A DNA stretch of 36,917 bases from NCBI GenBank assembly GCA_017464245.1, contig JAFUDV010000059.1, positions 1 to 36,917 on the forward strand. The letters are read 5' to 3'. Positions within the stretch are counted from its first letter, which is position 1. The number at the start of each line of letters is the position of its first letter. The notes beneath the pieces were generated by a model, which was not told where the DNA came from, ran no database searches, and worked only from the letters and a program-made list of their open reading frames with translations. Below are positions 1 to 36,917 of this stretch, piece after piece. Source of the DNA: Bacteroidales bacterium. Lineage in GTDB: Bacteria; Bacteroidota; Bacteroidia; Bacteroidales; UBA932. The translations under genes were made by a program, and so were the position numbers.

Positions 1-878
1 AGGACAACGACGTTGATCTTCTGGTCAAGGGCAACGACTTCTTCCGGATGGGAGATGCGGCCCCAGCTGAGGTCTGTGATGTGGATGAGACCGTCTACGC
101 CACCGAGGTCTACGAACACGCCGTAGTTGGTGATGTTCTTGACCGTTCCCTCGAGCACCTGGCCCTTCTCCAGCTTGGAGATGAGCTCGGCGCGCTTGGC
201 CTCCTGCTCGGCCTCGAGAAGGGCCTTGTGGGAGACGACCACGTTGCGGAACTCCTGGTTGATCTTGACGATCTTGAAGTCCATGTTGGTATCGACGTAC
301 ACGTCGTAGTCACGGATGGGCTTGATGTCGATCTGGGAACCCGGGAGGAAGGCCTCGATGCCGAACACGTCGACGATCATGCCGCCCTTCGTGCGGGTCT
401 TGACATAACCCTTGACCACCTCGTTGTTCTCGTAGGCGGCGTTGACCATATCCCAAGACTTGAGCTGGCGGGCCTTCTTGTGGGAGATGACCAGCTGGCC
501 CTTGCGGTCCTCGGCGGATTCCACGAGCACATCCACCTTGTCACCGACCTTGAGGTCCGGGTTGTAACGGAACTCGGGGGCGGAGATGACGCCTTCGCTC
601 TTGGCGCCGATGTTCACGACGACCTCGCGCTTGTTGATCGCGGTGACGACACCCTCGACCACCTCGTTCTCGGTGACCTTCTGGAGGGTCTGGTTGTACA
701 GGGCGGCGACTTCCTCGCGGTTCTCACCGGCGGCGGAATCGTTCTCGAACGCATCCCAGTCGAAATCCTCGGGGGCGACGGAGGCGTTGAGGGGGGCCTT
801 CTTGGGGGCTTTTTCCTGGACAGGGGCCTCGGCGTTCACCTGGGGCTCTTCTGCCACGTTCTTGATTTCTTCAGACAT
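1..878 (-). CDS. rpsA: 30S ribosomal protein S1, N-terminal part (runs off the window)
   Basis: Ribosomal protein S1 binds mRNA on the small subunit and helps translation initiation. The visible 292 codons start at ATG 878 and stay open to base 1, so the C-terminal half is outside the window. After an acidic, Ala/Pro-rich N-terminus (about residues 1-55) there are S1 (OB-fold) repeats at about 72-140, 155-220 and 238 onward. The third has the classic pattern NYGVFVDLGGVDGLIHITDLSW. The start is supported by the conserved acidic N-terminus and by stops upstream. No clear TAnnTTTG box is seen in the 65 bp between the corA terminator and the start. The identification is based on the repeats and is firm; only the length is unknown. 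Confidence 0.95.
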   Translation of the reverse strand, partial: MSEEIKNVAEEPQVNAEAPVQEKAPKKAPLNASVAPEDFDWDAFENDSAAGENREEVAALYNQTLQKVTENEVVEGVVTAINKREVVVNIGAKSEGVISAPEFRYNPDLKVGDKVDVLVESAEDRKGQLVISHKKARQLKSWDMVNAAYENNEVVKGYVKTRTKGGMIVDVFGIEAFLPGSQIDIKPIRDYDVYVDTNMDFKIVKINQEFRNVVVSHKALLEAEQEAKRAELISKLEKGQVLEGTVKNITNYGVFVDLGGVDGLIHITDLSWGRISHPEEVVALDQKINVVV

Positions 879-943
879 AGTACTTTTGGTTGGATACTAG
901 TTGTTTAACATTATTTCCTGTGCTCTCCGGACACGACAAAAAA

Positions 944-965
944 GCACGCCTCCGGAAAAGCGTGC
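944..965 (-). terminator. Rho-independent terminator of corA
   Basis: A perfect 6-bp inverted repeat (GCACGC/GCGTGC, 10-nt loop) is followed on the minus strand by six T (938-943). It lies 38 bp past the corA stop and before rpsA, separating the two transcripts. Confidence 0.8.
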
Positions 966-1002
966 AAAAATACGAAAAAGTTTCTGGAATTCAAACGGAA
1001 AG

Positions 1003-1968
1003 TCAGAGCAATTTCTTCTTTTTGAAGGCAAACCAGATCGCCAGGCAGGAAAGGGCCATCACCCCCAGGATGATGATCCAGTTCCAGAACGAGGCGTTGG
1101 GCTCGTCGGCCGCGATCATGGGCAGGCGGACGTTCATCCCGTAGAAACCCGCGATGAGGGTGGGCGGCATCAGGAACACGGAGACGACCGTGAACACCTT
1201 CATGATCTTGTTCTGCTCCAGGTTGATCAGACCCAGTACCGTGTCCTGCAGATACTCCAGACGCTCGAAGCAGAAGTTCGTGTGGTTCAGCAGCGAGGAG
1301 ATGTCCTGCAGGAGGACGTTCAACCGCGGCTCCAGCGAGGTCGGGACCTTGGTGCTCCGCATCAGGTTGGATATCAGGCGCTGCTTGTCCACGACGTTCT
1401 CGCGGATCATCATCGTGTTCTCCTGCAGCTGGGAGATGTCGATCAGGAGTTCCTGGTCGATGTCCTCCTCCTCGTTGATGCGCTTGGCGTACTGGGAGAT
1501 CTCCTTGGAAAGGAGCTCGATCATATCCGCGTCCAGGTCCACGCGCTGGTCCAGGATCGTGGCGAACACCGTGAATCCGGAAGGATACTGCCTGGGATTC
1601 ACCTGAAGCCGCCGCTGCAGTTCCGTAAAGCTGCGGAGCGGTACTTCCCGGAGGGTGGTGAGGGTACGGTCCACCAGGGTGAAGGAGACCGCCTGCATGT
1701 TGTACTCCTCCGCCCCCGGGGTCAGGAAGTTGGTGTTCGCGAAGATGGCGTCGTCCGTCTCGAAATAGCGGGAGGAGCTTTCGATCTCCTCCGCCTGCGC
1801 CCGGCTCTGGATCTCCGTTCCGAGGAAGGCCTCGACGGCACGCTTCTCCGCCCCGGAGGGATCCACCAGGTCGATCCAGACGGCGTTGTCAAGGGAAATC
1901 TTCGCGAAATCTTTCTCCGACTGGGAGAACAGGATCTTTCCGTTTTCTCTGTAGAAGATATTCAGCAT
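1003..1968 (-). CDS. corA: CorA-family magnesium/divalent cation channel
   Basis: A pentameric inner-membrane channel for Mg2+ (or Co2+/Ni2+) uptake, 321 aa, a normal CorA length. The first about 250 residues form the soluble alpha/beta and long-helix funnel. Two membrane segments follow, at about 256-276 and 298-316. The signature GMN is at 277-279 in the context FYGMNV, at the end of TM1. The C-terminus is Lys-rich (KKKK), as expected for the cytoplasmic tail. The gene is monocistronic: it has its own promoter (2057-2086), a leader of about 80 nt, and a terminator 38 bp downstream. Substrate preference between Mg2+, Co2+ and Zn2+ cannot be read from sequence. The leader contains inverted repeats described in the findings. 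Confidence 0.95.
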   Translation of the reverse strand: MLNIFYRENGKILFSQSEKDFAKISLDNAVWIDLVDPSGAEKRAVEAFLGTEIQSRAQAEEIESSSRYFETDDAIFANTNFLTPGAEEYNMQAVSFTLVDRTLTTLREVPLRSFTELQRRLQVNPRQYPSGFTVFATILDQRVDLDADMIELLSKEISQYAKRINEEEDIDQELLIDISQLQENTMMIRENVVDKQRLISNLMRSTKVPTSLEPRLNVLLQDISSLLNHTNFCFERLEYLQDTVLGLINLEQNKIMKVFTVVSVFLMPPTLIAGFYGMNVRLPMIAADEPNASFWNWIIILGVMALSCLAIWFAFKKKKLL

Positions 1969-2056
1969 ATCGTTCCAGCGGGTTTTAGCTCCGGGCCAGT
2001 CGTACCGGATGGATTGTACATCGATAACCAGCTGCCATTACGGAAAAGGCAGCTCA

Positions 2057-2086
2057 CAAAGGTACGGATTTTTCCGGAAACTGCAA
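2057..2086 (-). promoter_or_regulatory. Bacteroidetes-type promoter of corA
   Basis: Minus-strand -7 box TACCTTTG (2057-2064) is preceded after exactly 19 bp by TTG (2084-2086). The predicted transcription start is near 2050, about 80 nt before the corA ATG. The -33 box overlaps a 6-bp inverted repeat (2081-2096). Confidence 0.75.
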
Positions 2087-2106
2087 CAATTTGCAGCGGA
2101 AAACGA

Positions 2107-2136
2107 AACAGGCCGGGAATTTCTTCCTGACCTGTT
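2107..2136 (-). terminator. Terminator after tRNA-Pro
   Basis: On the minus strand a 13-bp stem with one mismatch and one G-T pair is closed by a GAAA tetraloop. It is followed by the T-rich stretch TCGTTTTCC and starts 1 nt past the tRNA 3' end. The T tract is short, so termination is likely but not certain. Confidence 0.6.
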
Positions 2137-2137
2137 G

Positions 2138-2211
2138 TCGGGATGATCCGACTCGAACGGACGACCCCTACGTCCCGAACGTAGTGCGCTAGCCAACTGC
2201 GCTACATCCCG
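2138..2211 (-). tRNA. tRNA-Pro (CGG)
   Basis: A full cloverleaf on the minus strand: acceptor CGGGATG/CATCCCG, D arm GCGC/GCGC, anticodon stem CTACG/CGTAG with loop TTCGGGA (anticodon CGG, reading CCG), T stem GTCCG/CGGAT closing TTCGAGT, and discriminator A. CCA is not encoded. It lies 38 bp after rpsT with no clear terminator between them, so it is probably cotranscribed with rpsT. Confidence 0.95.
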
Positions 2212-2249
2212 ATTGCCCTTCGGATAGCCGGGCCGGCTGTAAGTTCAGC

Positions 2250-2504
2250 TTACGAAAGCTTGTTGATATAGACCTGGAGACCGCTCTTGAGGTTGGAGGC
2301 CTTGTTCTTGTGGATCACGCCGATCTTCGCGAGCTTGTCGATCATCGCATAGACCTTCGGAGCGCTCTCCTCGGCAGCTTTCTTGTCAGTGGTATTGCGG
2401 AGGTCGCGGATCGCGTTCCTCGTCGTCTTCGCATAATACTTGTTATGCAATCTGTGCCTCTCATTCTGGCGAGAAGCCCTTTGTGCAGATTTTGTGTTCG
2501 CCAT
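2250..2504 (-). CDS. rpsT: 30S ribosomal protein S20
   Basis: Small-subunit primary binding protein that contacts 16S rRNA; 84 aa, the usual length for the family. It begins with the conserved MANTKSAQRASRQNERHR pattern and is rich in Lys and Arg. The helical-bundle signature is seen as a KTTRNAIRDLR segment in the middle and HKNKASNLKSGL near the end. It lies between tRNA-Glu (20 bp upstream) and tRNA-Pro (38 bp downstream). All three are probably transcribed from the promoter at 2649-2679 and released by tRNA processing. Confidence 0.97.
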   Translation of the reverse strand: MANTKSAQRASRQNERHRLHNKYYAKTTRNAIRDLRNTTDKKAAEESAPKVYAMIDKLAKIGVIHKNKASNLKSGLQVYINKLS

Positions 2505-2523
2505 TGCTTTATTTTTTTATTTC

Positions 2524-2598
2524 TGGTAGTGGGTAGGAGAATCGAACTCCTATTGCGGGAATGAAAATCCCGAGTACTAACCGTTATACGAACCCACC
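2524..2598 (-). tRNA. tRNA-Glu (TTC)
   Basis: Cloverleaf on the minus strand: acceptor GGTGGGT/ACCCACT (first pair G-T), anticodon stem CGGGA/TCCCG with loop TTTTCAT (anticodon TTC, reading GAA), T stem AGGAG/CTCCT closing TTCGATT, and discriminator A. Unlike the other two tRNAs here, CCA is encoded (2524-2526). It is the first gene of the tRNA-Glu/rpsT/tRNA-Pro unit. Confidence 0.95.
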
Positions 2599-2648
2599 AA
2601 AGCGTTCTTTGCTCCCCTTTACGCGGGTTTCCGCGTTTTAAGGGAATG

Positions 2649-2679
2649 CAAAGGTAAGAATAATTTCCGGGAACGCAAA
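2649..2679 (-). promoter_or_regulatory. Promoter of the tRNA-Glu/rpsT/tRNA-Pro unit
   Basis: Minus-strand TTTG (2676-2679), exactly 19 bp, then TACCTTTG (2649-2656): a near-perfect Bacteroidetes promoter. It starts directly beyond the DUF4837 stop codon. The leader of about 45 nt before the tRNA contains a hairpin with ACGCGG/CCGCGT arms. Confidence 0.8.
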
Positions 2680-2680
2680 A

Positions 2681-3676
2681 TTATTTTTCATTTTTCCACT
2701 CGAAGGAGTACAGGATGGACTCCACCTGGCGGAGATACTGGCGCTTGTCGTACCTGGGAGCGAACACGAAGGCCTCCAGGACGATGATATCCTTCCCGTC
2801 CGGGCTGTAGAAAGAGTGGGAGACGAAAGGACCGCCCATATAGTCTCCCTGGACCTCCCAGAAGCCGCGCGTCTCCACGAAGTCGATGCCGTGGTACTTG
2901 AGGCTGCGGGTGGAAGGCTGGATGGCCGTGGAGGTGGTCATGTAGGTTCCGTCGAACATGCCGGGAACATTGGCCTTCATCACCTCGTTGCGCTTCCCGA
3001 TGATGTTCTCCACCTGGAAAGGATCCTCGGGAACGGGATAGCGGTAGGCCATCACCACCTGGCTGGTATACTGTTTCTCGTCGGCCGCCCAGAAGAAATC
3101 ATCCGTCACTTTCTTGAGCTTGTACCCGGAGGAGAAATGCAGGATGCCGCCGGTGAGCTTCTCCACGGGATCCCGGAGCGTCAGTTCCTCATAGAGGATG
3201 GAATTCGCGATGATGCGGTCCCGTTCGGCCGCCTCGAAGAACTCGGGCAGCTGGTCCGTGGCTCCGGCAAGAATCTCCAGCGCCCCTTCCTCATCATAGG
3301 CATTGACCTGCGCCACGCTCTGGGGACGGGCCCACTGGTCCCGCTTGTACATCATCCCGGTCTTCTGGTTCTGGGGGTTGATGTTCAGGATGAGGATGTT
3401 CCGGTGCATCTTGAACATGTTGTTGAAGCTGCCCGGAGGGACGTTCGCCAGGGTGAACAGCGGCTCCCGCTGCGCCAGGTACGGGCAGTCTCCGGCCAGG
3501 CAGTCGCGGAGGGCCGTGCCGATGTTCCCTTCCCAGTTGTCCTTGTCGATCACGACGACGATCTCGCCGGCCTTGCCGCTCACGTTCGGGAGCAGCGCAC
3601 CGCGGTTCCGTCCCTTGCAGCCCGCGAGGGCGAGCACCACCGCCACGAGGGCGAATATCTTTCCGAAATGTCTCAT
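2681..3676 (-). CDS. DUF4837-family lipoprotein
   Basis: A 331-aa predicted envelope lipoprotein of unknown function, from a family I recognise as Bacteroidetes-specific DUF4837. The N-terminus is a lipoprotein signal peptide with lipobox LAGC and acylated Cys20. The segment after it (GEIVVVIDKDNWEG) and the later PPGSFNNMFKMHRNIL pattern are typical of the family. It is the last gene of the M23-like/dxr/rseP group, starting 11 bp after the rseP stop. The association with the site-2 protease RseP suggests an envelope role, but no activity is known or visible. Confidence 0.8.
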   Translation of the reverse strand: MRHFGKIFALVAVVLALAGCKGRNRGALLPNVSGKAGEIVVVIDKDNWEGNIGTALRDCLAGDCPYLAQREPLFTLANVPPGSFNNMFKMHRNILILNINPQNQKTGMMYKRDQWARPQSVAQVNAYDEEGALEILAGATDQLPEFFEAAERDRIIANSILYEELTLRDPVEKLTGGILHFSSGYKLKKVTDDFFWAADEKQYTSQVVMAYRYPVPEDPFQVENIIGKRNEVMKANVPGMFDGTYMTTSTAIQPSTRSLKYHGIDFVETRGFWEVQGDYMGGPFVSHSFYSPDGKDIIVLEAFVFAPRYDKRQYLRQVESILYSFEWKNEK

Positions 3677-3687
3677 AGCATGATGTA

Positions 3688-5022
3688 TTATCTGATCAGT
3701 CTTCCGATGTCGTTCCCGAAGGCGAGGACCATGAGCATCACCAGCAGGAACATGCCCACCATCTGAGCCGCCAGGATGAACTTGTCGCTGGGCTTCCGTC
3801 CCGTCACGATCTCATACAGGCAGATGACGATGTGCCCCCCGTCCAGGGCCGGGACGGGCAGGAGGTTCATCACCCCCAGCATGATGGAGAGCAGCGCCAG
3901 CAGCGACACGAACCGGTACCAGTCCCACTGCGCCGGGAACACCTGGCCGATGGCAATGAAACTGCCCACGGACTTATAGGCCTCCGTGCGCGGCGTGGCG
4001 ACGAGCTTGAGGTCCTTCAGGTATCCGCCGATCGTGGAGAAAGTCAGCTTGAAGCCGGCGGGAACCGCTTCCAGGAACGAATACTCCTTATATTCATAGC
4101 CCGGGGACAGGGTGTACACCCCTACCCTGCCGGTACTGTCCACCTGGAGGGGAACCTGCAGCGTGTCGGCCCCGCGCAGGATGTCCACACTCACTTCCCC
4201 CCCGGCATGCCGCGCGAACAGCGGCCGCGCCTCCTGCAGGTATTCCACCGGCTCTCCGTCAACATGGACGATCCGGTCCCCGTGCAGCAGGCGTCTCTCG
4301 TTGGGCGTCCCTGCCAGGATGGTGTCCACGACGAAGGGGACGGCCAGGTCGAACATCCCGGGCGTGTTCAACACGTCCCCGATCCGGGCCTGGTCCATGT
4401 AGATGTCCAGGGTGTCCGTCCCGCGGAGGACCGTCACCTTGCGGACGTCCCGCCGGGCCAGGTCCACCTGGAGCATGGTGAAATCCTCCGGGACATAGTC
4501 GTCCAACCGGAGGATCCGGTCGCCGTTGCGGAAGCCCAGTTCGTAGGCCAGTTCATTGACATACACGGCATTGCCCTCGTTCTTCAGGTAAGCGCTGCCC
4601 CAAATGTCCAGGATAACGGTATAAGCGAGGATGGCGAAGATGAAATTGTACAGCACCCCGCCCGACATCACCAGGAGGCGCTGCCAGGCGGAATGGGTCC
4701 GGAACTCCCAGGGCCGGGGTTCCTGTTTCATGGATTCCGTGTCCAGGGACTCGTCGATCATGCCGGCGATCTTGCAGTAGCCGCCGAGGGGAAGCCAGCC
4801 GATCCCGTATTCGGTCTCCCACTTCGCCGCCCGGGGAAACAGTTTCACGAACCAGCCCCGCCGGGAGGAGAACAGTTTCACCCCGCCCACGTCGAAGAAC
4901 AGGAAGAACTTCTCCACGCGGATATGGAACAGCTTGGCGAACGTGAAGTGTCCGAGCTCATGGATGAGGATGAGCACGGAAAGGGCCAGGATCACCTGGA
5001 GGGTCTTGACGAGGACTACCAT
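3688..5022 (-). CDS. rseP: RIP zinc metalloprotease RseP (site-2 protease family)
   Basis: Intramembrane zinc protease that cleaves anti-sigma factors or signal-peptide remnants within the inner membrane. 444 aa, normal for the family. The zinc motif HELGH is at 21-25 in the first membrane segment, and the third-ligand motif LDG is at about 393-395 in NLLPVPALDGGH near the C-terminus. Between them are PDZ-like regions (about 200-290). Further membrane segments lie around 115-140 and 415-435. The start overlaps the dxr stop by 7 nt, so translation is probably coupled. The target anti-sigma factor is not in the window. Confidence 0.95.
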   Translation of the reverse strand: MVVLVKTLQVILALSVLILIHELGHFTFAKLFHIRVEKFFLFFDVGGVKLFSSRRGWFVKLFPRAAKWETEYGIGWLPLGGYCKIAGMIDESLDTESMKQEPRPWEFRTHSAWQRLLVMSGGVLYNFIFAILAYTVILDIWGSAYLKNEGNAVYVNELAYELGFRNGDRILRLDDYVPEDFTMLQVDLARRDVRKVTVLRGTDTLDIYMDQARIGDVLNTPGMFDLAVPFVVDTILAGTPNERRLLHGDRIVHVDGEPVEYLQEARPLFARHAGGEVSVDILRGADTLQVPLQVDSTGRVGVYTLSPGYEYKEYSFLEAVPAGFKLTFSTIGGYLKDLKLVATPRTEAYKSVGSFIAIGQVFPAQWDWYRFVSLLALLSIMLGVMNLLPVPALDGGHIVICLYEIVTGRKPSDKFILAAQMVGMFLLVMLMVLAFGNDIGRLIR

Positions 5023-6170
5023 ATCAGGTTGCGGGCGTAGGCGTAGGCGGCATCGTTCGTGGAGAAGATGTCCTCCAGCGTGGGTTCTGCTACAAAATCC
5101 GTGCGCGCAAGGGTGTCGGCGGCGATGGCGGCGATGTCATAGAAGCCGATGCGGTCCTCCAGGTAGCCTGCGACGGCAGCCTCGTTGGCCGCATTGAGCG
5201 CGCAGGGGATGTTCCCGCCCTTCCCGATGGCGTCGAAAGCCAGCTTCAGGCAGGGGAACTTCTCCATGTCCGGATCATAGAAGGTCATCCTTCCCAGGGC
5301 GCTGAAATCCAGCTTCCGGTTGTTCAGGGGAAGCCGTTCCGGGAAAGCCATCGCCAGGGCGATGGGCTCCCGCATGTCCGGACAGCCCAGCTGGGCGATG
5401 ACGGCCCCGTCGCGGAACTCCACCATGGAATGGATCACCGACTCGGGGTGGACCACCACGTGGATGCGCTCCGGTTCCACGTCGAAGAGCCACTTGGCCT
5501 CGATGACCTCGAAGCCCTTGTTCATCATCGTGGCGGAGTCGATGGTGATCTTCGCGCCCATGTTCCAGTTGGGATGCCGAAGCGCAAGGTCCTTGCCCGC
5601 CACCTCGATCTGCTCGCGCGGCCAGGTCCGGAACGGACCGCCGGAAGCGGTCAGGTGGATCCGCTCCAGCGGATTCCCGGCCGCGGCCTGCAGGCACTGG
5701 AAGATGGCGGAATGCTCCGAATCCACGGGGAGGATGGGCGCCCCGCAGCGCCGGGATTCGCTCATCACCACATAGCCCGCGGCGACCAGCGTCTCCTTGT
5801 TCGCCAGGGCGATGGTCTTGCCGGAGCGGATGGCGGACAGGGTGGGCCGGAGCCCGCTGAATCCCACCATCGACGCGACGACGATGTCCACTTCCGGATC
5901 CGCCACCAGCCCGCAGACGGCCTCGATGCCCAGATGGACCTGCGTGCCCGTTCCGGCGAGGGCGTCCCGCACCTCGGGATACTTCGCCCCGTCGCAGATG
6001 ACGGCGTGCTTCACTTGGAAAGCCCGCGCCTGCTCCACCAGCCGGGTCGCGTTGCTTCCCGCGGAAATCATATAGACGTCAAAACGGTCCGGATGCTGAC
6101 GGACCACGTCCAGGGTCTGGGTGCCGATCGAGCCGGTCGATCCCAGGATGGCGATCTTTCTCTTGTCCAT
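5016..6170 (-). CDS. dxr: 1-deoxy-D-xylulose 5-phosphate reductoisomerase
   Basis: Second step of the MEP isoprenoid pathway: NADPH-dependent rearrangement and reduction of DXP to 2-C-methyl-erythritol 4-phosphate. 384 aa. The dinucleotide loop GSTGSIG is at about 10-16. Other seen motifs are ALANKETLVAAG, PVDSEHSAIFQC (metal and substrate acids) and LTASGGPF, then NMGAKITIDSATMMNKG. The start is taken at 6170 (MDKRKIAILG), not at the in-frame ATG at 6215, because the longer form would run into the upstream gene and 6170 sits 1 nt past its TGA. The product feeds undecaprenyl phosphate synthesis, linking it to uppS at 21,620. Confidence 0.97.
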   Translation of the reverse strand: MDKRKIAILGSTGSIGTQTLDVVRQHPDRFDVYMISAGSNATRLVEQARAFQVKHAVICDGAKYPEVRDALAGTGTQVHLGIEAVCGLVADPEVDIVVASMVGFSGLRPTLSAIRSGKTIALANKETLVAAGYVVMSESRRCGAPILPVDSEHSAIFQCLQAAAGNPLERIHLTASGGPFRTWPREQIEVAGKDLALRHPNWNMGAKITIDSATMMNKGFEVIEAKWLFDVEPERIHVVVHPESVIHSMVEFRDGAVIAQLGCPDMREPIALAMAFPERLPLNNRKLDFSALGRMTFYDPDMEKFPCLKLAFDAIGKGGNIPCALNAANEAAVAGYLEDRIGFYDIAAIAADTLARTDFVAEPTLEDIFSTNDAAYAYARNLIW

Positions 6171-6171
6171 G

Positions 6172-7017
6172 TCAGAAACTGATGTAGGCCGACGGGTCCA
6201 CCGCCTCCCCTTCATACCAAAGCTCGAAACGCAGGTGGTCGCCCTTCGTGAGCGAGCCGGAACTGCCGGTCAGCGCGACCGCCGTGCCTGCCTTGACCGT
6301 ATCACCGGCCTTCTTGAGCAACTTCTCGTTGTGCTTGTACACCGAGAGGATGTCCCCCCGGTGCTGGACGGCCAGCGTATAGCCGTCCACTTCGTCCCAG
6401 CCCGAGAAGACCACGGTGCCGTCCAGGACAGCCATCACGGCAGTGCCGCTCGGAGCGGTGATGTCCAGATACGGGTGGAGGGAACGGTCATATCCCTCCG
6501 TAACCACGCCCTTGACCGGCGTATAGAAAGCCCGGGCCTCGATGGGCAGTTCGCGCCGGGGACCGGACACGTCGAACTGCTCCGCCTCCGCCACCTGTGC
6601 CCGCAGGAGGGAGTCGCGGCGGGCCAGATAAGCGGCATCCACCTCGTGCCGGGAAGAAGACTGGAGGAGGATCAGGCTGTCCAGCAGGAGCGGTTCCTCT
6701 CCGGTGACCACCTTCTTCAGGTTCTCCGTGTACAGTTCCCACTGCAGGATCCGGGTTTCCAGCGAATCGATGCGCATCGCGTTCTGGACAGCCTGGCGGC
6801 GCGCCCGGGCATCCGGGTATCCGGGGATGAAGGTCCGGAGCGGCGTAAAGGCGATGAGAAGGAACAGCAGCAACAGCAGGACGACGGCCCCCGATACCAG
6901 GGCGGTGATGAAAGCGGGCCGGGTGAAGACGGTGGACCAGAGCCGCTCATGGGAGAGGGCGTCCGTCACCGCCAACCGGTATTTCCGTGCCTGGTCTTTC
7001 GTATTGTCTTTAGCCAT
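6172..7017 (-). CDS. Membrane-anchored M23 (LytM-like) protein with a degenerate zinc site
   Basis: 281 aa. A cytoplasmic N-tail is followed by one membrane segment (about 36-58), a helical periplasmic linker with coiled-coil character (about 70-145), and an M23/LytM fold (about 165-278). The first zinc motif HxxxD is present (H181, D185) and a conserved His lies at 229. In the usual HxH motif the second His, a zinc ligand, is Arg (HLR, 261-263). Loss of a ligand suggests no endopeptidase activity, as in LytM-domain amidase activators such as EnvC and NlpD, but that role is inference. It is the first gene of the dxr/rseP/DUF4837 cluster and is divergent from ruvX with only 21 bp between the start codons. 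Confidence 0.85.
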   Translation of the reverse strand: MAKDNTKDQARKYRLAVTDALSHERLWSTVFTRPAFITALVSGAVVLLLLLFLLIAFTPLRTFIPGYPDARARRQAVQNAMRIDSLETRILQWELYTENLKKVVTGEEPLLLDSLILLQSSSRHEVDAAYLARRDSLLRAQVAEAEQFDVSGPRRELPIEARAFYTPVKGVVTEGYDRSLHPYLDITAPSGTAVMAVLDGTVVFSGWDEVDGYTLAVQHRGDILSVYKHNEKLLKKAGDTVKAGTAVALTGSSGSLTKGDHLRFELWYEGEAVDPSAYISF

Positions 7018-7033
7018 AAAAATGTTATCTTTG
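7003..7033 (+). promoter_or_regulatory. Promoter of ruvX operon, apparently leaderless
   Basis: ATTG (7003-7006), 19 bp, then TATCTTTG (7026-7033). The ruvX ATG is only 5 nt past the box, so transcription should start at or next to the start codon. The -33 box lies inside the divergent M23-like gene. Confidence 0.75.
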
Positions 7034-7038
7034 CATTT

Positions 7039-7533
7039 ATGGACAGACTCATCGGAATCGATTACGGACGCAAGCGCACCGGCCTCGCCGCGAGCGATCC
7101 GCTCCGTATCTTCGCATCTGCCCTGGAAACGGTCGATTCTGCAAAGTTAATAGATTATCTCAAAAATTATGCGCAAAAAGAGACAATCGAACGCTTCGTC
7201 GTCGGATATCCGGTGAACCTGGACGGCTCCCCCTCCGAGGCCCGGACCGATGTGGACGCCTTCCTGAACGTCCTCCGGAAGGCCTTTCCGGAAACGCCCG
7301 TCACCCTCGAGGACGAACGGTTCACCTCCGTCCTCGCCCACCAGGCGATGATTGACGGAGGCATGAAGGCGAAAGACCGGCGCGACAAGAGGTCCGTGGA
7401 CCGCATCAGCGCGGCCATCATCCTCCAGGGATACATGGACCGGACCTCGGGCGCGACTTTTGCAGTAAATCCCGATTCCGTCCCGGAGTCGCTCTCCAGG
7501 AAGAACACCCGGCGGAAGAAAAACAACCGATAA
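7039..7533 (+). CDS. ruvX: Putative pre-16S rRNA nuclease / Holliday junction resolvase-like YqgF
   Basis: RNase H-fold nuclease of the YqgF/RuvX family, involved in 16S rRNA 5'-end maturation and formerly called a Holliday junction resolvase. 164 aa. The N-terminal motif IGIDYGRKRTGLA carries the first catalytic Asp, VVGYPVNLDGS is the conserved middle strand, and LEDERFTS plus VDRISAAIILQGY carry the later acidic residues. The reading frame is open much farther upstream (to 6121), but the family N-terminus and the promoter fix the start at 7039. It heads a plus-strand operon; def begins 2 nt after its stop. Confidence 0.93.
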   Translation: MDRLIGIDYGRKRTGLAASDPLRIFASALETVDSAKLIDYLKNYAQKETIERFVVGYPVNLDGSPSEARTDVDAFLNVLRKAFPETPVTLEDERFTSVLAHQAMIDGGMKAKDRRDKRSVDRISAAIILQGYMDRTSGATFAVNPDSVPESLSRKNTRRKKNNR

Positions 7534-7535
7534 CT

Positions 7536-8090
7536 ATGATTCAACCGATATACCTCTACGGCTCCGAAGTACTCCGCAGGAAGGCGGTCGAAGCCGACCT
7601 CGACAAAAAGGAAGGACTGAAGAGCCTCATCCAGGACCTCAGGGACACCCTGGCCCGGGCCGACGGATGCGGTCTCGCCGCCCCGCAGATCGGCGTGAGC
7701 CAGCGCGTGGTGATCGTGGACGGGGACGTCGTCTCCGACGTCTATGACTACCTCAAGGGCTTCAAGCGCGTGATCATCAATCCCGAAATCCTGGAGGAGA
7801 GCGAGGAGAAGACCACCTACTCCGAAGGCTGCCTGAGCATCCCGAACCTGTACTGCGACGTGGTCCGTCCCGCAAAAATGACCCTCCGCTATTATAACGA
7901 GGATTTCCAGCAGGTCACCGAGACCCTGGACAAGTTCGCCTGCCGGATGGTCCAGCACGAGCTTTCCCACCTGGACGGCAACCTGTTCACGGACAACGTC
8001 CCGCCCATCCGCAAGAAGATGATTGCGGGCAAGCTCCAGAACATCGCGAAGGGAAAGGTCCATCCCCATTACAACAGCAAACTCAAATAA
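7536..8090 (+). CDS. def: Peptide deformylase
   Basis: Metalloenzyme that removes the formyl group from the N-terminal Met of new proteins. 184 aa, normal length. All three signature motifs are intact: GCGLAAPQ (44-51), EGCLS with metal ligand Cys99, and QHELSHLDG with ligands His141 and His145 and catalytic Glu142. It is embedded between ruvX (2 nt upstream) and the phosphohexomutase gene (13 nt downstream). Confidence 0.97.
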   Translation: MIQPIYLYGSEVLRRKAVEADLDKKEGLKSLIQDLRDTLARADGCGLAAPQIGVSQRVVIVDGDVVSDVYDYLKGFKRVIINPEILEESEEKTTYSEGCLSIPNLYCDVVRPAKMTLRYYNEDFQQVTETLDKFACRMVQHELSHLDGNLFTDNVPPIRKKMIAGKLQNIAKGKVHPHYNSKLK

Positions 8091-8103
8091 TCACATACGC
8101 ACT

Positions 8104-9468
8104 ATGGGAGCATTCCACGCATATGACATCCGCGGCATCTACGGCAAGGACTGGGACCGCGAGACCGCCTACAAGGTCGGATATTTCATTCCCCGCCTGC
8201 TGAAGGCCGACAAGGTGCTGGTGGGCCGCGACTGCCGCGTCTCCTCTCCGGAGATCCACGATGCGGTCGTCCAGGGCATCAACGACGCCGGTGCCGACGT
8301 CCATGACATCGGCCTGAGCTCCACTCCGATGGTCTATTTCGGGACGGCCAACTACGGCTTCGACGCCTCCGTCCAGATCACGGCCTCGCACAACGCCGCG
8401 CCGTACAACGGGATGAAGGTGTCCACGACCGACGCCCAGGCCGTCGGCTACGACGCCGGCCTCAAGCAGATCAAGGCCTGGATCGAGGAAGGCGTCCCCA
8501 CTCCCGTGGCGGAAAAGCGCGGCAAGGTGTACCGCAAGGAGATCCTCGCCGACTACCTGGCATTCATGCGCAAGTTCAAGAAGGACCTTTCCGGGATCAC
8601 CATCGCCATGGACCTTTCCAACGGCATGTCCAACCTGTTCGCCAAGGAGATTTTCGGAACGGGTGAGAACATCCACTACCTGTTCGACACCCTGGACGGC
8701 CGCTTCCCCAACCACGAGCCCAATCCCCTCATCGAGGCCAACGTCGTTCCCCTGGAGAACCTCGTCCGCGAAGTGAAGGCCGACGCCGGCGTCATCTACG
8801 ACGGCGACGCGGACCGCGTGGTCTTCGTCGATGAGAAGGGCGGCTTCATCTCCCCCGACCTGCTGATTGCCCTGATGGGCCGCTACTATGTGAACGAGCG
8901 GGGCCTCAAGGGCATCGTCCTGCAGGACATCCGTTCCTCCAAGGCGGTGGGCGAATATCTCGAACCCATGGGCTGCAAGATGTACACCTGGAAGGTGGGC
9001 CGGGCCTTCGCGGCGGCCAAGCTGCGGGAGATCGACGGTGTCTGGGGCGGCGAACTCGCCGGACATTTCTACTTCCGCGACTTTTTCTACAGCGACAGCG
9101 GCCTCCTCGCCTCGATGATCGTGCTCGGCATCGTCGCCGACCTCAAGAAGGAAGGCAAGACCCTGAGCCAGGCCATCGCCGGGATCGTCCGCTACAGGAA
9201 CTCCGGCGAGATCAACTACCGGGTCGAGGACAAGCAGGGCGCGATGGACGCCGTGAAGGAGCACTTCCTGGCGGCGGAGAAGGCCACGGCCTTCATGGAT
9301 TTCGACGGCTACCGGATCGAGTTCCCCGACTGGTGGCTGAACATCCGCCCCTCCAACACCGAACCCTATCTGCGCTTCCTGTGCGAAGCCACCTCCGACG
9401 AGCTGCTCCGAAGCAAGATCGCCGAGGTGGACGACTTGCTGAAAACCCGATTCGGCGCAACACGGTAA
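8104..9468 (+). CDS. Phosphomannomutase/phosphoglucomutase
   Basis: Alpha-D-phosphohexomutase superfamily enzyme that interconverts hexose 6- and 1-phosphates (mannose and/or glucose), supplying sugar nucleotides for envelope glycans. 454 aa. The phosphoserine loop TASHN has catalytic Ser95. The Mg-binding loop DGDADR is at 233-238. The sugar-specificity loop is GGELAGH, and the C-terminal phosphate-binding loop is RPSNTEPYLR. The start at 8104 (MGAFHAYDIRG) matches the family; an upstream in-frame extension to 8023 would overlap def and is rejected. GGELAGH rather than GEEMSGH leans toward the phosphomanno-type subgroup, but the substrate is not certain. Confidence 0.92.
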   Translation: MGAFHAYDIRGIYGKDWDRETAYKVGYFIPRLLKADKVLVGRDCRVSSPEIHDAVVQGINDAGADVHDIGLSSTPMVYFGTANYGFDASVQITASHNAAPYNGMKVSTTDAQAVGYDAGLKQIKAWIEEGVPTPVAEKRGKVYRKEILADYLAFMRKFKKDLSGITIAMDLSNGMSNLFAKEIFGTGENIHYLFDTLDGRFPNHEPNPLIEANVVPLENLVREVKADAGVIYDGDADRVVFVDEKGGFISPDLLIALMGRYYVNERGLKGIVLQDIRSSKAVGEYLEPMGCKMYTWKVGRAFAAAKLREIDGVWGGELAGHFYFRDFFYSDSGLLASMIVLGIVADLKKEGKTLSQAIAGIVRYRNSGEINYRVEDKQGAMDAVKEHFLAAEKATAFMDFDGYRIEFPDWWLNIRPSNTEPYLRFLCEATSDELLRSKIAEVDDLLKTRFGATR

Positions 9469-9472
9469 TTTC

Positions 9473-10510
9473 ATGAAAATCAGACCTGTACTCATTACCC
9501 TATCCCTATTGGCACCCGTTCTGGCCTCCGCCCAGGAGAACCGGGACGCAGACTCGCTCCGGCATGATTTCGGCCGCATGAGCGTCGCATCCGCCCGCAG
9601 TACCTCCACCCCCTATGCCGACACGCTGGACACCGAAAACCCCAGCGTGAAGGTGGTTCTGTTCAGCAACGGGACCTACCGCTACATCAAGGATCCCAAG
9701 TCCCTGGCCGACGACAAGGTCTTCACCGAGAACTGGGACACCCGCAGCGTGAACCCCTACCACGACGAGAAAGCCCTTCCGGACCGCTTCTCCCTGTGGA
9801 TCGTGGATACGCTGGACTCCTACTGCTGCCCCAACAGGACGACGCCCTCCTCCAAATTCGGCTACCGGCACGGTCGCCGGCACCAGGGCATCGACCTGCC
9901 CTACCCCACCGGCACGCCGGTGTACGCCGCCTTTGACGGAAAGGTCCGCGTCTCCGATTACGTGGGCGGTTACGGCAACCTCGTCATCATCCGCCATGCG
10001 AACGGACTGGAGACCTACTACGGCCACATGTCCCGCCGCGACGTGGAACCCGGAACCTGGGTGAACGCGGGCGACGTGATCGGCCTCGGCGGCTCCACCG
10101 GCCGCTCCACCGGTCCGCACCTGCACTTCGAGACCCGTTACAAGGGCTACGCCTTCGACCCGAACTGGCTGATCGACTTCGAGACCGGGACCCTGCGTCA
10201 CCGGCTCCTCCGTTTCCGCAGCTGGTACTTCAACCCCAACAGCCGGTATGTCCAGAGTATCGACGACGAGGACGAAATCTTCCGGACGGACGAAGAAGAC
10301 CGCCTCCTGGCGGAGGAACAGGCCAAGAAGGAGGCTGCCGCCCGTGCCGCCGCGGAAGCGAAGGCCGTCAAGTATTATACGGTACGCTCGGGCGACACCC
10401 TCGGAAAGATCGCCAAGAAGAACCGGACCACCGTCCGGGCCCTGTGCCGCCTCAACGGCATCAAGGAAACCACCACCCTCCAGATCGGCAGACGACTGAG
10501 AGTAAGATGA
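9473..10510 (+). CDS. Secreted M23 peptidase with C-terminal LysM domain
   Basis: A 345-aa periplasmic or outer-membrane-facing peptidoglycan hydrolase. It has a Sec signal peptide (about 1-20, ending ASAQ). The M23 domain at about 125-235 has all zinc and catalytic residues: H137 and D141 (HQGID), H185, and HLH at 216-218 in GPHLHFE. An Ala/Glu/Lys-rich linker (about 270-298) precedes one LysM domain (about 299-345, YTVRSGDTLGKIAKKN). In contrast to the M23-like protein at 6172, this one looks catalytically competent. It is the last gene of the ruvX operon, 4 nt after the mutase stop, and is followed directly by a terminator. Confidence 0.93.
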   Translation: MKIRPVLITLSLLAPVLASAQENRDADSLRHDFGRMSVASARSTSTPYADTLDTENPSVKVVLFSNGTYRYIKDPKSLADDKVFTENWDTRSVNPYHDEKALPDRFSLWIVDTLDSYCCPNRTTPSSKFGYRHGRRHQGIDLPYPTGTPVYAAFDGKVRVSDYVGGYGNLVIIRHANGLETYYGHMSRRDVEPGTWVNAGDVIGLGGSTGRSTGPHLHFETRYKGYAFDPNWLIDFETGTLRHRLLRFRSWYFNPNSRYVQSIDDEDEIFRTDEEDRLLAEEQAKKEAAARAAAEAKAVKYYTVRSGDTLGKIAKKNRTTVRALCRLNGIKETTTLQIGRRLRVR

Positions 10511-10517
10511 TTATCGA

Positions 10518-10541
10518 AAGGGCCGCACGACTGCGGCCCTT
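10518..10541. terminator. Bidirectional terminator between convergent operons
   Basis: A perfect 10-bp inverted repeat (AAGGGCCGCA/TGCGGCCCTT) with a 4-nt loop. It lies in the 36 bp between the convergent M23/LysM and porin genes and can serve both strands. The T tracts are short (TTCATTTTC on the plus strand). Confidence 0.75.
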
Positions 10542-10546
10542 CATTT

Positions 10547-11932
10547 TCAGAACGAGAACTTCACCATCTGCTGGAGGCGGTGGTTCAGGACCCAATGGCC
10601 GGATTCATACAGGCCGCCGATATTGCGCCGGCCGTCGCCGAACCAGGCACCCGTGCAGTTGTACTCCAGGGAGAATGTCAGCCGGCCCAGGTTGTAGGCG
10701 ATGGTGGGCGTCGCACGGAAGGCACGCTGGATCGAACTGTCCGCGGAGGTGTTCATCCAGATGGAGTTCCGATAGTCGCTCAGTTCGTAATTGAACAGCG
10801 ACTTGGTGGTACCCAGCTGCTGCATGTATCCCAGCATGCACAGGAACTGGAACTTCCGTCCTGCCTGGAAAGACAGGAAAGAAGCCCAATCCTGCATGGG
10901 AGTATAGGTCATGGACAGGGTGTTCCAGTCGAAGGTGGCACCATAACCGGACAGGAGGTTCATGTGTTCGCCGGACTGGGCAAGGATGCTCTTGGCACGG
11001 ACCTGGAACGAGCCCGCCGTGAACTGGAGGAACACGAACGGAGAAACCGCGAAAAGGCGAGACGGGAGCGCGGACCGGGTTTCATAGTCATAGGTGAGTT
11101 CGCGCGCCTGGGCATCGACGACCTGGATGGACGGCGCTTCCCAGCCCGGTTTGATGGAAAACAGGTTCACACCCGCCCTTCCGAGAAAACCGCCCGTCTG
11201 CAGCGATACGCCCAGATACACTTCCGGAATCAGGCCATACTTCACAAAATCGGCGCTCTTGGTCGTCGCATAGGTTGTGACGGGCAGATACTGTTCTCTC
11301 CTTTCGTACCAGACGGGAGCGGTCGAATAAGACGGGCCCACCGGAAGATACTGCATCGGATACAGGATGCCGCCCGTCCAGGTGAACTTGCCCACCGTCC
11401 AGTGCGCCATGATCTGCGGACTCCGGTTGAAGGGATTGAACGGCGCCCCGGTTTCCAGGTTGGTGATGTGCGGCATGTCTGCGGCCATCGGATGCCAGGT
11501 CTGGCCCACATTCAGCCGCAGGTCGCCCAGCACCAGGTTGTCCCAAAGCATGCTCACATACGCCTGGCGCATGCGGAAAGTGGCCGTGGAGCCGCTCATG
11601 CAGTAGAAGTCGCCTTCCACGACACCGCTCACCTGGGTCTCGCCGATCCGGTAGCCCGAGATGTCCAGGCCCAGCCGGGTGGTCAGGGCCAGCATCCGGA
11701 AAGACGGGATGGCGTTCCCGTCCGTCCCGTCATCCTGGAGGCTTCTGTCCGCAGGCATGTAGAAATACAGGTCCTGGGTGCCGGCGTTCACCTTATGGGT
11801 GTCATAAACGGCATAGTTGCGGATGAAACCGTACAGCCTGAGTTTGGAGGGCGTCTCCTCCTGGGCAGCGCACACAACGCCCGGGCCCAGTGAAGAAAGG
11901 GCAGCTAGTAGCGACAGAACGATCTTTTTCAT
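10547..11932 (-). CDS. Outer-membrane beta-barrel porin, DcaP-like
   Basis: A 461-aa predicted outer-membrane channel. It has a Sec signal peptide (about 1-23), then alternating beta strands throughout, and a C-terminus ending in Phe (QMVKFSF), as expected for recognition by the BAM complex. The segments VGQTWHPM and GAPFNPFNRSPQ resemble DcaP-family trimeric porins, some of which pass dicarboxylates; I make this assignment from remembered family patterns. It is the last gene of the M49-like/DASS/porin group, starting 34 bp after the preceding porin. A role in passing the substrate of the DASS symporter is inference. Confidence 0.7.
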   Translation of the reverse strand: MKKIVLSLLAALSSLGPGVVCAAQEETPSKLRLYGFIRNYAVYDTHKVNAGTQDLYFYMPADRSLQDDGTDGNAIPSFRMLALTTRLGLDISGYRIGETQVSGVVEGDFYCMSGSTATFRMRQAYVSMLWDNLVLGDLRLNVGQTWHPMAADMPHITNLETGAPFNPFNRSPQIMAHWTVGKFTWTGGILYPMQYLPVGPSYSTAPVWYERREQYLPVTTYATTKSADFVKYGLIPEVYLGVSLQTGGFLGRAGVNLFSIKPGWEAPSIQVVDAQARELTYDYETRSALPSRLFAVSPFVFLQFTAGSFQVRAKSILAQSGEHMNLLSGYGATFDWNTLSMTYTPMQDWASFLSFQAGRKFQFLCMLGYMQQLGTTKSLFNYELSDYRNSIWMNTSADSSIQRAFRATPTIAYNLGRLTFSLEYNCTGAWFGDGRRNIGGLYESGHWVLNHRLQQMVKFSF

Positions 11933-11966
11933 ACGGATGGGGCCCGGGTGTTACGATAGTTTCCCG

Positions 11967-13013
11967 TCAGAAACGGATGTAGGACATGAACCAGAGTTCG
12001 TTGAACTGAGGCGTCGGCAGCAGCCTGTTGCTGTGATGACGGTACTCCAGCTGGAAATTCAGGTTCTTGTGGAGACGGAAATTCAGGCAGCCGGAATACA
12101 TGTCATGGCTGCTCTCGGCATTGCCGTCGGCACGGAATTCGTCCCACTTGGCATACACCTTCAGCCAGTCCGTGACGGGGATGCCCACCGTGACGTACAG
12201 GGCATCGGACGCACCGCTCTGCTCCTTCTCGCCGGAGAGGGCCGTCGCATATTCGGCGCGGACCGTCCAGTTGTCGAAATCATACTTCAGGCCGGCGCTG
12301 ATGCGCTCACGCTTGAGGACCATACCCGAACCGTTCACCCAGTTGCCCTTCCAGCCGAAAGCACCGAGATACAGACCCTTGACAGGCTGGATCTGGATGG
12401 TTCCGATGATGTCCTTTTCCTTGTTGGCGTCGGCCAGGTTGATGCCCTGGCCATTGTACAGGCCCAGCTGGTAGTGGATGAGCCGATACTGGCCGTCCGC
12501 CATCGGGAACAGGTCGCCCTGGACCTGGATGCCCTGGTCACGGCCGCCCATGTTGCCCTCGCCCAGACGGTCCCCCATGCCGGCGAATTTCTGCACCAGG
12601 AAGGAGAAGTCGCCCACGCCCACATCCCAGGGATTCATCGGGTTCTCGAAGGTGAAGGCACGCTTGAACTGGCCCAGCTTCACGGAGAACTCCTTGTACT
12701 TGGCCCATTCCACGTAGAAGTCCTTCACATGGGGGCTCGTCCCATTGGCCTGGAACTGGATACGGTATTTGAAGTCGTTGAAAATGCTGCCGTCCACATA
12801 CAGACGGATCAGCCGGCAGTTGAAACCGGGGCCGCCGTGGGCGCCTTCCTGGTCACTGTATTTGTAACCGCCGATGATGTAGCCGCCCACCTTGGGCTTG
12901 CTCATGAAATCGGACACCTTATAGCCGTATTCGGGTTTCCGGGTCTCCTGCGCAAAGGCGGAAAAACCGACCGCGGACAGGAGCGTCGCCAAGATAACGA
13001 GAGTCTTTTTCAT
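11967..13013 (-). CDS. Porin O/P-type outer-membrane channel
   Basis: 348 aa with a signal peptide (about 1-22, ending AFAQ) and a beta-barrel pattern. It resembles phosphate-selective porin O and P family proteins: RLYVDGSIFNDFKYRIQFQ, VEWAKYKEFSVKLGQFKRAFTFENP and the C-terminal LEYRHHSNR...FNELWFMSYIRF ending in Phe. 'Phosphate-selective' is a family name only; substrates vary widely in Bacteroidetes. It lies 18 bp downstream of the DASS symporter and 34 bp upstream of a second, unrelated porin, so both are probably made together with the transporter. Confidence 0.8.
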   Translation of the reverse strand: MKKTLVILATLLSAVGFSAFAQETRKPEYGYKVSDFMSKPKVGGYIIGGYKYSDQEGAHGGPGFNCRLIRLYVDGSIFNDFKYRIQFQANGTSPHVKDFYVEWAKYKEFSVKLGQFKRAFTFENPMNPWDVGVGDFSFLVQKFAGMGDRLGEGNMGGRDQGIQVQGDLFPMADGQYRLIHYQLGLYNGQGINLADANKEKDIIGTIQIQPVKGLYLGAFGWKGNWVNGSGMVLKRERISAGLKYDFDNWTVRAEYATALSGEKEQSGASDALYVTVGIPVTDWLKVYAKWDEFRADGNAESSHDMYSGCLNFRLHKNLNFQLEYRHHSNRLLPTPQFNELWFMSYIRF

Positions 13014-13031
13014 GGTCAGGATGAATGTGGG

Positions 13032-14477
13032 TTAAGCAAACGGGAAAAGCTTCGTAAGCCAGAAGTAACCGAGGATGAAGCCGATGAAGCCGATGATCAG
13101 GCCGACCTTGGTCATGTCCTTGGTCTCCACCATGCCGGTGGCGGACGCGATGGCGTTCGGAGGGGTGGAGATCGGGAAGAGCATCGCGATGGAGGCGCAC
13201 ACGGCGATGAAGATGATCATCGCGGAAGTGCCGCCCATGGCGAGGAACTGCGCGTTGTTGGCGGCCTCCGGGTCGGCCATGCCGTTCGCGACCACGATGA
13301 GGATCGGGATCAGCAGGGCGGCGGTGGCGGAGTTGGAGATGAAGTTGGAGAGCAGGTAGCACACCAGGCCGGCGACCACCAGGACCACCCAGACCTTCAT
13401 GCTGCCGAACGGGATCGCCTGGATGAGCACCTTCGCAAGACCGGTGTCCTGGAGGCAGTATCCGAGGCAGAATCCACCGGCGACCAGCCAGAGGACGTTC
13501 CAGTTGATTTCCTTGATCTCTTCCTTGCCGAACAGGCCGCAGGCGGTGAACACGCCCAGCGGGATGAGGGCCACGATGTTGGAGTTGATGTGGGTGATCT
13601 GCTCGGTCGCCCAGAGAAGGATCGTGCCGATGAAGGTGATCCACACCACATACAGCTTCCAGTCCTTCTTGTTGTTGCTTTCAGGGATCTCGAGGACGAG
13701 TTTCTTGGTCTTGAACGGGAAGAACACGCGCAGGAGGACCCACGCGATGAGGATCATGATGAGCACGTAGGGAATCATGTGCACGCACCATTCGCCGAAG
13801 GAGACGTCGATGCCGGCCTGCTCCAGGGCGCCCTTCGCCGTGGCGTTCGGAGGCGTGCCGATCGGGGTGCCGATACCGCCGAGGTTCGCGGCGACCGGGA
13901 TGGAGAGGGCGAGGCCCACCTTGCCCTTGTCGTCGGCCGGGAGCTTGGAAAGCACCGGGGTGAGGAGGGCGAGCATCATCGCGGCCGTCGCCGTATTGGA
14001 CATGAACATCGAGAACACGGAAATCATGAGCAGGAAGCCCAGGAGGACGATCTCAGGCTTGGTTCCGAACAGTTTCAGCAGGGCCCGGGCCAGGGTGACG
14101 TCCAGGCCGTACTTCTCCGCCATGATGGCGAGGACGAAGCCGCCCAGGAACAGCATGACCACCGGGTCGGCCATGGAGGACATGATGCGGGCGTAAGGGA
14201 CCAGGGTGCCGTACTGCGGGTCGCAGAACAGGCCGATGCCCTTGTTGGACACGGTCAGGAGGGAGAGGACGATCACCAGAAGGGAGGTGCTCCAGTTCGG
14301 GATAATCTCAAAGATCCACATCAGGGCGGCGAACACGAAGAGGGCGATCACACGCTGCTGGACGACAGTCAGGGCCTCGATGCCGTAGAACGACACCGGG
14401 ACAGCCCAAAGGAAGATAGTGACAAGGAGTACGAGCGGAAGCGCAACGCAGTACTTGAAATTGAATTTCTTAGCCAT
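13032..14477 (-). CDS. DASS (SLC13) family Na+-coupled anion symporter
   Basis: 481-aa inner-membrane transporter of the divalent anion:Na+ symporter family, which carries dicarboxylates, citrate, sulfate or phosphate. About 11-14 membrane segments plus two re-entrant hairpins are predicted. The paired substrate/Na+ motifs of the inverted repeat are visible: SNT at 160-162 (MSNTATAAM) and SNS at 381-383 (ISNSATAAL), with GIGTPIGTPPN in between and the second SxTPPN loop (PISTPPNAIA) near residue 440. Second-motif SNS instead of SNT is a small variation. It lies between the M49-like lipoprotein gene (12 bp upstream) and the two porin genes. The substrate cannot be assigned from sequence; a C4-dicarboxylate is my best guess. 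Confidence 0.9.
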   Translation of the reverse strand: MAKKFNFKYCVALPLVLLVTIFLWAVPVSFYGIEALTVVQQRVIALFVFAALMWIFEIIPNWSTSLLVIVLSLLTVSNKGIGLFCDPQYGTLVPYARIMSSMADPVVMLFLGGFVLAIMAEKYGLDVTLARALLKLFGTKPEIVLLGFLLMISVFSMFMSNTATAAMMLALLTPVLSKLPADDKGKVGLALSIPVAANLGGIGTPIGTPPNATAKGALEQAGIDVSFGEWCVHMIPYVLIMILIAWVLLRVFFPFKTKKLVLEIPESNNKKDWKLYVVWITFIGTILLWATEQITHINSNIVALIPLGVFTACGLFGKEEIKEINWNVLWLVAGGFCLGYCLQDTGLAKVLIQAIPFGSMKVWVVLVVAGLVCYLLSNFISNSATAALLIPILIVVANGMADPEAANNAQFLAMGGTSAMIIFIAVCASIAMLFPISTPPNAIASATGMVETKDMTKVGLIIGFIGFILGYFWLTKLFPFA

Positions 14478-14489
14478 TATCGAATCGTT

Positions 14490-16088
14490 TTATCTCTCAT
14501 ACTTGAAACGGATGTCCACGGGGATGCTCTCCAGCCCAAGGGAGACGACGTCGGCCTCGATGGCCGGACCCACCACGGCGTATTTCTTCACGAAGGCGCG
14601 GGCGGCGTCGATGTCGCCGAGGGCCTGGATCCGGAGGATCTCGGCGCCCAGGGTCTCGATGGCCTGCATCGTCTTCTCATAGTCGATGGCATACTTGCCG
14701 GAGGCCTTGCGCGTCATCGCGCCGTTCTCCATCAGGTAGTTATAGACGGCGATGTTGGCCTCGCCGGTCGGGTCGGCCGTGCCGAAGCGGGCGGAACGGA
14801 TGACGTTGGCGATGAAGGTCGCGAGGACATCCTCCCGCTGGATAAGCGCGGGGATGCGGAAAGCAGACACTTCCGTGGCGCAAAGCCAGGTGCCCAGCAC
14901 GTTGGACTTGGCCTTCTCGATGATGAGGGCTTCGTTGCCGAGGGCTTCGGCCACGGTCCCCTTTCCGTTGACGGTCTCCTTGACGCCCAGTCCCTTCGCG
15001 ATCTCACGGAAGACGATGTTCCAGTAGAAGGCGCTGGCGTCCAGATGGGCCTGGTAGGCGCCCTCGAACAGGGTCATGCCCACCGGGAACACGGTGCGGT
15101 TGAATTTCTCGCGGATGATGTTGTCGAACAGGATGGTGCGGGTGCCCAGTTCCTCCTGGACCTTTGCATCATACGGGAAATTGATGGCGATCACCTTGAA
15201 GCCGGCGTTCGTGTAGCCGCCGTAATAGATGACGTTGCAGGAGAAGATGTCGGACTCGCCGCCCGGAACGAACTGATGGAAGGCCGGGTCGCCGGGAAGC
15301 ATCGACTGGAATTCCGGAAGACGGGCGGAGAGGGCGTTGAGTTCCTCCGTGCGCTTGAGGTTCTTCAGGAGCACATAGGCGCCGTAGGAGTTCTTCACGC
15401 CGTACAGGGCGTCATCGACGGCCTCGTTCGGTCCGATCACCAGGTCCATCTTGCTGTCGGTCATCTCCAGCCAGGCCTTGTCGCTCGCGTAGTAGTCGTC
15501 GGACTGCAGACCCTCGATCTTCTTGAGAAGGTAATCGCGGACGCTCTCCTTGATGGTGATGTCGGCAGCGGCCTTCAGGTAGTTGGAAATCTTCCCGATG
15601 GAAGCGGCATAGGCGTCATGGTACCAGACGGTCTTCAGCGAGTTCCCGTCACGGACGATGAGCGTGTAGGGGCTCATCTTGTCCGGGTCGGCGAAGGCGG
15701 CGAATTCCTCGGTGGTCATGTCGGCCGGATAGAAACGGCCGCCGGCCGGCTTGGGGCCGAAGCCCTCCACGAAAGGCTTGCCGTCGATGCGGTCCCAGGG
15801 ACCGTAGTTGATCTCGGCGTAATACTTGGCAGCCGGATCGGCGAGGGAAGCCAGGAAGGATTCCTTGTCACCGAAATTCTGCTGCCAGTAGATGTTGTCC
15901 ACCTCGTCCGCGGCAAAGCGGTACAGGTTCAGGACCTCCTTTCCGTTGTCGGTGATGTCCGAAAGGTCCGGAGCGGGGATCGTCACCACTGCATAGTTCT
16001 CCATCAGGCGGGCTGCCTTGGTCCGGTGCTGGCCGCAGGAAACGGCGAGAAGGGCGAGAAGAACCCATGCGAAAGTCAGTTTTTTCAT
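14490..16088 (-). CDS. M49 (DPP III-like) family lipoprotein without zinc ligands
   Basis: 532 aa with a lipoprotein signal peptide, lipobox LAVSC and acylated Cys18. The rest matches the Bacteroidetes/plant branch of the peptidase M49 (dipeptidyl peptidase III-like) family: NIVFREIAKGLG (357-368), NGKGTVAEAL, then IEKAKSNVLGTW (390-401). In relatives these regions read HExxHGxG and EExxAD and bind zinc. Here the two His are Arg361 and Lys365, and the ligand Glu is Lys392, while Glu362 is kept. The fold is therefore retained but metal binding should be lost. The start at 16088 is chosen for the signal peptide; the frame is open to 16325 inside gdhA. It is the first gene of the DASS/porin unit. 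Confidence 0.8.
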   Translation of the reverse strand: MKKLTFAWVLLALLAVSCGQHRTKAARLMENYAVVTIPAPDLSDITDNGKEVLNLYRFAADEVDNIYWQQNFGDKESFLASLADPAAKYYAEINYGPWDRIDGKPFVEGFGPKPAGGRFYPADMTTEEFAAFADPDKMSPYTLIVRDGNSLKTVWYHDAYAASIGKISNYLKAAADITIKESVRDYLLKKIEGLQSDDYYASDKAWLEMTDSKMDLVIGPNEAVDDALYGVKNSYGAYVLLKNLKRTEELNALSARLPEFQSMLPGDPAFHQFVPGGESDIFSCNVIYYGGYTNAGFKVIAINFPYDAKVQEELGTRTILFDNIIREKFNRTVFPVGMTLFEGAYQAHLDASAFYWNIVFREIAKGLGVKETVNGKGTVAEALGNEALIIEKAKSNVLGTWLCATEVSAFRIPALIQREDVLATFIANVIRSARFGTADPTGEANIAVYNYLMENGAMTRKASGKYAIDYEKTMQAIETLGAEILRIQALGDIDAARAFVKKYAVVGPAIEADVVSLGLESIPVDIRFKYER

Positions 16089-16118
16089 ATTTGTTATGCT
16101 TGATTCCAATTTATCTGA

Positions 16119-16126
16119 CAAAGGTA
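16119..16126 (-). promoter_or_regulatory. -7 box for the M49-like/DASS/porin operon
   Basis: Minus-strand TACCTTTG, 30 bp before the ATG at 16088. No good TTTG -33 box is seen at 19-21 bp. The gdhA terminator ends just upstream, so this should be a separate transcription unit. Confidence 0.6.
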
Positions 16127-16161
16127 ACATTTCTTCTCGGAAATACCTTGAAAATAAGCAC

Positions 16162-16194
16162 AAAAAAGACCCGGCACAAGCGGTGCGCCGGGTC
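16162..16194 (-). terminator. Terminator of gdhA
   Basis: Perfect 8-bp arms GACCCGGC/GCCGGGTC (16168-16175 and 16187-16194), followed on the minus strand by six T (16162-16167). It lies 20 bp past the gdhA stop. Confidence 0.85.
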
Positions 16195-16213
16195 CGGTTG
16201 AAGTATTTCAAGT

Positions 16214-17557
16214 TTAGATCGTACCCTGTTCGAGCATCGCCTGCGCGACCTTCATGAAGCCGGCGATGTTGGCGCCCTTCACGTAGTCCACGGTGCCGTC
16301 CGGCTGGGTGCCGAACTTCACGCACTGCTCGTGGATGGACTTCATGATGAAGTGGAGCTTGTCGTCAACTTCCTTGGCGTCCCAGGAGATGTGCTCGGCG
16401 TTCTGGGTCATCTCCAGGCCGGAGGTGGCGACGCCACCGGCGTTCACGGCCTTGCCCGGAGCGAAGAGGATGCCGTTGTGCTGGAAGTAGTGGATGGCAC
16501 CCGGCTGGCAGCCCATGTTGGACACCTCGCAGCAGCACCAGCAGCCGTTTGCTGCCAGTTCCTTCGCATCGTCCTCGGAGAGCTCGTTCTGGAAGGCGCA
16601 AGGAAGGGCGATGTCCACGGGGATGGACCAGGCCTTCTTGCCGGCGGTGAACAGCGCCTTGTCCGGGAACTGGGTGGCCATGTCCTCGACCTTGTTGCGG
16701 TTGGAGGCGCGCATGACGAGCATGTAGTCGATCATGTCCTTGGTGATGCCGTCCGGGATGTGGCAGACACCGTCCGGACCGGAGATCGCGACGACCTTGG
16801 CGCCGAGCTCGGTGGCCTTCGTGGCGGCACCCCAGGCGACGTTGCCGAAGCCGGAGAGGGCGACCTTCTTGCCCACGATGTCCTTGCCCGCCTTCTGAAG
16901 GAGGTGCTGGGTGAAATAGAGGGCGCCGAAGCCGGTGGCCTCCGGACGGAGGATGGAACCGCCCCAGGTGCCGCCCTTGCCGGTCAGGACACCGGTGTTG
17001 TACTGGCGGGCCAGCTTCTTGTACATGCCGTAGAGGTAACCGATCTCACGGCCGCCCACGCCCACGTCGCCGGCAGGGATGTCCTGGTCCGGGCCGATGC
17101 AGTTCCAGAGCTCCAGCATGAAAGCCTGGCAGAAACGCATGATCTCGTCGTTGGACTTGCCCACGGGGTCGAAGTCGGAGCCGCCCTTGGCGCCGCCCAT
17201 CGGGAGGGTGGTGAGGGCGTTCTTGAAGGTCTGCTCGAAGCCGAGGAACTTGAGCATGGAGGGGGTCACGGCCTTGTGGAAGCGGAGACCACCCTTATAG
17301 GGACCGATGGCGCTGTTGAACTGGATGCGGTAGCCGAGGTTCGTCTGGACCTCGCCCTTGTCGTCCACCCAGGTCACGCGGAAAGTGAAGATGCGGTCGG
17401 GCTCGACCATCCGCTCCACGATCTTCGCCTTCTCGAACTCCGGATGCTGGTTATAGACCTCTTCGATGGATTCGAGGACTTCCTGCACGGCCTGGAGGTA
17501 CTCCTTCTCGAGCGGGTACTTGGCCTGGAGCTTTGCCATGATGTCTTGTGTCTTCAT
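16214..17557 (-). CDS. gdhA: Glutamate dehydrogenase (hexameric class I, probably NADP-specific)
   Basis: Catalyses reductive amination of 2-oxoglutarate with ammonium, a main ammonium-assimilation route in Bacteroidales. 447 aa, the standard length for the small hexameric enzyme. Seen motifs are NSAIGPYKGGLRFH (substrate pocket), catalytic Lys124 in PMGGAKGGSDFDP, DVGVGGREIGYL, and the Rossmann loop SGFGNVAWGAA. The C-terminal part ends VKGANIAGFMKVAQAML. It has its own promoter and terminator and is divergent from an unknown gene. NADP preference is inferred from similarity to GdhA-type enzymes; cofactor use was not read directly. Confidence 0.96.
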   Translation of the reverse strand: MKTQDIMAKLQAKYPLEKEYLQAVQEVLESIEEVYNQHPEFEKAKIVERMVEPDRIFTFRVTWVDDKGEVQTNLGYRIQFNSAIGPYKGGLRFHKAVTPSMLKFLGFEQTFKNALTTLPMGGAKGGSDFDPVGKSNDEIMRFCQAFMLELWNCIGPDQDIPAGDVGVGGREIGYLYGMYKKLARQYNTGVLTGKGGTWGGSILRPEATGFGALYFTQHLLQKAGKDIVGKKVALSGFGNVAWGAATKATELGAKVVAISGPDGVCHIPDGITKDMIDYMLVMRASNRNKVEDMATQFPDKALFTAGKKAWSIPVDIALPCAFQNELSEDDAKELAANGCWCCCEVSNMGCQPGAIHYFQHNGILFAPGKAVNAGGVATSGLEMTQNAEHISWDAKEVDDKLHFIMKSIHEQCVKFGTQPDGTVDYVKGANIAGFMKVAQAMLEQGTI

Positions 17558-17622
17558 GATGAAATGATTTGGTTTTGTGTTTTAATTATGATGTGTATAA
17601 TCACTATCGCCTAAATAGCATA

Positions 17623-17653
17623 CAAATTTAACCAATAAAACGCAATTGGCAAA
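17623..17653 (-). promoter_or_regulatory. Promoter of gdhA
   Basis: Minus-strand TTTG (17650-17653), 19 bp, then TAAATTTG (17623-17630): consensus Bacteroidetes promoter. The leader of about 60 nt before the ATG is AT-rich with no clear hairpin. Confidence 0.8.
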
Positions 17654-17710
17654 TAATTTTTAAGCATTCGGAAAAGTTCTTGCCGGACCGTGCATTTCCG
17701 GGAAATATCG

Positions 17711-17718
17711 TATCTTTG
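17711..17718 (+). promoter_or_regulatory. -7 box of the unknown gene at 17733
   Basis: TATCTTTG on the plus strand, 14 bp before the ATG at 17733. No matching -33 element is seen. It rules out the in-frame GTG at 17718 as a start, because that GTG lies in the box. Confidence 0.6.
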
Positions 17719-17732
17719 TGCCCTCAACCCGA

Positions 17733-18272
17733 ATGCATATGAAAAAGGATTTCAAGGACAGGCTCGCCGCCTGTGTCAAGGACCTGACCGGCGCCGAGGT
17801 CAAAGGGGTCACGGTGGATGAAGAAGGCGGAACCGTGCGCGTCGTGCTCGTGCCCGGACGCGGACACGGACGGGTGTCCCTGTCGCAGCTTCCCGACGCC
17901 CTGAAGGTCGCCGACGTGGACATCGTAGCCGGCGACATCACCGTCCTGGGTGCCTACGCCGCCGTCCGGGACTTCGTGGAGTCGTGGAACCTGGAGGCCG
18001 ACGATCCCCGGATCAGCCGCTTCGTGGACATCCTCCGCCGGGAGACCCGCGGCGAGGTGGCCAACGTGGAGTTCCGCTCCGGCGAGCTCCTCTACGAACT
18101 CACCGTCAAGACGCTGGACTTCACCGCCCCCGAATACGTCTATATCGAAGGAGTGGATTTCCGCAACCGGATCCTGTACTGCTACACCTTCGTGGAGGAC
18201 ATGAACGACATCGTGGAGACGGACTCGTTCTCCATCCTGGGCTTTCCCTTTGCGGGATCGGTCAAAAGCTAG
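17733..18272 (+). CDS. Unrecognised 179-aa soluble protein
   Basis: I do not recognise this protein. It has 179 codons from ATG 17733; a second ATG two codons later (17739, MKKDFKDRL) is equally possible. It has no signal peptide or membrane segment, a mixed alpha/beta pattern and an acidic composition. An early VDEEGGTVRVVLVPG hairpin is followed by a helical DPRISRFVDILRRETRG segment, and the last third is beta-rich with many aromatic residues (YVYIEGVDFRNRILYCYTF). Codon use matches the neighbours, and it has a promoter and a terminator, so it is probably a real single-gene unit. It is divergent from gdhA, 175 bp apart. Confidence 0.8.
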   Translation: MHMKKDFKDRLAACVKDLTGAEVKGVTVDEEGGTVRVVLVPGRGHGRVSLSQLPDALKVADVDIVAGDITVLGAYAAVRDFVESWNLEADDPRISRFVDILRRETRGEVANVEFRSGELLYELTVKTLDFTAPEYVYIEGVDFRNRILYCYTFVEDMNDIVETDSFSILGFPFAGSVKS

Positions 18273-18288
18273 GTGCCTGCCATTCACG

Positions 18289-18325
18289 AAAAAACTCCGG
18301 CCTCGCAGCGAGACCGGAGTTTTTT
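18289..18325. terminator. Bidirectional terminator between unknown gene and skp
   Basis: Arms ACTCCGG/CCGGAGT with a further CTCG/CGAG inner stem, flanked by A6 on the left and T6 on the right. It therefore works for both convergent transcripts (stops at 18272 plus and 18344 minus). Confidence 0.9.
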
Positions 18326-18343
18326 CGTTCTGGATCCGACGGA

Positions 18344-18913
18344 CTAGTTCGCGGCCGGAGCGGCGGCCTGGGCCTGGGCAGCCAGTTCCTGCTGGAGCTG
18401 CTCGAGGGTACGGCCATCCTTGATGCCGAGGGCCTTGCGGGCGGCCGGGGTGAGGTCCACGACGGCGCTCTCGTCAAAGTACAGGGCGGAAGAGGAATCG
18501 AAGACGGCGGCGAGGCCCTGGGCCTTCGCGAGGTCCTGGACGGCCTTCTGGGCCTTCTCCATGATCGGGTTCATCAGCTGGGCCTGCTGCTGCTGGAGTT
18601 CCTGGGAGATGGTCTGCTGGAACTCCTGGATGCGGTTCTGGATGTCCACCAGTTCCTTTTCCTTGGCCTCCTTGATGGCGGCGGTCCAGGAAGCGGACTT
18701 CTGCTGGTACTGGCCGGCCTTGGACTGGTACTCCTCGACCATGGAGTTGAACGTCTCCTGGGCTTCGTTGGACATCGCATTGATCTGCTCACGGGCAGCG
18801 TCGGCCTCCGGCATGAGCTGGTAGAGCTCGGTGAAATTGATACGGCCCAGCTTCTGGGCGGAAGCGGAGAGGGTCAGAAGCGCCATGGCGGCGATTGCAA
18901 GAATCTTTTTCAT
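18344..18913 (-). CDS. Periplasmic chaperone, Skp/OmpH family
   Basis: 189 aa. It has a Sec signal peptide (about 1-19, ending ASAQ), then LGRINFTELYQLMPE, the usual OmpH start. A long Gln/Glu/Lys-rich coiled-coil arm at about 35-120 fits the tentacles of the trimeric jellyfish-shaped chaperone that holds unfolded outer-membrane proteins. The Gln/Ala-rich tail is unusual but low in complexity. The gene lies 63 bp downstream of bamA on the same strand, the classical bamA-skp arrangement. A second Skp-like protein, a lipoprotein, is encoded at 23996. Confidence 0.9.
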   Translation of the reverse strand: MKKILAIAAMALLTLSASAQKLGRINFTELYQLMPEADAAREQINAMSNEAQETFNSMVEEYQSKAGQYQQKSASWTAAIKEAKEKELVDIQNRIQEFQQTISQELQQQQAQLMNPIMEKAQKAVQDLAKAQGLAAVFDSSSALYFDESAVVDLTPAARKALGIKDGRTLEQLQQELAAQAQAAAPAAN

Positions 18914-18976
18914 ATTACGTTGTAGTTGTTAGATTTCGTTTCGCGGGTTTGGTAACACAAATGTCGTACCATTCTT

Positions 18977-19258
18977 TTAGAACTGCTGTCCGATGACGAA
19001 GTGGAACTGGCTGCCGCCGTTCTTGGAGTCATCGAAGCCGTAGCCCCAGTCGACGCCCAGTAGGCCGATCATCGGGAGGAACACGCGGACGCCCACGCCG
19101 GCGCTGCGCTTGATCTGGAACGGATTGAACTCGCGGATGTCCGCCCAGCAGTTACCGCCCTCCAGGAAGCCGAGGACATAGATGGTGGACTGCGGCTGGA
19201 GGATCACCGGGTAGCGGAGCTCGACCGTGAACTTGTCATAGATGTTGCCGGCGTACGT
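18977..19258 (-). pseudogene. bamA: 3' remainder of bamA, after the in-frame TGA
   Basis: Directly in frame with the 19259-21598 segment and separated from it only by one TGA codon (19259-19261). The 93 codons encode the last barrel strands: TYAGNIYDKFTVELRYP, FLEGGNCW, FNPFQIKRSAGVGVR, FLPMIGLLGVDWGYGFD and the terminal FHFVIGQQF ending in Phe, a BAM recognition signature. Sequence conservation here looks intact, so the stop is recent, read through, or a sequence error. No plausible independent start exists for this piece. Confidence 0.85.
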
Positions 19259-21598
19259 TCAGGTGGAACTGTACGGAGTGACCCGCATCGGGGTGAGGGA
19301 ATAGTCCTCATAACCGCGGAGGGAGATGATTTCCGCACCGTAGGTCATGTATCCCGACATGCCGTCGCCACCCACCTGGAAGCCCTCGAACGGGGAATAA
19401 CCCCAGTTCCGGTTGTAATAGCCCAGGAAGCCGAACTGAGCGCGGCTCATGAGGACGAGGTCGCCGACGAGCTTGGTGTACACGGCGCCGCTGAACTTCC
19501 ACTTGTGGTATTCGATCCACTTGTACCGGTTCGCCGAGCTCCATTCGTTCTGGATGTTGCCCAGGTTGTCCGTATAGGTGGCGTCGTAGTTCACGTCCTT
19601 CCAGCTGTTCACCTTCACCTTCTCGCCGTTCTTGTACGTGTACTTGCGGAAGAGGGAGTAAGGAGGCGTGAGCTGCAGGGAGGCGGAGAAGTCGGATCCC
19701 ACACGCGGATAGATCTGCTGGTCCGTGGAGTTGCGGCTCAGGGACAGGGTATAGCTCAGGTTGTGGGAGATACCGTCGTTGAAGGCGAAATAGCTGTTGT
19801 ACCAGTTGGTGAGCTTGTAAGTCTGCCAGCTCAGGCTGTTGTACAGGACGAAATAGTTGTCCGGCCACTTGAGGCGGTTGCCGAGTCCGGCATTGAAGCC
19901 GAAGACCTCGAACATGCGGTCCGTGGAGAGGATGCCGATGTACAGGTAGGAGTCCGTCATCCTGGAATAGTAGCCGGAGAGGCTCAGGGAAGTAGGTTTC
20001 TTGCCGAAGAGCCAGGGTTCCATGAAACTCGCGCTGAGGGTCGTGTAGTAACGGCCGTTCGTCTGGAAGCGGAACGACAGCGTCTGCGCGTCGCCGAGCG
20101 GGACCGGGCGCCAGGAGTTCTTGTCCAGCATCCGGTGCGTGGAGAAGTTGTTGAAGCTCACGCCCGCGGTGGCGACGAAGGTATTGCCGCCCCAGCCGCC
20201 GGAGAGTTCCAGCGTGGAGGAAGGCTTCTCCGTCACGTTGTACACCAGGTCCACGGTGTTGTTCAGCTGGTTGGGGATGACGGAATAGCCGCCCGCACCC
20301 ATGATGGCCTCCGCATCGAACTGGCCCAGGGAGGCGATTTCGCGGATGGACCGCTCGAAGTCGGACTGGCTGAACAGGTAGCCCGGACGGGTCATGATCT
20401 GGCGGCGGACCACCTTCTCGTTCGTGAGGTCGTTGCCGTTGATGACGATGTTGTTCAGGGTGGCGGGCTTGCCTTCGGAGATGCGCATCTCCACATCGAC
20501 GGAGTCGTTCTGGATATTCACCTCCACGGGAGTGACGTTGAAGAACAGGTAGCCGTTGTCCATGTAGAGTTTCCGGACGTCGTAGTCCGTCTGCTTGCCG
20601 CCGCCGTGGAGCCGCTTGTCCATCGTGACCACGTCGTAGATGTCGCCCTTCTTGATCTGGAGGACTTCGTCCAGGACCTCGGAGGGATACACGGAGTTGC
20701 CGGTCCAGGTCACGTTGCGGAAGTAGTACTTGGGGCCTTCATCAAAGACCATGTCGATCGCGAGGTGCTTCGGGTCCACGTAATAGACGGAATCGCGCAC
20801 CAGGCGCGCGTCCCGGTAACCGGCCTCGTTGAACGCATCCAGGACGGTCTTGCGGTCCGTCTGATACTCCTTCTCCTTGAACTTCTTGGACTTGAAGAAG
20901 TTGTACCACTTGTTCGAGTGCGTCTCCTTCATGGCCTTGGACAGTTTGTAGTCCGAAACGTCCGTGTTGCCGATGAAGTTGATGTCCTTGATGCGGACCT
21001 TGTTTCCCTTCTTGACGTCGAAGTTCACCCGGATGGCGCTGCGGATCATCGTGTCCTTCTGGACCTGGGTGTCCACCTCGCACAGAAGGTAGCCCTTCTC
21101 CTTGTAGTATCGCTTGATGATGTCCTCGGAAGTGCTCTTCACATATTCGGAGAACTCGCGGCCGGGACGGAGGTTCAGGCGCTCCTGGAGGTCCTTCCGT
21201 TCCCCGGACTTGACGCCGGAGTAGGTCCAGCGGGACACCCTCGGGCGCTCCTTGACCACGACCTTGAGCCAGGCGGTGTCGCGGGCGGCGTTCAGGGAAT
21301 CCACCACGATCGCCACATCCTCGAAATAGCGCTGGGCGACCAGGCGGCGGATGACACCGGTCACGTCCTCGCCCGGTACGGTGACGGACATGCCCTTCTG
21401 GAAGCCCGTGAGCTGCAGGATCTGGTTTTCACCGAAGTACTGGTTGCCCTGGACGCGCACGCCGCCGATGACATATTTCTGGGGATTCGTATAGTCTATC
21501 TCGACCGCGCTCCGGCCGCCCTGCGCCCACAGGAGGGGTCCTGCGAAGGCAAGCAGCAGCAGACAGACGGTCTTTCGTATCTTCATATAATCAGCCAT
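19259..21598 (-). CDS. bamA: BamA/Omp85 outer-membrane assembly factor, ends at a premature TGA
   Basis: Core of the BAM complex that folds outer-membrane beta barrels. The signal peptide is followed by five POTRA-type repeats (about 40-450) and the start of the 16-strand barrel (about 460 on). The reading frame stops at codon 780 with TGA, right after SLRGYEDYSLTPMRVTPYSST, yet the barrel continues in the same frame to 18977, giving the normal total of about 872 aa. Without the tail the barrel cannot close, and BamA is essential. ATG 21598 lies 7 nt past a TATCTTTG box; ATG 21586 (MKIRKTVCLLLL) gives a cleaner signal peptide and is a real alternative. It sits between uppS (21 bp upstream) and skp. 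Confidence 0.9.
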   Translation of the reverse strand: MADYMKIRKTVCLLLLAFAGPLLWAQGGRSAVEIDYTNPQKYVIGGVRVQGNQYFGENQILQLTGFQKGMSVTVPGEDVTGVIRRLVAQRYFEDVAIVVDSLNAARDTAWLKVVVKERPRVSRWTYSGVKSGERKDLQERLNLRPGREFSEYVKSTSEDIIKRYYKEKGYLLCEVDTQVQKDTMIRSAIRVNFDVKKGNKVRIKDINFIGNTDVSDYKLSKAMKETHSNKWYNFFKSKKFKEKEYQTDRKTVLDAFNEAGYRDARLVRDSVYYVDPKHLAIDMVFDEGPKYYFRNVTWTGNSVYPSEVLDEVLQIKKGDIYDVVTMDKRLHGGGKQTDYDVRKLYMDNGYLFFNVTPVEVNIQNDSVDVEMRISEGKPATLNNIVINGNDLTNEKVVRRQIMTRPGYLFSQSDFERSIREIASLGQFDAEAIMGAGGYSVIPNQLNNTVDLVYNVTEKPSSTLELSGGWGGNTFVATAGVSFNNFSTHRMLDKNSWRPVPLGDAQTLSFRFQTNGRYYTTLSASFMEPWLFGKKPTSLSLSGYYSRMTDSYLYIGILSTDRMFEVFGFNAGLGNRLKWPDNYFVLYNSLSWQTYKLTNWYNSYFAFNDGISHNLSYTLSLSRNSTDQQIYPRVGSDFSASLQLTPPYSLFRKYTYKNGEKVKVNSWKDVNYDATYTDNLGNIQNEWSSANRYKWIEYHKWKFSGAVYTKLVGDLVLMSRAQFGFLGYYNRNWGYSPFEGFQVGGDGMSGYMTYGAEIISLRGYEDYSLTPMRVTPYSST

Positions 21599-21605
21599 TA
21601 TCCTG

Positions 21606-21613
21606 CAAAGATA
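21606..21613 (-). promoter_or_regulatory. -7 box in front of bamA
   Basis: Minus-strand TATCTTTG, 7 nt before ATG 21598 and 19 nt before ATG 21586. It gives bamA-skp a promoter of its own in addition to read-through from nadK-uppS. No good -33 box is seen. Confidence 0.6.
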
Positions 21614-21619
21614 ACTCTT

Positions 21620-22318
21620 TTATTTGACTTTTCCATATCTGCGGTCCCGGGAGGCGTACTCCGCGAGGGCCGCGCGGAACTCGGGTTTCCGGAAATCGGG
21701 CCAGAGGACGTCCGTGAAGACGAACTCCGTGTAGGCGCATTGCCAGAGGAGGTAGTTGGAGATGCGCTCCTCCCCGGAGGTACGGATCAGCAGGTCCGGA
21801 TCCGGGATGCCGGCCGTCACGAGATAGCGGTCGAAATCGGCCGTCTCCATCGACCGGACACCCTCGGCGCCCCTTTCCGCGACGGCCCGCTTCATGGCCT
21901 GGAGGATGTCCCACTTCCCGCTGTAGCTCAGGAAGATGACGAGGGTCATCCGGGAACAGGCGGCGGTCTTCCCCATCAGGTCGTCGATCGCTCCGTTCAG
22001 GCGCTCCGACAGACGCGCACGGTTTCCCAGCACGACGAAACGGACCCCGTTGTCCAGCAGGGTCTTCATTTCGTTCCGGATGGCTTCCATCATCAGTTCC
22101 ATCAAGCGGTTGACCTCCGCCTCGGGGCGGTTCCAGTTCTCTTCCGAGAAGGCATAGAGCGAAAGGTACTTCACCCCCGCCTCGACGGCGGCTTCGGTGC
22201 AGGCGCGGACGCTTTCCACCCCCGCGGCATGCCCATATACGCGCTCCTTGCCGCGGGCCTTCGCCCAGCGGCCGTTTCCGTCCATGATGATGGACCCGTG
22301 CACGGGAACTTCGTTCAT
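21620..22318 (-). CDS. uppS: Isoprenyl (undecaprenyl) diphosphate synthase
   Basis: Cis-prenyltransferase that builds undecaprenyl diphosphate, the lipid carrier for peptidoglycan and surface glycans. 232 aa. Conserved region I is IIMDGNGRWAK with catalytic Asp13. LYAFSEENWNRP is region III, and DLLIRTSGEERISNYLLWQCAYTE is region V, which carries the diphosphate-binding Arg and Ser residues. It is encoded between nadK (8 bp upstream) and bamA, an order common in Bacteroidales. It uses the isoprenoids made through dxr at 5016. Confidence 0.97.
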   Translation of the reverse strand: MNEVPVHGSIIMDGNGRWAKARGKERVYGHAAGVESVRACTEAAVEAGVKYLSLYAFSEENWNRPEAEVNRLMELMMEAIRNEMKTLLDNGVRFVVLGNRARLSERLNGAIDDLMGKTAACSRMTLVIFLSYSGKWDILQAMKRAVAERGAEGVRSMETADFDRYLVTAGIPDPDLLIRTSGEERISNYLLWQCAYTEFVFTDVLWPDFRKPEFRAALAEYASRDRRYGKVK

Positions 22319-22326
22319 CCTGATAT

Positions 22327-23151
22327 CTATCCGTTGTTTCTCATGTCCTCGCCCCAGAACAGCCTGGAGGTAAGGGCCCGGACGAAGCCGGACTCGGCGA
22401 GCCGGATACGCTTAAGCGAAAACTGTGCCATCTCGACATGGATGCTCCACTCGTAGGTGATTTCCATGGTCCGGTTGTCCGTGCTCATGATGGCCACCCC
22501 GTCGCGGCTCTCGAAGGAGATGTCCACCTTCGCCGTCTCGGGGAGGACGATCGGGCGCACGTTCAGGTTGTGCGGGGAGATCGGGGCGATGATCAGGACC
22601 TTGGTATCGGGCATGCAGATCGGACCGCCCACGCTCAGGGAATAGGCCGTGGAGCCCGAGGACGTGGAGACGATGAGTCCGTCCGCCCAGTAGGTCGGAA
22701 GGGCTTCGCCGTTCACGGTGGCGCGGATGCCCAGTACGGAAGGCCCTTTGCGGTGGATGGCCACCTCGTTCACGGAATACGGGAGCATGCCGATGCTCTT
22801 ACGGGCGCCGGGGCCCTTGAGCGTCGCATTGAGGACCGTCCGGTACTCGATGCTGAAATCCCCTTCCATCAAGGCCTTGAGGACGGCCTCCGGGCGGTTC
22901 TCGCACAGGAAGCCGATCCGGCCGAAGTTGACGCCCAGGATGGGAAGGCCGATGTCCGAGACGACATGCGCAGCCGACAGGAAAGTCCCGTCGCCGCCCA
23001 TGGAAAGGACCAGGTCGGTCTCCGGACGGATGTCGGCCTTGTTCTTGATCTCGTAAACTTCGTACGAAGCGGATTCCAGTTCGCCCAGCAGGGCGCGCAT
23101 GCGCGGCTCATCCCGCAGTTCGTCTTTCAGGACGAAATAACCTATTTTCAT
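22327..23151 (-). CDS. nadK: NAD kinase
   Basis: ATP-dependent phosphorylation of NAD to NADP. 274 aa, normal length. The GGDGT motif (52-56) in SMGGDGTFLSA provides the catalytic Asp, GVNFGRIGFLCE is the second conserved block, and STSSGSTAYSLSVGGPI is the NAD-binding block. The C-terminal APISPHNLNVRPIV segment is also typical. It is the first gene of nadK-uppS-bamA-skp and is divergent from pdxJ with 82 bp between the starts. Confidence 0.97.
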   Translation of the reverse strand: MKIGYFVLKDELRDEPRMRALLGELESASYEVYEIKNKADIRPETDLVLSMGGDGTFLSAAHVVSDIGLPILGVNFGRIGFLCENRPEAVLKALMEGDFSIEYRTVLNATLKGPGARKSIGMLPYSVNEVAIHRKGPSVLGIRATVNGEALPTYWADGLIVSTSSGSTAYSLSVGGPICMPDTKVLIIAPISPHNLNVRPIVLPETAKVDISFESRDGVAIMSTDNRTMEITYEWSIHVEMAQFSLKRIRLAESGFVRALTSRLFWGEDMRNNG

Positions 23152-23174
23152 TCGGGCACTTTCATTTCAGCCGC

Positions 23175-23182
23175 CAAAAATA
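23175..23182 (-). promoter_or_regulatory. -7 box of nadK
   Basis: Minus-strand TATTTTTG, 23 bp before the nadK ATG, in an AT-rich divergent region. No clear -33 box is seen. Confidence 0.55.
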
Positions 23183-23205
23183 ACACTTTAAATTATAAAA
23201 ATCAC

Positions 23206-23213
23206 TATTTTTG
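23206..23213 (+). promoter_or_regulatory. -7 box of pdxJ
   Basis: Plus-strand TATTTTTG, 20 bp before ATG 23234. It forms a back-to-back pair with the nadK box; the two boxes are 23 bp apart. Confidence 0.55.
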
Positions 23214-23233
23214 TCGCGAAAACCATACGAATC

Positions 23234-23953
23234 ATGACCCGACTGAGCGTAAACATCAATAAGTTCGCCACGCTCCGCAACGCCCGCGGAGGAAACATGC
23301 CCGATGTCACCAAGGCCGCCCTGGACTGCGAGCGCTTCGGCGCGGAGGGCATCACCGTCCATCCCCGGCCGGACGAAAGGCATATCCGGTACAGCGACGT
23401 AAGGACCATCCGCCCCCTTGTGAGGACCGAATTCAACATCGAAGGCAACCCGATCCCCTCGTTTATCGACCTGGTGTGCGAGGTTGTTCCCGACCAGGTC
23501 ACCCTGGTCCCCGACGCGCCGGACGCCATCACCTCCAACGCCGGATGGAACACGCTCGCCCACAAGGACTTCCTGACCGACATCTGCCGGACATTCAAGT
23601 CCCGCGGCATCCGGACATCCATCTTCATCGACCCGGATCCGGCCATGGCCGAAGGCGCCGCGGCCTGCGGAGCCGACCGCGTGGAGCTCTACACGGCCGA
23701 TTATGCCGCCGGATACGCCCAGGAGCGGGAAGCCGCCATCGCCCGCTACCTGGAGACGGCGAAAGCCGCCCGCAGCGCGGGGCTCGGCCTCAACGCCGGA
23801 CACGACCTTTCCCTGGAGAACCTCGCGTACTTCATCCGGACCATCCCCTGGACCGACGAAGTCTCCATCGGCCACGCCCTCGTCTGCGACGCCCTGTATC
23901 TGGGCCTGGAGCCGACCATTGCGGCCTATCTTGCACAAATTCATAAAAAATAG
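23234..23953 (+). CDS. pdxJ: Pyridoxine 5'-phosphate synthase
   Basis: Condenses 1-deoxy-D-xylulose 5-phosphate with 3-amino-2-oxopropyl phosphate to pyridoxine 5'-phosphate (DXP-dependent vitamin B6 route). 239 aa TIM barrel. Typical blocks are [17 protein letters not shown] at the N-terminus, [53 protein letters not shown] and the closing [14 protein letters not shown]. It shares the precursor DXP with Dxr. It is followed 42 bp later by the Skp-like lipoprotein, which has its own promoter. Confidence 0.97.
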
Positions 23954-23962
23954 TTATCTTTG
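23930..23962 (+). promoter_or_regulatory. Promoter of the Skp-like lipoprotein to recN gene run
   Basis: CTTG (23930-23933) inside the end of pdxJ, 21 bp, then TATCTTTG (23955-23962). The leader to ATG 23996 is about 27 nt. Confidence 0.7.
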
Positions 23963-23995
23963 CATTCTTGTACCGAAAATATTAATTGCACAATA

Positions 23996-24610
23996 ATGAA
24001 AAAAACTGCATCCATCCTCAGCGCCGCCCTCCTGGCCGGCCTCGCCCTTACCGGCTGCAACAACGCCGCCACGACCGCGGCTCCCGCGGCCAAGTCCGAT
24101 TCCACCGCCGTCGCCGGCAGCATCGTGTTCTTCAACATCGACAAGGTCGTCGAGAGCTATGACATGGCGAACGACCTCCGCAGCGTCGTGGAGACCAAGG
24201 TGAGCGGCATCCAGTCCGAGATCGACCGTCGCGGCAACAAGCTCCAGAAGGACGTGAACGACTTCCAGAACAAGATCGAGAAGGGCCTGCTCACCCGTTC
24301 GACCGCCGAGGTCCAGCAGCAGAAGCTCCAGCAGCAGCAGAACGACTACCAGCAGTATGTGATCCGCAAGCAGCAGGAAATGCAGGAGGAACAGCAGGTG
24401 ATGCTGAACCAGATCATGGATGCCATCTCCGAGTTCGTGAAGGAATACAACGCCGAGAAGCAGTACGCCCTCATCCTCACCACCTCCGGCGACATCCTCC
24501 CGGCTCCCGTGGTGACCGGCAACCCCGCCCTCGACATCACCGACGAGATCCTCGCCGGCCTGAACGCGGCCTATGTCAAGACCAAGGCTGCCGAGGCTGG
24601 GACCAAATAG
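23996..24610 (+). CDS. Skp/OmpH-like lipoprotein
   Basis: 204 aa. It has a lipoprotein signal peptide with LTGC and acylated Cys21, and a short Ala/Thr/Ser-rich tether (22-40). An OmpH-like domain follows: SIVFFNIDKVVESYD, then a Gln-rich coiled-coil arm (about 60-155), then a closing beta segment YALILTTSGDILP. The layout matches Skp/OmpH, but lipidation would fix it to a membrane, probably the outer one. The start at 23996 is set by the signal peptide and promoter. It leads a long run of closely spaced genes; the glycosyltransferase gene begins 3 nt after its stop. Confidence 0.85.
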   Translation: MKKTASILSAALLAGLALTGCNNAATTAAPAAKSDSTAVAGSIVFFNIDKVVESYDMANDLRSVVETKVSGIQSEIDRRGNKLQKDVNDFQNKIEKGLLTRSTAEVQQQKLQQQQNDYQQYVIRKQQEMQEEQQVMLNQIMDAISEFVKEYNAEKQYALILTTSGDILPAPVVTGNPALDITDEILAGLNAAYVKTKAAEAGTK

Positions 24611-24613
24611 CCG

Positions 24614-25735
24614 ATGAGGGTCGCCATCCTGTCCAGTTTCTACCCCCTCAGGGGAGGCATTTCCCAGTTCAACGCGAGCCTGCTCGCGGGACTGGGAAAG
24701 TTGCACGATGTCAGGGCTTTCAGCTTCAAGCGGCAGTACCCTGAAATCCTCTTCCCCGGGAAGACGCAGTATGTGACCCCCGACGACGAGGCCGTTCCGG
24801 TGGAGGCGGAAGCCCTGCTGGACACGGCCAATCCTTTTTCTTACGCGCGCACGGCCCGCGCCATCCGCGCGTGGAAGCCGGACCTCCTCGTGATGAAATA
24901 CTGGATGTCGTGGTTCGCCCCGTCCCTGGGCTGGGTGGAGCGCCATGTCGGCGAGGGCTGCAAGGTGGTTCCGGTGCTGGACAACGTCATCCCCCACGAA
25001 CCCCATTGGTTCGACAAGCCCTTGACCCGCTGGTTCCTCCGCGGAGCCGACGGTTTCGTGACCATGTCGCAGAGCGTGACGGACGACCTGCTCTCCCTCG
25101 AGCCCGGCGCCCGCCATGTCCTCCTCCCCCATCCGCTCTACTCCCATTTCGGGGAGAAGCTTCCCCGGGCGGAGGCGGCCTCGGCCCTCGGCATCGACCC
25201 GTCGCTCAAGACCCTCCTTTTCTTCGGCCTCATCCGTGACTACAAGGGGCTGGACATCCTCCTGGAGGCCTTCCGCGGCCTTCCCGAAGACTACCAGCTT
25301 GTCGTGGCGGGAGAGCCCTACGGCTCCTTCGACAAGTACCGGGCGATCATCGACACCCTTCCCGGAAAGGACCGGGTGCACGTATTCCCGGACTATGTGA
25401 AGGATTCGGAGGTGAAGCGGTATTTCTCCGCGGCCGACGTGACCGTCCTCCCCTACCGGAGCGCCACCCAGAGCGGCATCAGCTCGGTCTCCTACCACTT
25501 CGAGGTTCCCATGATCGTCACCGACGTGGGCGGCCTCAGGGGCACCATCGGCGACCGCGGCACGGGAATTGTCGCTCCCCTCGCCGAACCCGGAGCCATC
25601 CGGGAGGAAATCCTCCGCTACTTTGCCGACGGGTCCATCCGCGAACGCTGCACCGAGGCCATCCGTCTCGAGAAGGAGCGCCTCTCATGGGACCGCTTCG
25701 CGGCCGGCCTCTCCGCCTTTGCGGAACAACTTTAA
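24614..25735 (+). CDS. Glycosyltransferase, GT4/GT-B fold
   Basis: A 373-aa predicted cytoplasmic glycosyltransferase. The N-terminal Rossmann half starts MRVAILSSFYPLRGGISQFN, with the glycine-rich GGI loop typical of GT4 acceptor domains. The C-terminal donor half includes LLFFGLIRDYKGLDILLEAF, LVVAGEPYG and the region around YRSATQSGISSVSYHFEVPMIVTDVGGL, where nucleotide-sugar contacts are expected. The donor and acceptor are unknown. Its place between an OmpH-like lipoprotein and a LysM protein suggests envelope glycan work, which is only contextual. Confidence 0.85.
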   Translation: MRVAILSSFYPLRGGISQFNASLLAGLGKLHDVRAFSFKRQYPEILFPGKTQYVTPDDEAVPVEAEALLDTANPFSYARTARAIRAWKPDLLVMKYWMSWFAPSLGWVERHVGEGCKVVPVLDNVIPHEPHWFDKPLTRWFLRGADGFVTMSQSVTDDLLSLEPGARHVLLPHPLYSHFGEKLPRAEAASALGIDPSLKTLLFFGLIRDYKGLDILLEAFRGLPEDYQLVVAGEPYGSFDKYRAIIDTLPGKDRVHVFPDYVKDSEVKRYFSAADVTVLPYRSATQSGISSVSYHFEVPMIVTDVGGLRGTIGDRGTGIVAPLAEPGAIREEILRYFADGSIRERCTEAIRLEKERLSWDRFAAGLSAFAEQL

Positions 25736-25747
25736 CGCAAGCTGACG

Positions 25748-27595
25748 ATGAAAAAATACCTTTCCCTCCTTCTCTGGACCCTCCTGCTGCTCGCGCCGGC
25801 GTCCTTCGCCGCCGCCCAGGAATACAGTCAGGTCCCCGTCACGGTCTCCAAGGAAAAAGTGCGCCTGAACGGGAGGATCTACTATTCCCATCCCGTCCAG
25901 GAACGCCAGACCCTTTTCAGCATCGCCAAGGTGTACGGCGTATCCGTGGAGGACCTGTACGCGGCCAACCCCGAACTCCGGGAGAACGGCCTCCAGAACG
26001 GAACGAGGATCCTGATTCCGGCCGAGGGAGTGTCCGCCCCGGCGGAATCCGCTCCCCAGGGCTACGTGGAGCACACGGTCATGTGGTACGAGGACCTCGA
26101 GGATATCGCGGCCCAGTACGGCGTGACGCCCCAGGAGATCATGGACTTGAACAAGATGAAATCCAGGAAGGTCACCAAGCGGCAGGTCCTGCGCATCCCC
26201 GTGAAGGGATCCGGCCTGGCGGCAGCCGCCCCGGTCGGGCAGGATCAGCCCAAGCAGGAGGAGAAGACGGTCGCCCCGCCCGAGGTACCCACCCTGGCCG
26301 ACCCGGTCATCTCCGATCCGGAGTACGCCACGGGGACCAGCTACAAGCCCCTGAAGGTGGACAAGATCAAGGTCAAGAAGGCCAAGGAGAAGGAAGTGGC
26401 CCCGCCGGAGATCCCGACGATCGAGGATCCCGTCATCGGCGATCCTGAACTGGCCGAGCCCGGCCAGTACCGGCCCGTCACGGTGGATCCGCTGACGGTG
26501 GATCCGGCCGCGAAGCTGGAGAAGGAAGAGGAGGAGGACGACAACATCTTCGACTGGCTGACCGGGAAGGGCAGCGTGGACCTCGCCCTGGTCCTCCCCT
26601 TCAACGCCGGCGGCAACTACAGCGAAACCAACATGGACTTCTACTCCGGCGTGCTCCTCGCCGTCCGCGACCTGCAGGCCGAGGGCATCAAGGTGAACCT
26701 GAACGTCTATGATTTCCAGGCCGGGCTTCCCTCCTCCTTCGAGCTGGGGAAGAACGACTTCATCCTGGGTCCGGTAACCGCCGCCGACCTTTCCTCCGTC
26801 CTGGACCGGGCCGGCGAGACGCCGGTCATCTCGCCCCTGGACCAGCGGGCCGCCACGCTCGGCGACACCCACCGGAACTTCATCCAGGTCCCGTCCGCCG
26901 CCGCCAGCCAGTATGAAGACCTGGCCGCCTGGGCGGCCGAGGGCCTCGGAAGGTCGGACCGCATCATCCTCGTTTCCGAGAAAGTGTCCGGCAGCACGGC
27001 TCCCGCCGTCGGCGTCCGGAACGCCCTCCTGGAAGCGGGCACCCCGTTCGAGGGGATCAGTTTCACCCAGGGTGAACTCCGCGCCCTGCCCGCCTCCCTG
27101 ACGGCCCTGCTCACCAAGGGCGGCGTGAACCGCATCATCGTCGCCTCCGAGAAGGAAGGCTTCGTCGCCGACCTCGTCCGCGACCTGGGCATCCTCCGCG
27201 GGCGCGGCTACCAGGTGGAGATGTACGCACCGTCCCGGGTCCGCACCTTCGACTCCGTGGAAGGAACCGCCTACCACCAGTGCGCCCTGCATATCTGCTC
27301 GTCCTACTTCGTGGACTACGCCGACTCCCGGACCCGTTCCTTCGTCCGTACCTACCGGGCGCTCTTCCGGACCGAGCCCAGCCAGTTCGCTTTCCAGGGC
27401 TACGATACGGCCCGCTATTTCGCCTCCCTCGCAGGCAAATACGGGAACCGCTGGACCAAGGCCCTCACCCGCGTGGACGGGAAAGGTCTCCACACGGACT
27501 TCCGCTTCGAGACCGCTCCCGGCGGAGCTTTCCACAACACGGCCGTCCGCCGCATCGTTTACCGCACCGACTACTCAACCGAACTCGACCGATAA
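25748..27595 (+). CDS. LysM protein with a periplasmic-binding (type 1)-like domain
   Basis: 615 aa, exported (signal peptide about 1-24, AAAQ). There are two LysM domains, about 45-91 (HPVQERQTLFSIAKVYGVS) and about 106-151 (HTVMWYEDLEDIAAQYGVT). A Pro-rich linker (about 170-260) holds two related segments. A domain resembling type-1 periplasmic binding or amino-acid receptor proteins follows, from about 276 to the end (VDLALVLPFN...FYSGVLLAVRDLQ). LysM should anchor it to peptidoglycan; the ligand of the binding-like domain is unknown. The family occurs widely in Bacteroidales without known function. The stop is 1 bp before trxB. Confidence 0.85.
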   Translation: MKKYLSLLLWTLLLLAPASFAAAQEYSQVPVTVSKEKVRLNGRIYYSHPVQERQTLFSIAKVYGVSVEDLYAANPELRENGLQNGTRILIPAEGVSAPAESAPQGYVEHTVMWYEDLEDIAAQYGVTPQEIMDLNKMKSRKVTKRQVLRIPVKGSGLAAAAPVGQDQPKQEEKTVAPPEVPTLADPVISDPEYATGTSYKPLKVDKIKVKKAKEKEVAPPEIPTIEDPVIGDPELAEPGQYRPVTVDPLTVDPAAKLEKEEEEDDNIFDWLTGKGSVDLALVLPFNAGGNYSETNMDFYSGVLLAVRDLQAEGIKVNLNVYDFQAGLPSSFELGKNDFILGPVTAADLSSVLDRAGETPVISPLDQRAATLGDTHRNFIQVPSAAASQYEDLAAWAAEGLGRSDRIILVSEKVSGSTAPAVGVRNALLEAGTPFEGISFTQGELRALPASLTALLTKGGVNRIIVASEKEGFVADLVRDLGILRGRGYQVEMYAPSRVRTFDSVEGTAYHQCALHICSSYFVDYADSRTRSFVRTYRALFRTEPSQFAFQGYDTARYFASLAGKYGNRWTKALTRVDGKGLHTDFRFETAPGGAFHNTAVRRIVYRTDYSTELDR

Positions 27596-27596
27596 G

Positions 27597-28520
27597 ATGG
27601 AACCGATCCGTTGCCTCATCCTCGGCGGAGGTCCCGCCGGATTCACCGCCGCCATCTATGCCGCACGCGCCAACCTCTCCCCCGTCCTGTACGAAGGGAT
27701 CCAGCCGGGCGGCCAACTGACCACGACCACCATCGTGGAAAACTTCCCCGGTTTCCCGGGCGGGGTGGACGCCAATACCCTGATGGATGCGATGCGCGAG
27801 CAGGCCAAGGGCTTCGGGGCCGACGTCCGCAGCGGCGTCGCCACGGCCGTGGACCTGTCGGAGCGGCCTTTCAAGGTCGTCATCGACGGGGAGAAGGAAC
27901 TCCGGGCCGACGCCCTCATCATCGCCACCGGCGCCACGGCCCGCTACCTGGGCCTTCCCTCCGAAGAGAAGTACAAGGGGGCCGGCGTTTCCGCCTGCGC
28001 CACCTGTGACGGATTCTTCTACCGGAAGCGCACGGTTGCCGTAGTGGGCGGCGGAGACACCGCCTGCGAAGAGGCCCTGTATCTTGCCTCCCTGGCGAAA
28101 AAGGTGTACATGATCGTCCGCAGGGACGTCTTCCGCGCCTCGCAGGCCATGCAGAAGAAGGTCTTCGCCACGGAGAACATCGAGGTCCTCTGGAACTGCA
28201 ACACGCAGGAAGTCCTCGGGGACGGGTTCGGCGTCACCGGCGCCCGCCTTCTCCGCAAGGATGGCACTGTCTTTGATATCGACATCGACGGATTCTTCCT
28301 CGCCATCGGGCACCACCCCAATTCGGAGCTCTTCGCGCCCTGGGTGGAAACGGACGGCAACGGCTACATCGTGACCGAAGGAAAGACCTCCCGCACCCGC
28401 GTGGAGGGCGTCTTTGCGGCCGGCGACGTCCAGGATTCCCAGTACCGGCAGGCCATCACCGCCGCCGCCTCGGGATGCGCGGCCGCCCGCGATGCGGAGA
28501 AGTTCCTGCTCGAGATTTGA
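27597..28520 (+). CDS. trxB: Thioredoxin-disulfide reductase
   Basis: NADPH- and FAD-dependent reduction of thioredoxin. 307 aa, the low-molecular-weight class. The FAD loop GGGPAG is at 10-15, the redox-active pair Cys134/Cys137 lies in ACATCDG, the NADPH loop GGGDTA is at 151-156, and the C-terminal FAD block is FAAGDVQDSQYRQAITAAASG. It begins 1 bp after the LysM gene and is followed 12 bp later by bamD. Confidence 0.97.
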   Translation: MEPIRCLILGGGPAGFTAAIYAARANLSPVLYEGIQPGGQLTTTTIVENFPGFPGGVDANTLMDAMREQAKGFGADVRSGVATAVDLSERPFKVVIDGEKELRADALIIATGATARYLGLPSEEKYKGAGVSACATCDGFFYRKRTVAVVGGGDTACEEALYLASLAKKVYMIVRRDVFRASQAMQKKVFATENIEVLWNCNTQEVLGDGFGVTGARLLRKDGTVFDIDIDGFFLAIGHHPNSELFAPWVETDGNGYIVTEGKTSRTRVEGVFAAGDVQDSQYRQAITAAASGCAAARDAEKFLLEI

Positions 28521-28532
28521 CATAAGCAACGA

Positions 28533-29423
28533 ATGACCATGAAGTTCAGAACGATCGTCCTCACCCTGGCCTGCCTCGCAGCGGCCTTCTCCTGCAAGTC
28601 GCAGTACGAGACCCTGCTCTCGTCCAACGACGTGGATGCCAAGTACCAGGCGGCGATGGACTATTTCAACCAGAAGAAGTACCTCAAGGCGGCCCAGCTG
28701 TTCGAGTCGATGGCCGTCCTTACCAGCGGCACCCCGCGGGACGACACGGTCCAGTTCTACTGGGGCCTGTCCAACTACCGCTACAAGGACTACTACACCG
28801 CGGAGTCCAACTTCGCGAAGTTCATCACCAACTACCCGCGCAGCCCGTTCACGGGCGAAGCCATCTTCCTGCGCCTGGACTGCCTGTACCGGGCCACTTA
28901 CCGCTGGGAGCTGGACCAGAATCCCACCCGCTCCTGCATCGCCGCCATCGTCCAGTACATGCAGGAATACCCGGCGGACCAGGAGCATCTGGACACCTGC
29001 CGGAAAATGCTGGACGACCTGTATGACCGGCTGGACCGCAAGGCCTTCGAGAACGCCCGCCTCTACTACAAGATGGAGGACTACCTCGCCGCCCGCGTCG
29101 CCCTGCGCAACGTCTTGAAGGACAATGCCGACAACCGCTACCGCGAAGACATCCTCTACTATACCGCGATGGCTTCTTACCATTACGCCCGGCTCAGCAT
29201 CCCCGCCAAGCAGCAGGAGCGCTATCTCACCTTCGCCGACGACTACCTGAACTTCATCGGCGAGTATCCCGAATCCAAGTACCGCCGCGAACTGGATGCG
29301 ATGTACCGCCGCTCCCAGCGCGCCCTGGGCAAGTACGAGGGGGCCGACGAAGAACTCGAGCTCAAGGCCGAGGATTTCGAGAAGGAGCGCAAGGCGCAGG
29401 AAAAGCAGTTGAAAAATAATTGA
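28533..29423 (+). CDS. bamD: Outer-membrane assembly lipoprotein BamD
   Basis: BAM-complex lipoprotein made of TPR-like helical repeats. 296 aa from ATG 28533 (MTMKFRT; ATG 28539 is the alternative). Lipobox AFSC with acylated Cys21. Helical repeats follow, including YQAAMDYFNQKKYLKAAQLFE and VQFYWGLSNYRYKDYYTAESNFAKFI, matching the first BamD TPRs. The C-terminus is a charged Glu/Lys helix. Its partner BamA is encoded on the other strand at 18977-21598. The next gene, rpoZ-like, starts 58 bp later. Confidence 0.93.
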   Translation: MTMKFRTIVLTLACLAAAFSCKSQYETLLSSNDVDAKYQAAMDYFNQKKYLKAAQLFESMAVLTSGTPRDDTVQFYWGLSNYRYKDYYTAESNFAKFITNYPRSPFTGEAIFLRLDCLYRATYRWELDQNPTRSCIAAIVQYMQEYPADQEHLDTCRKMLDDLYDRLDRKAFENARLYYKMEDYLAARVALRNVLKDNADNRYREDILYYTAMASYHYARLSIPAKQQERYLTFADDYLNFIGEYPESKYRRELDAMYRRSQRALGKYEGADEELELKAEDFEKERKAQEKQLKNN

Positions 29424-29481
29424 AACCTGCGGTGAAAAAGGGCAGTAATTATTAATGGAAACAAAAAAAGACCGATAAGAA

Positions 29482-29829
29482 ATGGACGCTAACAGCAAGA
29501 AGAAAGTTCCCCTGAACACCATTACCCGCGACATCAAGAACCTCGCCGCACCCACCGGCAATATCTACGAATCCGACGTCGTCCTGTACAAGCGGGCGAA
29601 CCAGATCGCGGCCGCCGAGAAGAAGGAACTCACCAAGAAGCTCGAGGACTTCCGCAACGACCGCGACACGATGGAGGAAGTGTTCGAGAACAAGGAACAG
29701 ATCGAGATCTCCAAGTACTACGAGCGCCAGCCCAAACCGGATCTCGTGGCCATCGCCGAGTTCGAGAACGGCGACCTGTACTACCGCAGGGCGCAGAGCG
29801 AGAACCAGATCGACATCAACGGCGAATAA
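29482..29829 (+). CDS. rpoZ: RNA polymerase omega-subunit-like (Rpb6-type) protein
   Basis: 115 aa. It resembles the Bacteroidetes form of the RNA polymerase omega subunit: PLNTITRDIKNLAAPTGNIYESDVVLYKRANQIAA, in which the latter half corresponds to the omega/Rpb6 helix that braces beta-prime. The charged C-terminal half (EEVFENKEQIEISKYYE) is longer than in E. coli omega. Assignment rests on remembered family pattern and on position after bamD, where this gene is found in Bacteroides. Its TAA stop overlaps the recN ATG by one base (TAATG). Confidence 0.8.
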   Translation: MDANSKKKVPLNTITRDIKNLAAPTGNIYESDVVLYKRANQIAAAEKKELTKKLEDFRNDRDTMEEVFENKEQIEISKYYERQPKPDLVAIAEFENGDLYYRRAQSENQIDINGE

Positions 29830-31484
29830 TGCTCCGGTCCCTCCACGTCGGAAACTACGTACTCATCGACTCTCTGGAAATCGGTTTTCCGGAGGGTCTC
29901 GTTATTATAACCGGACAGACCGGCGCCGGAAAGTCCATCCTGCTGGGCGCCCTGGAACTGGTGCTCGGGGGGAAGGCGGACGCCTCCCTCGTGGGCTCCC
30001 ATGGTGAGACGTGCGTCGTGGAAGCGGAATTCGGCGTAGATGGCTATGCCGCCCTGCAGGAGGTCCTCGTCCGGAATGACTTGGAGGAAACCGGCACCCT
30101 GACCATCCGGCGGGTGGTGAACCGTTCCGGACGTTCCCGGAGTTTCGTAAACGATGAACCGGTTCCCCTGCCCGTCCTGCAGGAGCTGTCCCAGCTGCTT
30201 GTGGACATCCATTCGCAGCACCAGACGCTCCGACTGGCCGACCCGTCCTTCCGGATGTCCCTGCTGGACCACTACGCCGGAAACGGAGACCGGCTGGCTG
30301 CCTGCCGCGTCGCCTGGGCGGCCTTGCAGGAGGCCCGGAAAGCCCTTTCCGAGGCCACCCGGCGCCTGGATTCGCTGAAAGCCGAAAAGGACTACAACGA
30401 AGCCCTGTTCCGCAAGCTGGACGAAGCCCGGCTCCGGGACGGCGAACTGGAAGAGCTGGAGGCCGAGCAGAAGCAGCTCGCCCATGCCGAGGAGCTCAAG
30501 GAATACCTCAACGCCTCGGAGGAGATCCTCGTCCCTTCCGACGACCGCGCGCCCCTCACCGCCCAGCTGAAAGAGGCCGGGAAGCAGCTTTCCCGCGCCG
30601 CCCGGTTCATTCCGGCCCTGGAAAGCCTGGGCGAACGGCTCGAATCCGCCCGGCTGGAACTGGAGGACATCGCGGAGGAAGTGTCGGAGACGAACGGAAA
30701 GCTGGACGTCTCCCCCGAAAGGCTGGAACAGGTGGAGGACCGGATGTCCCTCCTGTACGATCTGATGAAAAAGCATGGGGTCGCCACCGTCGCGGAGCTC
30801 ATCGCCGTCCGCGACCGCCTTTCCCGGGACATTACGGATTCCACGGCCCTGGAAGAAAAGGTGGAGGAACTCCGGAAGGAGGTCGATGCGGCCGCCAAGG
30901 CCTATGACCGGGCCGCGAAGGCCCTGGGAGACAGCCGGCGAAAAGCCTCGGAAGGGTTCGGAGCCGCCATCGTGGACTCGCTGGCCTTCCTGGAACTGGA
31001 CCACGCCGTTTTCTCCGTGGAAATCGCCGATGCCGCCGAAGGGCCTGCCGGACGCGACGCCGTCCGTTTCCTGTTCTCCTCCACCGGTAAGGCTCCGCAG
31101 GACCTCGCAAAAGTCGCCTCCGGCGGCGAACTCTCCCGTATCATGCTCAGCCTCAAGGCGATGATGGCCCGTTATACGGCCATGCCCACCCTGGTTTTCG
31201 ATGAAATCGACACCGGCGTATCGGGCAGTGCCGCCGACCGGATGGGGCAGCTGATCTGCCGGATGGGCGGGGACATGCAGGTGCTCGCCATCACCCATCT
31301 GCCGCAGGTCGCCGCCAAGGGACAGGCCCATTACCTGGTGACCAAGACGGACGACGTCACCTCCATCCGGCCGCTTGCCCCGGCCGAGAGGGTGCAGGAA
31401 ATCGCCCGGCTGCTCAGCGGCTCCGTCATCTCCGACGCCGCCGTCGCCAACGCCGAAGCGCTTCTCGGCATCTCCCTGTTTTGA
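29829..31484 (+). CDS. recN: DNA repair ATPase RecN
   Basis: SMC-like ATPase that acts early in double-strand break repair. 551 aa. The Walker A motif GQTGAGKS is at 29-36 (canonical RecN has GETGAGKS). Two coiled-coil stretches lie at about 150-240 and 270-360. The ABC signature VASGGELSRIMLSLK and the Walker B TLVFDEIDTGVSG are near the C-terminus, followed by VLAITHLPQVAAKG with the switch His. It is translationally coupled to rpoZ through TAATG and is the last gene of the run. The fur promoter overlaps its stop codon. Confidence 0.96.
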   Translation: MLRSLHVGNYVLIDSLEIGFPEGLVIITGQTGAGKSILLGALELVLGGKADASLVGSHGETCVVEAEFGVDGYAALQEVLVRNDLEETGTLTIRRVVNRSGRSRSFVNDEPVPLPVLQELSQLLVDIHSQHQTLRLADPSFRMSLLDHYAGNGDRLAACRVAWAALQEARKALSEATRRLDSLKAEKDYNEALFRKLDEARLRDGELEELEAEQKQLAHAEELKEYLNASEEILVPSDDRAPLTAQLKEAGKQLSRAARFIPALESLGERLESARLELEDIAEEVSETNGKLDVSPERLEQVEDRMSLLYDLMKKHGVATVAELIAVRDRLSRDITDSTALEEKVEELRKEVDAAAKAYDRAAKALGDSRRKASEGFGAAIVDSLAFLELDHAVFSVEIADAAEGPAGRDAVRFLFSSTGKAPQDLAKVASGGELSRIMLSLKAMMARYTAMPTLVFDEIDTGVSGSAADRMGQLICRMGGDMQVLAITHLPQVAAKGQAHYLVTKTDDVTSIRPLAPAERVQEIARLLSGSVISDAAVANAEALLGISLF

Positions 31485-31510
31485 ATTTTTCAAAATTAAA
31501 CCTATCTTTG
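31480..31510 (+). promoter_or_regulatory. Promoter of fur-like/NigD-like pair, apparently leaderless
   Basis: Perfect TTTG (31480-31483), 19 bp, TATCTTTG (31503-31510). The ATG is 6 nt past the box. The -33 box overlaps the recN stop codon. Confidence 0.8.
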
Positions 31511-31516
31511 TGACCC

Positions 31517-31975
31517 ATGGCCGCACAGAATCCATATCCCATGCCCACGCTGGACGAGTTCCGTACCCGTCTGAAGCGCCACGGTCTCAAGGCTACCCGC
31601 CAACGGCTGGTGGTGCATGAGGCCATGATGGCCCTCGGGCACGCCTCGGCCGACATGGTCACGGAAGAGATCCAGCAGCGCGGAGCCGTGAAGGTGACGA
31701 CTGCATCGGTCTATAACATCCTCTCGCAGCTGGCGGACCTGCGCATCTACAGCCGCCGGCTCAGCACCAACAACAAGATGTACTTCGACATCAACAGTTT
31801 CCGCCACATCCACCTGTATGACAAGGAGAACCACCGCTACCGCGATGTCGTGGACGAGGAACTGATGGAGCTCATCCAGTCGCACCTGAAACGCCGCAAG
31901 TTCAAGGGTTTCACCGTCGAGGACATCGACATCCAGTTCATCGCCCGTCCCACCCGAAAAGCCCGGAACGCATGA
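31517..31975 (+). CDS. Fur-family transcriptional regulator without cysteines
   Basis: 152 aa. It has an N-terminal winged helix (about 12-85) with the family pattern LKRHGLKATRQRLVVHEAM and the recognition helix TTASVYNILSQL. The C-terminal dimerisation and metal domain follows. The usual HHxH and CxxC elements are reduced to HIH and DKEN, and the protein contains no Cys at all, so the structural Cys4 zinc site of Fur/PerR/Zur is absent. Metal or peroxide sensing cannot be assumed. It overlaps the next gene by 4 nt (ATGA), so the two are coexpressed. Confidence 0.88.
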   Translation: MAAQNPYPMPTLDEFRTRLKRHGLKATRQRLVVHEAMMALGHASADMVTEEIQQRGAVKVTTASVYNILSQLADLRIYSRRLSTNNKMYFDINSFRHIHLYDKENHRYRDVVDEELMELIQSHLKRRKFKGFTVEDIDIQFIARPTRKARNA

Positions 31976-32637
31976 AAAGGATGGTTTTCCTCACGGTCCT
32001 GTCCCTCCTGCTTGCCGGCTGCTCCAAGCAGCAGCCCACGCAGTTATCGGGCATCGAGGCCGGCCTGCTGAAAGCCGGCGTCTTCACGACGGACAACGGG
32101 ACGACGATGCATATCGACGGAAACGAAGGCGGGTACGACCTCCTCACCGCCCGCCGGGTGCTGGTTTCCTACCAGACGCATCCGATTGCAGACCCCTCCG
32201 ACGTCACGATCGACCTGCTGGGTCTCTGGGACGCCGTCATGCCCGAGCCCGTACCGGAAGAGGGCGTCGAACAAGAGCCGGACGCTCCCGTCCACATCAC
32301 CGAGGCCTGGTTCAACGCAGGCTACCTGAACATCCTGGCCACCCATGCCGGCGATCCGGGCTTCACGGCCTCCTACTTTGTCAACGGCGGCGGTATCACC
32401 CTCCGCCTGCGCCGGGACGGAATGCCCGGGGAAGACAGCGTCAGCACTTTCCTCAGCATTCCCATGACGGATGCCGTAGCGGCCTATGACCGTTTCCGTA
32501 CATCCATGGGCCGGGAGGACCTGGAAGGCGAAATCCCCGTCACCCTTGTCTGGTCGTGGTACAGACAGACGACGGACGGTCCCTCGCAAGAAGTCATCCT
32601 GTACGAGAAGAAAGGAAGCTTCATCCGCTTTCACTGA
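31972..32637 (+). CDS. NigD-like lipoprotein
   Basis: 221 aa with a lipoprotein signal peptide (LAGC, acylated Cys17). An OB-like N-terminal part (ARRVLVSYQTHP) is followed by a beta-rich C-terminal domain with PVHITEAWFNAGYLNILATHAG, a pattern I associate with NigD-like proteins of Bacteroidales (unknown function). The insert EPVPEEGVEQEPDAP is acidic and Pro-rich. Overlap with the Fur-type gene suggests it is part of the same response. The family call is moderate; lipidation is clear. Confidence 0.7.
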   Translation: MKRMVFLTVLSLLLAGCSKQQPTQLSGIEAGLLKAGVFTTDNGTTMHIDGNEGGYDLLTARRVLVSYQTHPIADPSDVTIDLLGLWDAVMPEPVPEEGVEQEPDAPVHITEAWFNAGYLNILATHAGDPGFTASYFVNGGGITLRLRRDGMPGEDSVSTFLSIPMTDAVAAYDRFRTSMGREDLEGEIPVTLVWSWYRQTTDGPSQEVILYEKKGSFIRFH

Positions 32638-32665
32638 CATTTTTAGCGGATTTTTCCCCGTACCG

Positions 32666-32696
32666 CTTGCAAGGACCGATTTTTTTCGTACCTTTG
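32666..32696 (+). promoter_or_regulatory. Promoter of tRNA-His
   Basis: CTTG (32666-32669), 19 bp, TACCTTTG (32689-32696), 13 bp before the tRNA. Confidence 0.75.
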
Positions 32697-32709
32697 CATT
32701 CCCATACAT

Positions 32710-32783
32710 GGTGGATGTAGTTCAGCTGGTAGAGCATCGGATTGTGGTTCCGAGTGTCGTGGGTTCGAGCCCCATCATCCACC
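32710..32783 (+). tRNA. tRNA-His (GTG)
   Basis: Cloverleaf: acceptor GTGGATG/CATCCAC, D arm GTTC...GAGC, anticodon stem TCGGA/TCCGA with loop TTGTGGT (anticodon GTG), T stem GTGGG/CCCAT closing TTCGAGC. The gene encodes the His-specific G-1 (32710) opposite discriminator C73 (32783). CCA is not encoded. Confidence 0.96.
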
Positions 32784-32788
32784 CTCCC

Positions 32789-32818
32789 AAAAGCCGCCTT
32801 TCGCAGGTGGCTTTTTTT
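32789..32818 (+). terminator. Terminator of tRNA-His
   Basis: An 11-bp stem AAAAGCCGCCT/AGGTGGCTTTT with one G-T pair and a TTCGC loop, followed by further T. The next promoter box (32822) begins 4 nt later. Confidence 0.85.
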
Positions 32819-32821
32819 CGT

Positions 32822-32829
32822 TACCTTTG
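32822..32829 (+). promoter_or_regulatory. -7 box of the flavodoxin-fold oxidoreductase gene
   Basis: TACCTTTG, 14 bp before ATG 32844. The -33 position falls inside the tRNA-His terminator (TTTC, partial match). Confidence 0.6.
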
Positions 32830-32843
32830 CACAAACCATTCGC

Positions 32844-33425
32844 ATGATGAAGAAACTCGTTGTGATCGACGCGTGCATCCGGGGCGAGGAATCCCGGACG
32901 CGGCGGATTGCGGCGCCCATCGTTGAGGCGCTTTCCCGGAGATATGCCGTGACTTCCTACAAACTGGCGGACTTTCCCATGGAGCCGCTGACGGCGAAGA
33001 CCTACGCCGAGCGGGCGGCCGGTATCGTGCCGGCATGGGCCCGGGAGGCGGCCAAGGCCGTGGCGGAGGCCGACCGGATCGTCATCGCGGCGCCGTTCTG
33101 GGACATGAGCTTCCCGGCCTTGCTGCGGACATTCCTTGAGCATATCTCCCTGTATGACATCACATTCACGGACAACGGCCGGTCCTGCGTGGGCCTGTGC
33201 AAGTGCGAGAAAGTCATGTACATCACCACGCGCGGCATGAACATCCCCACGGGCGATCCCCGGGAACAGGCGACCCCTTACCTGCATGCCCTGTCTACGC
33301 TCTGGGACCTGGGCGTCGTGCTTACGGTGGCAGCCTGGAACATGGACTACAGCACGCCGGAGCAGATGGACGAAAAGATCGAGGCCGCGACGCGTTTCGG
33401 CCTGAAGCTCGCTGAAACTTTCTGA
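32844..33425 (+). CDS. NAD(P)H oxidoreductase, flavodoxin-like fold (AzoR/MdaB-type)
   Basis: 193 aa, cytoplasmic. It resembles FMN-dependent NADH:quinone or azo reductases: an N-terminal beta strand and phosphate-loop region VVIDACIRGEESRTRR, then IVIAAPFWDMSFPALLRTFLEHI, equivalent to the P-x-W-N-x-S-x-P block that contacts flavin, and YITTRGMN in the second flavin loop. ATG 32847 directly following is an equal start. The physiological substrate is unknown. It has its own promoter and is followed by the carboxyltransferase gene, also with its own box. Confidence 0.82.
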   Translation: MMKKLVVIDACIRGEESRTRRIAAPIVEALSRRYAVTSYKLADFPMEPLTAKTYAERAAGIVPAWAREAAKAVAEADRIVIAAPFWDMSFPALLRTFLEHISLYDITFTDNGRSCVGLCKCEKVMYITTRGMNIPTGDPREQATPYLHALSTLWDLGVVLTVAAWNMDYSTPEQMDEKIEAATRFGLKLAETF

Positions 33426-33433
33426 ATATTTCG

Positions 33434-33441
33434 TATATTTG
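33434..33441 (+). promoter_or_regulatory. -7 box of the carboxyltransferase gene
   Basis: TATATTTG, 21 bp before ATG 33463. The -33 position (GCTG) is a partial match only. Confidence 0.55.
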
Positions 33442-33462
33442 TCAATTGACAAAAACTCAGAT

Positions 33463-35247
33463 ATGGCAAAGCGAGAAATAAAGTTCTCCCTGGTGTACAG
33501 GGACATGTGGCAGAGCTCCGGCAAGTATGTTCCCCGGGTGGACCAGCTCGTGGAGGTGGCCCCGGCCATCATCGACATGGGCTGCTTCGACCGCGTGGAA
33601 ACCAACGGCGGCGCCTTCGAGCAGGTGAACCTCCTGTTCGGCGAGAATCCGAACAAGGCGGTCCGCGCCTGGACGGCGCCCTTCCACAAGGCAGGCATCC
33701 AGACCCACATGCTGGAACGCGGCCTCAACGCCCTCCGCATGAATCCGGTTCCGAACGACGTCCGCGAACTCATGTTCAAGGTCAAGAAGATCCAGGGCAC
33801 CGACATCGCCCGTTCCTTCTGCGGCCTGAACGACCACCGCAACCTGAAAGGTTCCGTCCTGGGGGCCAAGAAGGGCGGGATGATCTCCCAGGTCGCCCTC
33901 TCGATCACCCACTCCCCCGTCCACACCGTCGCCTACTACATGGACATCGTGGACAAGGTCGTCTCCTACGGGGCCGATGAGATCTGCCTCAAGGACATGG
34001 CGGGCATCGGCCGCCCGAACGTCCTGGGCCAGCTCGTGTACGAGATCAAGAAGAAATACCCGCACATCCAGGTGCAGTACCACGGCCATACCGGTCCCGG
34101 CTTCTCCACCGCTTCCATGCTGGAAGTCGCCCGTGCCGGTGCGGATTACCTGGACGTCGCCGTCGAGCCCCTCTCCTGGGGCAAGGTCCATCCGGACGTG
34201 ATCACCATCCGCGAGATGCTCCGCTGCGACGGTTTCCAGGTCAAGGACCTGAACATGGACGCCTACATGGAGGTGCGCCGCCTCACCCAGAAGTTCATCG
34301 ACGACTTCCTGGGCTACTGGATCAATCCGTCCAACGCGAAGATGACCTCCCTCCTGGTGGGCTGCGGCCTCCCGGGCGGCATGATGGGTTCCATGATGGC
34401 GGACCTCAAGGGCTTCCAGGGCGCGATCAACGCCACCCAGCGGGCCCACGGCCGTCCCGAGATGTCCCTGGACACGCTCATGGTCAAGCTCTTCGAGGAG
34501 GTCGAATACGTGTGGCCGCGCCTGGGCTATCCGCCCCTCGTAACCCCGTTCAGCCAGTACGTGAAGAACACGGCCCTGATGAACCTGTTCAACATGCTCA
34601 GCGGCAAGCCGCGCTGGACCACCATCGACAAGGACACCTGGGGCATGATCCTCGGAAACATGGGCAAGCTCCCGGGCGAACTGGCTCCGGAGATCGTCGC
34701 CCTGGCAAAGGAGAAGGGCCTGGAGTTCTCCACCGGCAACCCGCAGGACAACTACCCGGACGAGCTTCCGAAGTTCCGCAAGATGATGGACGAGGAAGGC
34801 TGGGACTACGGCGAGGACGACGAGGAACTCTTCGAGATGGCCATGCACGAGCGCCAGTACCGCGATTACAGGAGCGGCATCGCCAAGGAGCGCTTCAACA
34901 AGGAACTCTCCGAGCTGAAGGCCAAGGCCGGCGCCCCCATCGTCATCACCCGCCCCGTCGTGGAAATGCCCAAGTTCCCTGTCGATGAATACGTCGCCAA
35001 GTATCCCAAGGCCACCCCGGTGCAGGTTCCCGTCAAGGGACAGCTCCTGTGGCAGGTCGATGTGGACGACGCCTCCGCCGCCCCGGTCGTGGGAACGGCC
35101 GTGAAAGCGGGCGAAGTCATCGGCCACGTGCAGGCCTGGTACGGCATGGAGGAGATCGTCTCCGCCGTGGACGGGCGCATCGTCGCCGTCCTCGGAAAGC
35201 AGGGCGAGAACGTTGCCAAGGGCGAAATCGTCGCCTTCGTCCAGTAA
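33463..35247 (+). CDS. Pyruvate carboxylase subunit B / oxaloacetate decarboxylase alpha-like protein, biotin lysine missing
   Basis: 594 aa. A carboxyltransferase TIM barrel (about 5-300): RDMWQSSGK corresponds to the RDxxQS motif, GCFDRVETNGGAFEQV to the substrate region, Lys177 in CLKDMAG to the carbamylated metal lysine, and His207/His209 in YHGHTGPG to metal ligands. A conserved helical region follows, then a C-terminal biotinyl-like domain (about 520-594). The attachment motif AMKM is replaced by YGME (Lys to Gly), so this domain cannot be biotinylated. No biotin carboxylase or sodium pump gene is next to it. The start at 33463 follows the promoter; the upstream in-frame start at 33439 lies in the box. 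Confidence 0.85.
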   Translation: MAKREIKFSLVYRDMWQSSGKYVPRVDQLVEVAPAIIDMGCFDRVETNGGAFEQVNLLFGENPNKAVRAWTAPFHKAGIQTHMLERGLNALRMNPVPNDVRELMFKVKKIQGTDIARSFCGLNDHRNLKGSVLGAKKGGMISQVALSITHSPVHTVAYYMDIVDKVVSYGADEICLKDMAGIGRPNVLGQLVYEIKKKYPHIQVQYHGHTGPGFSTASMLEVARAGADYLDVAVEPLSWGKVHPDVITIREMLRCDGFQVKDLNMDAYMEVRRLTQKFIDDFLGYWINPSNAKMTSLLVGCGLPGGMMGSMMADLKGFQGAINATQRAHGRPEMSLDTLMVKLFEEVEYVWPRLGYPPLVTPFSQYVKNTALMNLFNMLSGKPRWTTIDKDTWGMILGNMGKLPGELAPEIVALAKEKGLEFSTGNPQDNYPDELPKFRKMMDEEGWDYGEDDEELFEMAMHERQYRDYRSGIAKERFNKELSELKAKAGAPIVITRPVVEMPKFPVDEYVAKYPKATPVQVPVKGQLLWQVDVDDASAAPVVGTAVKAGEVIGHVQAWYGMEEIVSAVDGRIVAVLGKQGENVAKGEIVAFVQ

Positions 35248-35268
35248 GAATCATTAAAAAGCATACTG

Positions 35269-35304
35269 AAACAACACAAGACCGGCCGTCTTGTGTTGTT
35301 TTTT
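35269..35304 (+). terminator. Terminator of the carboxyltransferase gene
   Basis: A perfect 14-bp stem (AAACAACACAAGAC/GTCTTGTGTTGTTT) with loop CGGCC, followed by T to 35304. The right arm also contains the -33 box of radC. Confidence 0.92.
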
Positions 35305-35325
35305 CGTTCCGCTCCCCTATCTTTG
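35295..35325 (+). promoter_or_regulatory. Promoter of radC, apparently leaderless
   Basis: GTTG (35295-35298), 19 bp, TATCTTTG (35318-35325). The first ATG is 5 nt past the box; ATG 35337 would give a leader of about 5-10 nt. Confidence 0.75.
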
Positions 35326-35330
35326 GCGGC

Positions 35331-36020
35331 ATGAAGATGAAGGAATGGAGTCTGGACGAGCGTCCCCGCGAGAAGATGCTGCACCGCGGCGCGGCGAGCC
35401 TGAGCAATGCGGAGCTGCTGGCGATATTCATCGGGTCGGGCGTTCCCGGGACGAATGCCGTGGACGTGGGGCAGGAACTGCTCTCCTCCGTGGGTGGCCG
35501 CCTGTCGGGACTGTACGGGCTTCCGGCGGGAAAGCTCATGGAGCACAAGGGCATCGGCGAGGCGCGGGCGGTGGCCATCGCGGCGGCGATGGAACTGGGA
35601 CGGCGGTACATGGCGGAGGAATCGGCCCCCGGCGAGTCCGTCCACGATCCGGAGCAGGTGTTCCGGATGATGCTGCCCGTCCTGAAGGGGCTCAGGCACG
35701 AGGAATGCTGGATCCTGTACCTGAACCGGGCGAATGTCGTCACGGGGCGGGAAAAGCTCACCACGGGGACGGCGGAGTCCACCCTCATCGACAGCAGGCA
35801 CGTCCTCCGGCGTGTCATCGAACAGCAGGCCAAGGGAGTCATCCTCGTCCACAACCATCCTTCGGGGAGCCCCCTTCCCGGGGAGGCCGACATCCGGGAA
35901 ACGCGGAAACTCCAGCTCGCCCTCAAGACCTTCGACGTCCTGCTGCTGGACCACGTCATCATCGCGGACGGGGCCTACTATTCCTTCGAGGGCGAGCGCG
36001 TGGTCCGGAAAGGCTTGTAA
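35331..36020 (+). CDS. radC: RadC/MPN-domain protein
   Basis: 229 aa, normal length. It has an N-terminal helix-hairpin-helix-like region (about 1-95; SLSNAELLAIFIGSG and HKGIGEARAVAI) and a C-terminal JAMM/MPN domain with the metal motif His174, His176, Asp187 in HNHPSGSPLPGEAD. The family was named for DNA repair, but the DNA-repair role is disputed and the true function is unsettled. ATG 35331 fits the promoter; ATG 35337 is possible. It is a single-gene unit between two terminators/promoters. Confidence 0.96.
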   Translation: MKMKEWSLDERPREKMLHRGAASLSNAELLAIFIGSGVPGTNAVDVGQELLSSVGGRLSGLYGLPAGKLMEHKGIGEARAVAIAAAMELGRRYMAEESAPGESVHDPEQVFRMMLPVLKGLRHEECWILYLNRANVVTGREKLTTGTAESTLIDSRHVLRRVIEQQAKGVILVHNHPSGSPLPGEADIRETRKLQLALKTFDVLLLDHVIIADGAYYSFEGERVVRKGL

Positions 36021-36045
36021 TTCGGGATTATTTTGCGTATGTTTG
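36014..36045 (+). promoter_or_regulatory. Promoter of upp
   Basis: CTTG (36014-36017) overlapping the end of radC, 20 bp, TATGTTTG (36038-36045), 28 bp before ATG 36074. Confidence 0.7.
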
Positions 36046-36073
36046 TAAGACCAACCAATTATTCCTCGAAGCC

Positions 36074-36727
36074 ATGAAGGTCCATCATCTCGGCGAGAAC
36101 GGGTCCGTTCTCAACAACTTCCTCGCAGAAATGCGGGATGCCCACATCCAGAAAGACAGCCTCCGTTTCCGCACCAACCTGGAGCGGGTGGGCGCCGTTT
36201 TCGCCCTGGAGGTGTCCAAGGAACTCGCCTACTCGCCGAAAGAGGTGACGACCCCGCTCGGCATCGCCACGGTGAACACCTGCGACACGCCCCTCGTGAT
36301 CGCGACGATCCTCCGGGCCGGCCTTCCGCTCCAGAAGGGGTTCCTGAGCTTCTTCGACCATGCCGAATCGGCCTTCCTTGCGACTTTCCGCAAGTACGGG
36401 GCCGGCGACTACTTCGAGCTGCGCGTGGACTACTGCACCACGCCCTCGCTGGAGGGCAAAACGCTGGTGCTGGCGGACACGATGATCGCCACCGGCGCCT
36501 CCATCGGCGTGTGCATCGACAAGCTCATCGAGGAAGGCGGCACGCCGGCCGCCATCCATCTCATCACGCCCATCGCCAGCACATACGCCGTGGAGCAGCT
36601 CTCCATGCGCTACGGAGACAACGTGTCCCTCTGGGTGGCCGCCATCGACGAGGAGATTACCGGACGCAGCTACATCGTCCCGGGCCTCGGCGACGCCGGC
36701 GACCTCGCTTTCGGAGGCAAAAGGTAG
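36074..36727 (+). CDS. upp: Uracil phosphoribosyltransferase
   Basis: Pyrimidine salvage: uracil plus PRPP to UMP. 217 aa. Seen blocks are the early basic RFRTNLERVG region, TILRAGLPLQKGFLSFF (PRPP loop), the PRPP signature VLADTMIATGASIG (usual form DPMLATGGS; here T and A variants), and the uracil-binding C-terminus YIVPGLGDAGDLAFGGKR. The start at 36074 (MKVHHLGENGS) matches the family; the frame is open further upstream only as a shadow of radC. The upp gene is followed by palindromic repeats, the first of which is a good terminator. Confidence 0.93.
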   Translation: MKVHHLGENGSVLNNFLAEMRDAHIQKDSLRFRTNLERVGAVFALEVSKELAYSPKEVTTPLGIATVNTCDTPLVIATILRAGLPLQKGFLSFFDHAESAFLATFRKYGAGDYFELRVDYCTTPSLEGKTLVLADTMIATGASIGVCIDKLIEEGGTPAAIHLITPIASTYAVEQLSMRYGDNVSLWVAAIDEEITGRSYIVPGLGDAGDLAFGGKR

Positions 36728-36748
36728 AACGGGTTGGCCTTGATCAAC

Positions 36749-36785
36749 AAACCGGGCAAAACACTACGTTTTTGCCCGGTTTTTC
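36749..36785 (+). terminator. Terminator of upp
   Basis: ACCGGGCAAAA (36751-36761) pairs perfectly with TTTTGCCCGGT (36770-36780), with an 8-nt loop, followed by TTTT. It is also the palindromic core of the first 51-bp repeat unit. Confidence 0.85.
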
Positions 36786-36906
36786 TATTGACTGGCAGTT
36801 TTTCGGGCAAAACGCAACCTATTTGCCCGATTCTTCTGTAGGCCGGATGGTTTAGGGGCAGGGCACCGCATTTTTGCCCGATTTCCCCCGTGACCTGTCC
36901 GGTTTG
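36754..36906. repeat. Three tandem 51-bp palindromic repeat units
   Basis: Units begin at 36754, 36805 and 36856, exactly 51 bp apart. Each carries GGGCA near the start and TTTGCCCG 18 bp into the unit (36772, 36823, 36874), with GGGCA/TGCCC inverted arms. Units 1 and 2 are clearly alike across most positions; unit 3 is degenerate in its left half. No open reading frame is seen in them. The window ends 11 bp after unit 3, so the true copy number is unknown. Confidence 0.75.
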
Positions 36907-36917
36907 ACGTTGTTTTC

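Follow-up and report, generated by a model that had tools for sequence, protein, structure and literature searches.

Can a living cell carry a stop codon inside bamA? The question is raised by contig 43 of the draft genome of an uncultured gut Bacteroidales bacterium (G000; 2,367,692 bases in 97 contigs, 84.7% complete), a stretch of 36,917 nucleotides that was analysed whole and is called the window here. Within it the bamA frame meets an in-frame TGA. In Flavobacterium johnsoniae, where a depletion strain was used, BamA has been treated as essential (PMC12611786), and it has been placed in the essential core of Bacteroidota (PMC12578637). An earlier note on this DNA had offered four options for the stop: a base-calling or assembly error, a mixed population, a second bamA elsewhere, or read-through of the UGA.

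The frame lies on the minus strand and runs from an ATG at 21598 through 779 codons to the TGA, and then through 93 further codons in the same frame to a closing TAA. It is broken at no other point between 21598 and 18977. The POTRA family PF07244 matched the part before the stop (2.2e-42), and positions 226-325 of the 325 in PF01103, the end of the Omp85 barrel, matched the part after the stop alone (1.3e-10). The two parts covered positions 2-587 and 646-741, respectively, of the 741-position BamA model TIGR03303, with scores of 286.6 and 28.3, each of which is by itself under the curated cut-off of 297.15. The gene therefore has the BamA order of POTRA repeats followed by an Omp85 barrel, split by a TGA that interrupts what should be an unbroken frame to the C-terminal strand. 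The 93 codons past the TGA encode a conserved barrel end with a terminal Phe and 74-98% amino acid identity to relatives, a likeness that exceeds chance. The description in the earlier note, with one frame of 779 and 93 codons on the two sides of the TGA, an A as the next base and a BamA-like sequence to the final Phe, was thus borne out.

The TGA comes 17 codons downstream of the RGY in 'SLRGYE', a motif that was invariant in 30 relatives and that we take for loop 6 of BamA. At the TGA site itself both residue and length vary between relatives, and gaps occur there in both of the detailed alignments with solved BamA chains of Bacteroidota (9hj3_A and 9hiv_A). A protein terminating at the TGA should fail to close the barrel. 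Separate translation of the C-terminal piece was considered and rejected, since the earliest in-frame start option past the TGA is a GTG at codon 18 of the tail and a signal peptide would presumably be absent. At the other end of the gene, translation may in fact begin at M5 and not at M1, because M5 corresponds to a nearly invariant Met in the alignment of relatives. The coordinates of these features and of the other interrupted genes described below are given in the Table.

Table. Positions of the interrupted bamA gene of the window, of other interrupted genes, and of bamA frames that meet a contig end.
Feature	Position or genome	Strand	Remarks
bamA, part before the stop	19262..21598	-	signal region, POTRA repeats, most of barrel; 779 codons
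In-frame TGA of bamA	19259..19261	-	next base A; variable stretch, 17 codons past invariant RGY motif
bamA, part after the stop	18980..19258	-	last 93 codons, end of Omp85 barrel, terminal Phe
TAA closing the bamA frame	18977..18979	-	
GH94 phosphorylase-like gene	7029-7031 of L155, G000 contig 88		in-frame TGA 94 codons before end; Pfam profile split 383/385
HerA-like (PF05872) gene	3253-3255 of L231, G000 contig 80	-	in-frame TAG; profile split 238/240, continuous on both sides
bamA of G271	L239		TAA, 167 codons before end
bamA of G126	L242		TGA, N-terminal part
bamA of G087	L234		frameshift
bamA at contig end	G125, G145, G144, G021, G204, G397, G206, G255		
bamA at contig end	G092, G001, G015, G142, G084, G168, G301, G376		by coordinates only

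In the window bamA is flanked by uppS (21620-22318) and a Skp-like gene (18344-18913). The closest named relatives of the window are uncultured Bacteroidales MAGs, many of them from ruminant guts, judged by their titles. Of those genes of the window that allowed comparison (approximately 11.6-34.9 kb), bamA was the only broken one, so that contig 43 is not bad in general, a point that counts against an error. Three other window matches each had a single stop, located in the first 26 residues of a query frame taken from stop to stop, and we take these stops to precede the start codon.

The stop was shared by none of the relatives examined. Alignment of close relatives at this codon, a check that had been proposed along with the four options, found a stop at the site in none of 29 same-genus loci (in two of which, L020 and L022, the upstream frame meets a contig end) and in none of 80 named MAG loci, a set that overlaps the first. 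Eight close relatives, with 86-89% DNA identity over bamA, are open for 787-790 codons ahead of the site. The tail shows no sign of decay: its dN/dS was 0.03-0.05 in comparisons with four relatives, 0.08 with another and 0.13 with a sixth that is more distant, as opposed to 0.12-0.17 for the part before the stop and 0.00-0.09 for the tail between pairs of intact relatives. We also counted private changes, that is, codons at which three close relatives agree and G000 differs, and found 9 synonymous and 0 nonsynonymous changes after the stop, and 85 synonymous and 33 nonsynonymous changes before it. Had the tail been unconstrained along the whole branch, approximately 31 nonsynonymous changes would be expected. 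If rates are taken as equal, the break can thus span, as a rough estimate, no more than about 10% of the branch. These substitution patterns show a tail that was under purifying selection until very recently, and together they imply that the stop is very recent, or an error, or functionally harmless.

How often bamA looks broken in comparable genomes was determined by searching for its 93-residue end in 400 genomes of the same genus, G000 included. The end was found in 381 of the 400, the 19 without a match being outside the frame count. In three sets (78, 80 and 73), 231 of the 381 genomes were searched again, and all frames of fewer than 845 codons were inspected. The bamA frame meets a contig end in 16 genomes, leaving 365 that can be judged. 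Four of these carry a broken bamA, those of G000 (TGA), G271 (TAA), G126 (TGA) and G087 (frameshift), and all four breaks are at separate places in the gene. As G000 had been chosen for being broken, it was left out of the rate, which is then 3/364, or 0.8% (interval 0.2-2.4%). Since the three other bamA genes that look broken differ in the place and the kind of break, one such case is evidence neither of recoding nor of bamA being dispensable.

A similar picture was obtained within G000. We scanned 648,195 bases (window included) and a further 301,653 bases, 0.95 Mb or 40% of the genome in all, for stops flanked by coding-like sequence before and after, using a coding model seeded with named genes and downstream-score thresholds of 0.15 and 0.10. 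A first coding model had been dropped when it picked up antisense frames. Matches with a plausible start of a next gene close behind were excluded on visual inspection, without testing for homology. Besides bamA, two genes were clearly cut among 412 coding-like frames, a GH94 phosphorylase-like gene by a TGA and a HerA-like gene by a TAG. The resulting rate without bamA is 2 of about 411 frames, or 0.5% (0.1-1.8%), for a scan that needs at least 30 open codons on each side of a stop (40 in one run), does not register frameshifts or stops close to the end of a gene, and may count an interrupted gene as two frames. At the GH94 site a stop was found in none of 19 loci outside G000 (61 genomes; five of the loci are distant, with 31-42% identity). 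A further candidate in-frame TAG, at 3124 of L162 (minus strand, contig 73), had no Pfam match on either side and was not counted.

These base rates provide the deciding control. The breaks are of mixed types and at scattered sites, as fits random consensus faults or dead alleles, and we conclude that the TGA in bamA is very probably one sporadic nonsense base in the assembled consensus of an ordinary bamA. Under selection, true breaks of bamA should be far rarer than those of an average gene, and yet the rate for bamA across the genus (0.8%) is close to that for the average gene in G000 (0.5%), although the counts behind both are small (3/364 and two other genes) and the intervals wide. An error that is blind to function would be the simplest cause, and a consensus or assembly fault of the draft metagenome genome, argued from base rates rather than from reads, is the origin that we favor as probable. 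Living cells would then have a sense codon at the site and produce BamA in full length, with no special mechanism. Counting against an error, the breaks in G126 and in the GH94 gene are also TGA, so that three of the five nonsense cases (bamA of G000, G126 and G271, GH94 and HerA-like) are TGA, with one TAA and one TAG, in addition to the one frameshift. This mix of break types speaks against a UGA-specific cause, although the cases are too few to test a preference. The main alternative to a consensus fault, that a real, non-functional allele is carried by part of the sampled population, is possible but rather unlikely. Of the four options in the earlier note, error and mixed population are hence the ones that fit best, given the three other broken bamA genes and the two further cut genes in G000; a second bamA was not found in the assembled genome, and read-through received no positive support. 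The observation itself is confirmed, and the biology is probably ordinary.

Read-through would require that an ordinary near-cognate tRNA, such as tRNA-Trp, decodes the UGA and that a little full-length BamA suffices for growth. Several features are in keeping with this: the UGA is followed by A, the site is variable in relatives and should therefore accept most residues, the sequence beyond it is conserved, and TGA accounts for three of the five nonsense cases. Decoding of UGA by an altered tRNA-Trp(CCA) has also been reported in bacteria (PMC13092985). Against it, no anticodon TCA, which the earlier note had suggested looking for, was present among 33 tRNA genes of G000 (32 matches, all typed by ARAGORN, and a tRNA-Pro(cgg) in the window), a set drawn from a genome about 85% complete that does not include tRNA-Trp, nor in 54 larger stretches of G000. 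The run on the 54 stretches added to the 32 matches a single 89-base entry that resembles tRNA-Thr(ggt). Neither the tRNA-Trp of G000 nor its secE was found in the assembly. In three same-genus genomes tRNA-Trp lies beside secE and has the anticodon CCA, and in two of them (L211 1335-1408 and L212 1760-1833) the anticodon stem, judged by eye, has five pairs with a G-U at the top. RF2 is present in G000, looks intact and carries the SPF and GGQ motifs. The RNA after the TGA folds no better than shuffled sequences (z 0.65), and roughly the same region of an intact relative gave a z of -0.66; no stable structure was thus found past the stop. Programmed read-through would be expected to keep its stop in relatives, and every relative examined lacks it; breaks of bamA also extend beyond UGA. 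Taken together, these data make read-through very improbable, and a TGA that is real and fixed, with leaky UGA decoding sustaining the cell and the accuracy of translation setting the level of an essential outer-membrane machine, is slightly more improbable still. Were it so, bamA would be a naturally occurring example of read-through maintaining an essential gene.

Among the tRNA genes, one on contig 24 (L036) is a tRNA-Pro with the anticodon AGG. This anticodon is uncommon in bacteria.

A second complete bamA in the unassembled part of the genome, with the present copy decaying, has a very slim chance. The room for it lies in the roughly 15% of G000 that is missing, but the bamA protein of a relative gave one match only in the assembled genome, and the C-terminal search gave a single match in 380 of the 381 genomes, with two in G344 (by eye). 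The bamA of G397 was accompanied by an extra weak match to the bamA end, at 37% identity. The tail of the present copy, as described above, is also without decay. Omp85-like proteins on contigs 37 and 45 of G000 were considered as a second bamA and rejected, as they were unmatched in the bamA protein search and look like other members of the superfamily, that of contig 37 being apparently TamL-like. The weakest explanation, reassignment of UGA to an amino acid in this lineage, draws on the in-frame TGA of the GH94 gene and can be practically dismissed, since UGA still ends genes and an RF2 that looks intact is present, TGA ending 71 of 275 coding-like frames in a first sample and 35 of 137 in a second (106/412, in line with the earlier view that a general code change is unlikely), the residue types at the bamA and GH94 sites differ among relatives, and the HerA-like gene is cut by TAG.

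The bamA of G000 was also compared with known systems. An intact relative of the gene (L072) matched the solved Bacteroidota BamA chains 9hj3_A, 9hiv_A and 9n2d_A, with a best E value of 6e-206, and its alignments with 9hj3_A and 9hiv_A comprise two stretches that cover nearly the whole protein up to the final Phe. Unlike those proteins, the gene assembled in G000 is cut short by 93 codons, at a point where relatives vary and ahead of the conserved barrel end. With the tRNA-Trp variant systems of PMC13092985 it shares an in-frame UGA in a conserved gene, but differs in that no variant tRNA was seen in G000 (whose tRNA-Trp did not turn up in the assembly), UGA terminates genes there in the normal way, and stops of other types interrupt genes too. 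It also resembles the sporadic stops and frameshifts of draft metagenome genomes, such as those in the bamA genes of G126, G271 and G087, which are isolated, occupy a site of their own in each genome and leave the downstream frame conserved. No feature that would distinguish the bamA of G000 from these was found, and the case indicates how much trust a lone stop codon deserves when an essential gene of a metagenome-derived draft carries it.
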